From: Blepharisma japonicum
Lineage: Eukaryota; Ciliophora; Heterotrichea; Heterotrichida; Blepharismidae
Assembly (NCBI GenBank): GCA_949751835.1
Contig: CATKHK010000025.1
Span: 62,001 to 126,000 of the forward strand
Direction: 5' to 3'
DNA: 64,000 nucleotides
The notes beneath the pieces were generated by a model. That model was not told the origin of the DNA. It was given only the letters and a program-made list of their open reading frames with translations, and did no database searches. Positions 1 through 64,000 of this stretch are shown one piece after another (position 1 is the first letter of the stretch; each line of letters opens with the position of its first letter). The position numbers and the translations under genes were made by a program.

Positions 1-2
1 TG

Positions 3-1445
3 GCCTCAGTAGGCACAGTCAATCGAGGAGGAAGTCTTTATAGTTTATGATATTCCATCACATATGTTCAATTCATCCGCTGCATTCCTATTATCGACCT
101 ACAGCAAACTGAAGTATTCAATTCATTTTTCAGCGAACTTTATAGAATTTATAATATTTATACCTTATTTCCTGTTACTACTGATGTAAGTATTTCTCAA
201 CAAAGATTTAAAATGCTAGGATTTCAGGGGACAATCTTTATAAATAATGCTGAAGAAATGCTCTGAGCATGAGGCTTATGCCTCGCCTTGATGCTAATCA
301 TAATGATATTTGCAGGCTGCATACAGTCAGAAGTGATGAGAGATATTATGGGGTATACAAAATACTCTCTAATAATAAGAGCAACTCTGATTGTTATTTT
401 TGATATTGTGATTTGTGCGGTTTTACAGATCTATTATGCAGATTTTCAAGGCGCTGTCCCTTTTACAAGCACATTGATATCGTTGATGTTTCTTACAATG
501 AGTGCTTTATTTGTAATTTTTGTACCAGTTTCAATTAAGCTGAAACTTAGATTGACTAAAGAAGTGCCTCCAGAAAAGTGTTTGGAGTCAATTATGACTA
601 TTATAGGGGAGTTTTATGGAAGAATGGAGATGACGCAGTATTTGTTTTATCCTATTTTACTTGTAGTTCGGTCAGCTGCTGCAATCATCTTAGTATTGCT
701 ATATGATTATCCAATCATCCAAATCTCAACAATTGGTTTCGGACAGGTTATTATTCTTGCTTATTTATTGGGATTCCGGCCTTTCAAATATCACTTAGAT
801 AATTGATTTGTTTTCGCTACTGAGTCGTTAATCTTGCTCTTTATTGGTCTCTCTTCTTTTTATTTGTTATCTGATACCTATACTGGCTATACCCCTTACT
901 TAGACATCTTTTGCATCCTTATTCCTCTAATTGGAATTCTAACATGCATTATAAGATACTTATGCGCCGCAGTGTTCAATGGTTCATGGCATGAACTTCG
1001 CACAGTTTTGCAGTCTAAAAATAACGTCTCTGAGCCAACCCTGGAATCTTCAATAGATTTCAAGGACAATTACTCAGGAAGCAGTGACACAAAAATGAAG
1101 CGAAAAGTCCTAAATAGGAAAGAAACAGAAATAAAATCGCAGCTGCCCAATGAGCCTTATGACAATTTGTATAGAGAAACTGGAGTAGAACAAGGAGACA
1201 CTAGTAAAAACGTTAAGTATTTTAGAGAAAGCAATGGAGAAAACTGAAAAGTGGTTGAGCTTAAGGACCCCAGAGAAACACGCTCATATAGGCATGAAGA
1301 TCTTGGGGTTCGTGTCAATTATTCATCTCCTAGCAGCAGACGAAATTCCTATTATGGAGAAGGTATCCCATTTTATCCACGAATAGCTGCAAAATACCAC
1401 AAATATAAAGTAGATCAGAGGAGTGTGACTCCATCAAGTCCTTAA
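3..1445 (+). CDS. Multi-pass membrane protein, 5' truncated by window edge
   Basis: The frame is open from the left edge to TAA at 1443-1445 (at least 480 residues), with TGA read as Trp at about five places, including 804-806 and 1245-1247. The visible part begins in a loop, then holds about seven or eight strongly hydrophobic segments between roughly 265 and 980 (for example GLCLALMLIIMIFAG, LIVIFDIVICAVLQIYY and AAIILVLLY), followed by a hydrophilic, probably cytosolic tail of about 150 residues. The arrangement resembles the membrane-spanning C-terminal part of large ciliate surface proteins with TRP-like tails, but no diagnostic motif was seen. The N terminus, probably extracellular, lies outside the window. 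Function unknown. Confidence 0.8.
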
Positions 1446-1530
1446 ATATAACTTAATTTGTTATATTTATTTACTTTATGTAAATATAAGCTGATTATAA
1501 TAAATTAGCATATAATATAGCATTAATAAG

Positions 1531-2247
1531 CTAATATTTAAATCTCTTCTTTTGTTGGGTTGAAATATACGCAAATACTTCTTTCAGCGTAAAATTCTGG
1601 GTGTTTGATTTAGGGATAACTTCTGAGTCAAAGCACCTAACATTAATCGGCTGCAAAATATCGTAGTTTTCTTGCTTAGAAGTTTCTTTTCTATCAGTTG
1701 TTTGTGGATTTATATAGAAAGAAGCCTTAGACTCTCCGACATCTCTTGACCTAAACAGTTTTCCGTTTCGAATAATAGGGCTTTCCTGTCTTGGCTTTAT
1801 CCCAGAAATTACCATAGTGTCAGAGCTGGCCAGCCTCGGCGATTTATTAAAAAAGGTTTTTGTGAATGCTTTTTGGCTGGTTTTGTCCTTTTTGTCTAAG
1901 TTTAGATAAGAAATATGCATGTTGTTGTGCATTGAAGAAGATCGGTTGAGCTCTTCACCGCTATTTGGGGAATTCATAGAGTTTGAGGAAATAGGGGAAA
2001 TGTGTTGGCTGACCAGTGATCGCTTCATTTGAGTATTTTTGGAGGCTTTGACAAATGGATGCATAAAATGATTAATTATTGAATTTTTTTCAGATTTTGC
2101 ATCTTCCTGAGCTCACATTTCTTTTAGTTTTTCTTTAAAATGTGGGTCGAGGTATTGTTCTTTTAACTTAATGTCTAGAAAAGAAGGTTTGAAAGCTAAA
2201 TGCGGTTTTGGTTCAATTGGTTTTCTTTGTTTGGAAGCTATTTTCAT
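1531..2247 (-). CDS. Hypothetical Ser/Asn-rich protein
   Basis: Predicted 238-residue protein starting MKIASKQRKPIEPKP at 2247. An internal TGA is read as Trp (KEMWAQED), which adds about 60 residues upstream of the ATG at 2064. The protein is polar and rich in Ser, Asn and Lys, with no membrane segment or recognised domain. It looks mostly disordered, perhaps a phosphorylated scaffold. It is convergent with the membrane protein ending at 1445, leaving 85 bp between the stops. Not recognised. Confidence 0.7.
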
Positions 2248-2590
2248 GATTTTTTAGCTATTGATTTTATTATTTTGTTTTAAGGTAAGATTTTGATTTA
2301 GGATAAGAAAATATCAGTGTTTAGCACTCCGTTGCATTGATACAATATTTTATCAGTAAATGATTATTGATAATTTGAGTCTAAAGGACAAAGAATAAAG
2401 CCAGCCATCTATAATTTTCAATTGAATTTAGAATTTCTCTCTCCTAATCGTTTATTTAATTTTATAGACTAGTGCTTTTTTAGGATATTGGCTATTAAAA
2501 ATATTGCTAATTTCTTAAGCTTTCCTTTAAGTAGAAATATGATTCTACAAATATAACAATAATTTTAATTACGCTTGACATCAAAGCATA
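2248..2590. other. Divergent intergenic region
   Basis: 343 bp between the starts of the hypothetical gene (minus) and the kinase gene (plus). AT-rich, with no open frame or clear motif. It presumably carries the promoters of both genes. Confidence 0.5.
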
Positions 2591-4741
2591 ATGCAAAATT
2601 CCCCTGAGAGATCAAACCCAAGTACTTCGGCACAGACTAAAATTCAAGATCAATCCGGCGTTCCTGCAAGATCAAAAAATCAACAGTTAGCCCCTTCCAG
2701 CCATATTTCTCAAGCACCTTCTAAGTGAAATCACTCACTAAATATGAATCGTATGATCGAAACTTCAAAAGCCAGTGTTACTGAGCTAGGTTTCCAAAAA
2801 TACAAAATAAGTGACAGAGAAAAAAGTTTCAACATAATGTTCGCTATTACAAATCAAGGTCAAAGCACAGGTGAAAGATGGCGCACTTTCCCACTTTTAA
2901 TTGAAATTTATGAGAACATTTTCACAATCAAGGTAATTTTTACAATAAACAATGAAAGCTTTAGGTTTACTGATGATAATTTATTGATAATTGCAATTGA
3001 ATTTATAACACGTTCAAATTATGGGATGCAAATCGGGTGCTTCAATATTAGTCTGGAAAAAAGAATTTTGGTGTTTGAGAGCAAAGGGTTATATAGCGCC
3101 TTGAATCCTGAATGTTTAGGAAGCCTAATTAAAGACCAATTAATGAAATCAATTGCTTCATATAAAACTTATGCATTTGGAATAGTGTCAATTATTGATT
3201 TTTTTCAAAAAGGAACCTCAATAGATACTAAAAAAATTTTATATGAAAGCGAAAAAAGAAGCAACATCCCTCGGAAGAACCCCGCTCAGCCAAAACCAGA
3301 GCCAGCAAAAGAAAGAGAAAGGGAGCAAGCCAAAAATGAAGATGAGCCAGATGAATCAGAAACCAGTGATGATGCAGAATCTAACGAAGAAGATCTTTCC
3401 TCAAGCTTCAATGAAGAAGAATATATAGAATATTGCGAAAGAGAAAGAAAATTAATAGAATTTATCAGAGATAATGAAGTCCTAAACCCCTTCATTGACT
3501 TTGAAAGCCTTTTTCTAGATGATAAAATTTACAGGTATGAAGGATCCAATGGCTGTTCACTGAAAAAATATTTAGAATTGATAGATTTTGATCGTGGTTT
3601 ACTTGATAAAATCAAATATGTGCTAAAGCTGATGTATGAAAATGATTTGGAATTTATGACTTTTCCCTACAACTATTTATCTGTGCAAGAGCAAGAGCTA
3701 GAAAATCTCAAAATTTTACTTATTCCAATAGGTTTATCTAAAATCGCTCAAAAGCGCACTGAGAAGTCTCCCAAACCAAACGATTATAATCTAAAGATGC
3801 TGAAAGAGCTAAATTCTTTATTATGCCAAATAATTAGTGATAAAAGCAATATAAAATACCAGATAAGCAGCCAAGACTGCATCGCTCCTGAGAATTTCAC
3901 CGATAAATCTTTAATGCGAGAAGAGTCAATTATTGGTCATGGCGGCTTTGGAGATGTCTATGGAAATGAACTGTATGGCCAAAAAGTTGCAATTAAATTC
4001 CCAAGAGAAGTAAAAGAGTCAGAAACCAAAGCAAAACGAAGGATCGCTAAAGAGCTGCAAATGATGAAATGCCTCCCTCACGAAAATATCGTCAAAGTTT
4101 ATGGAGTGGTCGATTATGATAAAAAAATCGGCCTTGTCCTTGAATTTTGCCCGAAGGGAGGGTTAAACTCATACATTAAAAAATCATCAAATATAATTAT
4201 GGAAGAGAGGCTCAATATGATGTATGGAGCTAGCCTTGGACTGGAGTTCATGCATGCCAAAGAAATTTGCCATTTTGATATAAAGCCTCATAATATGTTT
4301 TTAAGTGAAGATTATACTGTAAAATTAGCTGATTTTGGGATGAGCGAACACCTTGAGGAGGGAAAAGTTTTCAAGCCTGGATTTACGCTACTGTATTGTT
4401 CACCTGAACAAATCAAAGGAGAAAATCCACAAATGCCTGCTGATGTGTGGTCTCTTGGTATGAGCATGTATTATATCAGTCATGGAAGGGCTCCGTTTGA
4501 TTATTTGGAGAATATGAAAGGGCATAAGCCAGAGAAAAAAGAGTTTTATCAGGAAATAAAGAAGAAAATGAGAAAGCCAAAGGTTTTAGAGGAGATTGAA
4601 AGGAAGTTTCCCAGGTTCGTGTCACTTATGAGAGAAATGTGGAGTGAAGCTCCTAGCAGAAGGCCACCTATGAGAGATGTGAGGAAAGGTTTGCAAGACG
4701 CTTTAGATTTACTTAATAAAAAAAAGATGCAAAAGCTATAG
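2591..4741 (+). CDS. Ser/Thr protein kinase with long N-terminal extension
   Basis: 716-residue protein. ATG at 2591 was chosen because the frame continues upstream of the ATG at 2744 through a Trp TGA (PSKWNHS). The C-terminal third (about residues 447-705) is a complete protein kinase domain: Gly-rich loop GHGGFGDVYG, VAIK lysine, HFDIKPHN catalytic loop with Asp and Asn, ADFG metal-binding motif, SPEQ in place of APE, and ADVWSLGMSMY. All catalytic residues are present, so it should be active. Residues 1-440 match nothing I recognise. They include an acidic, Glu/Ser-rich linker around residues 215-285 that may be a regulatory spacer. The domain looks TKL/CMGC-neutral; the exact subfamily cannot be set by eye. 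Likely a cytosolic signalling kinase. Confidence 0.9.
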
Positions 4742-4876
4742 CAATATAGTTCTGATATTTTTAAAAAATTATTCTATTCAATACTAGAAATTGATGATGG
4801 ATGATTTTCAGTTATTTATTGAATCAGAGTTTTATTTGCTTAAAAGCTACAAAAATAAATATTTACTATTTGTACA

Positions 4877-7800
4877 TTATGCTTCTTTTTCTGCAATTTT
4901 TACTTTGATTTCTCTTTCATCCTCTTCTATTACAACTTTTTCTGCAAGATCACAGCAAAAGCTATCCAAAATCCTTGAGTCTGTCGGTATATCGCATTTA
5001 TTTTCAAAGTATCCTTTTCTATTCGCTCTTGTATTTTCAACTTCAATCAAAACTCCACCTCCTACCAAATAAATCGAAATAATAAAATATTTTTTCCCTT
5101 CAAATTTCCCTGTCTTAAGCAGTAGCGGATATTTCAGCGAAGGATTTTGGAGCATTGGACTTCTTGGAGTTCTTTTTGATTCCCCATCAGCTGTCGGACT
5201 ATGTGTAGAAAATGCTGTTTCTGTATTAGAAATCGTCCTTCTATGGTTTAAAGGATATAAATAATTTTCTTTTGGCTTGACTGGGTCAGGAGTTTCCAGT
5301 CTACGAATATTATTATTCCTCTGAGAAACCTTCACTTTCTCTTCTATGCAAAGCTTATATACATTTCCTTGTTCTTCTACATATAAGCTTGGAATAATGA
5401 TTTTTTCTAAAATTTGTTTTCTAGTAATACTATCTCCAAGTTGGGCAAGTCGATTATTTTCTATATGTAAAACAAGCACAGAGTGTGAATGGTGGGCTTC
5501 AATTCTGATTTTTTGGCCTTGTAAGTATGCGTATATTAAGAAGTCTCTATCGTCTAATTTTCTTTTAGCTACAGTGATGCACCGTAGTCCTTGATAAATG
5601 TGCCTTGATTTGTGTTTTCTTGTTCAGTATCCTCTCCATCATTTTTGAATTTTGGCGACCAGGTTATTCAAATTGAGGTTTGGCAGATTTAAATTTATTT
5701 TAATGCTAAAGTCATCGACCTCAAGACATCTCATTAATATATATTTTGCCATAGGAACAATTCATTCAATCTCAACCTCTAGCTTTTCTGAAGCTTTAGC
5801 GATGTCTATTGCAATTTGTTTTCTAACTATTGGTGGTAAAGTAGAAACTATATCAAATACAAGTTGTCCAACACCTTCATCAATTCTTCCAACTTTGATT
5901 TTATATGGTTTATTTCTGTACTCTTTTTCAGTAGAAATTATTATACAATCATCTGATAAGGTTCTAAACACTTCTGACTGAAACCCTTTTTTCATTTTTT
6001 TGGGTTTTTCGTAGCTCTCTTCCTGCTGGTCCTGCTGTTGTTGCTGCTGATATCCACCTTTTGGTGACGTAAGTATCAGTTCTTGTCTATGAATTGTCGC
6101 GTTTTTGAATATATCCTCCATGTCCTTTCTCCCATATTTCTGTACAAGCTCATCAGCTGAAAATATTTTCGAGAACTTCCAAGCTCCTTTTCTAGGCTTG
6201 GCAAAAGCCCGTAAATCAACTTTATATCCTTGTGGGTCTTCTGATACTAATAAATGGTAGTCATATTCCCCAATTTTTTTAGTCCTTTCTAGCAGTTTAA
6301 TTTTCAACGCATTTTTTGCATGGTTTTTAATTGCTTTATGGTTTACATGTACATCGTCTTCTTCACAAGGATCAATGTGGAAGAAATCGTCAGTTGACCG
6401 CTGAATTGCAATTTTATTGTCATGGAATGTCAGGGACTTTGTGATAGCTTTATAATCATTCGTGACTATTAAAACTTCGCTAGTTAATTCTTGCTCGTAC
6501 ATTGTGTCATCATACATATTTCTTATAGCTAATAATACATCGACCTTTTGTGTTCTGTAAAATTCGACCATATAAGGGATTTTATTTATAATCTTGATGC
6601 CTCTTGAAAGTAAAAATGATATGTCCTCCCTTAATGCTCTTAATTTTCTCAGCTTATAGAAGTCTACTTCTGTATGCTTTCTATAGTTTTTTTGTATTAA
6701 TTCTACAGCTTTTCTTTTAATTTCGAATTTTTCTTCTTCAGACATTTCGGTTGCACTGCCTTTGGTCACCATTTTGCTTTCGCTTATTTTAGGTTTTACG
6801 ATTTCGTCTTTGCATAAATTAATTACTATAATAGGGCAGTCAACTATTCTACGCGTTACTAGACTGAGTTCTCTTGAGCTTTCGATAATAATAAAATCAG
6901 CGACCTGCTCAAACTCATCTACGAATTTTTTTTCAAGTCCAAGTATTTTTTTTAGCTCATCCCCATTTACAGACAAATATTTTGTGACTCCAGGGCCGTC
7001 ATTTTCAGGCTCCGCTTCTATGAAAAAGTCTTCTCAGTTTTCAGTTTCCAAGACTTCATAAAAGTAAAGTTTATATGAGTGCCCGTTATTTAGCACTCTT
7101 GTGGTTTTGTAAACTAATTGTTTATGTTGGGGCCCTGCAATAGGTCTTTCAGTAAAAATTACTTTGCCGCCTTGAATATCGACGTAATGGAGAAGGTTGA
7201 GCTTTTGTTTAAAAATTTCGGTAGGTTCTCAGAAGTCAAGGGCCTCGCAGATTTCACTGACTGTTCAAATAGAAGGCTGAGGTATTGGGAGCTGTTTAAT
7301 AGGATAGGCTTCAACTCGGAAAAGCTCTGGGTTTCGCTTGTGAAGGTATATACTGATAATATAAGGGTTTCTATGCAAGACTTTTCGGCCTCGGATTATT
7401 AGATTTCCAGTCAATAATTCATATCTTGGCTTTGATAACTTATAATGGGCCTTAACCAAATTTTCTTTATTTTTCTTTACTTTTTTCATTTTATTTATTA
7501 TTTCATTATTCAGCTCATTTTCTTGGTTTTCCACTTTTCCATATTCCAAAACAATTTTTTCGTCTTTTATAGTAATAAACGGGAATATTTCTTGCGATAT
7601 AAACTGGACTAGCTTTGATTCTTGTTTTGTATTCAGACTCAGCTGATAAATATACGAATATTCTTTTTCGCAGCCAGACTGGGCAGCTTTAATAATGATT
7701 TTGTTGCTTAAAATGTCTTTAAAAAACTGAATCGTGTACCCAATCCCATTAATAACTTTCATCATAGATGAAATCCTATCAAAATTTGGGGCCAAAATGG

Positions 7801-9211
7801 TTTTGACCCCTTTAATGGTCATCCCAGAGTCTTCGTTGATTTCAATTAAATTCAAAAGGTCCTCAATATTAGGGTTCGTAAAAGGAACTACAACTTCGTA
7901 CTCTTGTTTGCTACTTATTCCATATGACTTAAAAATCAATGTAGAATCAGTTTTTCTTATAGAAATCATATAGATTTCGTTCCCAATTTTTCTGGCATGC
8001 TTATAGATTAAGCCTTTGCTTTTATTTTTTACTTTTAATTTAAATAAGGACTTTTCCTTTCACATTCGGTATATTGATTGGATTTTAATGCAAGCAGAAA
8101 TCGCTGAAAATATGACAGGCTTGTGTGTTCGGTTTGGGCTGGTTGTAGAAGGACTTCCTATGGTTTTGCTGATGCTCTCTGAAATAGGTGAATCGTCAAT
8201 GTGTATTTTTGATTGGAAATCATGTTTGCTTATATTAGAAATTGCAGTTCCAGACCTTTTGAATACTGGAAACTGCATGTTTGATAAAAAAGATTTGAGC
8301 TCATCAAATTGGTTAGTCCCTCCACTCATATTGGAAAGTTCAGAAAATGTTTGTTCGACTTCGCTATTTCTGTGTTTATGGAACTTTTTGTTATTCGCAA
8401 GAGTAGTCGCGCTGGACGTTGAAAAAATAGAGCCTCTTGCAGATTTTTTGGGAGAGTCTGTTGCCAATAAGCTAACTATATCTTTAAGGGAATTCGAATG
8501 CAAATCGAAAACTAAATTTTTTAGGCTAGATTTTCTGCTGAATAATTGAGTTTCTTTGGGGGACAAGGTATTTTTTTGTGAATCTGTATTTAATTTTTTT
8601 GCCTCTTGAGTTTTAAAAAATGTGCTTCCACGTTTCATAGTCGATGCTTGGGTAGGGGAGGTTTCTAGTTTATTATCGTTTGTTTTGAATAAATCATGGT
8701 ACTGAATCATCCCATCTGTAGCTGTTCGGAAATGAGTTTGGCTTCCTCGTCTATTAGACAGAATCTGTTTGGAAATTGGCTTTTCTTTTTTTAACTCACT
8801 CAAAATCCTTTCATAGGCATCAGATATCATATTGGCTAGGTTTTTGGAGTTTTTCAGATTTTTGCTCAGTTGGAGAGCTTTGTTGAAAACTTCAAGAGCG
8901 ACTGGCTTTTTACCTAAAGCGTCTTCTTCAATTCCTCTCATATATCAAGCTAAGGTAAGTAATTTTTCACTTACTTTTTGCTGTGAAGCAACTAGTTCGG
9001 CTATAGCTTGTTTTGCATAATTTAGCGCTTTAGAATGTTTACCTTGGCTGCTGAAAAAGCTACACATACTCAATTGTTCAATTGCTAGGTTTTGATGTGT
9101 GCTGTTTCCTATAGAGGATTTTATATTTCTAAGAATTTCATTAAACGTATCTACCCTTTCTCTTCTAATTGAAATAGAACTCTTTCTATCATAACGTTCT
9201 ATTTTTTCCAT
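4877..9211 (-). CDS. Giant IQ-motif protein with TPR-like N terminus
   Basis: One 1444-residue frame runs from ATG 9211 to TAA 4877-4879, joined across at least eight TGA codons read as Trp. An in-frame TAA lies 33 nt upstream of the ATG. Residues 1-150 look like TPR-type helical hairpins (HSKALNYAKQAIAELV; KKPVALEVFNKALQLS). A Ser-rich linker follows to about residue 370. IQ-type calmodulin-binding motifs occur near residue 373 (IKIQSIYRMWKEK), near 837 (VELIQKNYRKH) and near 1185 (AKIQKWWRGYWTRK). Between and after them are degenerate repeats of an alternating beta-rich segment (IISIYLHKRNPELFRVEAY; FIISIYLVGGGVLIEVEN). A short Gln tract lies near residue 970. Probably a calmodulin-regulated cortical or cytoskeletal scaffold; this is inference. 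Confidence 0.85.
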
Positions 9212-9871
9212 TAAAGTATATCAGTTCTTATTCACAATTATTTACATAAGAGTTCTTCAAATTGGGTATTATAATAATATTTAATGCTAAATTATAATAT
9301 AAAATCTTTTTATCCAGATATAAAAACAATAAATTGAAATTTCATAAATAAAAAAATATTTTAAATATGAGATTAAAAACAGAGCTTATTAAGGTAATTA
9401 AAAAGCTGAAATTAGTTCTCGAGTTTAAAGAATTATTTTCTTTAAGTTTAATTCTATATAATTAAACATAAAATATCAAAAAGTAAATTAGATAATGTTA
9501 TAATATAAACAAATAATAAAAATCGGGGACAGCTTGGCTTAAAAAGAGAAGGTTCTTTAAGCTTTTAATTAAATATTCAAAGGCTTTTTTTCTTTGAAAA
9601 GTTCTCAATAAAAGATAAGGAATTTTTTAAAATCTAAATTGTAAATAAATTTTAAGAAAATATTATAAAAATTGTTATAGTAGTTAAAAATTAAGGAATG
9701 AAGTATTTTATTTGCATCTTATAAATTCAAATAATTCTTGATTTTTTTATATACACTTTGCCTGCTCAAACAAAGAAAAAAGAAAAATTCTATTTTGATT
9801 CTAAAATTCATATTTTCAGACCATTTCTACCTAATTAAATCCAATTCCCCAAAGATTTAAATTTTATTTTC
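9212..9871. other. Intergenic, no gene seen
   Basis: 660 bp of very AT-rich DNA between the 5' end of the IQ-protein gene and the 3' end of the next gene, both on the minus strand. No open frame longer than noise, no repeat and no RNA gene recognised. Confidence 0.5.
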
Positions 9872-10558
9872 TTAAGCAGTCCAAATCTTTTCTTTGTGCT
9901 TAATCATTCTTCTGAAATCCCTCTGGGCTCTCCAATGGAAATCTTCCTTCTCTCTTCTTGCATCAACTTCAAACATCCTTGTCAAATATCTAACAAACAG
10001 CTTGATCCATTTAATAATCTCACATTCAGGTCCTTGGGTGAATCTTTCTTCAGCCTGTCTCCATTCTGGCCTAGCAGTCAAAGCTACCACTGCAGCTAAT
10101 ATCTCTTTTGGGACAGCCCTAGCGTTGACATTCCATAACTTGGGAACTGCATTTTCTTTCTTCAAAAGCTCTTCAATGTCTTCTCTTGATGGATAGTCCT
10201 TGGTTAGCATTAAGAATTCAAAGAAAACTGAAAGGAGAAACAAAGTATCGGCGTCGTCGTAGCTCAAGGTTCTAAAATCGATATCGCTAACAGCAACACC
10301 AGCAAAGTGTAGGTCTTTGGTGAGGTTTGGACAAGGGTCGACCTGAATTTCGGCTTCAATTTCTTTCAGTTTGGCGTCGTGAATGGCTGTACGTTCATCG
10401 GCCATGGTGAGGATCACTTCTTTTAGGTTCTGCCAGTTTCTGCGAAGCTGACTATTGATACCTCCGAGGTTCATGAAGGTGGTTGGGCGGCGGATGAATG
10501 GCAAAACGTGGTAGTGGAGAATATCTGCAGGAATATTGCTGAGGGTCGTCGCTGACAT
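9872..10558 (-). CDS. F-box-like N-terminal protein, paralogue A
   Basis: 228-residue single-exon protein. The N terminus (NIPADILHYHVLPFIRR) resembles the first helices of an F-box (L/I-P-x-D/E-I/L...I/L-xFI), and the rest is helical with no known motif. A clear paralogue lies at 17922-18602: both share the IPxDIxxYHxxPFIR start, GGIN, LTKDLHFA, LLSVFF.(Y/F)LML and a C terminus ending IKHK.KIW. Codon use here is visibly richer in G and C than in its paralogue or neighbours, which may mean higher expression. The F-box call is weak; an SCF adaptor role is only a possibility. Confidence 0.8.
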   Translation of the reverse strand: MSATTLSNIPADILHYHVLPFIRRPTTFMNLGGINSQLRRNWQNLKEVILTMADERTAIHDAKLKEIEAEIQVDPCPNLTKDLHFAGVAVSDIDFRTLSYDDADTLFLLSVFFEFLMLTKDYPSREDIEELLKKENAVPKLWNVNARAVPKEILAAVVALTARPEWRQAEERFTQGPECEIIKWIKLFVRYLTRMFEVDARREKEDFHWRAQRDFRRMIKHKEKIWTA

Positions 10559-11219
10559 ATTTTATAAGCTAATGCTAGTCTATCTTTAAAGAGGATAATG
10601 AGGTCAATTTTTAATCCTTTAAATTATGTTGCTTTATTTAATTTAGCATTTATAATTACTCTACAAATTTTATATAACTAAAACTGCTTCAGGCATTGGC
10701 TGAATCAATTTTAGTGTTTAGATATCACTATATTCACATTTTTATGTGACTTCTTTTTGATTCTATAATATTTTCAATAAATGTAAGAAATGTCCAAAGT
10801 CAATAGAAATTCAAATATTTAAGAGTTTTTTTAGGTAAAATTATAGATTTAAGTATTAATTTTTTGAAAAATCAGTTTATTTATTCGTTTTACAGCTTGC
10901 CTGAAATTTACATGTAATTATGAAAATATCTAAATTTTGGAGTTTGATGAAAAGAATAGTAATCAGTATTTAATTAACTGTTCTCTACTAAAGGATAAAC
11001 TTCACTTTCTCTAAATCATGCCTAAAAATTAATGCTGATAAATTAAACTCGTATCTTTAAAGATGGTATTAATCTGATTTATTTTCTTCTCCTTCAATTA
11101 TAAACATTTTGCTGTTTATTTTCTGCTTATAATGTCCAAAAAAATCAATATTTTATTAATTAATATTTTTGAGTAATCTAGATGATATTCAGTAATTGTC
11201 AAGAGTTTTCACATATTTA
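10559..11219. other. Divergent intergenic region
   Basis: 661 bp between divergent start codons (F-box-like gene on minus, coiled-coil gene on plus). AT-rich, with no open frame, repeat or RNA gene recognised. It must contain both promoters. Confidence 0.5.
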
Positions 11220-12321
11220 ATGGAAGACTCAAAATCAACAAACATAGAAGAACTCGTTAAAACACTTAATCTCCTAAAAAAGGCCTTGATTTCTGAAAGA
11301 GAGGAGCGAAAAACCACCACAAAAAACGTTGAAAACTTGCAAGAGAGCGTTAACCTCCTAGAAAAGAAAATTAGAGAAAAAGTGATTTTTATGTAGGACG
11401 AAGAAAGTCATATAATAACACACAACATTGAGCACTGCAAATCAGAAATTTCTGATCAAGAGCGACTTTTGCAAAATCAATCTCCAGGAAAAGGCAAGCC
11501 TGCGAAGCCACCAAAACAGACTAGTCTATCAAGAAGCATTCAAGCTTTGGAGAACCAAAATGAGAAACTTACAGAAGAGTATAACCTAATGAAGAAAGAA
11601 AATGACGTAATTGAGCTGAAAATAAAAAGCATCAAGCAGTAATGATTATTATAGGTCTTATGAAAGATACCAAAGAATCGCCAGCGCAACTGATGATGGA
11701 TTGAAAAAAGCTGAATTTGATATTCTAAGAGATAAACTGATTTCTAATGAGAAAATGAATGAAATCATGGAAGAGAAAAAAATTCTGCGGAAATCCACAA
11801 TTAATTTGAGTGACAAAAACGGTAGAATGGTAGAAGAGCTTGAAGCGATTAGTCGAAAAATCCAATTTGGGTTAGAAGAAATTGGGAATTTGAAAAAATT
11901 CAAGGAATCAAAAATTGAGCATGAAAATTTATTGAAAGAAAGAATAGAAAAGCACGAAAAAATCGAAAAAGAATTGGCCCAAGAATTATTGTTTCATCGA
12001 GCTAAAATTCTTGACGCCCAATCTTATTACCAGACTTTTGAAGTTTTAAAAATAACCCCTCTATTGAATTCCCCTGCCAAAATTATATTAAAACGAGAAA
12101 ACCCTAATGGCTTTTCAATTGAATTCCAATCAGGAGCCAAAAGTCAAGCTTTTAATGTATCTGATATTGAATCATTATATAAGCACCAAACAAAGCCTAA
12201 TCGATTTATTGTTAAAATTGAAGGAGAAAGTGCTAGAGAATTTCAGAGTGAAGAATCTGAAAGGATAATGACAAGAATAAGAGAAATCATGCAAATTGTG
12301 ATGGGAATTGAAGATGATTAA
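11220..12321 (+). CDS. Coiled-coil protein with PH-like C terminus, two mini-introns
   Basis: 356 residues after removal of a 15-nt intron (11382-11396) and a 16-nt intron (11639-11654), each of which carries an in-frame stop if retained. ATG 11220 is the first Met after an upstream TAA. Residues 1-270 are heptad-rich coiled coil (NLLKKALISEREERK; IQALENQNEKLTEEY). The last 90 residues (SPAKIILKRENPNGFSIEF ... IMTRIREIMQIVMG) alternate beta-like stretches with a closing helix, compatible with a small PH-like fold; that is inference. The gene converges on the next one with only 2 nt between stop codons. Confidence 0.8.
11382..11396 (+). other. 15-nt intron
   Basis: GTGATTTTTATGTAG. It ends in an in-frame TAG; removing it keeps the coiled-coil frame open (REK|DEES). 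Confidence 0.85.
11639..11654 (+). other. 16-nt intron
   Basis: GTAATGATTATTATAG. Removing its 16 nt moves the reading into the frame of the downstream 200-codon exon, so both a stop and a frame change are resolved at once. Confidence 0.85.
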
Positions 12322-12323
12322 TT

Positions 12324-13904
12324 TTATAGTATTGAATATTTAATAGTTTTTTTCTTGCCCCAGTTCTCATTAATTCGCTGTTGATCAAGCATTCGTAACT
12401 GTGTTTCCAATAATGCGTTATGAGTATTTATCTGTGTAAGATCTTGCTTTAGTTTTTCTAATGTCTCTTTTTGCTTGATTTCTTTAATTTTTGATTCTTC
12501 TTGAAACTTAAAAATCGCGGATTTCAACTCTTCGATTTCTTCTTTTTCTTTTTTATTCTGAGGCTGTGCAGTCAATGCAGCCCTTGCATTGGCTTCTGCT
12601 TGTTTTCTTTCTTTTTGCATTCTTTTGATTTCGCTGTCTTTTCACTGCTCAAGCTCTTTTATTTGTGCTTCTTTAAATTCCAGTAAAACTATTAATTGGT
12701 CTTCAATTGCTTTTTTGCTGGATTCGAGCTCTTTGGTAGTGTTTCGGACTTCTTGGCTTTTAGATTTGATGTTTTCAATTTCCTGGTTTAATTTTAACAG
12801 TTTTTCTTCTGTGGAGCCAGGCTTAGGGGGAGAAGGATTTGTAGGAAGCTTTGGTTCTTGTTTTGGAGGGTCATTGGGTATAGGAATTTTAGCTTTTTTT
12901 GGCTCTGAAGGACGATTTTCGTTGCTTTGTAAAGCACTGGAATCGAATATAATTGCATCATCGTCAATAGCTTTGTCTTCTTTGGGCTTCTGGGCTGGTT
13001 TTTGAGTCTTTTGAAGTGGCTTTGGTTGGGGTTTTGGAGAGGAAGGTTTGTTGTCTTTTTTGCGAGGTGATAAAGATTTCATTTGAGATTTTTCTGGCTT
13101 GGCTGTTTTTTCATCTCCTTTTAAGCAGTTTTTTCCTTCCCCTCTTTTTAGGAAAGGTTTCGCAGGTTTTGGATTTTCAGCTGGCTCTTCAATATTTTGT
13201 TTCGATTTTTCTTCCATTATTAGCCTAGGTTTTTCTTCGATTACTAATTTTGGTTTTTCCTCAGTTAATTTTCTCGCTTTTTCTTCCATAAATGGCTTAG
13301 GCTTCTCAACTCTTTTAGCGGTGATTTTGTTTGCAGCTAGCTTCCCAGAGTTTCTCTTTAAAAATTCACGCTTTTGCACAGGCTTACTTTCTTCCTCCTC
13401 AATTTCCTCATATTTAATTTTCTCTTCAATTAGCTGTTCAAATGTTTTTTTGACACCAGCAACAGGGATTTCATCAAAATCATGAGGCTTACTTTGTTCA
13501 CTCCTATAATTTTTTTCATAATCTTTGTCTGTTTCTGTAAGATAATTTTCAAAGTCTTCTTCAATAGGTTTTTGATCAGAAGGATCAGTCATTTCAGGCA
13601 GAGGTGAGCTAGTAAGTACATCATCTTCTTCATAAAAATCTTCATCGCTTTCATACCTTTGGTATCTAGAATAAAGAGGTTGAGAAACAGGCTTATTTTC
13701 AACTGAATTTGGTTTAATTAAATCTTCAAAATTATTTTGAATTTTTGGGGATGGTTGTGGTGGTGGCATATTAGAGGCTTGATAAGTTTGCGTATTTCGA
13801 AGCATGGCAAAATATTTCATCTGAGCCTCCTTAATTTGATCAGGAGTCATCTCTCGGAGAGCATGCTGCATGAATCCGAAGAAATCAGGATTATTGAAGT
13901 CCAT
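12324..13904 (-). CDS. Lys/Glu/Pro-rich coiled-coil protein
   Basis: 526-residue single-exon protein, ATG 13904 to TAA 12324-12326, with one TGA read as Trp (LEQWKDSE). The N terminus (MDFNNPDFFGFMQHALREM, MTPDQIKEAQMKYF) is helical. Residues about 60-330 are low-complexity and rich in Lys, Glu and Pro with repeated EEKPK-type units. Residues about 350-520 form a long coiled coil (LLKLNQEIENIKSKSQEV). No catalytic motif was seen. Probably a cytoskeletal or scaffold protein. Its start lies only 20 bp from the divergent gene at 13925. Confidence 0.8.
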
Positions 13905-13924
13905 TTCTAATTTAATTCAAATAA

Positions 13925-15028
13925 ATGCAAAAACAAAATAAAATGGATTATGAAATTACAATACATGATGACAGCATCGATTTCAAGCACACAAACTCAC
14001 ACAATAAAAAACATCAAGTTGAGCACTCAAATGTCGATTTTTTAGAAGTAAAACCTGGTGCACTTCCATGAGATGAAGAATCAATGACATTTTCGAGAGA
14101 TGAAGGTGCAAGTCTAATTCATTTGCAAAGAGAAAACGAAAAATTAAGAAATAAATTGAAAGATTTAAGCGAAAAATTAAATCATCAAATTGATTTAGCA
14201 GAAAGCCGGAGAAAAAAAGGTAAGCCTCAGAAAAAAAGAACTGGATATGAAGAACTAGAAACTGCCAAAAAGAAGTTAGCACTTTATGAGTAATTTCTAT
14301 GTAGAAACCAATTTGAAACGCTATCATCTAGAATAGATCAGCTTAAGGATCCTGAATATGCACGAAATTTGAAAGAAGATATAGAAAATAACCAAAGAAA
14401 GCTAAGAGACATCGAAGTTAACGTACAAAGAAACGCAGCCATGCAAAGTAAGCGAGGAAAATTTCTAGGAAATTTATTAGATACAGGAGAGTCCCCAGAC
14501 ACAATGAAATCATTTATGGATCTAATGAACGAAAGAAAAATTTTGATCTGCAAAATAGAAAAAATTGACCAAAAAAATAGCCAAGTAACGTCAAGTTTTC
14601 ATAATTTCTCAGAAAAATGCAATGAATTTGAAGAATTATATAGAGAATTAAGCAGAAACCAAGACCAAAACTATAGTGACTCAGGAAAAACAGTGAAAGA
14701 AGAAGTGATTAAGTTAGAGAAAACGCATTCAATAAAAGGAAAAGAATTAAAAAGCAAAGTAAAAAGATTGATCAATAAAATCAAGGATCTCGAAAATGAA
14801 GACATTAATCTAGATTACGAAAGAGATAAGTTGATAGAGGAAATTAAAGAAAAAGATAGGGAGATTAGTCAAGCACATCAAAATATTGCGAAATTAAGAG
14901 AAGGGGTTTCAGATAGTTTGATTATGCAAAAGTCTTCAAGTATGACAAGGATTTTTCAAACTGACTTAAAGGAGCTAGGATCTGTCAAATCGCAAAGTAA
15001 AAAGGTTTTGACACCAAAATTGAGGTAG
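13925..15028 (+). CDS. Coiled-coil protein, one 15-nt intron
   Basis: 362 residues after splicing of 14290-14304. TAA immediately precedes ATG 13925; an alternative in-frame ATG lies at 13943. One TGA is read as Trp (ALPWDEES). The protein is a nearly continuous charged coiled coil from residue 60 to 330 (HLQRENEKLRNKLKDL; DLENEDINLDYERDKLIEE) with a short polar tail. It is head-to-head with the gene starting at 13904, so the two share at most a few dozen bases between start codons. Function unknown; structural or ciliary role possible. Confidence 0.8.
14290..14304 (+). other. 15-nt intron
   Basis: GTAATTTCTATGTAG. Retention gives stops (TAA at its start, in frame). Removal joins LALYE to NQFETLSSR in one frame. 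Confidence 0.85.
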
Positions 15029-15441
15029 AAAATAGCTGATTTTATAGTAATAATAATTTAAAAGACCAAATAAATCCAAAATTATATATTAATAACTTAA
15101 ATTTTTTTTCTCAATTAGCTTGCAGTCTTATAATTAAAATTCTTACTTTTTAATCTAATCAAATAAAACAATAAATCAATTTTTTACTTGTTATATGGGG
15201 ATTTGCAAAATTTCTAGCATAATAGAAATAATGGCTTCTGATACGTCAATTTCATCTTTTTTTGAAATTCATAGTGGAATATTATTAAATATTTTAATAA
15301 AAAATTTTTGCATTAGATTTCTTTTGAAGTTAAAATTTACTATTTTTATCTTTTCCAAACAACTATTTTTTAATGAGATTTAAATTTTTCTATATATTAC
15401 CAATAATAAAGAGCCATGAAAAATGTGAGATTCATATAAAT
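15029..15441. other. Intergenic, no convincing gene
   Basis: 413 bp of AT-rich sequence between two plus-strand genes. An open stretch at 15195-15383 is hydrophobic and low in complexity and is not convincing. Confidence 0.45.
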
Positions 15442-15705
15442 ATGTCAAACATAAATCTTCCACAGTCAAGTCTATATGTATATAAAAGCTCTCTTGAGTC
15501 CAAAGTATTCCCTATATAGCTTTCGGAGATGATGAAGACTCATAAGCTACTACTTTTAGGATTTATCGACAGAGAAGATGAAGAAGACACTAATAAATTT
15601 GAATTAAGGAACAAACTCATCAATGAAAATAGTTCTCTTTGTAAAGAAAATGAAACACTCAAAAGACTGATTTCACTTATAAAAAATTACGATCCTTATA
15701 ATTAA
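15442..15705 (+). CDS. Small coiled-coil protein, one 15-nt intron
   Basis: 82-residue protein encoded by two short exons around the intron 15505-15519, which ends in TAG and would otherwise stop the frame. Start ATG 15442 (MSNINLPQSSLYVYK). The second exon encodes a helical segment (ELRNKLINENSSLCKENETL) ending in KNYDPYN. The gene at 18707-19345 has an intron at the same phase just before a similar helical tail ending in WNP, so the two may be distant paralogues. It converges on the RBR ligase gene, 90 bp away. Easily missed in ordinary ORF scans. Confidence 0.6.
15505..15519 (+). other. 15-nt intron
   Basis: GTATTCCCTATATAG, phase 0, ending in an in-frame TAG. Confidence 0.7.
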
Positions 15706-15795
15706 CTAATTTTGTATAGCTCCTCTTTAAAAGTATTAAGAATTATGTAAAGACTCAATTAAAAGCAAATATAATAAATTTCTTATTAATTCAAA

Positions 15796-17310
15796 TTAGG
15801 CCGTCAGCCCATTTTCAATGCCTTCTAATAAATGCTCCATAAAGGTTTTTGTGACTTGGAAATAATTAGTCAGCTCACTTTTGTGCTGATAAAACGGCGA
15901 TCTATCAATAACTTTAGGTGACATAAATTCGTCCAGCGGCTTCTCCACGAGCTCATGCAAATGTTCAGTGTTTTCTTCAAGTTTTTCTTGAAGATGCTCA
16001 AAAAGATCTTTTTCAGCTCCTGATTTTAAATAATACCCAAAGCAATAAGTCCATTTTAATACCCTCCTGCATTTAATTACCTGTTCTGCAGCTTGTTTTA
16101 GAAACTCCAGCTCTCCTATTGGGTACTGTTTAAAATCATGCAATTCTTGCATTTTTTCTTCCATTGCAGGCACTTGTTTTTCTGAGGCGATTTTTTGTGC
16201 TTTATGATGGTTATTGTACCGCTCAAAGTACCAAATATACTTATCAAGCTCAGTTTTGGCTTTTTCTCGCTTGGTTTCTTCTTGCTTTAAGGCGTTGTTA
16301 GTGCCTGACATCAGCTCGTCGTATTTATTGCATTTATAAAATCCTCCAGTTGCAGAGTTGTGGTCAGACCAAGGACCGAGACAAAGCCAACAGAATTCGT
16401 GGCCGCAGCCATTGACTTCTCTTCTGCAAGTCATATGATTGCAGCCTTGATTTTTTTCTATTGGGTTTCTGCATCTTGGGCACTGTTTTGTGTTTGCAAT
16501 AATTCAAGTAATATTTTCACTTTCGGCAGAATTTTTTACTATCCATTCTTTTACTAGATTGCATGATACTGGCCTATGAGCTTCTTCTCCACAAGCAAAA
16601 CAGAAAAAGTATCCACATTTGCATGAAATCCCATGGACTCCTAAATTTTCATATTCAACCGCATAGCTACATCCAGGTGCTGGACATCACCGGTAGGCTT
16701 GATTTTGATTTATGAATTCTTCACATTTAAATCTTTTATAATTCTCAGCCTTTTCTCCTTGTAAATATCCTAAAATCATACTTTCCGGTACCTTCAATGG
16801 GCAGCTATGCATAGGGCATTTCCCTGCAGCTATGGTTCTTTCATATAAAAGGTTCTCAAGATACTGTCTCCAGCAACTTTTACAATAAGAATGCCCACAC
16901 TGCAAGGCGTCTCTGTCTACTTTATTTTCATAGCAAATTTGACAACACCCTTCAGTGCCTCTTACCAATTTAATTGCTCCTAATTTTTTCCCTCTGCTTT
17001 TTGCTACTTCATATCCTGCGGGTGGTAATAAAATTCCTGCTTCAATACGAACCCTCATTTCATTATCAAGCCAAGAGTCTTGCAGTTTGTGGAGTTTCCA
17101 GTGATAGTGGGTAAGTAAAATCAAAGCTTCATCTTTGGAAATCCCCAAAAGTTCAGAGTATTCTGAAACAAGTTCATTTATCCTTTGCTCTATTTCAGAA
17201 AGGTGAAGAATGGTATATGATCTTTGACGTATGAGTGCAGGTTGTGGTAAGTCTTCAGATTCGTCGTCTACTTCCATATCCCAGTCACTTGACTCAGATG
17301 GTTCTGACAT
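15796..17310 (-). CDS. Ariadne-type RBR E3 ubiquitin ligase
   Basis: 504 residues with two TGA codons read as Trp. Order: acidic N terminus (MSEPSESSDWDMEVDDES); UBA-like helices about 35-95; RING1 from about residue 121 (CCQICYENK, CGHSYCKSCW); IBR with CKCGYFFCFACGEEAH; RING2 with CPRCRNPIEKNQGCNHMTC ... CGHEFCWLCLGPWSDH; C-terminal helical Ariadne region. In known Ariadne proteins the RING2 Cys of the GCNH motif forms the ubiquitin thioester, and it is present here near residue 289. Both TGA codons sit at Trp positions conserved in the family (RWCPAPGC, ITWIIANTKQCP). ATG 17310 was preferred to an upstream ATG at 17562, whose translation looks like untranslated leader. Acts with UbcH7-type E2s and Cullin-RING complexes in the known family. 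Confidence 0.95.
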
Positions 17311-17921
17311 TTTTGATACTTTATAATGATAAAGTCTGAAGCATGAATCAAGGAATAGGATATGGAGATAGAGAAATTTGCTTAAAAGAGGTGATAAATA
17401 GTGATATAGGGATAAAGGGTTATGATTAGCAAGAAGTGTGAAGATTAGAAAGAAACGGGAATTGCATATTTGGAGGATGAAGAGAATATATAGATCTAAA
17501 AGATAAAAAAACTGAAAAATAGGTAATCTTTGGATACTGAAATGATACTTTAAAATCTTCAAATTTGATTATGCAATTCACCATAACATCATTTTTCTAT
17601 CTTCGTTTCTATAAATCATATCAAAAATACTCAATATTCCAGCTGGTATAATCCATTACTACTGAATCCGCCTTTAAAGCCTATAGATGGTGCAAGTGCT
17701 GAGTGAAAAAGTATTAGAAGGGAAATATCACCACAAAAAAATCTTTTACAATTATACAAAATTTGTTGGAAATTAATATTTTGGTTTATAAAATTTCGTA
17801 GCAAGAATTGAATCTTAATTTAATTACTAAAGAATCATTTATGAAATCATAATTTCTATACAAAATGGACAAAAATGCAATTTTAGCATAAGCCCTGAAA
17901 TAATCTGAATAATAATAAAGA
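17311..17921. other. Divergent intergenic region
   Basis: 611 bp between the RBR ligase start (minus) and the F-box-like paralogue B (plus). AT-rich; the first 250 bp stay open in the ligase frame but read as hydrophobic low-complexity sequence. No other feature recognised. Confidence 0.45.
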
Positions 17922-18602
17922 ATGGGGAGTCTTGATGCAATCCCAGTTGACATTATAAGGTATCACATCATTCCATTTATTCGAGATCCTAAGACTTATG
18001 TTTATATTGGGGGTATAAACCATACTCTTCGTCATTCATGGACACATTTGGGACCAGCAATAGTAACTCTCGTGAAAGAACGAATTCCTTTATTTGAAGC
18101 CAACCACAAAGAAGTAGAGGGCGAAATGCAAACCGATAAATGCCCTGGACTTACAAAAGATTTGCATTTTGCAGCAGTAGCAGTTGATAATATCGATTAT
18201 CGGCAGATTGATTACAATGATCCGCATGCTTTATATCTTTTATCAGTCTTTTTTGTGTATTTAATGCTGACAACTGAGCCAGCAACTAAGGAAGATATTT
18301 TAGAACTTTTTAATAAAGAAAATTCAATTGAAAATTTAGAGCACGTTGATCCAAGAAGTGTGGAGAGACAAATCGTGGAAAAAGTTATTGAAATGATTGC
18401 AACTGTCCAATGGAGAGATGCTGAGGCTAAATTTACAGGCCAAAAAGAAGAAGCCATTATTACATGGATAAAACATTTTACAAGATATTTACAGGTTGGA
18501 CAACTTGTGCAAGAAAATATGAGAAAGGAAGAGTTTTTGTCAGATTCGATTGATAGGCTTAAAAATATCATAAAGCATAAAGACAAAATTTGGAGGTCTT
18601 AA
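17922..18602 (+). CDS. F-box-like N-terminal protein, paralogue B
   Basis: 226 residues, same length and layout as the gene at 9872-10558. Shared blocks: AIPVDIIRYHIIPFIRD, GGINHTLRHSW, CPGLTKDLHFAAVAV, ALYLLSVFFVYLML and IKHKDKIW at the end. The family is not one I recognise beyond the F-box-like start. Codon use is AT-rich like the surrounding genes, unlike paralogue A. The second copy lies in opposite orientation about 7 kb away with other genes between, so this is not a simple tandem repeat. Confidence 0.8.
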   Translation: MGSLDAIPVDIIRYHIIPFIRDPKTYVYIGGINHTLRHSWTHLGPAIVTLVKERIPLFEANHKEVEGEMQTDKCPGLTKDLHFAAVAVDNIDYRQIDYNDPHALYLLSVFFVYLMLTTEPATKEDILELFNKENSIENLEHVDPRSVERQIVEKVIEMIATVQWRDAEAKFTGQKEEAIITWIKHFTRYLQVGQLVQENMRKEEFLSDSIDRLKNIIKHKDKIWRS

Positions 18603-18706
18603 ATAATTTACTTATTAACAAATAAACAATATTTCAATTAATTTCTTTGAAATGAATTATTTTTCCAAAACCTAAAGAGAGATTTATTATTTTAAAATTT
18701 TGCTTA

Positions 18707-19345
18707 ATGGGAACCAGAAAAGCTCGAGGAATATTTGTTCCTGACTATGAAGCACGATCTCCAAGAGGCTATAATTTTCCTACTGATTATAGTTTTGATG
18801 CAAATTCTATCATGGATGACCGAAGAAGATCAATGGCATTGCCATTGCACCAACAAATGCATGGCCCAGAAACCCACTCACTATGTAAGCCAAGAAACGA
18901 AATTTTAGAAGGCAGACAGTCGCCAAGGCCTACTAAATCAATTAATATAAATGACCCACTTATATCCACAACTCCAATTATCGTATTGGTTATGCAGCAC
19001 CCAAAAGATTCAAAAATTAGAGCGATGCCTTGTATTAACTTAGAAGATCGCCCACAAATATCAGATTCTCAAGACGGAGAATGCGATATTGAACCATGGA
19101 AGCGTATGATTGGCAATGCCAGCGAGCTTATGCTTCTAAAGGTAAATACAAAATAGTTTCAGGAAACGCTCATGATAGAAAGAACAATTATGCTGGAGAT
19201 CATTAACAAAGATTCAAAGAGAGACCAAGTTCTACTTGAACTTACCAAAAAATTAGAAACTCTTAACAGAGAAAATGCAATTTTGGCTTTGGAAAATAAG
19301 GGGCTGCAGGGGATGATGCACACATGGAATCCACAAATAAGTTAA
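18707..19345 (+). CDS. Hypothetical protein with coiled-coil tail, one 15-nt intron
   Basis: 207 residues after splicing of 19142-19156. The N-terminal 140 residues are polar and Arg/Pro-rich (MGTRKARGIFVPDYEARSPR) with a short beta-like segment (TPIIVLVMQHPKD). The second exon is a coiled coil (LTKKLETLNRENAILALENK) ending GMMHTWNPQIS. The intron contributes the only in-frame stop between the two parts. Compare the small gene at 15442-15705. It converges on the gene ending at 19460. Function unknown. Confidence 0.7.
19142..19156 (+). other. 15-nt intron
   Basis: GTAAATACAAAATAG, phase 0, ending in an in-frame TAG. Confidence 0.8.
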
Positions 19346-19459
19346 TGCTACTATTAAAGACAATTAACATAAAATATTTATTATAAAATCACTTTAAATT
19401 ATTTCAAATATAATTGTATCTTTTGATTACTGAGTAAAATAATAATAGAAACACTATAT

Positions 19460-20563
19460 TTAATTAGTTGGCTTTGGCCTGTAGCTATAATCTGGGTCAA
19501 GTATGTTTCCATTAGGCGGAGTGTGATAGGGAATGTTATATTTTAATAACAAATTTGTGCACGTAGCCTGAGTTTGATGAGGGTTTGGATGAGGGTTTCT
19601 AGTATTTGAATTAGGTCTTTGGATTGGTGTTTGGATTGGTATCGTTCCAGCCATTAGCTGACTACTGAGAGCCATAATAGCATTTGGGTTATAAGCTGAA
19701 TAATTCATTAGATTTTGGCCTTGGCTGCTATTCGTAGGATACGGAGGCTGTGGGTATCCGAATGGGCCATATTTGTTGAGTAATGTAGGATGAAATAGCG
19801 AAAAAATATTGGGGATTTGTGCAGGGTTCATCATTTGATTTTGAATTGCATTCACAACTTGATTTTGATTAGATATCATAGCTTGGTCTTGGGAAGGATT
19901 ATTAGTCACTATGTCATCCTGGCTTGCATTTAACATCGCTTCATTGTGTATAGGCGAAGTGTTTGCTGTGCTTTGAGATTCTATAGGTGGGTTTAGAACA
20001 GGCATTGAAACATCTCTAGGGTTATTTTGCTGAGGGGGGGTAATTGATTTATTAAATTCAGCATTTTTAGGCCTTTTTATTGGTTGCTTTTCAGGGTTAG
20101 AACCTACACTTTTGCTGCTTTTTGGTCTGGTTCTTTTTAATTTTATTCCCTCTCCAAGCAGATCTAGCTCCTTTTGTGGTTTCAGCTCATTTTTCTTATT
20201 TTGGATAGGAAAGATAGGGAATTGGGTTTCTTTATCCAAATTAGTTGTATTTTCATCAATCACAATTTTTTGGTATTCTTGATAAATATTGATCCTATTT
20301 GGAGAGTCCTTAGTAATCAAACTAACTAAGGTTTGGCTTATTGCAAGATTATCAGCCACAGCTTCCAATCCAAGGTCATCAATTGTAGTTTCCAATATGC
20401 CGCAGAGCCTGCTGAAAAATTCAGTCTTATCAAAATCACAACGAGACAGAAATTTTTTCACTTCTTTTGTTTCAATTTTTAAGCATTCTGCCGCAGTTTT
20501 TGTCCCTTTGAGTAAACAAAAAATCCCAACTTCATTCTTTAAATTACTCAAAAGATCAGTCAT
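19460..20563 (-). CDS. Hypothetical protein with helical N terminus and Asn/Gln/Pro-rich tail
   Basis: 367 residues, single exon. Residues 1-95 are helical (MTDLLSNLKNEVGIFCLLK; LCGILETTIDDLGLEAVADN). A basic patch follows (IKLKRTRPKSSKS) that could be a nuclear localisation signal. Residues about 170-367 are low-complexity and rich in Asn, Gln, Pro and Met (NQNQVVNAIQNQMMNPAQ). Such tails are common in ciliate RNA-binding or transcription-associated proteins, but no domain was recognised. Its start is 23 bp from the stop of the sorting nexin gene upstream on the same strand. Confidence 0.75.
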   Translation of the reverse strand: MTDLLSNLKNEVGIFCLLKGTKTAAECLKIETKEVKKFLSRCDFDKTEFFSRLCGILETTIDDLGLEAVADNLAISQTLVSLITKDSPNRINIYQEYQKIVIDENTTNLDKETQFPIFPIQNKKNELKPQKELDLLGEGIKLKRTRPKSSKSVGSNPEKQPIKRPKNAEFNKSITPPQQNNPRDVSMPVLNPPIESQSTANTSPIHNEAMLNASQDDIVTNNPSQDQAMISNQNQVVNAIQNQMMNPAQIPNIFSLFHPTLLNKYGPFGYPQPPYPTNSSQGQNLMNYSAYNPNAIMALSSQLMAGTIPIQTPIQRPNSNTRNPHPNPHQTQATCTNLLLKYNIPYHTPPNGNILDPDYSYRPKPTN

Positions 20564-20586
20564 ATTTATTAAAATATTTTAAATTT

Positions 20587-21903
20587 CTATTCTTTTCCAT
20601 TCAACACTTCTTCAATTTCTTTTACCTGATTTATCATATTTTCAAACTCATGTATCGAGCTGCCTGCAAAAGTTCTTAAAATTACTTCATATTTCTGAGC
20701 TTTGAGCTGCTTAAATTTCGGTATATCTAAATTTGCTAATTTTGCTGCTGAAATTGTGCTAATGTTAGATAATGCCAAAATTTCTTTCTGCAAGTCACCA
20801 ATACTGCTTTCAAGAATCTGTGAGCTTCTTACTCTCGAATTAGTAGAAAATATCTGTGAAAGCGTTTTTTTGCCTGCTTGGATTTTGAACATGCGTGTCT
20901 TTTCTGATTCCATTTTGCTTTCAATTTCCATTTGATGTTTATCGATTTCTTTTTTTGTATCAATTGCGTCGATCATTGCTTTTAAATCAATGATTTCTCA
21001 TCTGACCCAGTCTAAAAGCACGAAAAAAGGATTTGAGTAAATTTCTCTAGAGGAAACTGATAAAGCTTTGCTGCCGTATTGTTCTTGGTAAAATTTGCTG
21101 AGGCTGTTTACTCCTGTCATTAGTTGTGTTAGCTCTGATTCAAAATTTTCAAAATAATCGACATTGATTTTGCAGAGATTTTCGAATTTTTCTAAAGCTT
21201 CGATGCCGATTTTGAAGAACGCTCGGCCTTCGTTGACTGTTTTTTCGTTTTGCTCGTTGTAGGTTTCTTTAGAATAATCCTTAAAACATTTTGTGTATTT
21301 TGGAGAAATGTCTTGATAAGGCTGTTTTCTAAGCAATAATTTATGATAAACACCTGGATTTTTAATAAATTGCTGAAATTCATCGGACTCATAAAGGTAA
21401 TTATACGATACAATTCTGCTTATAAATAAATTATAGAGCTTCATCATTTTTTCGATAAATCTTGGATTAATATTGTTCTAATTAGAACTTACTGCATTTT
21501 GTTTAGGCGGTACTGGAGGAATATAACATCCAGGCCAATTATGTACTAAAACAACTCTTAATGTTCTAAAATCTTTCGAACTTCTGTGTGCTTCATAGGT
21601 ACCTGAAGAATCGTGGCCTTGGATTATATAATAAACGTGCTTTTTAATAAGGCTTGACTTCGTAGAATAGCTGCATACAGAAGCTCCTATTTTGTTGTCT
21701 AATTCAGACTCAGTGAGGTGAAGAACACTATCAGAATTTTTATTAGGAATTGGAGATTTTTCTTCTTCAGGAAAATCTTCTTCATTGTTGAATAATTTAT
21801 TACTGATGGGACGGGGGACTGTAGAGGCAAGTGGATCAAGGAGCACTTCATCGGCTGGAGATTTTATGTTGGAGTCTTTTTCCTCATATTCTACCTCTTC
21901 CAT
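20587..21903 (-). CDS. Sorting nexin, PX-BAR type
   Basis: 433 residues after splicing of a 15-nt intron (21478-21492) and reading one TGA as Trp (VRWEIIDL). After an acidic N terminus comes a PX domain (about residues 80-170): KKHVYYIIQGHD, the basic RSSKDFRTLR and the Pro-rich PGCYIPPVPPKQ loop, typical of the phosphatidylinositol 3-phosphate pocket. Residues about 190-430 are helical, matching the BAR region of sorting nexins (FFKIGIEALEKFENL, FESELTQLMTGVNSLSKF). Known SNX-BAR proteins dimerise and tubulate endosomal membranes, often with retromer. The exact subtype cannot be assigned by eye. Confidence 0.85.
21478..21492 (-). other. 15-nt intron in sorting nexin gene
   Basis: On the minus strand GTAAGTTCTAATTAG. 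It splits the PX domain right after the PPVPPKQ motif and carries an in-frame TAG. Confidence 0.85.
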
Positions 21904-22120
21904 ATGTTTTATTTGATATTTAAATAAGTCAACTTATGTATTAAAAAATAGATGATGTCATTTATTTGGGATTTTAATGTAAAAATTAATTAATTCCACA
22001 AACAAAATTTTGCTATACTATATTTGAGGGATTTTTAAGCAAAAATAACTGATCTATAAGCTATTTCATTAAAAATCTTAATATTAGTATCTACTTTCTA
22101 ATTTTAACAGTCAATTATAA

Positions 22121-24235
22121 ATGGATTCAAATTTCAACTTAACGATTAGTCCAAGCTTAGACCGTTTATACTCCGCATCTGATTTCTCTTCAAGTATCCA
22201 GCCAAATTTCAGAAAAAAACTACTAGAAAAAGCTTTAAGCAAAGAAAATCTAAATTTAATCCCTGAATCTCCAATTCATATTCCAATAGCACATTTTGCC
22301 GATAAAAGCCCAAAACAGGCAAGCATCGGGAAAATTACAATCACAGATTCTGTTATCAAGAAAAAGCCTCCTCAAATAATAAGCGAAATCGATTCCAAAC
22401 TAAAATTTGTACCAATTTCTCCTGTTTTAAATAAAAAGAAAAAACAAATTCACAGCCAAAATTCTTCATGTGCAAAAAAATCTGTGAAGAAGCTTGATAA
22501 AAGCATGGAATTAGTAAGATGTGCAAGCACTGATATAAAAAAGAGAAAAAGTGCATTAAATGCCTATATTGAAGAAAAAATCAATTTTTTATCAAAAAGT
22601 AGATCTATGACTCCACTTGGTAATACAAGGCTTAATAATGCCATTTCTTCACTTAATGCGAAGAAAATTAGCGTAAGATTTACATAGGAAATGAAGAAAG
22701 TTGAGAATATCCAAGACTGGAATGAAATTTCTTGCTCTATTATTTACTTGCTGTCTGAGATAGATCCAAGGATAAAAATTACTAATGAAATACATATGAG
22801 AGAAGAATTATCAAGATATTTCAGGAACCCAGGCCACGTCGTACAAGTATTAAGAAAATTGCCTGATCTTTTGGTAGAAAAGAAAATATCAAAAAGTAAA
22901 AAATATATAGAAAATATTATTAAAGCTCATCAGCATTTCTTAAAAGCTGATTTATCCAAACTCTCAAAAAATTCAAATACCTCTGAAATAATCAAATTAT
23001 TAGGTGAAATTTTTAGCTGTTGTAGAGATGGAGAATACATACTGAAGGAAAATGAGCTTGAAGAGCTTTGTGTGTCTCCAATAAAAAATCGAGAAATTGA
23101 AGAGAATAGTGAAAGCACAGCCACTTGCAAAAAAATTACAAAAAAAGAAATACGTGAAGAAAATAGCCTTGATAAAGAAAAAAATATTGATAATATCGTA
23201 GAGATAACTGAAGAAGAAGCTGATAAACAGAATTTTCTTATAGAAAATATAGATAATGCTTCTATATCAGAAATAGAAGGCGATGAAAGGCCTATGCTTG
23301 ATGACTGATTTGAGCTTGAAGATGAAAGCCAAGGAGAAACTGTTGATAAAAAGAGCGAAGAAGAAATTGCTAATATCTCTAGCATTGGCTCACAAAATAT
23401 ATCCTATGGAGATTTTTCATTAAAAAGTCCTTACATATATCAAGAAGGGTCTTCGTTTTCTTCACTGGAACGATCAGAAAAATTCCGCTCTGTGCCTCGC
23501 TTATCAAATGACCCAGAAACATCAAAATTTTCATTATTAAATAGATTCTACCAAAAATCAGGGTATGTTACCAAAGAATCTCCTGTTCTGCTTGACGTTT
23601 TAATGACACCTGAAGCCCCACCAAAAATTGTAGAAAATGATACTCCAAATTTTTCAGCTTTTCCTTTAGAAGAGCAGAGAAATATTTTGACGTCATCAAA
23701 TAAAAAGCCATCAATTTCTCCATTGCCTCCTCACCACTTAAATTCTCCTGTAATAAAGCCTAAATCTACACAAACCACTCCTAGAAAAAGTGAAAACCAT
23801 TCAAAAATAACACAAAAATTAACAGAGCTTAATAGAAGAGTTGATGAACAAAAACAATTTCAAATCGAAACGAGGTATAATAAAATGCTAGAAGAGAAAT
23901 TTCAAATATTTTTAGAAGGTAAATTGAAAGAAGAAAAAAACAAAAAAAATTCCCAATTTCAAAAGAAACATACTTGGATTTCGGAGTTCAAAAACACTAT
24001 GGATTCTATTAGCTTTGGAAAGCATTCTGATATAGAAACTGTGAATAAAACAAAAGAATCTTTTATTTCCCACCTTTCTGATAGATTATACAATCGAATT
24101 TTGGCAAAAGCTCAAAAACACAATGAAGAAGAGCAAAATCACTATGATTGCGCTTTAGAACTTAAGGAAGCCCAAACGGAGATCATTAAGGAAAAGCAAA
24201 GATTGTTAAAGCTTTTGTCAAAATATTATAAGTAA
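22121..24235 (+). CDS. Large hypothetical protein, Ser/Lys-rich, coiled-coil end
   Basis: 699 residues after splicing of 22673-22687 and reading the TGA at 23306-23308 as Trp (LDDWFELED). The N-terminal 185 residues are Ser/Lys-rich and likely disordered. Residues 190-330 are helical (EEISCSIIYLLSEIDPR-like region, FRNPGHVVQVLRKLPDLL). This is followed by an acidic linker, a second disordered part with SPVLLD and SPLPPH motifs, and a C-terminal coiled coil (TQKLTELNRRVDEQKQFQIE; LLKLLSKYYK). The central helical block recalls dynein-heavy-chain-like N-terminal or TOG-like helices only loosely. Not recognised. Confidence 0.75.
22673..22687 (+). other. 15-nt intron
   Basis: GTAAGATTTACATAG, phase 0, ending in an in-frame TAG. 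Confidence 0.85.
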
Positions 24236-24259
24236 GTTTAAAATTATTAAAAAATTAAT

Positions 24260-24820
24260 ATGTCAAGCACAAGCTATATCATTTCTAAGCATATAATAGA
24301 TCAAATTCCAAGTACCCCTTGTAGTGCTCTATCAAATAGTTATTTGCAGGAGACGGAGTATAATTCAGATATTGATAATTCAATCAGAAATGAAATCGAA
24401 GATAAATTTTCGAAATCTAAAGTAAACCAAACTTATGTCTTCCCAAGACTAAAGCCACCAATTACATTGCAGGGAAAATTTACAAGGGCTACTTCTAAGC
24501 ACCATTCATTAATATCCGAACCTGAAAAAAATAATTCGAGGCTTGAACTTTCTTCTAAAAAGAAGTTGCTCATATACAAAACATATAGTGATCAAAATAA
24601 AACCCACTTAAGAATGAAATCACTAAGTTTTATAAAAGCGGATTTAATATCAAATCCTAGGCACAAGAGGATTGAAAGTGATATAACTTCTTATCCAAGC
24701 AAATTTTTAAAATCACCTTATCTTCAATCGCCTAGAAAACTCCCTAAATTAAAGTCCTTAATAAAGAAAAATTTAACTCATGTGAGAATCAAGGGAAATT
24801 TGCCAACAAAAGAAGCTTAA
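24260..24820 (+). CDS. Hypothetical basic Ser-rich protein
   Basis: 186 residues, single exon, 24 bp after the stop of the preceding gene on the same strand. Polar, basic and rich in Ser and Lys, with no domain, membrane segment or clear coiled coil (MSSTSYIISKHIIDQIP; KSPYLQSPRKLPKLKSL). Codon use matches the neighbours. It is the last ordinary gene before the repeat-rich block. Confidence 0.65.
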   Translation: MSSTSYIISKHIIDQIPSTPCSALSNSYLQETEYNSDIDNSIRNEIEDKFSKSKVNQTYVFPRLKPPITLQGKFTRATSKHHSLISEPEKNNSRLELSSKKKLLIYKTYSDQNKTHLRMKSLSFIKADLISNPRHKRIESDITSYPSKFLKSPYLQSPRKLPKLKSLIKKNLTHVRIKGNLPTKEA

Positions 24821-25227
24821 ATTTGCTAATTATTTTTTTAAAGGATTAAAAATAATTATTCGAGTAATCATACTGGTTGATGAAATGGGCCTTCTATATA
24901 ACTTTTAATAATAGATAAATTAGTACAGAAAAGAATCAAATCGCTTTTTTTCCCTCCAAATTAGCCAACATTAAGCCTGACAATAAAATAACTAACAACT
25001 CTAACAATTCTTTTTTTTAAAAATTTATTCATTATTATTTTTCGCAAATTGAATTTTATACTAGGTAAAATAACCTCAAAGTGATTTCCAATAAATTCAT
25101 TGAAAGAATGAAATCAATTTTTTCTTGCTAGAAATATTGAATCAATCAACCTTGTGATCAAAATTGTGCCAAGAACTTACTTATTAAAACAGATTTTATA
25201 AAAAGTATATAATTAATGATCTATAAT
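24821..25227. other. Intergenic, no gene seen
   Basis: About 400 bp of AT-rich sequence between the last gene and the left palindrome arm. No open frame or repeat recognised. Confidence 0.45.
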
Positions 25228-25496
25228 GAAATCATCATTAACACGCATCCATTCTTGTTGATTTTCAAGGATTTACTTCTCCTTACCTGCTTTGAGCTGC
25301 AGTTGCAAGCTCACTCTTGCAAATTTCATCTGTCCTAGCATTTTGCAGCTATTAAATTCTGAAGCTCCATCAAATACATTAATTTACTCCATTTTTATAT
25401 GTATTCATCTCCGACAACAATTTTTGCTGATTTTCAAGCATTTGATTCTGCTTATTCTCTCTGAGTTGTCATTTCAAGTGCACTCTTGCAAATTTC
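25228..25496 (+). repeat. Left arm of a 270-bp inverted repeat
   Basis: Matches the reverse complement of 26062-26331 over about 270 bp with only scattered differences, roughly 90% by eye. It consists of two diverged direct copies of a unit of about 130 bp (both contain the string cactcttgcaaatttcatct). Read on its minus strand, the arm still shows coding character (GQMKFARV, ILENQQ), so the unit seems to derive from a coiled-coil coding exon. A third partial copy of the unit continues past 25496 to about 25550. Confidence 0.85.
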
Positions 25497-25561
25497 ATCT
25501 GTCCATGGGTTTTGCTGTTAATTTCTGAGTCTTCATTGAAATAATTTAAGTGCTTAGAAAT

Positions 25562-26060
25562 ACTAAAATCGCGTAACTCTCATTGCTTCTCTTGGATTTG
25601 GGTGCTCAAAAGCCCTAGCTGCTGACATTACATCTTTTCATCAGCCACTATATCAATATTCTCCACACCCCTCCATCGACTTCAATATTAAGCCCTGGGA
25701 AATCTCTCCTAAGGCTTCTAATTTTTCCCATCATATCTACCATAAATTTCTGCCCTGAAAATGCTGGTTTTATTCATGATTAATACCATATCTTTCTATT
25801 ATACAAATTATTCACTTATACCAACTTTGTAAATAATGATAAACTTGCATTCGTCCCATGACTAATATTATATGAGTGATTTTGGATGAGCCAAAAATAT
25901 CCAAAAGAATTTTAAGGACAAATGCTATTTCTAAGTCATGAAAGAGCCTTTTGCGAACAATTTGAAAATGTTTTGAGTGTTCATTATAAAAAACTCGCTG
26001 GAAGAGTCTGCTATACTCCATCAAGTGATCAGAAAAAATACTTATGATAGCATTATATAT
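25562..26060 (-). pseudogene. Ribulose-phosphate 3-epimerase-like remnant in palindrome loop
   Basis: Minus-strand pieces read as ribulose-phosphate 3-epimerase: DMVLIM, then [10 protein letters not shown] with [20 protein letters not shown], then [10 protein letters not shown], then SAARAFEHPNPREAM. These correspond to the family's blocks MVLVM(T/S)VEPGFGGQKF, the IEVDGG strand and the final GS.(I/V)F loop, and upstream text (LEIAFVLK) fits the GLALKP strand. The pieces lie in different frames with stops between them, and GFGGQ has become AFSGQ. It therefore cannot make the enzyme. The start side runs into the right palindrome arm. Confidence 0.7.
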
Positions 26061-26061
26061 A

Positions 26062-26331
26062 AAATTTGCAAGAGTGCACTTGAAATGACAACTCAGAGAG
26101 AATAAGCAGAATCAAATGCTTGAAAATCAGCCAAAATTGTTGTCGGAGATGAATACTTGTAAAAATGGAGTAAATTAATGTATTTGATGGAGCTTCAGAA
26201 TTTAACAGCTGCAAAATGCTAGGACAGATGAAATTTGCAAGAGTGCGCTTGCAAATGCAGCTCAAAGCAGGCAAGGAGAAGCAAATCCTTGAAAATCAGC
26301 AAGAGTGGATACGTTGCTAATGATGATTTCT
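26062..26331 (-). repeat. Right arm of the 270-bp inverted repeat
   Basis: Reverse complement of 25228-25496 with a few per cent substitutions. Arms plus loop span 25228-26331, and the loop of about 565 bp holds the epimerase-like remnant. No target-site duplication was clear at the outer ends. Confidence 0.85.
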
Positions 26332-26401
26332 AGTGATGCTTCATTAAAATGGAGTCATAAAATAATATTCTTATATAGACTATATAGAAAAAAGATAGTA
26401 G

Positions 26402-26482
26402 TCTGAAAGCATAATTGAAAAGCATTCAACGCCACCAATATATGATGAATTTTCCTGTGAGATTTGGGAGAATGGAGATTAT
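26402..26482 (+). pseudogene. PHD-finger remnant, left piece
   Basis: Plus-strand frame ending YDEFSCEIWENGDY, the N-terminal part of a PHD finger. The second zinc-binding Cys of the usual CxxC is replaced by Trp (TGG), and TAG codons lie directly upstream. The matching C-terminal part lies across the LINE at 29384-29623. It was probably already decaying before, or has decayed since, the insertion. Confidence 0.65.
26475..26482 (+). repeat. LINE target-site duplication, left copy
   Basis: GAGATTAT, repeated at 29376-29383 at the other end of the LINE. Confidence 0.75.
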
Positions 26483-29375
26483 TTTTTATTTATAACGGTT
26501 ATTATTTTAACATTAGATATAATTGTCTTGATATTATATGTTGTGTAGATATTGTATGTTGATAAAAGTTATAAATAAGTGAATAAATCACCAGAATTAA
26601 TGCATTTCCTTTCTCCCAATTGGTCTCCCATTTGAGTCTTCACAAGCTTTTTATCTGTAATCGAAGAATTGGAGTCTAAATCAGGGGAATCTAATGGAAA
26701 CCTTCGTTTAATCGTCTCATCCGCCTCACATCTATCAGAAATAGCTTTCATAACAAGTTTAATCCGAAGAATTGCATCATCACGGTTTAAACCACCTCTG
26801 CATCCAGCATGAGATTGATACTCTGGTTGTTTACAAACCGGACAATAAGCGAAGGTATCGTGAGGAAGAGGGTTCACTATCAAGGATAAGGCTGTACCTC
26901 TAATCACTTGGCAATAGTGGACATAGGAGCAGTGGGGGTTAGCATAGAGTTTCCTATCAAAACCTATTTTAGGGATCGATTCCGGAAGTCGGAATTTATC
27001 TAAAGATTCAACCATTCCATGTTCCAATAGCTTTCTAAGCATTCAATGGCTCTTTTCCATGAGAATCTGCTTTATAGGTTTGACACCAAGAATTTTATAA
27101 ACAAGTTCTGCAGAAGCGTTCATTGGAAAGTTGTAGATGGTCATAAGATAACTACAATAGGCTTCTTCTCAAGTACCATATATACCTGCATCTTCTTCAA
27201 ATCAAGGAGTATCCGAGAGACAGTATTGAGGGTCAACCATCACGCCATAGAGACTACCTCTCACGACCGAGTTGAGAAGCATTTTGTTCTTGTACTGAGA
27301 TCTGAGATAGTTGCTAGGGAGTTTAAAGAATTCCTGGAGCTTAAGCATCTTAGCTCTAAATTTCTGGAGACGGGCTTCGATACTTGTGCTAAATATCGGG
27401 TAGCCAAACTTCGAGAAACCAATCGTAAGTCCCAAATATTCATATTCCCGAACCTGAGGCATATCCAGGATGTCACCTTCTGACTTATTCCCAGCTTTCT
27501 TAGGATGAATGTAGGATGATTTGTCTTGCTTGTAGTTAATTGTTAAGTGGTATTCCTGAGCATATCATTCCATGAGTTCGTAAATTGTTTTCGCGTCATC
27601 TTCCGTATCGACAACAATCAGAATATCGTCAGCGTAAAGGGTAATCCGTCCCCCATTCGCTTCAACTAATTCTTGTAAGTCCGCAATATAAAGGTTCCAA
27701 AGTAGAGGGGAGAGTGGTGAACCCTGTTTTACTCCATTAGTAGTTCTAACGAAATCATTGGTACCGTAGAGCGCAACGTGATGATGTTGGATGGAAAGCA
27801 TGATGTCACGGATAGTTGTGTCAGAGAAACCCATTCAAATAATTTTCTTGATTAAGGTGTCATGATGCACTGTGTCAAATGCATTTGCAAGATCATAAAA
27901 CATCAATATGCATTCTTGCCCCTTTTGAGAAAGATCTTGGGTAAACTCAGCTAGTTCTAGGGTTTTTGCAACAATTTCCGCAGACACACCAGAGCGGAAG
28001 CCAAATTGCCAAGAGCCCATTTTCTTTTCAGCATCTTCAGCTATAAGTCTAGAGCGAATGCAATCATCAAAAATCTTATCCATTGCATCCATCAAGTGGA
28101 TCTTTTGATAACACTTTGGGTCTGCAATGTCACCTTTTTTAAAGATAGGGATCACATAGGCGTAGGATATCCATTTACAATAAGATGCACGAGTATTAAT
28201 AACTTGTGTCACCTCGCGTATACATGGTAAAAAGTGCGCTTCTGATAAACCATCAGGACCCGGAGCATGTATTCTCCGACTTAGATTTAAGATAGCATTT
28301 TCAACTTCTTTCTGAGTGTAAGGCTTAGATTTAGTCTGGTCCAAAAAGTGTTGTATAGCTTTTTGTCTTACTGAGAAGTCTTGTCAAAGAAGTTCGTCTG
28401 CACCTAGAGTTGTCTTGAATTCTTCTGCTCAATTTTCATTGGCAATGACATTATAGCATCTTCTATGATTCTTCTGAAAGAGTCTGAACCCAACTTTGGA
28501 TCTATAAGACTTGCTCTTTATATCCCCAAACCTAACTTTGTGGTAAATCTGATAGAGCATAGACGAAAGATAATTCTTCGTTACCACACGATCCCAATAT
28601 TCCAGCTCTAGAACTCCGTCATCAATTTCCAAAAGTCTTTTTCTCAGCTTGTCACGGTTTTGCAGGACCCAGGACTGTCAAACAGGTTTGAGTATCCTTC
28701 TTTTAGCAAAATTTCTATCTGGAACAAAGTAGGTAATTAAAGCCTGGTGATCTGAAAGTTCTCATCCATTTCCTATCTCGAGTTTAAAACGGTTGCTAAT
28801 TTCTCTGGAGATTGTATAGTCCAGCACAAATTCCTTCCCGTCAGCAGTCCGAAAGGTGGAGGATTCATTCAGAATGAAAAGGCCAAGTCTTGAGAGAGTA
28901 CCTAGTAGTGCTAAATCGTGTTTGGAAGGGGAGTCTCGAAGCAATAGGTGCATGTTAAGATCACCCATTATTAAATCGGGAGTCTCTCGTTCAATTGCTA
29001 ACGACAAATCCAAGCCTTGAGAATTAGGTGTGTTGTAAGCAAGCATAAGCCGGCAGGAGTTGACCTTCACTAAGAAGTATCTCACGTAGTTCTGTTCGAA
29101 GTAGAGCACCTGAGCATTAATGTCTTGGCGTAGATATAGCGCTACCCTCCCTTGGTCAAAAAGAATGTAATTCATGTTTGTAGGGAGCACTACATCTTCT
29201 GAGTCATTGACACGGGCTTCAGGGAAAAACATAATATCCCAGTCTCTTTGGATAAAGTTGAACTTGCTAGGTGTCAAACCTCTTGGATTCCAGCTTAGAA
29301 TAGAAAATTTCAATGTTGTGTCAGGAGTGTCAAAATTTTCGGATTCCATATTCAAAAGAAAAATGTAATATGATA
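26483..29375 (-). mobile_element. Non-LTR retrotransposon (LINE), apparently complete ORF
   Basis: The element lies on the minus strand. Its 5' end (29375) has a leader of only about 26 nt before the ATG. Its 3' end (26483) has an untranslated tail of about 85 nt ending in an A-rich run (AATAAAAAA in element orientation). It is flanked by the 8-nt duplication GAGATTAT. This is the expected signature of target-primed reverse transcription. One 926-codon ORF encodes endonuclease plus reverse transcriptase. No separate ORF1 was seen, so the family may be single-ORF or this copy may be 5' shortened. Base composition is less AT-rich than the flanks. Confidence 0.9.
26569..29349 (-). CDS. LINE ORF: APE-type endonuclease and reverse transcriptase
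   Basis: 926 residues from ATG 29349 to TAA, uninterrupted when TGA is Trp (at least nine TGA codons, for example in GNGWELSDH and IIWMGFSD). Endonuclease (residues about 10-220): ILSWNPRG start, catalytic Glu in FFPEARV, GDLNMHL and LSDHQAL. Reverse transcriptase (about 330-640): PGPDGLSEAHF, QFGFRSG, catalytic Asp in FYDLANAFDTVHHD, GVKQGSPLSPLLWNLY and YADDILIV. C-terminal zinc knuckle CPVCKQPEYQSHAGC. All catalytic residues of both domains are visible, so the protein may be active. Its use of TGA for Trp shows that the element has lived in this genetic code. The clade cannot be set by eye. Confidence 0.92.
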
Positions 29376-29383
29376 GAGATTAT
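29376..29383 (+). repeat. LINE target-site duplication, right copy
   Basis: GAGATTAT, identical to 26475-26482. Confidence 0.75.
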
Positions 29384-29623
29384 GAAAATGATGATTTGAT
29401 CGTAATTTGTACCGGTTGCAATACAGGAGTACATATGAAATGCTATGGAATTCTTGTAGTTCCAGATACTGACTGATACTGCATTGCTTGCCAAAAACAG
29501 CCAGAAAGGCGAAATGAAATTCGATTTGCGTTGTGTCCAAATAAAGGAGGGGTAATAAAGCTGACTGTTCTCTCCAAGTTTAGCGACAGAGGAGTGAAGA
29601 TTTTTCTTATGAATAAAAGTTAG
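29376..29623 (+). pseudogene. PHD-finger remnant, right piece (BRPF/JADE-like)
   Basis: Plus-strand frame YENDDLIVICTGCNTGVHM, then KCYGILVVPDTDWYCIACQ, then RFALCPNKGGVIK, ending at TAG 29621-29623. This is the core of a PHD finger followed by the start of the extended PHD of the BRPF/JADE/AF10 class (known pattern: DLIVFCDGCN..VHQ.CYG..., then LCPNKGGA.K). After CPNKGG the resemblance is lost, so the domain is truncated. One TGA is read as Trp (DTDWYC), the usual PHD tryptophan. Such proteins bind histone H3 tails in other eukaryotes. Confidence 0.75.
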
Positions 29624-29689
29624 AGCTGCTGAAAATCGTTGAAGCAAAGCTTGCAATTAAATCTATTACTTTCGAGTAGGAACTAATGC

Positions 29690-30026
29690 TTCTTTGGGAG
29701 CTTAGGGGATTAGGAGGTAGAAACTATAGAGAAATACTCAAAGCTCTGTATGTAAATTTTGGTAATATGCGAATTGAAGAGTATGTCATTGATCGAATAC
29801 AAGTTTATAATTATTTGCAAAGCTGGTATAAGTGAATAATTTGTATAATAGTTTGATATGGTATTAATCATGACGGGAGAACCTGAAAAAAGTTAGAAGC
29901 CTTAGGAGAGATTTCACAGAGTTTAATAATGATCAAAAATATTTAAATGAGAAGAATGCTAGAACTTATTTAGATTTCGAATACGAAGAAAAGTTAGATA
30001 AAAGCAAAATAGTATCTAAAATTTAA
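29690..30026 (+). pseudogene. Second epimerase-like remnant sharing sequence with the palindrome loop
   Basis: From about 29765 the DNA matches the reverse complement of the palindrome loop (about 25735-25850): both carry caaagYtggtataagtgaata and atatggtattaatcatga, the latter encoding the epimerase MVLIM block. The GQKF part is missing here: text jumps from MVLIMTGEP to KVRSLRRDF. An open stretch follows (FNNDQKYLNEKNART) to TAA at 30024-30026. It is another copy of the same decayed, epimerase-derived repeat, with an internal deletion. Confidence 0.6.
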
Positions 30027-31263
30027 TTAACAAATTTCCTAATTATGTTATGGAATCTTTGAAAGTTGGAGGTGATAAGAATATCTCCCTAGGATTATTT
30101 ATGGCATGTAATCTATAATAGAGCTTTTATATCATTAGGTGAAGAATTGCCAGCACAAAGTGCATAAGCGAAGATGAAGCTGCTGATCAAATAGATGCTT
30201 ACCAAAAATGTGCAAAAATTCATACGAACATACTGACATAATATAAAATAAACCAAATGAAATATCAATTATGCCTCAATAAGAATGCCTCTAATAATAA
30301 AGCAGCAGTATATTGCTTATATTAAGGCAATCCTCAGCTAAGATGTGAGATATATAAAATCCTAAAGATACTCAAATTAAATCATATCATTTCTTGGAAC
30401 TATTGTTGCAAAAAAATTTTACCTTTAGACTGCATGCATAAAATTCTTTTGTCGAAAAAAATAAAGCCTCTATTTTTTAAAGACCAACTGCTTTTACATT
30501 AATTTATATACAGAAATATTCTAACCTTGATAAAAATTAGAAAGTACAGAGTTGACATTTTAATATAAGAGTCATTAGCTCATTATATTGAGATTAGAAT
30601 TCAATTATTATCAAAATCATCCTTAATTAAATACTTTTGGTTTGAATTTAGAACAAATAATATATATTTAAGCTATTTTTAGGGCTCTCCTACGCTCTTT
30701 TTATGAAATCCTAAATGATCTCAAAGAAAGTTTTTCAGTTAATTTTTAAATTGCATAAATCTGTCATTTTCAAAGAGCGCAATTACTTAAAATCATTTGA
30801 ATATGAGTTTTTAAAATTTTAATTATAAATGCTAATTATAGTAAACTATATTTCGTGGGGTAAAGTTAATGATTGAATGTTTAAATTATTCTAAGATAAA
30901 ATATCAATTTTTCAGGTGCTAAATTCTATATAGATAAAAACTATTTTCTAGCAGGGCATAAAGAGAAATTTATTTGTTTAAGAGTTTAAAGAAAAGATAT
31001 ACCCAAGCAATATCCAAAGATTCAGTTTATCTACTAATTAAAACAGCTTAAAGCATTTATTATAACTTATAAAATAATAGTAATTATAAAGTCTTCAGAT
31101 AAACACCTTTCTTACATATTAATTTCTAAAATTATTTTGGTTTTCTATTTTTCAAAAGCTTCCAAAATCTTATTAAGCCTATTTTTATAAAATAGCTATT
31201 TCCATATTCTAAAATGCTTGTCCAGTAATGCATCCACGTTCAATTTATTATAATAAGTAATTA
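30027..31263. other. Gene-poor AT-rich stretch
   Basis: About 1.2 kb with no supported gene. Only short open pieces are seen (for example near 30130-30240), and stops occur in all frames. It may hold further decayed repeat material, but nothing could be identified. Confidence 0.5.
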
Positions 31264-31884
31264 ATGTCAACCAAGGTTGAAGGCGATATTAATGTTATTA
31301 CCAGCAACCAGTACATCCCAAATATGTACTCGTCCTTCATAGGTATGCCCAATATTATATGAATACCTTACTATCAGCATCCTGTCACTGGCGAAATCAA
31401 ACCAGTTTTTCCTGTCGAGTCTCTCCCTAGTGACGAAAAGGATATAGAAGAGCCACAAAAATCCAACCGCGGAGCACGAAGTCTGCAGTGGACTGATGAT
31501 GAAGACGGCATTCTTTATAGCTCAATGGCTGAGAACGGAATAAAATCTTGGGCCCAAATAGCGAAACTGATAAATAAGCAAGTCCATGCTGGAGAAGAAG
31601 TCCGCCATGGAAAACATTGCCGAGAAAGGTGGTTTAATCACTTAAATCCTGATATTAAAAGTAAAATTTATGTAGGAACTGAGTGAACCCATGAAGAAGA
31701 TTTGGAACTAGTTAAGCTCTATATAAAACACGGTAATCATTGGAGCTTAATAGCTAAAAATTTACAAGGGAGAACTGAAAATTTTGTTAAAAACAGGTTT
31801 AATGGTCTTTGCAGAAGAGCGAAAAAAGCTAATAAAGGGCTTTTTGAGTTTTTTAATGTCTCTCCTTGTGACGGAAATTTGTAG
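31264..31884 (+). CDS. R2R3-type Myb DNA-binding protein
   Basis: 206 residues, ATG 31264 to TAG, with two TGA codons read as Trp. Residues 76-130 form one Myb repeat (SLQWTDDEDGIL, SWAQIAKL, HCRERWFNHLNP) and residues 139-185 a second (TEWTHEEDLELVKLY, HWSLIAKNL, GRTENFVKNRFN), with the regular Trp spacing of helix-turn-helix repeats. The first Trp of the second repeat is one of the TGA codons, which confirms the recoding. The N-terminal 70 residues are Pro/Ile-rich and unknown. Expected to be a nuclear transcription factor. Upstream is the gene-poor block; downstream a zinc-finger gene converges. Confidence 0.93.
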
Positions 31885-32094
31885 TCTTCTTGAATCGTTA
31901 TAATAAGAAAATTTGTCTAGAAATGCGTGCATTTTTTTGGCTTGTCTAGCCAATTTATAGTCTTTAGTTAGTATTAAAACCACTTCATGAAATTGCAATT
32001 TATAATTTTCTTTATTTTCGGCATTTAAAATATTATTTTTGATAGTTGATTCCTTTAAAAACTTTATTTAAAGATCTTTTATTGTAAAGCTACA

Positions 32095-32325
32095 TTAATG
32101 GAATTCCTGATTATGCCTTGCTAAGTGTTCATTGCCTGAGAATCCAGTTTTACAATGTTTGCAAAATTTTAGTTCTTTTATATTTACATTTATCATAAGT
32201 TTTTCATTTGATTTTACTTGTTTTCTTAAAACTGGCTCTTCATCTGCATCTTCTTCAACTCTAAAAGTTTTTAGCACTGGTTTAGCAACTTGAGTGACAA
32301 TTTTCTTTTTAAACCCAAATTCCAT
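32095..32325 (-). CDS. Small C2H2 zinc-finger protein
   Basis: 76 residues. A basic/acidic N terminus is followed by one classic C2H2 finger, CKHCKTGFSGNEHLARHN...H with spacing C-x2-C-x12-H-x4-H. The last His is the final residue before TAA. Could bind nucleic acid or protein. It starts 14 bp from the stop of the next gene on the same strand. A short frame at 31762-31998 continues after its stops but is not supported. Confidence 0.7.
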   Translation of the reverse strand: MEFGFKKKIVTQVAKPVLKTFRVEEDADEEPVLRKQVKSNEKLMINVNIKELKFCKHCKTGFSGNEHLARHNQEFH

Positions 32326-32339
32326 TTAATTATAATTAA

Positions 32340-33209
32340 TTAGATTAAAACAACTGCATCTACACTCTTACTAGGAGCACACTGTACCAATCTATTTTCA
32401 TTTACATCAAAATAATACGCCATTTTCATCTGCGACACGAGCAATCTTTCAGGAAATTTTCTTCCTTCAGTGATCTTTAAAAGTGTCCCAGACTCATTAC
32501 AAAAAATGCCAAAATCTTTTTCATCATTTTCTCTGAATGCAATAATTAATTTTTTATCCCATTCCTCTTTATGAATTTCCTTCACAATCTGGAGCCGAAA
32601 TTTATACCTTCTGATCTCTTTTTCATTTTTTCGTGAATTCAAGATTTCAAGCATTTTTTGTTTTACACCAACCCTTTTGTTGTTATTGTGACTTAATAAG
32701 AAATCTTGTGAAGCTTTGATTATAGCCATTTCATTAGCTAATTCATTACATGAGTCGTTTGGAGTATTTTTCGAAGGACTATCAAGGTTCAAGCTTGGAA
32801 TTCTTTTAATTTCTCGGAATTCTTCTTCAGAAGCTGTGGATTCATAAGTATCGGGCTGATCTGGGGTTAATTTTAAAACTTCTGCGCATTTAGTGAAACC
32901 TTGATGGGGATTTAGTTTATTTGTTGTAGTTATGCTAAGATTTCAATTATTCTTAGGAGATGGGGAGTTAAATTCACAAACTATAGAATTTATTCCACTT
33001 ATTGTACGTTTGTGTTTAGGCCTTGAAGCAAAAGTTTGGAATGCAAAATTTGGCTGAAATGAGTTTTTTGAGGAATTTTGAGAACTATCAGTTGAAAAGA
33101 GTTTGAGTTTCGGGATTTGCTTTTCCGAAACACAGGTCGAATTTAAAGATTTCGGAAATTTAGAAGGATTCGAGTTTGAGTAGCGATGATATGGTGTTTT
33201 GGATGACAT
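32340..33209 (-). CDS. Hypothetical protein with conserved-looking C terminus
   Basis: 289 residues with TGA read as Trp at the junction near 32940 (PKNNWNLS). ATG 33209 (MSSKTPYHRYSNS) was chosen; an upstream ATG at 33350 gives a hydrophobic stretch that looks like translated leader. The first 150 residues are Ser/Asn-rich and likely disordered. The last 140 hold helices and beta-like strands (YKFRLQIVKEIHKEEWDKKL; DFGIFCNESGTLLKITEGRK; FPERLLVSQMKMAYYFD) that look like a folded domain I do not recognise. Confidence 0.7.
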
Positions 33210-33395
33210 ATTTTTGTATGAAAACAGATAGATTAGTGGGTATTGTCTATATGATGTGGTGCAACAAATTTTTATTTTTGATAAAAAATTATAAATATAT
33301 AGACGAAAATATTTAAATAAGCTAATAATATCCAGAAATAGCTCATTCATAAATAACGAAAATTATCAAAATTATAATATGTTCATTGATAATAA

Positions 33396-33710
33396 ATGGA
33401 TATTCAGGCTGAGACTTATTCAACAATATTACCTTCAATTGATTCTTTTAATAACACACTATCTACTTATCAACTTAAAGCAGGTTTAAATTACCGAGGC
33501 TTAAACACCGTAGTTTCATTTTCTCAAAACTATTTACAACTCCTTTTTGATCCTTTATTTTTATTTCCTACTTTAAAAAATACAAAAGATATTTTGGCTG
33601 AGCCTCGCTCTACAGTAAAAGCAAATAAACTTATTTTTACTTATGAAATTGATATAAACAAATCTTTGCAATTATTGGCACAAACAAGTCCATTTAATAG
33701 CTTCTATTAA
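33396..33710 (+). CDS. Short hypothetical protein
   Basis: 104-residue open frame with ordinary local codon use (MDIQAETYSTILPSIDSF), no domain. It starts about 186 bp from the divergent gene at 33209 and ends 68 bp before the first codon that is open in the RCC1 frame. It might instead be the 5' part of the RCC1 gene if an unseen splice exists: the RCC1 frame has no ATG at its beginning. Both readings are possible. Confidence 0.45.
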   Translation: MDIQAETYSTILPSIDSFNNTLSTYQLKAGLNYRGLNTVVSFSQNYLQLLFDPLFLFPTLKNTKDILAEPRSTVKANKLIFTYEIDINKSLQLLAQTSPFNSFY

Positions 33711-33778
33711 TTTTATTAAAATTATTATAAATTATATTCCTCACTATTAAATGACTCATTAATATGTTTTAAAAATAA

Positions 33779-35794
33779 AATAATTTATTATTTAATCAGC
33801 CAAATTCTCAAAACAATTCCAAAAGCAGAGTAATTTTTATTTAGATTGAAGAAGTCCCTCTTAATTCATTTGAGCAAGCATCCCAAATTAGTATTTTCAC
33901 ACATTCAAATATTTTAAATTTATCTGGGCTAAATAATCAATTTGTTGAACATGGCTCATTATCAAGTCAATGCGGATCATCAAGTGATGGAAAAAGATTA
34001 ATAGACACAGAAACTTTTGATAAAGATCTGATAGAGCAAATCCAAAAAGATTTTCAGGAAAATAGTGAAATTGATGAAAAAAATATTGAAATTTCGCTGA
34101 AAAGCTCGTTTACATCATTGTTAGGAAAATCTATTACAAATACAAATGCTAGAGCGTCGCTGGTGAATATGAGATTATCAGCAGTTATTAATCAAGAAAT
34201 TTCGGCTATAGAAGATGGGTCGTTTAGAGGAGGATTTGGGGATAGTGAAATTGAATGGGATCCAAGAGGCTCTTGCCCATTTAGAAAAGCAAGTGATTTT
34301 TCTTTGTTTAGGAAATTAAGCTCTAGCTCACAGATAACTGAAGAGGAAAAGCACGATTCTGATGAATCTTGCCTTTTCTTGCCAGATGAAGGCAAAGCTC
34401 AAACAATAAAATATTATGTCGATGACTCAGCATCCAAAAACATTCTTAAAAAAATTCATAGCAGACCCTCAATGATAAAGCTCGAGCCAAAACAGCTTGA
34501 ATCTCCTCCAATTTCTATCTCAGAATACATAGAAACCATTGAAACAGAGCCTAGCATTAAATGGCCCGACCCATTTTTCCCTATTTTAACAAAAGGTTTA
34601 ATATGTTCCTCACAAGACATTTCATTTAGCGAAGAGCAAACAGAAGTCCCAAACACACTAGAAATTATTGCTTCAGTCTGTTTTTGTGGCTTTAACTCTG
34701 CTTTAAGCTTAGAATTCTCAGATGTCGAAGACTATAATAAAGCTTCAGCTGACCAAAAATTAAAAACCCACAGCCGTCCTTTATTATTTTCTGAAAAAAT
34801 CGTTAAAAGTATAGCGGTCTCTGAAGTTTGCTGAATTTCTTGTGGGTTTGAACACTGTGCACTTGTAACTGTATCAGGAAAAGTTATGACCTGAGGGTAT
34901 GGGGCTTCTGGCTGTTTAGGACAAGGGAATACAAAATCTTATTCTTTTCCTAAATTGGTCAGAGACTTGTCTGGTGAGTGTATTGTATATGTGGAATGTG
35001 GAGGGTATCATACAGTAGCTTTAACTGATAACGGAGACGTTTACACATGAGGAAGAGGCGATGCAAATCAGCTAGGAATCCCTATAGAGGAGCTTTATAA
35101 AGATGAGCTAGGCCACGCTTCACTTAGGCCTGCAAAGCTACAATATTTTACTGACCAAGATATTTTTATAAAATCTGCTGCCTGTGGAGAAGCCCATACT
35201 TTATTATTAGACACCTTAGGATGTATATACACATTTGGCTGAGCTGAAGATGGCCAATTAGGGATTTTACCAGAAAATATCACAAGCGATTATATGAGTA
35301 AAGAAATTTCGCAGGTAACCAGCTTAAGCGGCATTGTGGTCTCACAAATTTCTGCTGGGGCAAATTTTTCTGCGTGCTTGTCAGAGGGTGGAAAAGTCTA
35401 TGTATGGGGGAGTGGGGAGAATGGTCAGCTTGGCACTGAAATTTTTGAGAATTTGAAGCAAAAAACGCCTATTTTGGTAGAAAAACTGAAGGATGAGATC
35501 ATAGTAAGTATTGTTTGTGGGGAAAATCATATGATTTGTATGGGCGAGAATAATAAGATTTTTGGCTGGGGATTGGGGAAGGCAGGGGTTTTTGTTAATT
35601 CTGAAGAAGGGTTTACACCTGGATCAGATTTAATATGCCATGTCCCAAAGATTGTGCCAAGCTTGGAGAATACTCAATTTTTTGTAGTAAAAGCAGTCAA
35701 AGAAGCAGAAAAATTATCATCTCAGAATGAAGATTACAATAATTTAGCCCTAGCACTTACAGAGAAATTGAGGCAACTACAAGAAAATGATTAA
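33779..35794 (+). CDS. RCC1-repeat protein, 5' end unresolved
   Basis: At least 649 residues (33845-35794) after a 15-nt intron (33830-33844). The frame before the intron opens after TAA 33776-33778 without an ATG, and the first in-frame ATG is 34169, so the start is uncertain. The C-terminal half has RCC1 repeats of the seven-bladed propeller: VTVSGKVMTWGYGASGCLGQ, ALTDNGDVYTWGRGDANQLG, TFGWAEDGQLG, VYVWGSGENGQLG, GENNKIFGWGLGKAG. Four of the conserved Trp residues are TGA, direct evidence for the code. The N-terminal 300 residues are Ser-rich. RCC1 family members act as Ran GEFs or as scaffold propellers; which one cannot be told. Confidence 0.88.
33830..33844 (+). other. 15-nt intron
   Basis: GTAATTTTTATTTAG, with an in-frame TAG at its end. 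It lies near the unresolved 5' end of the RCC1 gene. Confidence 0.65.
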
Positions 35795-35848
35795 TTGATA
35801 ATAAATAGTTGAAAATTAATAAAAATATTTTAAAAGCTTCTTAATTAA

Positions 35849-37030
35849 TTATCTATTATTGATAACTATACTTCCATAGCTAGCTAATGACTTTTCACTG
35901 CTATTTCTAATCATAGGCTTTTCCTCCACTCCAAAGAATTTTGCTGCAGACTCTTTAAAATCTGACTGATAAAGCAAAGGATTTGCATTCCCTGTGATAG
36001 GAAAGCTTGCAACTACTTTCGGACTATTTTTTGTATATTTTGGCTGCTGAAAAGCAGGATGGTCAGCCAAATCTACAGCAATTCTTGCTTTATTTTTAAA
36101 AGCTGGAAGATATGGGTTTTCAGGCCGCTTTATTATTTGGACTGATGGGCTGCCGTTTCCATAGAGAAAAGGGGCTGTGTCTTGTAAAGCCCCAGTTATG
36201 GGATTATAAAATATTGTCCTAGGTCTTTTTTTAGTATACATAGGATTTCCATTTGATGTGACTGAGTCATAAAATGACATAGCATTTGTAAACCCTTCCC
36301 CTTGTGCCTGATTATTTGAATAATTCGTTACTGGCGCCATTTCTGGTGGCATCTGCACATTACTTTTCATATCAATAATCTCTTCTTGCTTTATATGCTG
36401 CCTAATGCCTGCCTGCATTTCTAAATGCTCCCTATACTCTTTTGCTTTCTGATATTTTTCAATTCTCGATTGAAGCTCCTCAGCTCTTCTCCTTTGCAAA
36501 TCTTCTAGCCTTGAAATTAATTCTTGCTCCTTTACAACAGTTTCCATTTGTTTTGACCTTTCTTTTTGTGATAATTGATAATCCAGCGTCTGGACTTGTT
36601 CTTTCTTTTTTTCTTCAAATTGATACTTATCATACATGCCTTTATTGTATCTATTATATATTTCTTGTGAGGTCTGCTTATTATCAACTGGCCTTTGGGA
36701 TTGGTTTATCCGTTGATAAAGTTGCAATTCTTCATTTTTTTGCCGAAGTTTTTCTTGAAGTTCATATAGCTCTTTTGAGTAATCTTGGGCTTTAGAAGAA
36801 GATGGTAGAGAAGGTGATGGGATTATTTCAGGATTTGTTTGAATTTGTGCAGGAGGAGTTTTAGGCTTGTAGTAGGCTTGAGGTTTTTCATATCTCTCTG
36901 GGGAGATGTGAGTGGGATTATAAGTTTCTTGGTTTTTGTTAATACCGTAGAGTTTGCGGCCGATTCGAAAATCACCGTTGTAATTGGTTTCTGGGTATAG
37001 CTGAGGCTGAAAAAGCGGCCTTCCTTGCAT
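35849..37030 (-). CDS. Coiled-coil protein, Pro/Tyr-rich N terminus
   Basis: 393 residues, single exon, converging on the RCC1 gene with 54 bp between stops. The N terminus is MQGRPLFQPQLYPETNYNG, followed by a Pro/Tyr/Gln-rich stretch. Residues about 85-230 form a charged coiled coil (LYELQEKLRQKNEELQLY; ISRLEDLQRRRAEELQSR). The C-terminal 150 residues are polar with short repeated motifs (AVDLADHPAFQQPKY). It resembles ciliate cytoskeletal or basal-body coiled-coil proteins in general character only. Confidence 0.75.
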   Translation of the reverse strand: MQGRPLFQPQLYPETNYNGDFRIGRKLYGINKNQETYNPTHISPERYEKPQAYYKPKTPPAQIQTNPEIIPSPSLPSSSKAQDYSKELYELQEKLRQKNEELQLYQRINQSQRPVDNKQTSQEIYNRYNKGMYDKYQFEEKKKEQVQTLDYQLSQKERSKQMETVVKEQELISRLEDLQRRRAEELQSRIEKYQKAKEYREHLEMQAGIRQHIKQEEIIDMKSNVQMPPEMAPVTNYSNNQAQGEGFTNAMSFYDSVTSNGNPMYTKKRPRTIFYNPITGALQDTAPFLYGNGSPSVQIIKRPENPYLPAFKNKARIAVDLADHPAFQQPKYTKNSPKVVASFPITGNANPLLYQSDFKESAAKFFGVEEKPMIRNSSEKSLASYGSIVINNR

Positions 37031-37482
37031 TTTAATTTAAATTATAAGAAACTGACAAAATTTACACGTTTTAATAAGGGAAATTTTATAAATATTTATC
37101 AATTTTCCAAAATAACAAGCTATTTTTAAAACAAAATTTGCAGAGAAAATAGAAAAAAATAAATATTTATATAAAACCATTATTTAGAGATTTTAGATAC
37201 AGCTTCTGGTAGATTTTGGACTAAAACTAACTTTTTCTTTGTAAATCAAGAGAATTAATGAATTCAATTAGGATTTTAGCTTTAATTAAATTATATCGAT
37301 AATATTTTTGCAAGAGCCAAGTAAAGATTGAAAAATTAGTAATAACTTTCCATTTTACAAAAATGGCCAAAGATCTAACTTGATCTTAAGCTAGATCAAA
37401 GATCTCAAGAGAATTTAAAACAAATTTATAGTCTTTTTAAATTATAATCATGTTTTTATATAACTTTACTAGTAGAAGATTC
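37031..37482. other. Intergenic, no gene seen
   Basis: 452 bp of AT-rich sequence between two minus-strand genes. A short imperfect palindrome near 37373-37408 (gatctaacttgatcttaagc region) is visible; otherwise nothing. Confidence 0.4.
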
Positions 37483-38844
37483 TTATTCTATGTCTTCTTC
37501 ATCACTTTCTTCACCTTCTTGAAAACAAACTTCTTTAATGTTACTTACAATTCTTTTCCCATCTAAGACTATAAAACTAGCCTGTTTAGGCATTTTGTTA
37601 AATATAACCTTAGCTGAACTCCATTCTCCATAGTCTATTTTACTTTTTTGTGCATCAAATGCATTAGAAATTTTATCACAAGCTACCTGAAGATGAAGAA
37701 ATTTTAAATTTTTGCTCATGTTTATAAAGTTAACCACATAGGAATCTTCTTCTATCATTTCTAAATAATCAATAACTATTGGTGTTATTGTATAAGAATT
37801 AGAAATTATTTTTCCTTCAGTTTGAGCTATAAGATTTTTGAAAAAAACCTCGGTTTCTGGCATATTAATTTTTATGGTCTTTTTGATCTTTGAATTTGGC
37901 TCAATAAGGGCAAATTCACAAACTTTATTTTGACTTTCGATGCATCATATTTCAACCTTGCGGTAATAATTCGAGGTAAAGTTGTTAAGTTTAATCTCTC
38001 AATCATTATTATCTATCAAAGTTAAAGATGAGATTAAATCAAATGGATCATGATATTCTGGGATTTGAGGATATAGTAGCTCAGTGGTATCTTTAACTTT
38101 TTCAATGCTTGTTTTGAGATTATTAAACTGTGTTTTTATGTTGGTAACTTTAGTTGACAATTTACTAATCTTTTCTTTTCTTTCTTTAGTCATCCTTTGC
38201 TTTCTTATAAGATTTTTTGAAAGCTCTTTTACTTTATTGACAATTTCATTAAATTCATTTCTAAAACTCTCTAAAATTTCGACCAATTCTTGAGAATTTT
38301 CTTTTAAAAAATTCTTTATCACATTTTTTATTTCTAAAAGCAATAACTCTTGAGCTCTATACGAGTCTTCTTCGCTAGCTTTTGGCTTAACCTTTTTTAT
38401 AAAAGTGTACGTATAAATTTTTGCTGATTTATATTCATGTTGCAGTATAAGTTCACTTTCAGGAAAATTAGTTTCTACAAAATTCGATTCTACGAAAAGA
38501 AAAATATGCTTATAATAATAAGTCAGTTTCTCGAAGTCTAGACATGGTTTTTCTTTCAATATTGTATAATAATATTTATTAAGCACTTCAGAGTTATAAA
38601 ATTTTTGGCGAATTTTAGAATTTTCAGGACTTTTAGTTAAGATTTCACTATGAAACACAGGCAACTGAGAGATTTCTTGAAATCGTAAAGCAGATAAAAT
38701 TATGAAGGGCACTGAAGAACAGATTATGATGCCATTATTTTGTAAATCTTTATTTGATGAAACCAGTTTAGTTGCGATCGATGATGTAATATCTGGGGTA
38801 ATATTTTTCCGAACCGCTATAATAAAAATTTTTGATGTTTCCAT
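37483..38844 (-). CDS. Hypothetical protein with central coiled coil
   Basis: 453 residues, ATG 38844 to TAA, with two TGA codons read as Trp (NNDWEIKL, VEIWCIES) joining two halves. Residues 1-160 look globular with alternating strands and helices (IFIIAVRKNITPDI; NNGIIICSSVPFIILSAL). Residues about 165-270 are a coiled coil (LSKNLIRKQRMTKERKEKI). Residues 280-440 look beta-rich (IISNSYTITPIVIDYLEMI, QASFIVLDGKRIVS). It ends in an acidic tail (EGEESDEEDIE). The layout recalls a tripartite-motif-like arrangement without zinc ligands. Not recognised. Confidence 0.75.
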
Positions 38845-39070
38845 TGCTAAATTTTATACAAGTCTACAAATCCTCAAAGAAAAATGAAGATTGCTATAAA
38901 AATAAGCAAGCTATAAGACAATTTGTTTAATAAATTGCCGTCATTTGGAAATTATTATTATAAAATTAACTCTAATTGATTTACATATTTTTAGCTATTC
39001 TTACTTGTAAAAATGTAAATATTTTTTGGTTTCTAATATCATTGAGAAAATTCTAATAATTATAGAACAA

Positions 39071-42000
39071 ATGGTAAGTATCTTAAGGCTTCTAAGTCTT
39101 TTAATCTTTTGCGGTTTAACTTCTGCAGCAAGTTTACAAGTCATTAAAGCTCAAAATTTTGGAAGTTCCTCAAGTTATCTGTCTTCAAATTCCATTACTT
39201 TTTCAGCAGACTCTATCGGTTCAAGTTATTATTATTCCAGTATTTCTACCTCATCAGCAATCGCCCACACAAAAGACCAGGCTCTTTATCAAACTGGCTT
39301 ATGAGTGGCTTTAGATTCTCATTATAAATTCAGTGTAAGCTTAGCTGATGGAGATTATATTCTTATATTAAGATTCGCCGAAATTCAATACGATTCTGCT
39401 GCTTCCAGAGTATTTTCCATGAAATTTGGTGATAATTATCTATTTGAGTATCTCGATATTTATCAATTAGCTGGCGGTAAAAACATAGCCGTCGATTTTT
39501 TTTACGAATTTACTGTATCAAGGAGCGTAATCTCTTTAGGATCTTTCAGTTATGATATCACTCAACACAAAGGAATGCTTGATTTTGAGATTATCTCAGT
39601 AATAGATAAAGGCATAATTAATGCTTTACAAATTATTCAAGGAAGCTGTGAAAAGACAAGAATTTGTAATAATTGCTATGATTCGTTATGCAATACTTGC
39701 AACTATACGACAGCAATTTGTCAAGAGTGCGTATATAATGCACAGCTCAATGATAAAAATTATTGTGCATGTCCAAGTAAAGCAGTAGATGGGTCAATCA
39801 TAGCGATTTTAAGCGGTCCAAGTTATGCTTGCAGTGGTTGTATGGTAAAATTGGATGGGACTGGGTCAATAGGGAGTGGAGGCTTGAATTATAAATGAAA
39901 TGTTGATGGATTAACAAAATCAACAGATTCTATATTTTATTATACTGTTCCAGATGTATCAAGCCAGACTACGACCAATGTGACTTTAATTGTTACTGAC
40001 TGATGTGGATTTCAGAATACTAGTGCTTTGTGAACAATTTCTATTATGAAAGATCCTGTTATAGTTGATATAAAGGAGTATGATTTATCATATGATACAA
40101 GCAAATATTCAAGCTTCTCTGCAGACTCCATGATGGCAGACAATAGCTCTGTCCGAAAATATGAATGGACTGCCTCACCTCCTGTAAAAGGCTTAAATAA
40201 TCCTAATCAGAAAGATATTACTATTCAATTTCCAACATCTGATGCATACAGTATTTCCTTAACTGTTTATACGGATAGTGGAAAAACAGGGATTGATGTT
40301 GCCACAATTAATGTAATGCCAGAAGTTCCAGTGATTGTTGTGACAGGTGTTAACTCTACTTATAATAATTTTACTACTGTAACATTTAATGCTACATTTT
40401 TGTACCAAAATGGAACTAATGACCAAAGTTATGCAATTGACTATTTAATAAAAAGTGGATGTCCAGATGGAGCCACTTTTCGCAAGGTTAGCAATGGGGC
40501 TTATATTTTTAAAAGCTATGGGGCAGTCGCAAGTTATTACACATGCAATTTTTTTGTAACAGCTGAAATTTATCCTGGGAAAAATGCCTCAACTTTGTGC
40601 TATTTAAATATAACAGCTACACCAGTACCCTTAGTCTACGTTACTTATACTAAGCAATACTTCGACTGATCCGCTCCTATAAGATTTATGGCAAATATCC
40701 CAGACCAAACAGATCTTGTATTTGAGTGAGAACAAACGGACAATAATACCAAAATTGATACAAATCTTCTCACAACACCTAAAAATCAGTCTTCTTATAC
40801 CATTAAAGAAAGAATCCTTGAGCCTCAAAAAGAGTATGAATTCACAATTCATGTAAGAAATACTAAAACGGGTGCCACAGCAGACGTTTCTACTAAAAGA
40901 TGGGTCAATAGTCCTCCAAAATTTGGGACGTTTACAGTTACTCCATCATCAGGAACAATTTTAGAAACTCCTTTTACTGCAGTTTTTCAAGGATTTGTGG
41001 ATCCAGAAAAAAATCTGCCTATTTCTTATCAGGTTTTTCAGACACAAAGCAATGGAAATACAGTTGCGATTACCCCAAAAACGAGCAGTAACAATTTCAA
41101 TATTACAATTGGAGATAACAGTGGAATAGTTCCTTTAATTGGAAGAGTTTACGATAGCTTAGGGACTTTTGCAGAGTATAGCTTTAATCTCACAGTTAAT
41201 CCCAGCACTAAGAGCATAGGCGACCAAGCACAAAACTTATTAAATAGTGGAGGAAATATAGACCAAACTTTATATATATCTAGTATTGTTGCAATAACCC
41301 AATATACATTCCAAAACCCAACCAGTGGAACAAGTACAGAAAGTGTGGTCAGCACTTTATTGCAAGCCCTTAATAATTGGTCTGACAGTAAAGAAATGAC
41401 TGATATTGACGTCAGCACAACTTTTGATGTGATTAGTGTCTTTCTCAATGAAAGTTCAAGTTATGGCGAAGAATTAATACAAAATATCAGTAAAAGCTTA
41501 GACAGTGCTTTAAGCAAAGCAGATACACTGGATGATAGCACTTATAAGGTTTTTATAAAACAAGTGGATATTGTTTCTGGGAGATCTGGCCAGATTTTGA
41601 GCAGTGGGAATAGTACAAATAATAATATGACTTATGCAGATTTATGGACAAAGGTAACTAGCTCATTCAGTTTGTCGTCTGAAAAATATCAAAAAAAGAA
41701 CAATCCTAATGAAGAGCCTATATCGATTCAAGGAGACAATTTTAATGTTACTTTGGAGTCTAGAGATTATAGAACAGTTAAAAATGTGAATAAATGAAGC
41801 CAAAGCATGAGTAATTGTACTGTTGATTTCGATACAGATGTAGCCAATGATTCTGGAAATATAGTGTATAATATTCCTATTATATCGACAAATAATTTTG
41901 GAAACGTCTCTGCTAGCCTACCTACTAAATTTACCCAAATTCTCCCAAATAGTGACACTTGCACACTAGACAATTGGGAAATAGAATGTCCCTCCTCTAA

Positions 42001-43732
42001 TATAACTCAAAATTTCGCATATAATGTACCTGACGTCTCATTTTATGTACAGCCTAATATAAGTAAAGTAGATAAAGGTCAATTAAAGCCAGCAACTCAG
42101 ATAGTAAATATTAGCTCAGTAATTGTAGGTTTTCCAAACCCCACAACTGGTCTTGCTTCTGATTTAAATTGTTTTATATTAGATAGCGAAACACAGGTTT
42201 TTGGGAGTTCTCGATGCGAAACAGTTCCAGATGGGAATTCAGTGACTTGCAAATGCAGCTTTAATGGCTTAATTTCTCCATTTCTATCCCCAGATGTAAG
42301 CGCACTCACAAAATATGCGATTGACAGGTTTAATCCAGACATATATAACGAAATGGCGTTGATTCCTATAGTAATTTTTAGTGGATTAACGCTTATTTAT
42401 GTGGTGTTATTTAGGGATATGAGGAAACTTGACAGTCTTACTGGGAAATTCTTGAAAGCTAAAAGCAGATATATCATAAAATCTATTAAAAGATCAATTG
42501 AAAGTGTTGTTTGTGACACAAATTTTAATACATTAAAAAAAATTAAAAAAGATTTGGAAGCGATGAGGAATAAAATTATTGAAAATTTAGAAAATTTTCA
42601 AACAAATCCAATTGAGGATCAAGATTTCATAAAGTTTTTATTGACCGAAGAAAGAATTATTAAGCATTCAGAAGAAGCTATATTTAATATTCAATTGAAT
42701 GAAATTAGGCCTATAATTGAAAATTTGGAAAATGAAAATCAGGAGTTTCAAGAATTAATAGCAACAATAAAAGCCAGAAAAAAACACTTTGCAAGTATTA
42801 TTGCTATTTTTAAAACTGACCCAAATGAAGCTAAGATTTTTAAATTTATTGAAGAAAATAATAATCGAGCAACTAAGCTGGATAGAAAGATGAAGAAGAG
42901 GATAATCGAAGATATAAAAAATGGCTCGAGAAACGATAATTATGGGCATATAATAGCTATTGAATTAGATCAAGATGATACTGAAGATATTGTTTTAACT
43001 ATTGACTCAAAACAAAGTTTATTTAATTATGACACAAATTCTTATGGGTTTATTATAAAATTTTTGGAAAAAAATATCAAAAATAACTACAAGCCTGAGG
43101 AATCATATATGTATTATTTTCTTCAAAATAGCTTGATTTTCGGTTTAATTAGCTTTACTGATTTGAATTTTTCAAGGACAGCAAGACTTACTTTATTGAT
43201 GATAAATATATGCCTTTGCTGCTGGATTACGATACTATTTTTTGGAGCCAAAACGTATTTTTATAGTGACGTCTCTATACTTAATTTTTCTCAAGTCCAA
43301 ATAATTTTATATGTATTTACGCTTGCAATAAATCAAGCAGTACTTTTTGCAGGGCAGTTTTTGCCTAGCAATTATCTTTATAAAGAATTTTTAACGGAAG
43401 AAAAAAAATACACAAATAAATTGTCAAAGGCATCTTTTGGTGTGTGCTGGCTTCTTATGGTAGGAATGTTTATTTCCTCATGCATTAATGCAGGGCATTT
43501 ACCCTATAATCAGCAAGTAGACTTAATTCTGACCATTTTTATTAGTATATTTACAACAGTTTTAGTTTTAGGAGTAATAAAGCCAGCATTAATTGCAGCG
43601 CATAAGACAATTGGAATAAAGGAGTGACTATTGGTGTGGTATAAAGCGTGCTGCTGTAAAGAAAGAGGGAAGGCTCGGATACATCCAGTTCGTGAAGAGC
43701 AAGATGTGAATGATGCAAGCGAGCAAGTCTAG
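39071..43732 (+). CDS. Polycystin-1-like REJ/GPS receptor with malectin-like N terminus
   Basis: 1553 residues, one frame with about nine TGA codons read as Trp. Start ATG 39071 gives a signal peptide (MVSILRLLSLLIFCGLTSA). Residues about 22-195 are malectin-like: LWVALDSHYKFSV, DGDYILILRFAEIQ, RVFSMKFG. A small Cys-rich patch follows (CNNCYDSLCNTC), then a REJ/PKD-type region to about 1000, opening with CSGCMVKLDGTGSIG. A GPS-like motif lies near 1057 (VTCKCSFNG). TM1 is at about 1094-1113, then a cytosolic helical domain of about 240 residues, then about four more TM segments including FSRTARLTLLMINICLCCW, which resembles the R.ARLTLLM region of polycystin-1 proteins. Many N-glycosylation sequons. 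Probable cell-surface receptor or channel partner; paralogue of the next giant gene. Confidence 0.88.
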
Positions 43733-44011
43733 TATATAATATTTTTAATTCTATAATAATCAATACTTTATGATAATCATTCATATTATTTTAATAGAAA
43801 TATTTGCTATATTATTCTCTTGCTTTTAGTCAGATCAAGGCAATTTGCATATGCAAAATTTTTAATATGAAGCAGATAAAAATTAATTTTAAAATTCTGA
43901 CGCTTGGAAAATCTTGATAATAATAATAATTATAATTAATTTCGATTGTCTATCTATCTATAACTTATAACATGCACATACATTGTTTCAGCTCTTATGA
44001 ACTTTTTAAAT
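43733..44011. other. Intergenic
   Basis: AT-rich sequence between the first giant receptor gene and the decayed-looking locus. No feature seen. Confidence 0.4.
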
Positions 44012-44898
44012 TTATTTTTCTTTTTCTCTCTTCACAGCAAATTCTTTTTCCTTCATTATCTCTCAGTCTCCATAAAGAGCAACTATATGAATTCGTCCCA
44101 CAACTTCATTTACATTCTCCAGCATCTTTCTATGATTCCTGAATATTCATCTTTTTCACTTTCCAGCCCTTTGCCTTTTTTTATTCTCTTTTGAATTTAT
44201 GTTGGATATTTTTTACACTTCTTTAGCTTCCTTGGATATTTTTGCATTTTTAACTTGTTGTGCCTAATTTATTTGCTCGTTTATTTAGTTTCTATGATTT
44301 CTTTGTTTACTCTGACTTCTCTAATGTCTTTAGCTACTATTCTTGGCCCAGAAATTTTGACGATCCTGTGGTCAATATAAGCTCTCCCTCATCCAAAATT
44401 TAATCCTTTTGCTTAGCTGCTCATTCTAATAATTTTGCTTTTAGTCCTAGCTCTGTTTCTTTTTTTCCTCGTTTTTATCTGTCTCTTCTTCAAAATCTTC
44501 TAATATGCCTTTTGCTTTTAACTCATTTTCTAATGCCATGAGTTTTCCTTCTATAAAGTCAATTTCATCCAAAATTGTTTCAATATCTTTTGCTGTGCCT
44601 AATACTTGTAGAATAGTCCTTCCCTGCTCAATCCCGGAGTCTGAAACTGCTTGTTTTAGCATTCTGCACGTATTCTGGCTAAAATAAAAGTAAAATTGAT
44701 TATCATCTCCAACTTTCTTTTAGTCTATTCTACTCTTCAATATTTGGTTTCTTTTATAAAAATATTCACAATATAGTCTTTTTACTGATCGGCGCTATTG
44801 TTAATAAAAACTTCTGGACTCTCCCCCTTTCTTCTTCACCTGGCCATTTCAAAGTTCTTGAATTCTTGCTCTACCAGAAATATGAGGTTCTTTACCAT
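44012..44898 (-). pseudogene. Fragmented minus-strand coding locus, probable pseudogene
   Basis: Purine-rich, protein-like open pieces follow one another on the minus strand in different frames. In order: MVKNLIFLVEQEFKNFEMAR with FINNSADQ; the longest piece (71 codons from ATG 44662, ILQVLGTAKDIETILDEIDF, coiled coil); GWGRAYIDHRIVKISGPRIV; and MLENVNEVVGRIHIVALYGD. Unlike other genes here, the breaks are not explained by 15-16-nt introns; the only GT...AG candidates are 17 nt. It is either a decayed gene or a small gene cluster whose splicing I cannot resolve. The 71-codon piece alone could still be a real small gene. Confidence 0.45.
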
Positions 44899-44921
44899 AA
44901 TGGAGAAACATTTCTGAAGCA

Positions 44922-45131
44922 ATGGGCGATATTGAAAATGTAGTTCCAGCCTCGCAGCTAGATTCAGGTGGAGACTCTTATCTAATGATGAGACTAGTTG
45001 AAGCTAGCGAAGCATTCATGGAGAAACCAAAACTGCAGCATTGGATTTCATTTGGTTACATTTCTAAAAATATTGATGATATAAATAAAAAGTATAAAAA
45101 ATATGTTTTAAAAATAATCTTGCAAGTTTAA
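44922..45131 (+). CDS. Possible small protein
   Basis: 69-residue open frame (MGDIENVVPASQLDSGGD, LMMRLVEASEAFMEKPKLQ) with local codon use and no known motif. It starts 23 bp from the divergent fragmented locus. Weak support. Confidence 0.4.
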   Translation: MGDIENVVPASQLDSGGDSYLMMRLVEASEAFMEKPKLQHWISFGYISKNIDDINKKYKKYVLKIILQV

Positions 45132-45296
45132 AAGACATTATTTATTTTTAATCTTATAAAATTATTTAATTTATTCTCAGAAAATAATTCAAATAATTTG
45201 AGATATTAAGAAAAAGGAATAAATTAAAATTATATTATTTATCCATCCGCAATCTTAAAGAAAAAGACATTCTTTCTATAAAATCTTGTAAATTAT

Positions 45297-48200
45297 ATGA
45301 AAATCATTTTGTTTTTTCTTCTTCTCCAACATTTACTTCAATGTTTAGCCTTTATTGATAAAGTCACAAAATTCCCAGAAATTATACATTGAGGAATTCT
45401 TCACACAAACCAAGCTTCAAAAACAGCCCAACATAAAAGTGCAATAGTCCATCCAAGGCTTCTCCAGCAAAATTCTTGCTTATCATACGACTCATCAGGA
45501 AATTGCATCTTATGCTCTGAAGAAATAACTATTCGAGGCAATATTACAAGCTCAAAAACTTATAACAGTACAAGTGCTCAATGTAATAGTTGTAATGATG
45601 ACATAAAATTAAACTTGACGGTTTCCAGCTCTTGTAAAAAATGCGATGAACAAATTAGCATAAGAGGGGCAATTCCTAGAAAACAAAATACTAAATGTTG
45701 TTATAGAGATTCAAATAATGATGTCACACTGAATTTTACTGTAAATTCATCATGCACTCAATGCGCAAACAATTCAACAGTAAATGGAAACTGCTGTACT
45801 GGGCAATTTTATAATAATAGAACAGGAATTTGTGAATCATGCCCAAGTGAGTGCCCAAATTGTAACAGTACAACTGGCGAATGCATTACAAATTCCACAA
45901 TTCTATGCGGTAATTTATGTGATGACTGTGATGGCTCATTAGGACTTTGTCGATCATGCATAGATGATGCCAAGATGTATCCTTATGGAAGTAATTGTGT
46001 ATGCAATAATGGATACTTTCTTGATAACACAATATGCAAAGGATGTGGGACTAATTGTACCGTTTGTGATATAAGTGGGAAAAACACGACTTGCTGTGAT
46101 GGGAAATTTTATAATAAAACTTCTGCAGCTTGTGAGTCATGTCCTAATAGTTGCGTGGGCTGTAAAGAGCAATTGACAATTAGTGGAGAAATTAAAATCA
46201 AAAACTCTGTGTGCTGTCCAGATGGATTTTATTTAAATTCATCTTCATTATGTGACAAATGTCCAAATAACTGCATATTATGCGATAAAACAACAGGAGC
46301 ATGCAAAGACTGTAAAGAAGACTTAAGAATAAATGGGACAATTCCTATTAAAAACTCAATATGCTGTAGTGATGGATTTTATTTAAACTCATATTTATTA
46401 TGTGACAAATGTCCAAATAATTGCATATTATGCGATAAAACAACAGGAGTGTGCAAAGACTGTAAAGAAGACTTGAGTATAAGTGGGACAATTCCTATAA
46501 AAAATTCATCATGCTGTAGTGATGGAAGTTATCTAAAGGGATCTTCTTGTGAGCCATGTCTAAACAATTGTACAAAGTGTAATAAACAAACTGGAGAATG
46601 CATTGAAATTAGTTGTGGAAATTTGTGTACTGACTGTGACAAAGAACTCGGGCTTTGTCGTCGATGCATTGATGAAACCAAAATGCAAATTTCTGGAAAT
46701 AATTGCATTTGCAATGAAGGATATTTACTTAACAATGCCACCTGCCAAGGATGTGGGAATAATTGTAGTGTTTGTGATATAAATGGAAAAAACACGACAT
46801 GCTGTGATGGAAAATTTTATAACAAAACCTCCACGACTTGTGAGCCATGCCCGAATAAATGTTTGAGTTGCAATATAACAGGAAGATGCAGTAATTGTGA
46901 CGAAGAATTGACAATTAGTGGAGAAATTAAAATCAAAAACTCTGTGTGCTGTCCAGATGGATTTTATTTAAATTCATCTTCTTTATGTGACAAATGTCCA
47001 AATAATTGTATACTATGCGATAAAACAACAGGAGTGTGCAAAGACTGCAAAGAAGACTTGAGTATAAGTGGGACAATTCCTATAAAAAACTCATCTTGCT
47101 GTAGTGATGGGAATTATCTAAAGGGATTTTCTTGTGAGCCATGCCCAAACAATTGCACAAAGTGTAATAAACAAACTGGAGAATGCATTGAAATTAACTG
47201 TGGAAGTTTGTGTACTGACTGTGACAAAGAACTCGGGCTTTGTCGTCGATGTATTGATGAAACCAAAATGCAAGTTTTCGGAAACAATTGTATTTGCAAT
47301 GAAGGGTATTTCCTGAGCAATGCCACCTGCCAAGGATGTGGGAATAATTGTAGTGTTTGTGATATAAATGGAAAAAACACGACATGCTGTGATGGAAAAT
47401 TTTATAACAAAACCTCCACGACTTGTGAGCCATGTCCTAATAGTTGTTTGAGTTGCAATATAACAGGAAGATGCAGTAATTGTGATGAAAAATTAAGAAT
47501 TAGTGGAGAAATTAAAATCAAAAACTCTGTATGCTGTCCAGATGGATTTTATTTAAATTCATCTTCTTTATGTGACAAATGTCCAAATAATTGTATATTT
47601 TGCGATAAAACAACAGGAGTGTGCAAAGACTGTAAAGAAGACTTGAATATAAGTGGGACAATTCCTATAAAAAACTCATCTTGCTGTAGTGATGGGAATT
47701 ATCTAAAGGGATTTTCTTGTGAGCCATGCCCAAACAATTGCACAAAGTGTAATAAACAAACTGGAGAATGCATTGAAATTAACTGTGGAAGTTTGTGTAC
47801 TGACTGTGACAAAGATCTAGGACTTTGTCGTCGATGCATTGATGAAACCAAAATGCAAATTTCTGGAAGCAATTGTATTTGCAATGAAGGGTATTTCCTG
47901 AGCAATGCTATCTGTCAAGGATGTGGGAATGATTGTAGTGTTTGCGATATAAATGGAAAAAACACGACATGCTGTGATGGAAAATTTTATAACAAGACCT
48001 CCACGACTTGTGAGCCATGTCCTAATAGTTGTTTGAGTTGCAATATAGCAGGAGGATGCAGTAATTGTGATGAAAAATTGACAATTAGTGGAGAAATTAA
48101 AATTAAAAACTCTGTGTGCTGCCCAGATGGATTTTATTTAAATTCATCTTCTTTATGTGACAAATGTCCAAATAATTGTATTTTATGCGATAAAACAACA

Positions 48201-51200
48201 GGAGTGTGCAAAGACTGCAAAGAAGACTTGAATATAAGTGGGACAATTCCTATAAAAAACTCATCTTGCTGTAGTGATGGGAATTATCTAAAGGGATTCT
48301 CTTGTGAGCCATGTCCAAACAATTGCAAAAATTGTAATAAACAAACTGGAGTATGCATTGAAATTAACTGTGGGACTTTGTGTGCTGACTGTGACAAAGA
48401 ACTCGGGCTTTGTCGTCGATGCATTGATGAAACTAAAATGAAAATTTCTGGAAACAGTTGTATTTGCAATGAAGGGTATTTTCTGAGCAATGCCACCTGT
48501 CAAGGATGTGGAATAGATTGTAGTGTTTGCGAAATTAATGGTAAAAACACGACTTGCTGTGATGGAAAATTTTATAACAAGACCTCCACGACTTGTGAGC
48601 CATGTCCTAATAGTTGTTTGAGTTGCAATATAGCAGGAGGATGCAGTAATTGCGACGAAGAATTGACAATTAGTGGAGAAATTAAAATCAAAAACTCTGT
48701 ATGCTGTCCAGATGGATTTTATTTAAATTCATCTTCTTTATGTGACAAATGTCCAAATAATTGTATATTATGCGATAAAACAACAGGAGTGTGCAAAGAC
48801 TGCAAAGAAGACTTGAATATAAGTGGGACAATTCCTATAAAAAACTCATCTTGCTGTAGTGATGGGAATTATCTAAAGGGATTTTCTTGTGAGCCATGCC
48901 CAAACAATTGCACAAAGTGTAACAAACAAACTGGAGAATGCATTGAAATTAGTTGTGGCAGTTTGTGTACTGACTGTGACAAAGATATAGGACTTTGTCG
49001 TCGATGCATTGATGAAACCAAAATGCAAGTTTTCGGAAACAATTGTATTTGCAATGAAGGGTATTTCCTGAGCAATGCTATCTGTCAAGGATGTGGGAAT
49101 AATTGTAGTGTTTGCTATATAAATGGAAAAAACACGACATGCTGTGATGGAAAATTTTATAATAAGACCTCCACGACTTGTGAGCCATGTCCTAATAGTT
49201 GTTTGAGTTGCAATATAACAGGAGGATGCAGTAAGTGTGACGAAGAATTAACAATTAGTGGAGAAATTAAAATCAAAAACTCTGTGTGCTGCCCAGATGG
49301 ATTTTATTTAAATTCATCTTCTTTATGTGACAAATGTCCAAATAATTGTATTTTATGCGATAAAACAACAGGAGTGTGCAAAGACTGCAAAGAAGACTTG
49401 AATATAAGTGGGACAATTCCTATAAAAAACTCATCTTGCTGTAGTGATGGGAATTATCTAAAGGGATCTTCTTGTGAGCCATGTCCAAACAATTGTACAA
49501 AGTGTAATAAACAAACTGGAGTGTGCATTGAAATTAACTGTGGAAATTTGTGTACTGACTGTGACAAAGAACTCGGGCTTTGTCGTCAATGCATTGATGA
49601 AGCCAAAATGCAAATTTCTGGAAACAATTGTATTTGCAATGAAGGGTATTTCCTGAGCAATGACACCTGTCAAGGATGTGGGAATGATTGTAGCGTTTGT
49701 GAAATTAATGGTAAAAACACGACATGCTGTGATGGAAAATTTTATAACAAGACCTCCACGACTTGTGAGCCATGTCCTAATAGTTGCTTGAGTTGCAATA
49801 TAGCAGGAGGATGCAGTAATTGTGATGAAAAATTGACAATTAGTGGAGAAATTAAAATCAAAAACTCTGTGTGCTGCCCAGATGGATTTTATTTAAATTC
49901 ATCTTCTTTATGTGGCAAATGTCCAAATAATTGTATATTATGCGATAAAACAACAGGAGTGTGCAAAGACTGCAAAGAAGACTTGAATATAAGTGGGACA
50001 ATTCCTATAAAAAACTCATCTTGCTGTAGTGATGGGAATTATCTAAAGGGATTCTCTTGTGAGCCATGTCTAAACAATTGTACAAAGTGTAATAAACAAA
50101 CTGGAGAATGCATTGAAATTAACTGTGGAAGTTTGTGTGATGACTGTGACAAAGAACTCGGGCTTTGTCGTCAATGCATTGATGAAACCAAAATGCAAAT
50201 TTCTGGAAACAATTGTATTTGCAATGAAGGGTATTTTCTTAATGAAAGCATGGCATGCCAAGGATGTGGAAACATTTGCAGTGCCTGCGAAATTAATGGA
50301 AAAAACATTACATGCTGTGATGGGAAATTCTATAATAAAACCTCAATAGCTTGTGAGTCATGCCCAGCAAACTGCTGTAATAGACCAGAAGGCTGTGAAA
50401 ACTGTGTCGAAGAATTGACAATTAGTGGAGAAATTAGACCTAAAAACTCTGCGTGCTGCTCTGATGGCTCTTATTTGAACTCGTTAACTTCACTGTGTGA
50501 AAAGTGTCCAAATAACTGTATATTGTGTAACAAAACGACTGGAATATGCAATGACTGCACAGAAGACTTAAATGTTAGTGGAATAATCCCTATCAAAAAC
50601 TCGACATGCTGTAGCGATGGGAATTATTTAAAGGGATCTTCTTGTGAGCCATGCCATAGTAATTGCACCTATTGTAATAAGCAAACTGGAACTTGCATAA
50701 CCTGCAAAGACAGAATGACAAATGACCCAAATGATCCCAAAAATTGCACTTGCATAGGAAATCAAACCTATGAATCAGCTTGTTTCTGCTCTTCAGGGAC
50801 TTATTTCGACAGTTCTAATTGTGTTCCATGCTCTGATTTGTGCAGCAAGTGTAATGAACTTACAGGTGAATGCCAGAACTGTATTGATCCAAATAAAATG
50901 GAAATAGATCAATCGAATAAAACGAATTGTAAATGCATAGGGGATCAAAAATATGATAGTGGTCAGTGTACCTGCCCTAGTGGAAAGCAGTTTAATGGGA
51001 TTGAATGCTCACCTTGCGGAACCTTCTGCATTAACTGTGATATAGCTGGAAATAAATGCAATACGTGCATAAATGAAAGAATGGAGCCATTAAGCAATTC
51101 AACAACTTGCCGATGCAAAGGAAATCAAACGGCAACAGCTGATAATTGTACTTGCCCAGCTGGTTCTTACTTTGATAGCTTAAACTGCTCTCCTTGTGGC

Positions 51201-54200
51201 AATCTATGTGCTGAATGCACAGATGATGAAGTTTGTAGTAGATGCCAAAATAATATTACAATGGAAATTAACACTTATGACCCAAAAACTTGTAAATGTA
51301 AAGGAAGCCAACAGTATGATAGCTCATCAAGATCTTGCTATTGCCCAAAAGGCTATTTTGATAACTCAACCTGTCAAGACTGTGGAGATCTTTGTTCTAC
51401 TTGTGAGGAAACCAAGTGTCTACTTTGTGAGAGTATTGAGCATCTTGAAATCGATATGAGCAACAATAAAACTTGCCATTGTAAAAGTGGATACAATTGG
51501 ATTACAGCCACAAGGACATGCCAGCAATGCTCTCTTGGAACTTATTATGACGGAAACAAATGTGCTATCTGCCCCGATAGTTGCCAAAATTGTACAGCTT
51601 CACAATGTCTTGATGATACTACAAACTTATGCGGTAGCTTGTGCTCTGACTGCAATAAACAAACAAGAATTTGCCAAAAATGCATAGATGGAGCCAGCAT
51701 TGATATTTATAGTAATAACTGTACATGTAATGCTGGCTATTTTCTTGATGATGATTTAAGTTGCAAAGAATGTGGGGCCAATTGTAGTGCTTGCAACAAA
51801 ACTTCTTGTGAAATATGTGACGACCCTTTTAGAATGATGATCGACCTAGAAAATAAGTTGAATTGTATATGCAAAGGGAATCAAACCCTGATTGATGGAC
51901 AATGCAAATGTGGAGAAGATGAATGATTCAATAACTCAACTTGCCAAAAATGTGGATTTTTGTGTGAAAAATGCCAAGATGAGACTGGAAAATGCATAAG
52001 CTGCGTAGGTGGAGAACAAATGGAAATAAATAAGAACAAAAAGACTTGCAAATGTAAGAATTCTGGGGAATTTTGGGATACAATAAGCTGTACTCTATGT
52101 GGCCATTGATGCTCCCAATGTGACGACTTCACAGGAAAATGCAGCCAATGCAAAATAGCAAGCACTATGGAACCAGACAATACTTCATGCAAATGCAAAG
52201 GAATGCTAATACCAGACCAAACAGATTCTTCATGTATTTGTAATGATAAATCTTACCAAAGTGGCACTAATTGCATCAACTGCAGTGATTCCAACTGTCA
52301 GGTCTGCACAGGTCCAAACCAATGCTCCAAGTGTAGTGATATAACTCAATGGGTTGATAGTGGTATATGTAAGTCTTGCCCTCCTGGTAAAGTATCAAAT
52401 AAAAATGGGTTTAGTTGTAATGACTGTACTGATAATTTTAACTATTGCAAAAGTATAGGAGGAAACTGCAATTGTCCTAACTGCCCATGCCCAAGTGGGT
52501 ATTATTCTAACAATGCCCAAGAATACGATTGCATGTATAAATGCTCTGATGAAAACTGTGATACCTGCACAGGTCCTCAACAATGCTGCAAATGTAAAAA
52601 ACAGACTGATTATATTGATGGGTATAGTTGTAAATCTTGTCCTGGAAATAAAAAATCAAATAATGATGGGAGAACTTGTGATAACTGCCAAATAAGTGTT
52701 TATGCAACAGATGGCACTGTAAGCTGTAAAGATTCATGTGCTTACCCTTTGTGTGAGACGTGCATTAAGAAATCTGACTGCAAAGAGTGCAGTGATATAA
52801 ATATAAGTGGAGACTTTCTGTGTTTTAATATTACTTCTCCAAAGAAAGAGCTTGTGATTGGAGATTGAAGTGGAAATTTTAGTGTAACGAGCAATTGTCA
52901 AAGCTGCTTTTCTAGAAATTTGAGGTGGAATGATGAAAAGCATAGAGGTTTGAGTGAGCCTGGTATTAGCGAACTTATTAAATTTAAAGAAAATGGGGAT
53001 GCAGAATTTAGATGAAATACTGGAAATGATATTTCTTTTAGTGTCAAGCCTAGCCCTAGTTTTGATTTGCAAAAATCACAATTAAGCTTTTCTTTCGATA
53101 TAGGCGAATCAAACTATAAGTGATCGATAACTCCTGTACCAGACAATTTTTCTAAAAAAATTTCAGAAAATTCGAATAATTGAGTAAATATCATATATGG
53201 AAAATTTGGGAAATTTTCTTTCATTATCTCAAATATTGTAATAAATCCAAAATTAAGTAGCTGTAACGATATTTTTGACAAATCAACATTATTATCAATT
53301 GGCGGTGACGTGGTATTATGTTCAATTGATAAATCGACTAACCAAACATTAGAAGTCACCATGGACGGCTCAAAAACTCTACCTCCTACACTAACTTTTA
53401 AAGATAACGTGTTTTTGAGTAATTGGGATAGCACATCAGGGAATCTGCGATATTTAACTTTTAATGTCCCCAGCCCTGAATGGCCAGTTGCTAAAATAAA
53501 AGCGCCAGAAGAGATCTGCTGTGGATGCATGCTAAAACTTGATGGCTCTGAATCAGTGGCATATGGAGATAAAACAACATATTTATGGACTATAAAGCAA
53601 AAATCCAAGGAGTTTAATGGTGCAGTTATTTCTATTCAAGCAAGCTGTGATGATGGCGATAATTCAAAATACGATATAGAGTTGTCTGTAACTGACGCAT
53701 GAAATCATACAAGCAAATTCCCAGATACTAAAAGTGTAAACATCAAGCGAAAAGAATTTACTGTTGAATTAATTACGCCAGACATAGTATATGTCAACAG
53801 AACTGCAGAATTTTCTGTTAATTATTATTTTAATGCTGAAGATTCAAAGACTATTCCTGATGTTGAATGAAATTACTACCCAATAAGCAACCTGAGTAAT
53901 AAAATCTCAATTTCTGGTCAAAAAGATATATCAGTTATATTTAATGAAGAGGGCGATTATAATATTGTAGTAGAAGTTATCCCAAAAAATAATAATTACA
54001 AGTCCAAAATTCAAGAAAAACCAATTACGGCTAAGCTTGACCTGCCAAAAATAGTTGTCCAAGGTGTCAATGCCACGATTAATGCGAAACGAAAATTTCC
54101 ATTTTATGCCAAATTGCTCTACAGTGATGGCTCTTCTGATAGAAAATATGATCTTTATCTTAAAGACATCAGCTGTCCAAATGGCACAGTTATAAAAAAC

Positions 54201-57200
54201 TGATCTAGCAATGGGGAGTTTTTTTACGTACCGAAGGCTAATGATGATTTTTGGTGCAGTTTTACAATCTGAGCAGACCCAAAATCGCAAACTTCCCCTG
54301 GGACCATTGAAACTCCTTGCAATTTTAATGTCACAAAAGTACAGGTTCCTGAAGTTTCTGTAGCTTATCCACCTGATTTTTACGACTGGTCAGACTGAGT
54401 TAGGTTTACCCCTTCTATGCCAAAGCAAAAAGAAGGCTTAAAATGCAAATGAGTCCAAAAATCACCAAAAGACAATAAAATAAACATATCGACAACAGAA
54501 GATCAGTGCTCATATTCAATTGCGCCATTTGTGCTTACCCCTGGGGTAACTTATAACTTTGCTATACAAGTAATTGATCCAAGTGACAGTGACAAAAATA
54601 TAGAAATAGGCACAACTAGACCTGTAAACTGTCCTCCTCAGAACGGAACATTTACAGTGACACCTTCTGAAGGAATTGCTTTTAAAGACACATTTCAAAT
54701 AGAATTTAATAGCTGGCGAGATCAGGAAAACAACTTACCGTTTTATTATCAAGTTTTGCAAGTTACGAATGATGGTGTTGTAGCAATTACTCCTAAAACA
54801 ACACAAAACAATTTCAACATTATCATCGGCAAAGAAGGAGAAGTAAAGCTATTAGGAAGAGTTTATGATAGCCGCGGAACCTTTCAGAATTCCAGTTTTA
54901 CTATTAATGTTAAACCAAATCAGGAAAATCCAGATATGCTTAAAGAGGCTAGTACTCTAAAAGAAGAAAGTCTTAAAGTTGGCAGCACAGTTTTTGTATC
55001 CAAAATGGTCGCTATAGTACAACTCACTTATTCTAATGAAACTGATCAGAGTAATACAAGAGAAATTATGAGCACTTTAATAGGAGCTTTTAATGAGTGG
55101 ACTAATAAAGAAGAAATGAGCCTTTCTGAAGTAAATACTGCTGTAGATGTACTAAGAGTTTTTCTTAATAAATCTGAATCTCTCAATACTACTTTAATAG
55201 AAGATATTACAGGGAGTTTGAAAAATGTTTTGTCAAAAGCAACAAAAATTGACCAAGGGACTTTAAGTCAAGGTGTAAAAGAAGTAGACCTCATATCAAA
55301 TAGAACGCAAAGTCTTTCAAGTAGCGGAGAAAGTACTAAAACTTCAGCAGAAACATATATACAAGCACAAGATTTTGTGAAGAATTTGACTGAAAAATAT
55401 CAAGTTGATACTAATGCAAATGAGCCACCATATTATATCCCTGGGGATTATATGAATGTAAGCTTAATTACACTCCAAAAGCAAACAATTTTTGATCCTA
55501 AATTTAATTGAATTGAAAGCAGCACGGTAAAAATGTTTGTAAATACAACACACGACAATGACGACTCCCGATATTTTATTTTTGTGTTAACTACTACTGA
55601 ATTGAACCGAACTGAGTCTTTTGTGCAAATTTCAAAACAATGGCCCAATGAGCCAGACTCATGCTTTATGTCAGATGATATCGTCTGGTCTTGCTCTAGC
55701 TTAGGAGTCGAAAACACTTACCATTACCCTGAGCCTAATAACCCGCAATACATCAAAGCTGCAATAGCTAAATCTTCTGACGATTTTTTAAATCCAGGAA
55801 TAAAACCTGTTGAAGTTAGTTATGTTATGATAACAATGCTAAATCCATTTGGAGATGGCAATTTTGTGGAGTGCACAACCTTGAATGAAAATAATGGTCT
55901 TTTTGTTAATATAAAATGTAAAACCAAAATAAATGAGGACCATAGTGTTCAGTGCATATGTGAAGCTCCTGACCTTTTAACATTAAGTTATATACCTAAT
56001 ATAATTAAGAAAGTATTAGAAAAACAAATCCCATCAATGAGGCTAGACATTTACCAAGGCTTAGCATGAATATCAATAACTATTTTTCTTTCAATTACAG
56101 TTATATATATCACCGTATTTATAGATATGAGAAAAGCTGACAAGCTTACATGCAAATTTCCCAAAAGAAAAGTTGGGTATGTCCTCAAGGAAATAAAAGC
56201 TGTCATAAAAGATATAGCAGCTAACAATCAAGAATTCGAATATGAAGAGTTTATTGAAAGATTAAAGAAAAATTACAGCATTGAGATTGATGTTATAAAA
56301 AATATATTATCTTCTCGCCCCTTAGATGAGGAAGAAAATAATTGACTACAGTATTTAGTAGTTAAAAAGAGAGTTATTAAACAATTTAAAGATTCTTGAA
56401 AGGAAAACCAATTTGATTTAATAAAAACAAATATAAAAGAGCTAATTGACAACAAAGATCAAAATTTTATGGAAAATATCAAAAAAATAAAAAATCGCAA
56501 ATTTTTCACAAAAGCATGATACTCTATCAGAGGAATTTTTATACCAGACAATACTAAATTAGATATAATTGCCTCCATAGAAAAGAGTTGCACCTATAAG
56601 TTCAAAAAAATTTATAAAAAGCTCTACAAGCAGATAATGAAATTGGTTGCTAATATTGATTCAGAAAGCTGAGATACGTCACAAGTTCTCGATTTTAATT
56701 ATGAAGACTCTGATGATATCCGAATCCAAATATTAAACTATGATACAAACTCTTATGCGAATCTAATGGATTTCTTGCATAATAACATGATACACAATTT
56801 AGAAGGAAAAAATGATTTTTATCATAAATTTATAGAAGGAAATTTAATTCTTGGGCTAATTGGGTATACAGATTTAAACTTCACAAGGACTGCTAGATTT
56901 ACATTGCTAATGATAAATGTGTTTATGAACTGCTGGGTGTCAATATCGTTTTTCCAAGCTAATGGCTGATTTTATAACACTGAATTGAAATCTTATGGAG
57001 TTAATTTAGTCAAAGTTTTGATTGTCGCCATATCTACTACTATTGGACTCATTGTTGATGTTATTGGCCATTTTTTGCCAAATAATTATCTTCAAGCAGA
57101 ATTTTTGAGTAATGAAAAATTTGTCAGTTGAAGGTCGAAAATAGCTTATGTGCTTAGCTGAAGTTTAATGGCATATCTTGCGTATAGTGCATGCTTGAAT

Positions 57201-57443
57201 GGAAGTAAACTAAATAGCAACCAACAAATTCAATTAATCCAAGCAATTTTTATAAATTTGCTCAGTATGCTGATATTTTTAGGATTGGTTAAGCCAATGA
57301 TTTCTGCTGCGATTCTCTCAGGTATTGCAAGTGAAAAGTTTTCAGAAATCAAGAAGATTTTATGTTTTTGCAGGAGAAGCAAAGGTCGAATTGCACCTGA
57401 AATAGAAAGCTCTGAATTAGAAAGATTTGCTGATAATGCTTAA
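45297..57443 (+). CDS. 4048-residue Cys-rich repeat / REJ / GPS membrane receptor
   Basis: One continuous frame of 4049 codons, ATG 45297 to TAA, with more than 20 TGA codons read as Trp. Signal peptide MKIILFFLLLQHLLQCLA. Residues about 50-2520 are furin/GFR-like Cys-rich repeats (motifs CPNNC..C, NSVCCPDGFYL, CRRCIDETKM) with dense NxS/T sequons. They include six near-identical 195-residue units. Residues about 2525-3540 are REJ/PKD-like, with CCGCMLKLDGSES near 2740. A GPS-like motif lies near 3551 (VQCICEAP). TM1 is at about 3592-3612, then a cytosolic helical domain, then about four TM segments (LNFTRTARFTLLMINVFMNC). From the REJ region on it is collinear with the 39071-43732 protein (shared GRVYDS.GTF and TDLNF.RTAR). 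Likely a giant surface receptor; ligand unknown. Confidence 0.9.
46752..50261 (+). repeat. Six tandem 585-bp coding repeats
   Basis: Unit boundaries at 46752, 47337, 47922, 48507, 49092 and 49677, each exactly 585 nt (195 codons). Units differ by only a few per cent. Each unit holds three Cys-rich sub-repeats of about 65 residues. Flanking units are more diverged: the first (46047-46751) is 705 nt with an extra 40-codon module, and the one after 50261 is clearly different. This is the pattern of recent unequal crossing-over or gene conversion at the array centre. The exact periodicity also produces evenly spaced false ORFs on the minus strand. Confidence 0.95.
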
Positions 57444-57694
57444 TCTCAAAATTAATGTTTATGCAGAATTTCTATTTAATCGAATAGAGCACCTATAATA
57501 AATTTTTAAAAATAATAGTAATATAAGACAGTTATATTAATTTGAGCATAGTCCAGAATTATGAAGAGGCTAAGTTTTGGATTATTTTGATAATTTTTAA
57601 AAGATAAAGCTATAAGAAAATAAATTTATTATGAACTGTATATTCAGAAATAACTATTAAAAAATTAATACAATCTATAACGCAAGAAAGGATT

Positions 57695-58879
57695 TTACTC
57701 ATTATTAGTTTCCTGAGCTCTAGGCTGCTTTACTCTGTATTTTCCTTGCCTTCCTCCTGATTTTTCGTGTCTCCCTTGCTTATAAGAATTATATTGAGTT
57801 TTTGGTTTCACTTCTACAGGTGGTGGAGCACTTGAAAGGATTTTTTTGGTTTCCTCATCATTTCCCCAAGCTTTCGGCTTTTTTATTTTAATTTCTTCAG
57901 TTTTTTCTTCTACCTTGGGCTCTTCTTTTCTTGGTGATTTTTTGACGTATCTTTGAGGTCTTTCTTGGACTTCTTCTACTTTGTCTTCTGGCTTTTCTTG
58001 GCTTTCTACAGGATTTTCTATAATTTCTCCTTCTTCTGGCTCTTCTTGCTCATAATCTTCATAATTTTCTTCATACTTTTCTTCATATTCTTTCCTTTTT
58101 TCCTCTTCCTCTTGTTGTCTTTTTTTCTCAAATTCTAATTCTTTTGCCAAGGTATCAATAGGTTTGGCATTTCCAAAAGGATTTGATTTTGGCTTTGGTG
58201 GAGGAGGTGGCGGCAATTTTTCTTCCTCAACTTTGGGATGCTGCTCTGAGGATGGTGCAATTACAATTTTTCCTGAATTAATTATTTTTGGCCTTTCTTT
58301 AGGCTTTTCTTCTTTTCTCGGCTCATAATTGCTATTATTGTTGTATCTGCTTCTTTGTGGCTGCTGATATCTTCCTCTTCCATTATTTCTTCGTTCTCCT
58401 CTTCTTTCTCCTCTGTCTCCTCTATCTCCTCTTCCTCTGCCTCTTCTTCTGCTTCCATCTTGAGATCCATCATCTAAATAAATACTCAGGTCTCTGTTCC
58501 TTAACAAATCTCCATCCTTTTTCGCAATTTTCAAAGCTATTTCTTTATTTGGCATTTTTAAGGTTGCACTGCCTTTGAACTGATTTCTTTCATTTCTGTG
58601 CATTTCGATCGAAATTTCATCTATTTCTTCGTCAGTGAGACCAAAAAATTCATATAGTTCATTTTCATCTCTGAGATCATAAGAAATGTTAAAGAGCCTG
58701 AGAGTATAAGGAGGGTAAGCACTTTCGATTTTTGATGATAAAGATTTTATAGGTTGAGATGATGACAAAGTGACGGACTGTGACTGCTGAGGAGCTTCTT
58801 CGATTTTTGGAGGCTGCTCTTCTTCAGACAAATCCTCATCACTGTCATCTGCCCAATTCGACCTTTTCGGTCCTTCCAT
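57695..58879 (-). CDS. eIF4B/eIF4H-like RNA-binding translation factor
   Basis: 394 residues, single exon. The N terminus is acidic with RSNWADDSDED. An RRM-like domain spans about residues 57-140 (YTLRLFNISYDLRDENELYE; FKGSATLKMPNKEIALK). An Arg/Gly-rich region follows at about 143-190 (RRRGRGRGDRGDRGERR). Then comes SNPFGNAKPIDTLAKELE, which matches the SNPFG.A.P.DT motif of eIF4B proteins. The rest is Glu/Lys-rich low complexity. eIF4B stimulates the eIF4A helicase during cap-dependent initiation in other eukaryotes. It is convergent with the giant receptor gene, 251 bp away. Confidence 0.85.
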   Translation of the reverse strand: MEGPKRSNWADDSDEDLSEEEQPPKIEEAPQQSQSVTLSSSQPIKSLSSKIESAYPPYTLRLFNISYDLRDENELYEFFGLTDEEIDEISIEMHRNERNQFKGSATLKMPNKEIALKIAKKDGDLLRNRDLSIYLDDGSQDGSRRRGRGRGDRGDRGERRGERRNNGRGRYQQPQRSRYNNNSNYEPRKEEKPKERPKIINSGKIVIAPSSEQHPKVEEEKLPPPPPPKPKSNPFGNAKPIDTLAKELEFEKKRQQEEEEKRKEYEEKYEENYEDYEQEEPEEGEIIENPVESQEKPEDKVEEVQERPQRYVKKSPRKEEPKVEEKTEEIKIKKPKAWGNDEETKKILSSAPPPVEVKPKTQYNSYKQGRHEKSGGRQGKYRVKQPRAQETNNE

Positions 58880-59226
58880 TATAAAGGAAAATAATGGTAA
58901 AAATTATGCTCAAAGAGGAAAAGGTGAAGAAAAATCAATAAAAAATTAGACGAAAGAAATGAAATGCAAAGAAAATTATGGAAAATTGTTTAGTCGTGGA
59001 AGGAGATTTTTGGTAGATTAAAAGAGAAGTTACTGATTTATTAATTATCAGGGATGATTGAGAAAAATTAAAGCAGAATTTAAAGAGAAATTTATGTGCT
59101 TTGAAAGATTTTAATCAATTTTATTTTAAGATTGCAAACCCTTATAAAATTAGCATAAACTAGCAAAAATTAATTAATAAATTTAAATTTATTTTTTTAT
59201 CTGATTTCTTCCTAAATCTATTAAAT
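58880..59226. other. Intergenic, no gene seen
   Basis: 347 bp between two minus-strand genes: presumably the promoter of the eIF4B-like gene and the 3' end of the macro-domain gene. AT-rich, no motif recognised. Confidence 0.45.
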
Positions 59227-60210
59227 TTATCCTTTAAACATCCCATATGGAATGTTTTGTCCACAAATACATTTAATATATTGCCTCCCTTGATTTATAT
59301 TCAAAATACAGTCCCTGCAAGCTTGTCTACAATCACAAACTTTTTCTTGAACTAATTTATAACTTTTGCATACCTTACACAAGATATATAAATTAACCCC
59401 ATTAATAACGTCATCTGTAAATCTTGTATTATGTAGAGGACAGTTATATAAGCACTGCTGGAAAACACAAAAATTGCACACATCTCTACAGCATTTCACC
59501 ATTTGGCAAACATTCATATAATCCTCAGGATTTTCTATAAGATCGTTGCATACTTGGCAATATCCGATTTTTGGGCCAGATCCTTGTTCTTTTAATGTAC
59601 CATAATAAACAATGTCGTCAAAAGATCTATTATTTTCTAAAGCAGCGTCAAGAAACGTTAAGGCTTCATTTTCTGTATAAAGGCTGAACACTATTTTCTT
59701 TAAAGCGATTTTTGGATTTTTTAAAATATAATTTCCTGCATAAATAATAAACGAATCTATATGGCATCTTGCTGCATCTATAAGTGGAAAGCCAAAAATA
59801 CCACATGAAATGCCTGGAATGCCTATGCTTGTGAGCTCTAAATCATTTGCAGCTCTCATAGCTTCAAATACAGCACTTACTAGTTGGTCACGATCATAAT
59901 AGTCTGATTTTCCAGATTTTGGACCAACAGTATGCAAAATGCGCTTAAAATGGAGATTTCCTGCTGATGTAGCCGCTATTTTTCCTGGCCTTAAAAGGCC
60001 ATTTCTTCTTATAAATTCACGACATTCATTTTCGAGCTCAGGGCCACCTTGATTGCTAATTTGACCTGCAAGGCCTCCAGCATTCTCAAGATTTTCATTA
60101 GCCGCGTTTACTATTGCATCTGTGCGTAAATTCAGAATGCTTCCTTGCTTGATTTCTAATTCTATTCCATTTAAACTTGCTTGAAGTAGTAAAATAGGAG
60201 CCCTTTCCAT
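59227..60210 (-). CDS. Macro-domain protein with Cys-rich RING-like C terminus
   Basis: 327 residues. Residues about 12-190 form a macro domain: DAIVNAANENLENAGGLAG (the Asn and Gly-rich ADP-ribose loop), ILHTVGPK and IGIPGISCGIFGFPLIDAA (the second loop). Residues about 215-327 hold more than 18 Cys and a few His in pairs (YCQVCNDLIE, KCCRDVCNFCVFQQC, CKVCKSYK, CDCRQACRDC, KCICGQNIPYG), consistent with two or three zinc sites of RING or RBR-like type. Known macro domains bind or remove ADP-ribose. Fused to a RING-like module, this could link ADP-ribosylation to ubiquitin, which is inference. No Trp TGA occurs in this gene. Confidence 0.88.
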   Translation of the reverse strand: MERAPILLLQASLNGIELEIKQGSILNLRTDAIVNAANENLENAGGLAGQISNQGGPELENECREFIRRNGLLRPGKIAATSAGNLHFKRILHTVGPKSGKSDYYDRDQLVSAVFEAMRAANDLELTSIGIPGISCGIFGFPLIDAARCHIDSFIIYAGNYILKNPKIALKKIVFSLYTENEALTFLDAALENNRSFDDIVYYGTLKEQGSGPKIGYCQVCNDLIENPEDYMNVCQMVKCCRDVCNFCVFQQCLYNCPLHNTRFTDDVINGVNLYILCKVCKSYKLVQEKVCDCRQACRDCILNINQGRQYIKCICGQNIPYGMFKG

Positions 60211-60610
60211 TTAAATTTATAGAAAGCTTCTTAATTATACATGATATAGGAAATATGAAATAATAATTATAGCAAAACTTAATTAATAATTAAATAATCG
60301 TTATAAATAATATTTTCTGAAAAATCCTTTATATTTGTGTATATTCATTTAATTACGAGCCTATTTTGAATTAAAAATATCTGATTTTTTAATATAAATG
60401 ATTAATTATTAAAAACAGCGAAACTCCTATATTTACCTAATTCTCATATAGCTTCAAAATTTATAAAAATTAAAATGGAACTAAGAAAGCCTTAGTCTAA
60501 TCCCTTTTCGCTTGATTTTTTATTTCTACCCATGCCAGTCTTAATTGGTTGAAAATACACATAAATCCTTCATATCTCTTAATCGAGATGCCATATGACA
60601 TACATATATA
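60211..60610. other. Divergent intergenic region
   Basis: 400 bp between the macro-domain gene (minus) and the phosphatase gene (plus). Very AT-rich; no open frame or repeat recognised. Expected to hold both promoters. Confidence 0.45.
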
Positions 60611-61840
60611 ATGATATTACTGCTTTTATTGATTAGGCAAATCTTCGCCAACGATATCCCCGAGCAGGTCCATGTTGCGGTTGGTGCATATCCAGGCTTA
60701 ATCCAATTCACATGGAGCACACGTCTATCAACACCGACCTCAGCAGTTCGTATTGGACTCAGTCCTTCCTACCTGAAGTATTATTACGGCACATCAAATA
60801 CCTTCACCAACGGAACCAATACTTGGGTCATTCATACTGCAAATGCTACATTATACCCAGGGACAACTTATATGTACCAAGTAGGTTGCATTTTGACCAA
60901 TTTTAGCCAGATTTTTAACTTGACAGTTCCTCCGAGCACTGGATCATCCTCCACATACCTTATCTATGCTGACCTTGATATTGGCTTAGATGGAAATTTA
61001 TCGTGGACTGAGATAGGAAATAGGTGGCCTCAGCTAAATATTGACGCAGTTATTCATATGGGAGATATTGCATATGATCTCAGCACTGATTATGGGACCT
61101 GGGGAGATGCCTTTATGAATTCAATCCAGCCAGTAGCTAGTTCAGTACCATATATGGTGTGTGTCGGGAACCATGAAGGTGATGATAATTATGTAAACTA
61201 TTTGGCGAGGTTTGTGATGCCAAATAATGAGTTTTATTATACTTGGGCTAGTGGATATGTAAGATTCTTAGCAATTGATACAGAAACTATAGTCCAGCAA
61301 GCTTCAGATTTGACTGCGATGATCGGATACATTCAAAATGTCCTTAATAGAACTCAAGCTGATAAAGAAGCTTACCCATGGCTAATTGTTTATGGGCATA
61401 GACCTTTTTATTGTTCATCAACCCAGAAAAAGAAATCGTGCGGGTCTGAGTCTCGACTATTACAAAGTACTTTAGAAAATTTGTTTTATACATATAATGT
61501 AGATTTATATGTCAACGGGCATGTTCATAATTATGAGAGAACAACTCCAGTTTATCAAGAAAAAGTTATGGGAAGCGGAGGTTCTGGAAATATTTATATA
61601 GACCCTCTTGCAACAATATATGTGACAACTGGAGGAATAGGAGCTGATGGGAATAACTATGATGTCAATACTCAAGGTGCACCAAGCTGGCTCGCTGCAT
61701 CAGATGAAAATTTGTCTTATAGCATTTTCACAGCTTTTAACGCTACCCATTTGGTTTGGCAGCAATGGGAGACTGGAAAAAATAAAACTTCAGATGAGTT
61801 TTGGATTATTAAAGGCTCATCTGCCTTTGCTGAAAAATAA
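60611..61840 (+). CDS. Purple acid phosphatase-like metallophosphoesterase, secreted
   Basis: 409 residues. Signal peptide MILLLLLIRQIFA, then an N-terminal Fn3-like domain (about 18-115; GLIQFTWSTRLS, LYPGTTYMYQVG), then the metallophosphatase domain with GDIAYD, VGNHEG, VYGHRPFYCSS and VNGHVHNYERT in the expected order. Known purple acid phosphatases use these motifs for a two-metal Fe-Zn/Mn centre and hydrolyse phosphate esters at acid pH, usually in lysosomes or outside the cell. The first motif, normally GDxG, reads YADLD here: the metal Asp is present but both glycines are changed. Several N-glycosylation sequons. Confidence 0.93.
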   Translation: MILLLLLIRQIFANDIPEQVHVAVGAYPGLIQFTWSTRLSTPTSAVRIGLSPSYLKYYYGTSNTFTNGTNTWVIHTANATLYPGTTYMYQVGCILTNFSQIFNLTVPPSTGSSSTYLIYADLDIGLDGNLSWTEIGNRWPQLNIDAVIHMGDIAYDLSTDYGTWGDAFMNSIQPVASSVPYMVCVGNHEGDDNYVNYLARFVMPNNEFYYTWASGYVRFLAIDTETIVQQASDLTAMIGYIQNVLNRTQADKEAYPWLIVYGHRPFYCSSTQKKKSCGSESRLLQSTLENLFYTYNVDLYVNGHVHNYERTTPVYQEKVMGSGGSGNIYIDPLATIYVTTGGIGADGNNYDVNTQGAPSWLAASDENLSYSIFTAFNATHLVWQQWETGKNKTSDEFWIIKGSSAFAEK

Positions 61841-61954
61841 ATTTAAAGAATTATCAATTAATCCTTTATTACTGTTATTATTTACTTATTATTAATTATC
61901 AAAAAATTTTATGAATTTATTTATGATTTAAGAGACTTTTAAATAACAAAAATT

Positions 61955-62533
61955 TTATTTCCTAGCTTTTTTTCCTAGTTTCTTTTTATTAGATGCATGA
62001 GAATGATTCATTATTTCAAGCTCATCGTTCAAATATGACAGTTGCAAAGCATTAGCCATAAGCCCGGTTTTTAATAATTGAACTTCTTGTGATTTTAGCA
62101 TCCTTTCTGTCTCATTAAGCCTGTCAACTTCAGTTCTTCCTGATCTTTTTGTGGATAATTTCATAGAATCTCCAAACTGAAGGCTATCAATTGGTTCAGA
62201 TCTTATTGTGTGGGATTTTCATAAATCGTTGAGCCGGCCTAAAGGACTTTCAGTAATTTCTCTTTTTTCTGTTGTTTTGTGTGAATATTTAAGTCTTTCT
62301 TTGAGCTCTAAAATAGTAGTTTCTAGTGATTCTATTGTTTTTATCAAATTTCTATTTTGATCTTCAAGCTCATTTCTTTGTCTTTCTCACTGTAGAATAA
62401 TAAATTCCTTTTCGTTTTTATGAGTGATTTCTTGAGAATCTAGCATATTTTGTAAGACGTCAATTTCTTTCTTTAAAACAGAATTCTCTTCTTCATATAA
62501 TTTTACAATTTCTCTTAGTTCAGCTTCTGTCAT
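61955..62533 (-). CDS. Coiled-coil protein
   Basis: 192 residues, ATG 62533 to TAG/TAA side at 61955, with two TGA codons read as Trp (ILQWERQR, NDLWKSH). Residues 1-110 are strongly heptad-patterned (YEEENSVLKKEIDVLQNML; LIKTIESLETTILELKERL). A second helical block lies at 140-175 and the end is Lys-rich (KKKLGKKARK). Only 28 bp separate its start from the stop of the LRR gene upstream on the same strand. Function unknown. Confidence 0.75.
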
Positions 62534-62561
62534 AATAAAATTTTTTATTAAATTATAAACT

Positions 62562-63437
62562 TTATACAGAATATCTACAGTCCTTACTCACAAACTCTAC
62601 CATTAAGTCTTTGAACTTGCCTGTGATCATAAAAAAGTATTTAAAAGACAAATTTGTATTTTTCAAGCCAAGAAATTTTAGCTTGGGTCATGAGCCTATA
62701 GTGTTTACTAATAAAGCTCCGGCTTTTGGAGTAAAAAAATTGTTATTCAAGCTTAAATGACAGAGAGTTTGAGATTTTTTGATAGTATTCAAAATCTCAA
62801 TGAGCCCGATTTCACAAATATCATTATTGTCTAAAATCAATACTTCAAGATATTTTAAATTTATAATCCCTCGTGATAAATTTATTGCTCCAATATCGCC
62901 AAGATTTGTTTTGCTCATATCAATATACTTTATATTGACTGTATGCTGTAGTAGCCTTTCCATTTGGTTCCCTCCCTCTGATTCCAAGTTATTATGGCTG
63001 ATCGAAATTTTTTCTAGCTGGGTTAGCATCTCAAGTTTGCAATGCAACCTGTACAAATCTTTTGATGTTAAACCAACGTTGCTTAAATTAATTTCCTTTA
63101 GGTTACGAAAATACTCCAAAACTGCTAAGAGTTGGTATATATGATTTACATCTAAAGGAATGTAACTTAAATCCATTTCAATCACTTTTAGCTCTTCACA
63201 AGCAAAAATAGCTTCAAATAGATTTTTTAATTTGTTTGGCATGTGATGACGTGAATTTGCGTAAAAGTCAAGAAGGAGCTTCCTATTAGGTCCTGGGTTA
63301 TTGGGAGGTGCGGATAAATCAAATTCTGATATATACTTTTCATTGGTCGGTATTACGAGCGTAGTTATCATCGAAGACTTGCCTGATTTAGAGTAGCTAC
63401 TTGAATCCTTTTTGCTTTTCCCAGTGCACGCTCCCAT
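62562..63437 (-). CDS. Leucine-rich repeat protein, possibly N-myristoylated
   Basis: 291 residues, ATG 63437 to TAA 62562-62564. A TGA read as Trp at 62688-62690 (NTIGSWPKLKFLGLKN) extends the LRR region by 43 residues. The N terminus MGACTGKSKKDSSS fits a myristoylation/palmitoylation signal (Gly2, Cys4, basic cluster), suggesting membrane attachment. Residues about 75-265 contain about six RI-like LRRs (LKEINLSNVGLTSKDLYRL; LEVLILDNNDICEIGLIEI; LCHLSLNNNFFT). RI-type LRR proteins act as interaction scaffolds. Confidence 0.85.
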
Positions 63438-64000
63438 ACTTTGGGTTTATTTAATGTTATGCTATGCACCAAGAATGGATTTTAAAATAATTAATTTTTG
63501 TTGGAACAATACAACCCTTGGATGAGTCAAATTAATTTTTCACTTTAAACTTTAAAATTAAGCTTCTATAACCCTAAATAAGATTTAATTTCTAAAGATT
63601 TACTTAATTTTTATCAGGCTATGCTTGATTTTATTTATTAAGTTATTGCAATCATTGTTCTGGCTCACTACTAAAATGTAACAACTACATCTTTATATTT
63701 TTTATTAATGAATTTAAACGCCATCAGTAATCAAATTATTTGAAAAAAGCAGCATATCTGATATTCAATATGGAAAGCATTTTTTTTATAATTCGAAACA
63801 ATGCAAAAATGTGAAAAATTTCTAAGGAAAGTTTTATTCTTATTTTTAAGGACTAAGATAGATTTTGACTTTTTTATTTTTAGAAATAATTACTTGCTTC
63901 TTTCTTTTATTTTCATTTAATAATTTATTTGATCATTTTATTCTAGTCTTGCAAGAACAACAATGTTAAGTAAAATACGATTTGTTTGATTTTTTTTTTG
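63438..64000. other. Terminal stretch, no gene seen
   Basis: 563 bp to the right edge, very AT-rich with homopolymer runs. It presumably includes the promoter of the LRR gene. No open frame or telomere-like repeat recognised. Confidence 0.45.

Follow-up and report, generated by a model that had tools for sequence, protein, structure and literature searches.

A LINE unit encoding only an endonuclease-reverse transcriptase in Blepharisma japonicum, and a candidate ORF1-only partner with the same 3′ end

The window analyzed here is a stretch of 64,000 nucleotides of Blepharisma japonicum (contig C25:62001-126000), taken from an assembly of 45,185,585 bases in 224 contigs. It carries a LINE insertion that separates two pieces of a PHD-gene pseudogene, and a second, related unit lies on contig C79 (Table 1). 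Judged from its sequence, the window element is a non-LTR retrotransposon (LINE) unit, probably of APE type, a complete copy that encodes an endonuclease-reverse transcriptase (EN-RT) protein only. Its ends showed no direct repeat of at least 25 nt, so it is without long terminal repeats, and its 3′ tail, GTTATAAATAAAAA, is A-rich, as an earlier note on this DNA had reported, rather than poly(A).

Table 1. Features of the LINE insertion, its target and the C79 unit (window positions unless a contig is named)
Feature	Position	Strand	Remarks
LINE insertion, 2893 bp	26483..29375	-	ends set by the paralogous empty site on C53; 5′ end 29375, 3′ end 26483
5′ untranslated stretch, 26 nt	29350..29375	-	
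ORF2-type EN-RT protein, 926 aa	26569..29349	-	TGA=Trp code, stop TAA
Putative APE-type endonuclease region	28665..29349	-	PF14529 22.4 bits, sub-threshold; motif strings by eye
Reverse transcriptase domain	27421..28134	-	PF00078 104.3 bits; two resident LINEs agree in the key columns
3′ untranslated stretch, 86 nt, ending GTTATAAATAAAAA	26483..26568	-	with the last ORF codons, the part common to the C79 unit
Target-site duplication, element's 5′ side, GAGATTAT on +	29376..29383	.	C53 flank matches overlap exactly here
Target-site duplication, element's 3′ side, GAGATTAT on +	26475..26482	.	C53 flank matches
Left piece of PHD-gene pseudogene (insertion target)	26367..26482	+	87% to C53:183613-183731
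Right piece of PHD-gene pseudogene	29376..29656	+	97% to C53:183724-183919, 94% to C53:184380-184464; 460-bp internal deletion relative to C53
ORF1-only unit, 2.07 kb	C79:130863-132930 (L051 6364-8431)		11-nt leader, 654-codon ORF, LINE-like 3′ end

The EN-RT frame runs from its first ATG at 29349 to a TAA at 26569-26571 and is open only when TGA is read as Trp, which bears out the single 926-codon ORF described in the earlier note. The note's figure of at least nine TGA Trp codons also proved correct: nine of the 16 Trp codons are TGA and seven are TGG, a rate about equal to that of the host (53 of 108 in 20 chosen host ORFs). The reverse transcriptase scored far above the cut-off of 29.6 bits for Pfam RVT_1 (PF00078), and a profile search of the genome gave 111.6 bits for the same domain at G000:C25:89421-90134. 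The strings FYDLANAFD, GVKQGSPLSP and LYADDILI were read in this domain, where D486 and Y572-A573-D574-D575 are invariant across the window LINE and two resident LINEs. In the endonuclease region, LSWNPRGL, FFPEAR, YNTPN, IMGDLNMH, LDYT and LSDHQAL were picked out by eye; we take both sets of strings to be the EN and RT motifs. Exo_endo_phos_2 (PF14529) stayed below its cut-off of 27.4 bits (E 1.2e-4), and the region had no match in PDB by sequence at E up to 10. The claim that both sets of catalytic motifs are visible thus stands on a profile match for RT and on strings read by eye for EN, and the element is intact in the sense that its frame is open and the expected motifs are present. A CX2CX7HX2C motif was found near the C-terminus. 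A structure predicted from the single sequence had a mean pLDDT of 34.8 and was unusable, and no relatives of the element were confirmed in viral contigs.

Comparison of the flanks with C53 revealed the site before insertion. Each flank was searched against the genome on its own; the left and right flank matches on C53 overlap by exactly 8 bp, which is the proposed duplication. Joined around a single 8-bp copy, the flanks align to C53 ungapped across the junction, and in the main block 287 of 307 columns are identical. Because this empty site carries the 8-bp overlap, the exact 8-nt target-site duplication of the earlier note, GAGATTAT on both sides, is more than a chance match, and chance duplication was rejected. 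A domesticated host gene was likewise rejected, in view of the clean duplication and the dead target copy. The region C53:183613-184464 (L071) is an intact-looking PHD/extended-PHD gene (zf-HC5HC2H_2 68.5 bits, PHD 34 bits). Relative to it, the window copy has two altered finger codons, taken as Cys from the alignment, and lacks 460 bp. The window copy is a dead, duplicated fragment of this PHD-finger gene, its paralogue on C53. Since the flanks meet at C53 on the 8 bp, the LINE was inserted into this duplicated and now dead piece. The right flank has further matches of 76-78% identity on C33, C34 and C95.

The pseudogene also offers a relative date. Its divergence from C53 is about 6.5% in the aligned block. 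In neutral simulations of 400 runs each, the EN-RT frame was still open in 13.5% of the runs at 2% substitutions per site and in one run at 6.5%. As the frame so rarely survives 6.5% neutral decay, the insertion is probably younger than most of the approximately 6.5% divergence of the PHD copy. A LINE whose pre-insertion site is known from a paralogous PHD gene bears on how retrotransposons persist in the somatic genomes of ciliates. The duplications of both the LINE and the C79 unit contain TA, a dinucleotide that bounds Blepharisma IESs and is frequent in AT-rich sequence, and excision of TA-bound IESs is discussed in PMC9942856; excision of either unit as such an IES is possible in principle.

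The assembly itself is probably largely somatic, as inferred from its size and telomeres. The triple repeat of CCCTAACA occurs at 77 forward and 91 reverse positions (overlapping positions counted); among the places listed whose location at a contig start or end is known, with C5, C17 and C38 set aside, all are no more than about 0.5 kb from a contig end. A telomere repeat of the CCCTAACA type and the use of TGA for Trp have been reported for Blepharisma stoltei (PMC9942806). The earlier note considered an intact LINE notable in such a genome, a view that published work had already overtaken: according to PMC9942806 and PMC9942856, the B. stoltei somatic genome contains LINE sequences with uniform or partial coverage and negligible expression, among them APE-type LINEs that are partly truncated and retained in somatic DNA. 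In Loxodes, about 2,700 RVT_1 copies are described for both nuclear genomes (PMC11441545).

The search for other copies proposed in the earlier note was run, and no second copy of the window LINE was found in the 45.2-Mb assembly by DNA and protein searches in which the best candidates were scored. Among those candidates, the sole other DNA match was 76 bp of the LINE 3′ end at C79:132855-132930 (81%). At the protein level (E up to 0.001), 18 other places matched the EN-RT protein with 27-37% identity, and the three matches longer than 300 aa were 29-30% identical to it. With one DNA match and protein relatives at no more than 37%, the window LINE stands outside any large dead family in the assembly; the many diverged copies envisaged in the note as marking a dead member were not seen. 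A search with the 3′ part beside a resident LINE returned the query itself and four partial matches. No copy with ORF1 and ORF2 on one element was found in the 45.2-Mb assembly.

The single DNA match led into the second unit, the ORF1-only insertion on C79. It is flanked by repeats of 13 bp with one mismatch, TAGGGTCACTCTC and TAGGGTCTCTCTC, and none of 2000 Markov controls and none of 268 window chunks gave a match as long with at most one mismatch. Its 654-aa ORF uses eight TGA and eight TGG codons for Trp. A paralogous empty site was not found for this unit, and a disrupted gene at the site was rejected, the joined 86-codon frame across it being too short to count. Residues within 264-308 of the C79 protein show a coiled-coil heptad pattern, which by a simple purpose-made score was reached in none of 200 whole-protein shuffles and one of 1000 segment shuffles. 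Neither Pfam nor NCBIfam gave the protein a match above cut-off, PDB gave none, and its C-terminal part has, by eye only, an RRM-like order of strands and helices. We regard it as a putative ORF1p, which it resembles through the heptad pattern alone.

The two units are tied together most directly by their 3′ ends. An alignment of 119 columns pairs the 3′ end of C79 with the final codons and the 3′ untranslated part of the LINE, and the homology was also recovered in the reverse search from C79. Its local alignment score is 95; the 3000 shuffles reached no more than 58, and 190 AT-rich chunks of the window no more than 39. The homologous segment begins inside both ORFs and, on our reading of the alignment, in the same frame. 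Given that the same stretch of about 120 nt ends both units, one reverse transcriptase probably copies both RNAs. The 2.9-kb element described in the earlier note may not be the whole system, as C79 holds an ORF1-like partner that ends in the same 3′ sequence. In the aligned part the 3′ ends are 19% different, so neither unit is a recent derivative of the other, and since both ORFs have stayed open, it is probable that the two lineages have been copied apart from each other for some time. Similarity between the 5′ ends was not significant (129 of 190 host-host comparisons scored as well), and RNA folds of both 3′ ends were no better than those of shuffles. A heptapeptide, PDLDSNS, is common to the two proteins outside the 3′ homology (C79 65-71; LINE 891-897 in 928-residue numbering; blastp E 1.2).

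Homology that begins in frame inside both ORFs is also what an internal deletion could leave, and both units might descend from an unseen two-ORF parent that is germline-limited or lost. The window element would then be a 5′-truncated copy starting just before ORF2, and the C79 unit would resemble HAL1 or TRE5-A.2 in having arisen by internal deletion; PMC5753468 and PMC5391098 describe both 5′ deletions and derivatives with ORF1 only. Germline copies would be missing from an assembly that is probably largely somatic. Against such a parent stand the failure to find any two-ORF copy in 45.2 Mb, the 19% difference of the 3′ ends and the two starts, which fall independently within 26 and 11 nt of an ATG. 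We consider this parent quite possible, though we doubt it.

Codon usage provided a second link between the units. Both ORFs have a G+C of 0.40 (third position 0.375 and 0.381), whereas host ORFs have 0.34 and the two resident LINEs 0.26-0.28. The RSCU values of the two ORFs correlate at 0.80 with each other, at 0.63 and 0.57 with bulk host ORFs, at 0.67 and 0.55 with one resident LINE, at 0.78 (ORF1) and 0.70 with four tubulin pieces, and at most at 0.74 and 0.73 with any of 17 host sequences. The host set comprised 20 long ORFs hand-chosen from 44, three of which formed the bulk; the tubulin pieces were four of 33 matches, and host correlations used the 17 of 24 host sequences that were at least 1000 nt long. 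As host-host correlations average 0.73 with a maximum of 0.91, the value of 0.80 alone is not extraordinary. What we read as the telling point is rather the joint departure of both ORFs from the host in the same codons, among them GGT, CCA and TCC; the RSCU of GGT is 1.94 and 1.96 in the two ORFs compared with 0.43 in bulk. A resident LINE on C176 keeps host codon usage (0.93 with bulk). The codon usage of the pair could reflect high expression: the tubulins come partway to the pair. Codon usage has also been studied in choanoflagellate transposons (PMC6875170). Elsewhere in the window, a 228-aa ORF at 9872-10558 (-) with a G+C of 0.44 has a codon usage far from that of other host ORFs (r 0.46 to the pooled host set).

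These data bear on where the pair came from. The earlier note had argued from the TGA codons that the element evolved inside this genetic code and did not arrive recently from a standard-code host. TGA use does speak against the latter, but not against a recent arrival from another ciliate that reads TGA as Trp, and the argument is not supported as stated; codon usage and G+C are unlike those of the host ORFs compared and of two resident LINEs. Horizontal arrival of both units from such a ciliate in recent times is compatible with any of the readings of how the units work. The single copy, the raised G+C and the unusual codon usage with TGA kept as Trp are in its favor, while expression-related codon choice offers an alternative account, and we think such an arrival somewhat unlikely.

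The C79 unit might instead be a chimeric retrogene, formed when the enzyme, while reverse-transcribing, jumped from the 3′ end of the LINE onto an mRNA of an unrelated host gene. Chimeras of mRNA and LINE with duplications are documented for mammalian L1 in PMC13174262, and the C79 unit is single-copy. However, no source gene was found in the genome: searches with the C79 ORF at E up to 1 returned itself and one match with E 0.18 and 25% identity. The ORF has no second copy and is hence no retrocopy of any host gene present in the assembly. In addition, the codon usage of C79 sides with the LINE, and the 3′ ends are 81% identical instead of near-identical. This origin seems very improbable.

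Taken jointly, the evidence makes it probable that the window element is an EN-RT-only LINE unit, an mRNA-like copy placed by target-primed insertion into a dead PHD copy, and part of a two-unit system with C79. In outline, an mRNA-like RNA would have served as template for the LINE, which would have entered its site by target-primed reverse transcription: the EN-RT protein would nick the DNA, and copying of either RNA would start at the nick from its A-rich 3′ end. The common 3′ end of about 120 nt would be the obvious recognition element, read in trans. The unit starts, 26 nt (LINE) and 11 nt (C79) before the ATG, resemble copies of complete mRNAs with short leaders, and short untranslated regions are reported for B. 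stoltei genes (PMC9942806). The C79 protein would take the role of ORF1p.

LINEs without ORF1 exist (RTE type), and the window LINE could also be self-sufficient, as the earlier note implied, with the C79 unit parasitizing its 3′ end or machinery. The open EN-RT ORF and the precise insertion are in keeping with this; yet a mere parasite would have no obvious reason to keep open a LINE-like ORF of 654 codons, unless its protein helps in cis, and we find a self-sufficient LINE rather improbable. The best argument that the C79 protein is needed is that its frame stayed open, as far as one copy of each unit can tell. In the two-unit reading, the two mobile units may work as a pair. Its strictest form, a bipartite LINE whose ORF1 and ORF2 sit on separate insertions with a common 3′ end, each needing the product of the other as in a segmented genome, strikes us as unlikely. 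Several points weigh against two cooperating units. With one copy of each, two loci carry the whole case for a pair; the C79 protein is not identified as an ORF1p by any family or sequence match; neither 3′ end has a significant RNA fold; no empty site was found for C79 and the 5′ ends are without significant similarity; and LINE gene expression was negligible in B. stoltei under the conditions described in PMC9942806 and PMC9942856.

The usual view of LINEs is that each acts chiefly on its own RNA. A LINE that draws its two proteins from separate mobile units would, if real, depend routinely on trans action via the common 3′ end, and would make the role of ORF1p directly testable.

Known systems resemble the pair in part. 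RTE-type LINEs are about 3 kb long, with one EN-RT ORF and a short A-rich 3′ end, and the window LINE is like them in all three, with a C-terminal CX2CX7HX2C motif and an ORF1-like partner besides; the likeness is one of size and layout, not of an RT tree. As in the LINE and LINE/RTE-X elements (APE-type) described for B. stoltei in PMC9942806 and PMC9942856, a putative EN and RVT_1 are found together in a TGA=Trp genome, here probably a largely somatic one. Unlike the families described there, which have numerous copies, some more than 97% identical, the LINE here is single-copy with at most 37% identity to other places, and an ORF1-only unit has the same 3′ end. The C79 unit shares the 3′ end of the EN-RT element and has its own duplication (one mismatch in 13), like a HAL1 or TRE5-A.2 type of partner. 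In Dictyostelium TRE5-A.1 and TRE5-A.2, as described in PMC5391098, the ORF2 protein from a related LINE acts in trans to mobilize the ORF1-only unit; but TRE5-A.1 has both ORFs on one element, whereas neither unit found here does. Mammalian HAL1 (half-L1) is likewise an ORF1-only element, derived from a LINE (PMC5753468). L1, by that account, carries both ORFs, a kind of parent that the searches here did not find, and the C79 protein is likened by architecture, not by homology to L1 ORF1p. Published work thus already covers LINEs in the somatic genome of Blepharisma, and also ORF1-only partners beside two-ORF elements. The new observation is an ORF2-only and ORF1-only pair with no two-ORF copy found, and a limited search of the open-access literature found no report of a LINE split into such units.

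Scans of 24800-31300 with Rfam and for tRNAs gave no match, and 24820-31264 contains no ORF of at least 150 aa except on the LINE strand and one ORF inside the LINE. RT-bearing loci crowd at contig ends (C176, C76, C132, C69, C150 and others): of 29 rows, 21 are no more than 10 kb from an end, a zone that makes up at most 9.9% of the assembly. The 29 rows represent 30 of 41 RVT_1 places, with two C102 places merged and 11 places left out. On C69, an RT piece lies about 1 kb or less from terminal telomere repeats, and on C11 a weak, sub-threshold RT fragment adjoins telomere repeats. The crowding may mean that these loci are subtelomeric, or that the assembly broke in repeats. The window LINE itself is not near a contig end. 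Beside it lies a 256-bp inverted repeat, a foldback element (25243-25498 and 26059-26314, 95% complementary, 560 bp apart), with relatives of 80-94% identity on C117, C212, C102 and C34. Parts of the foldback middle (25682-25862) recur as inverted copies (89%) at 29785-29932, beyond both the LINE and the pseudogene.
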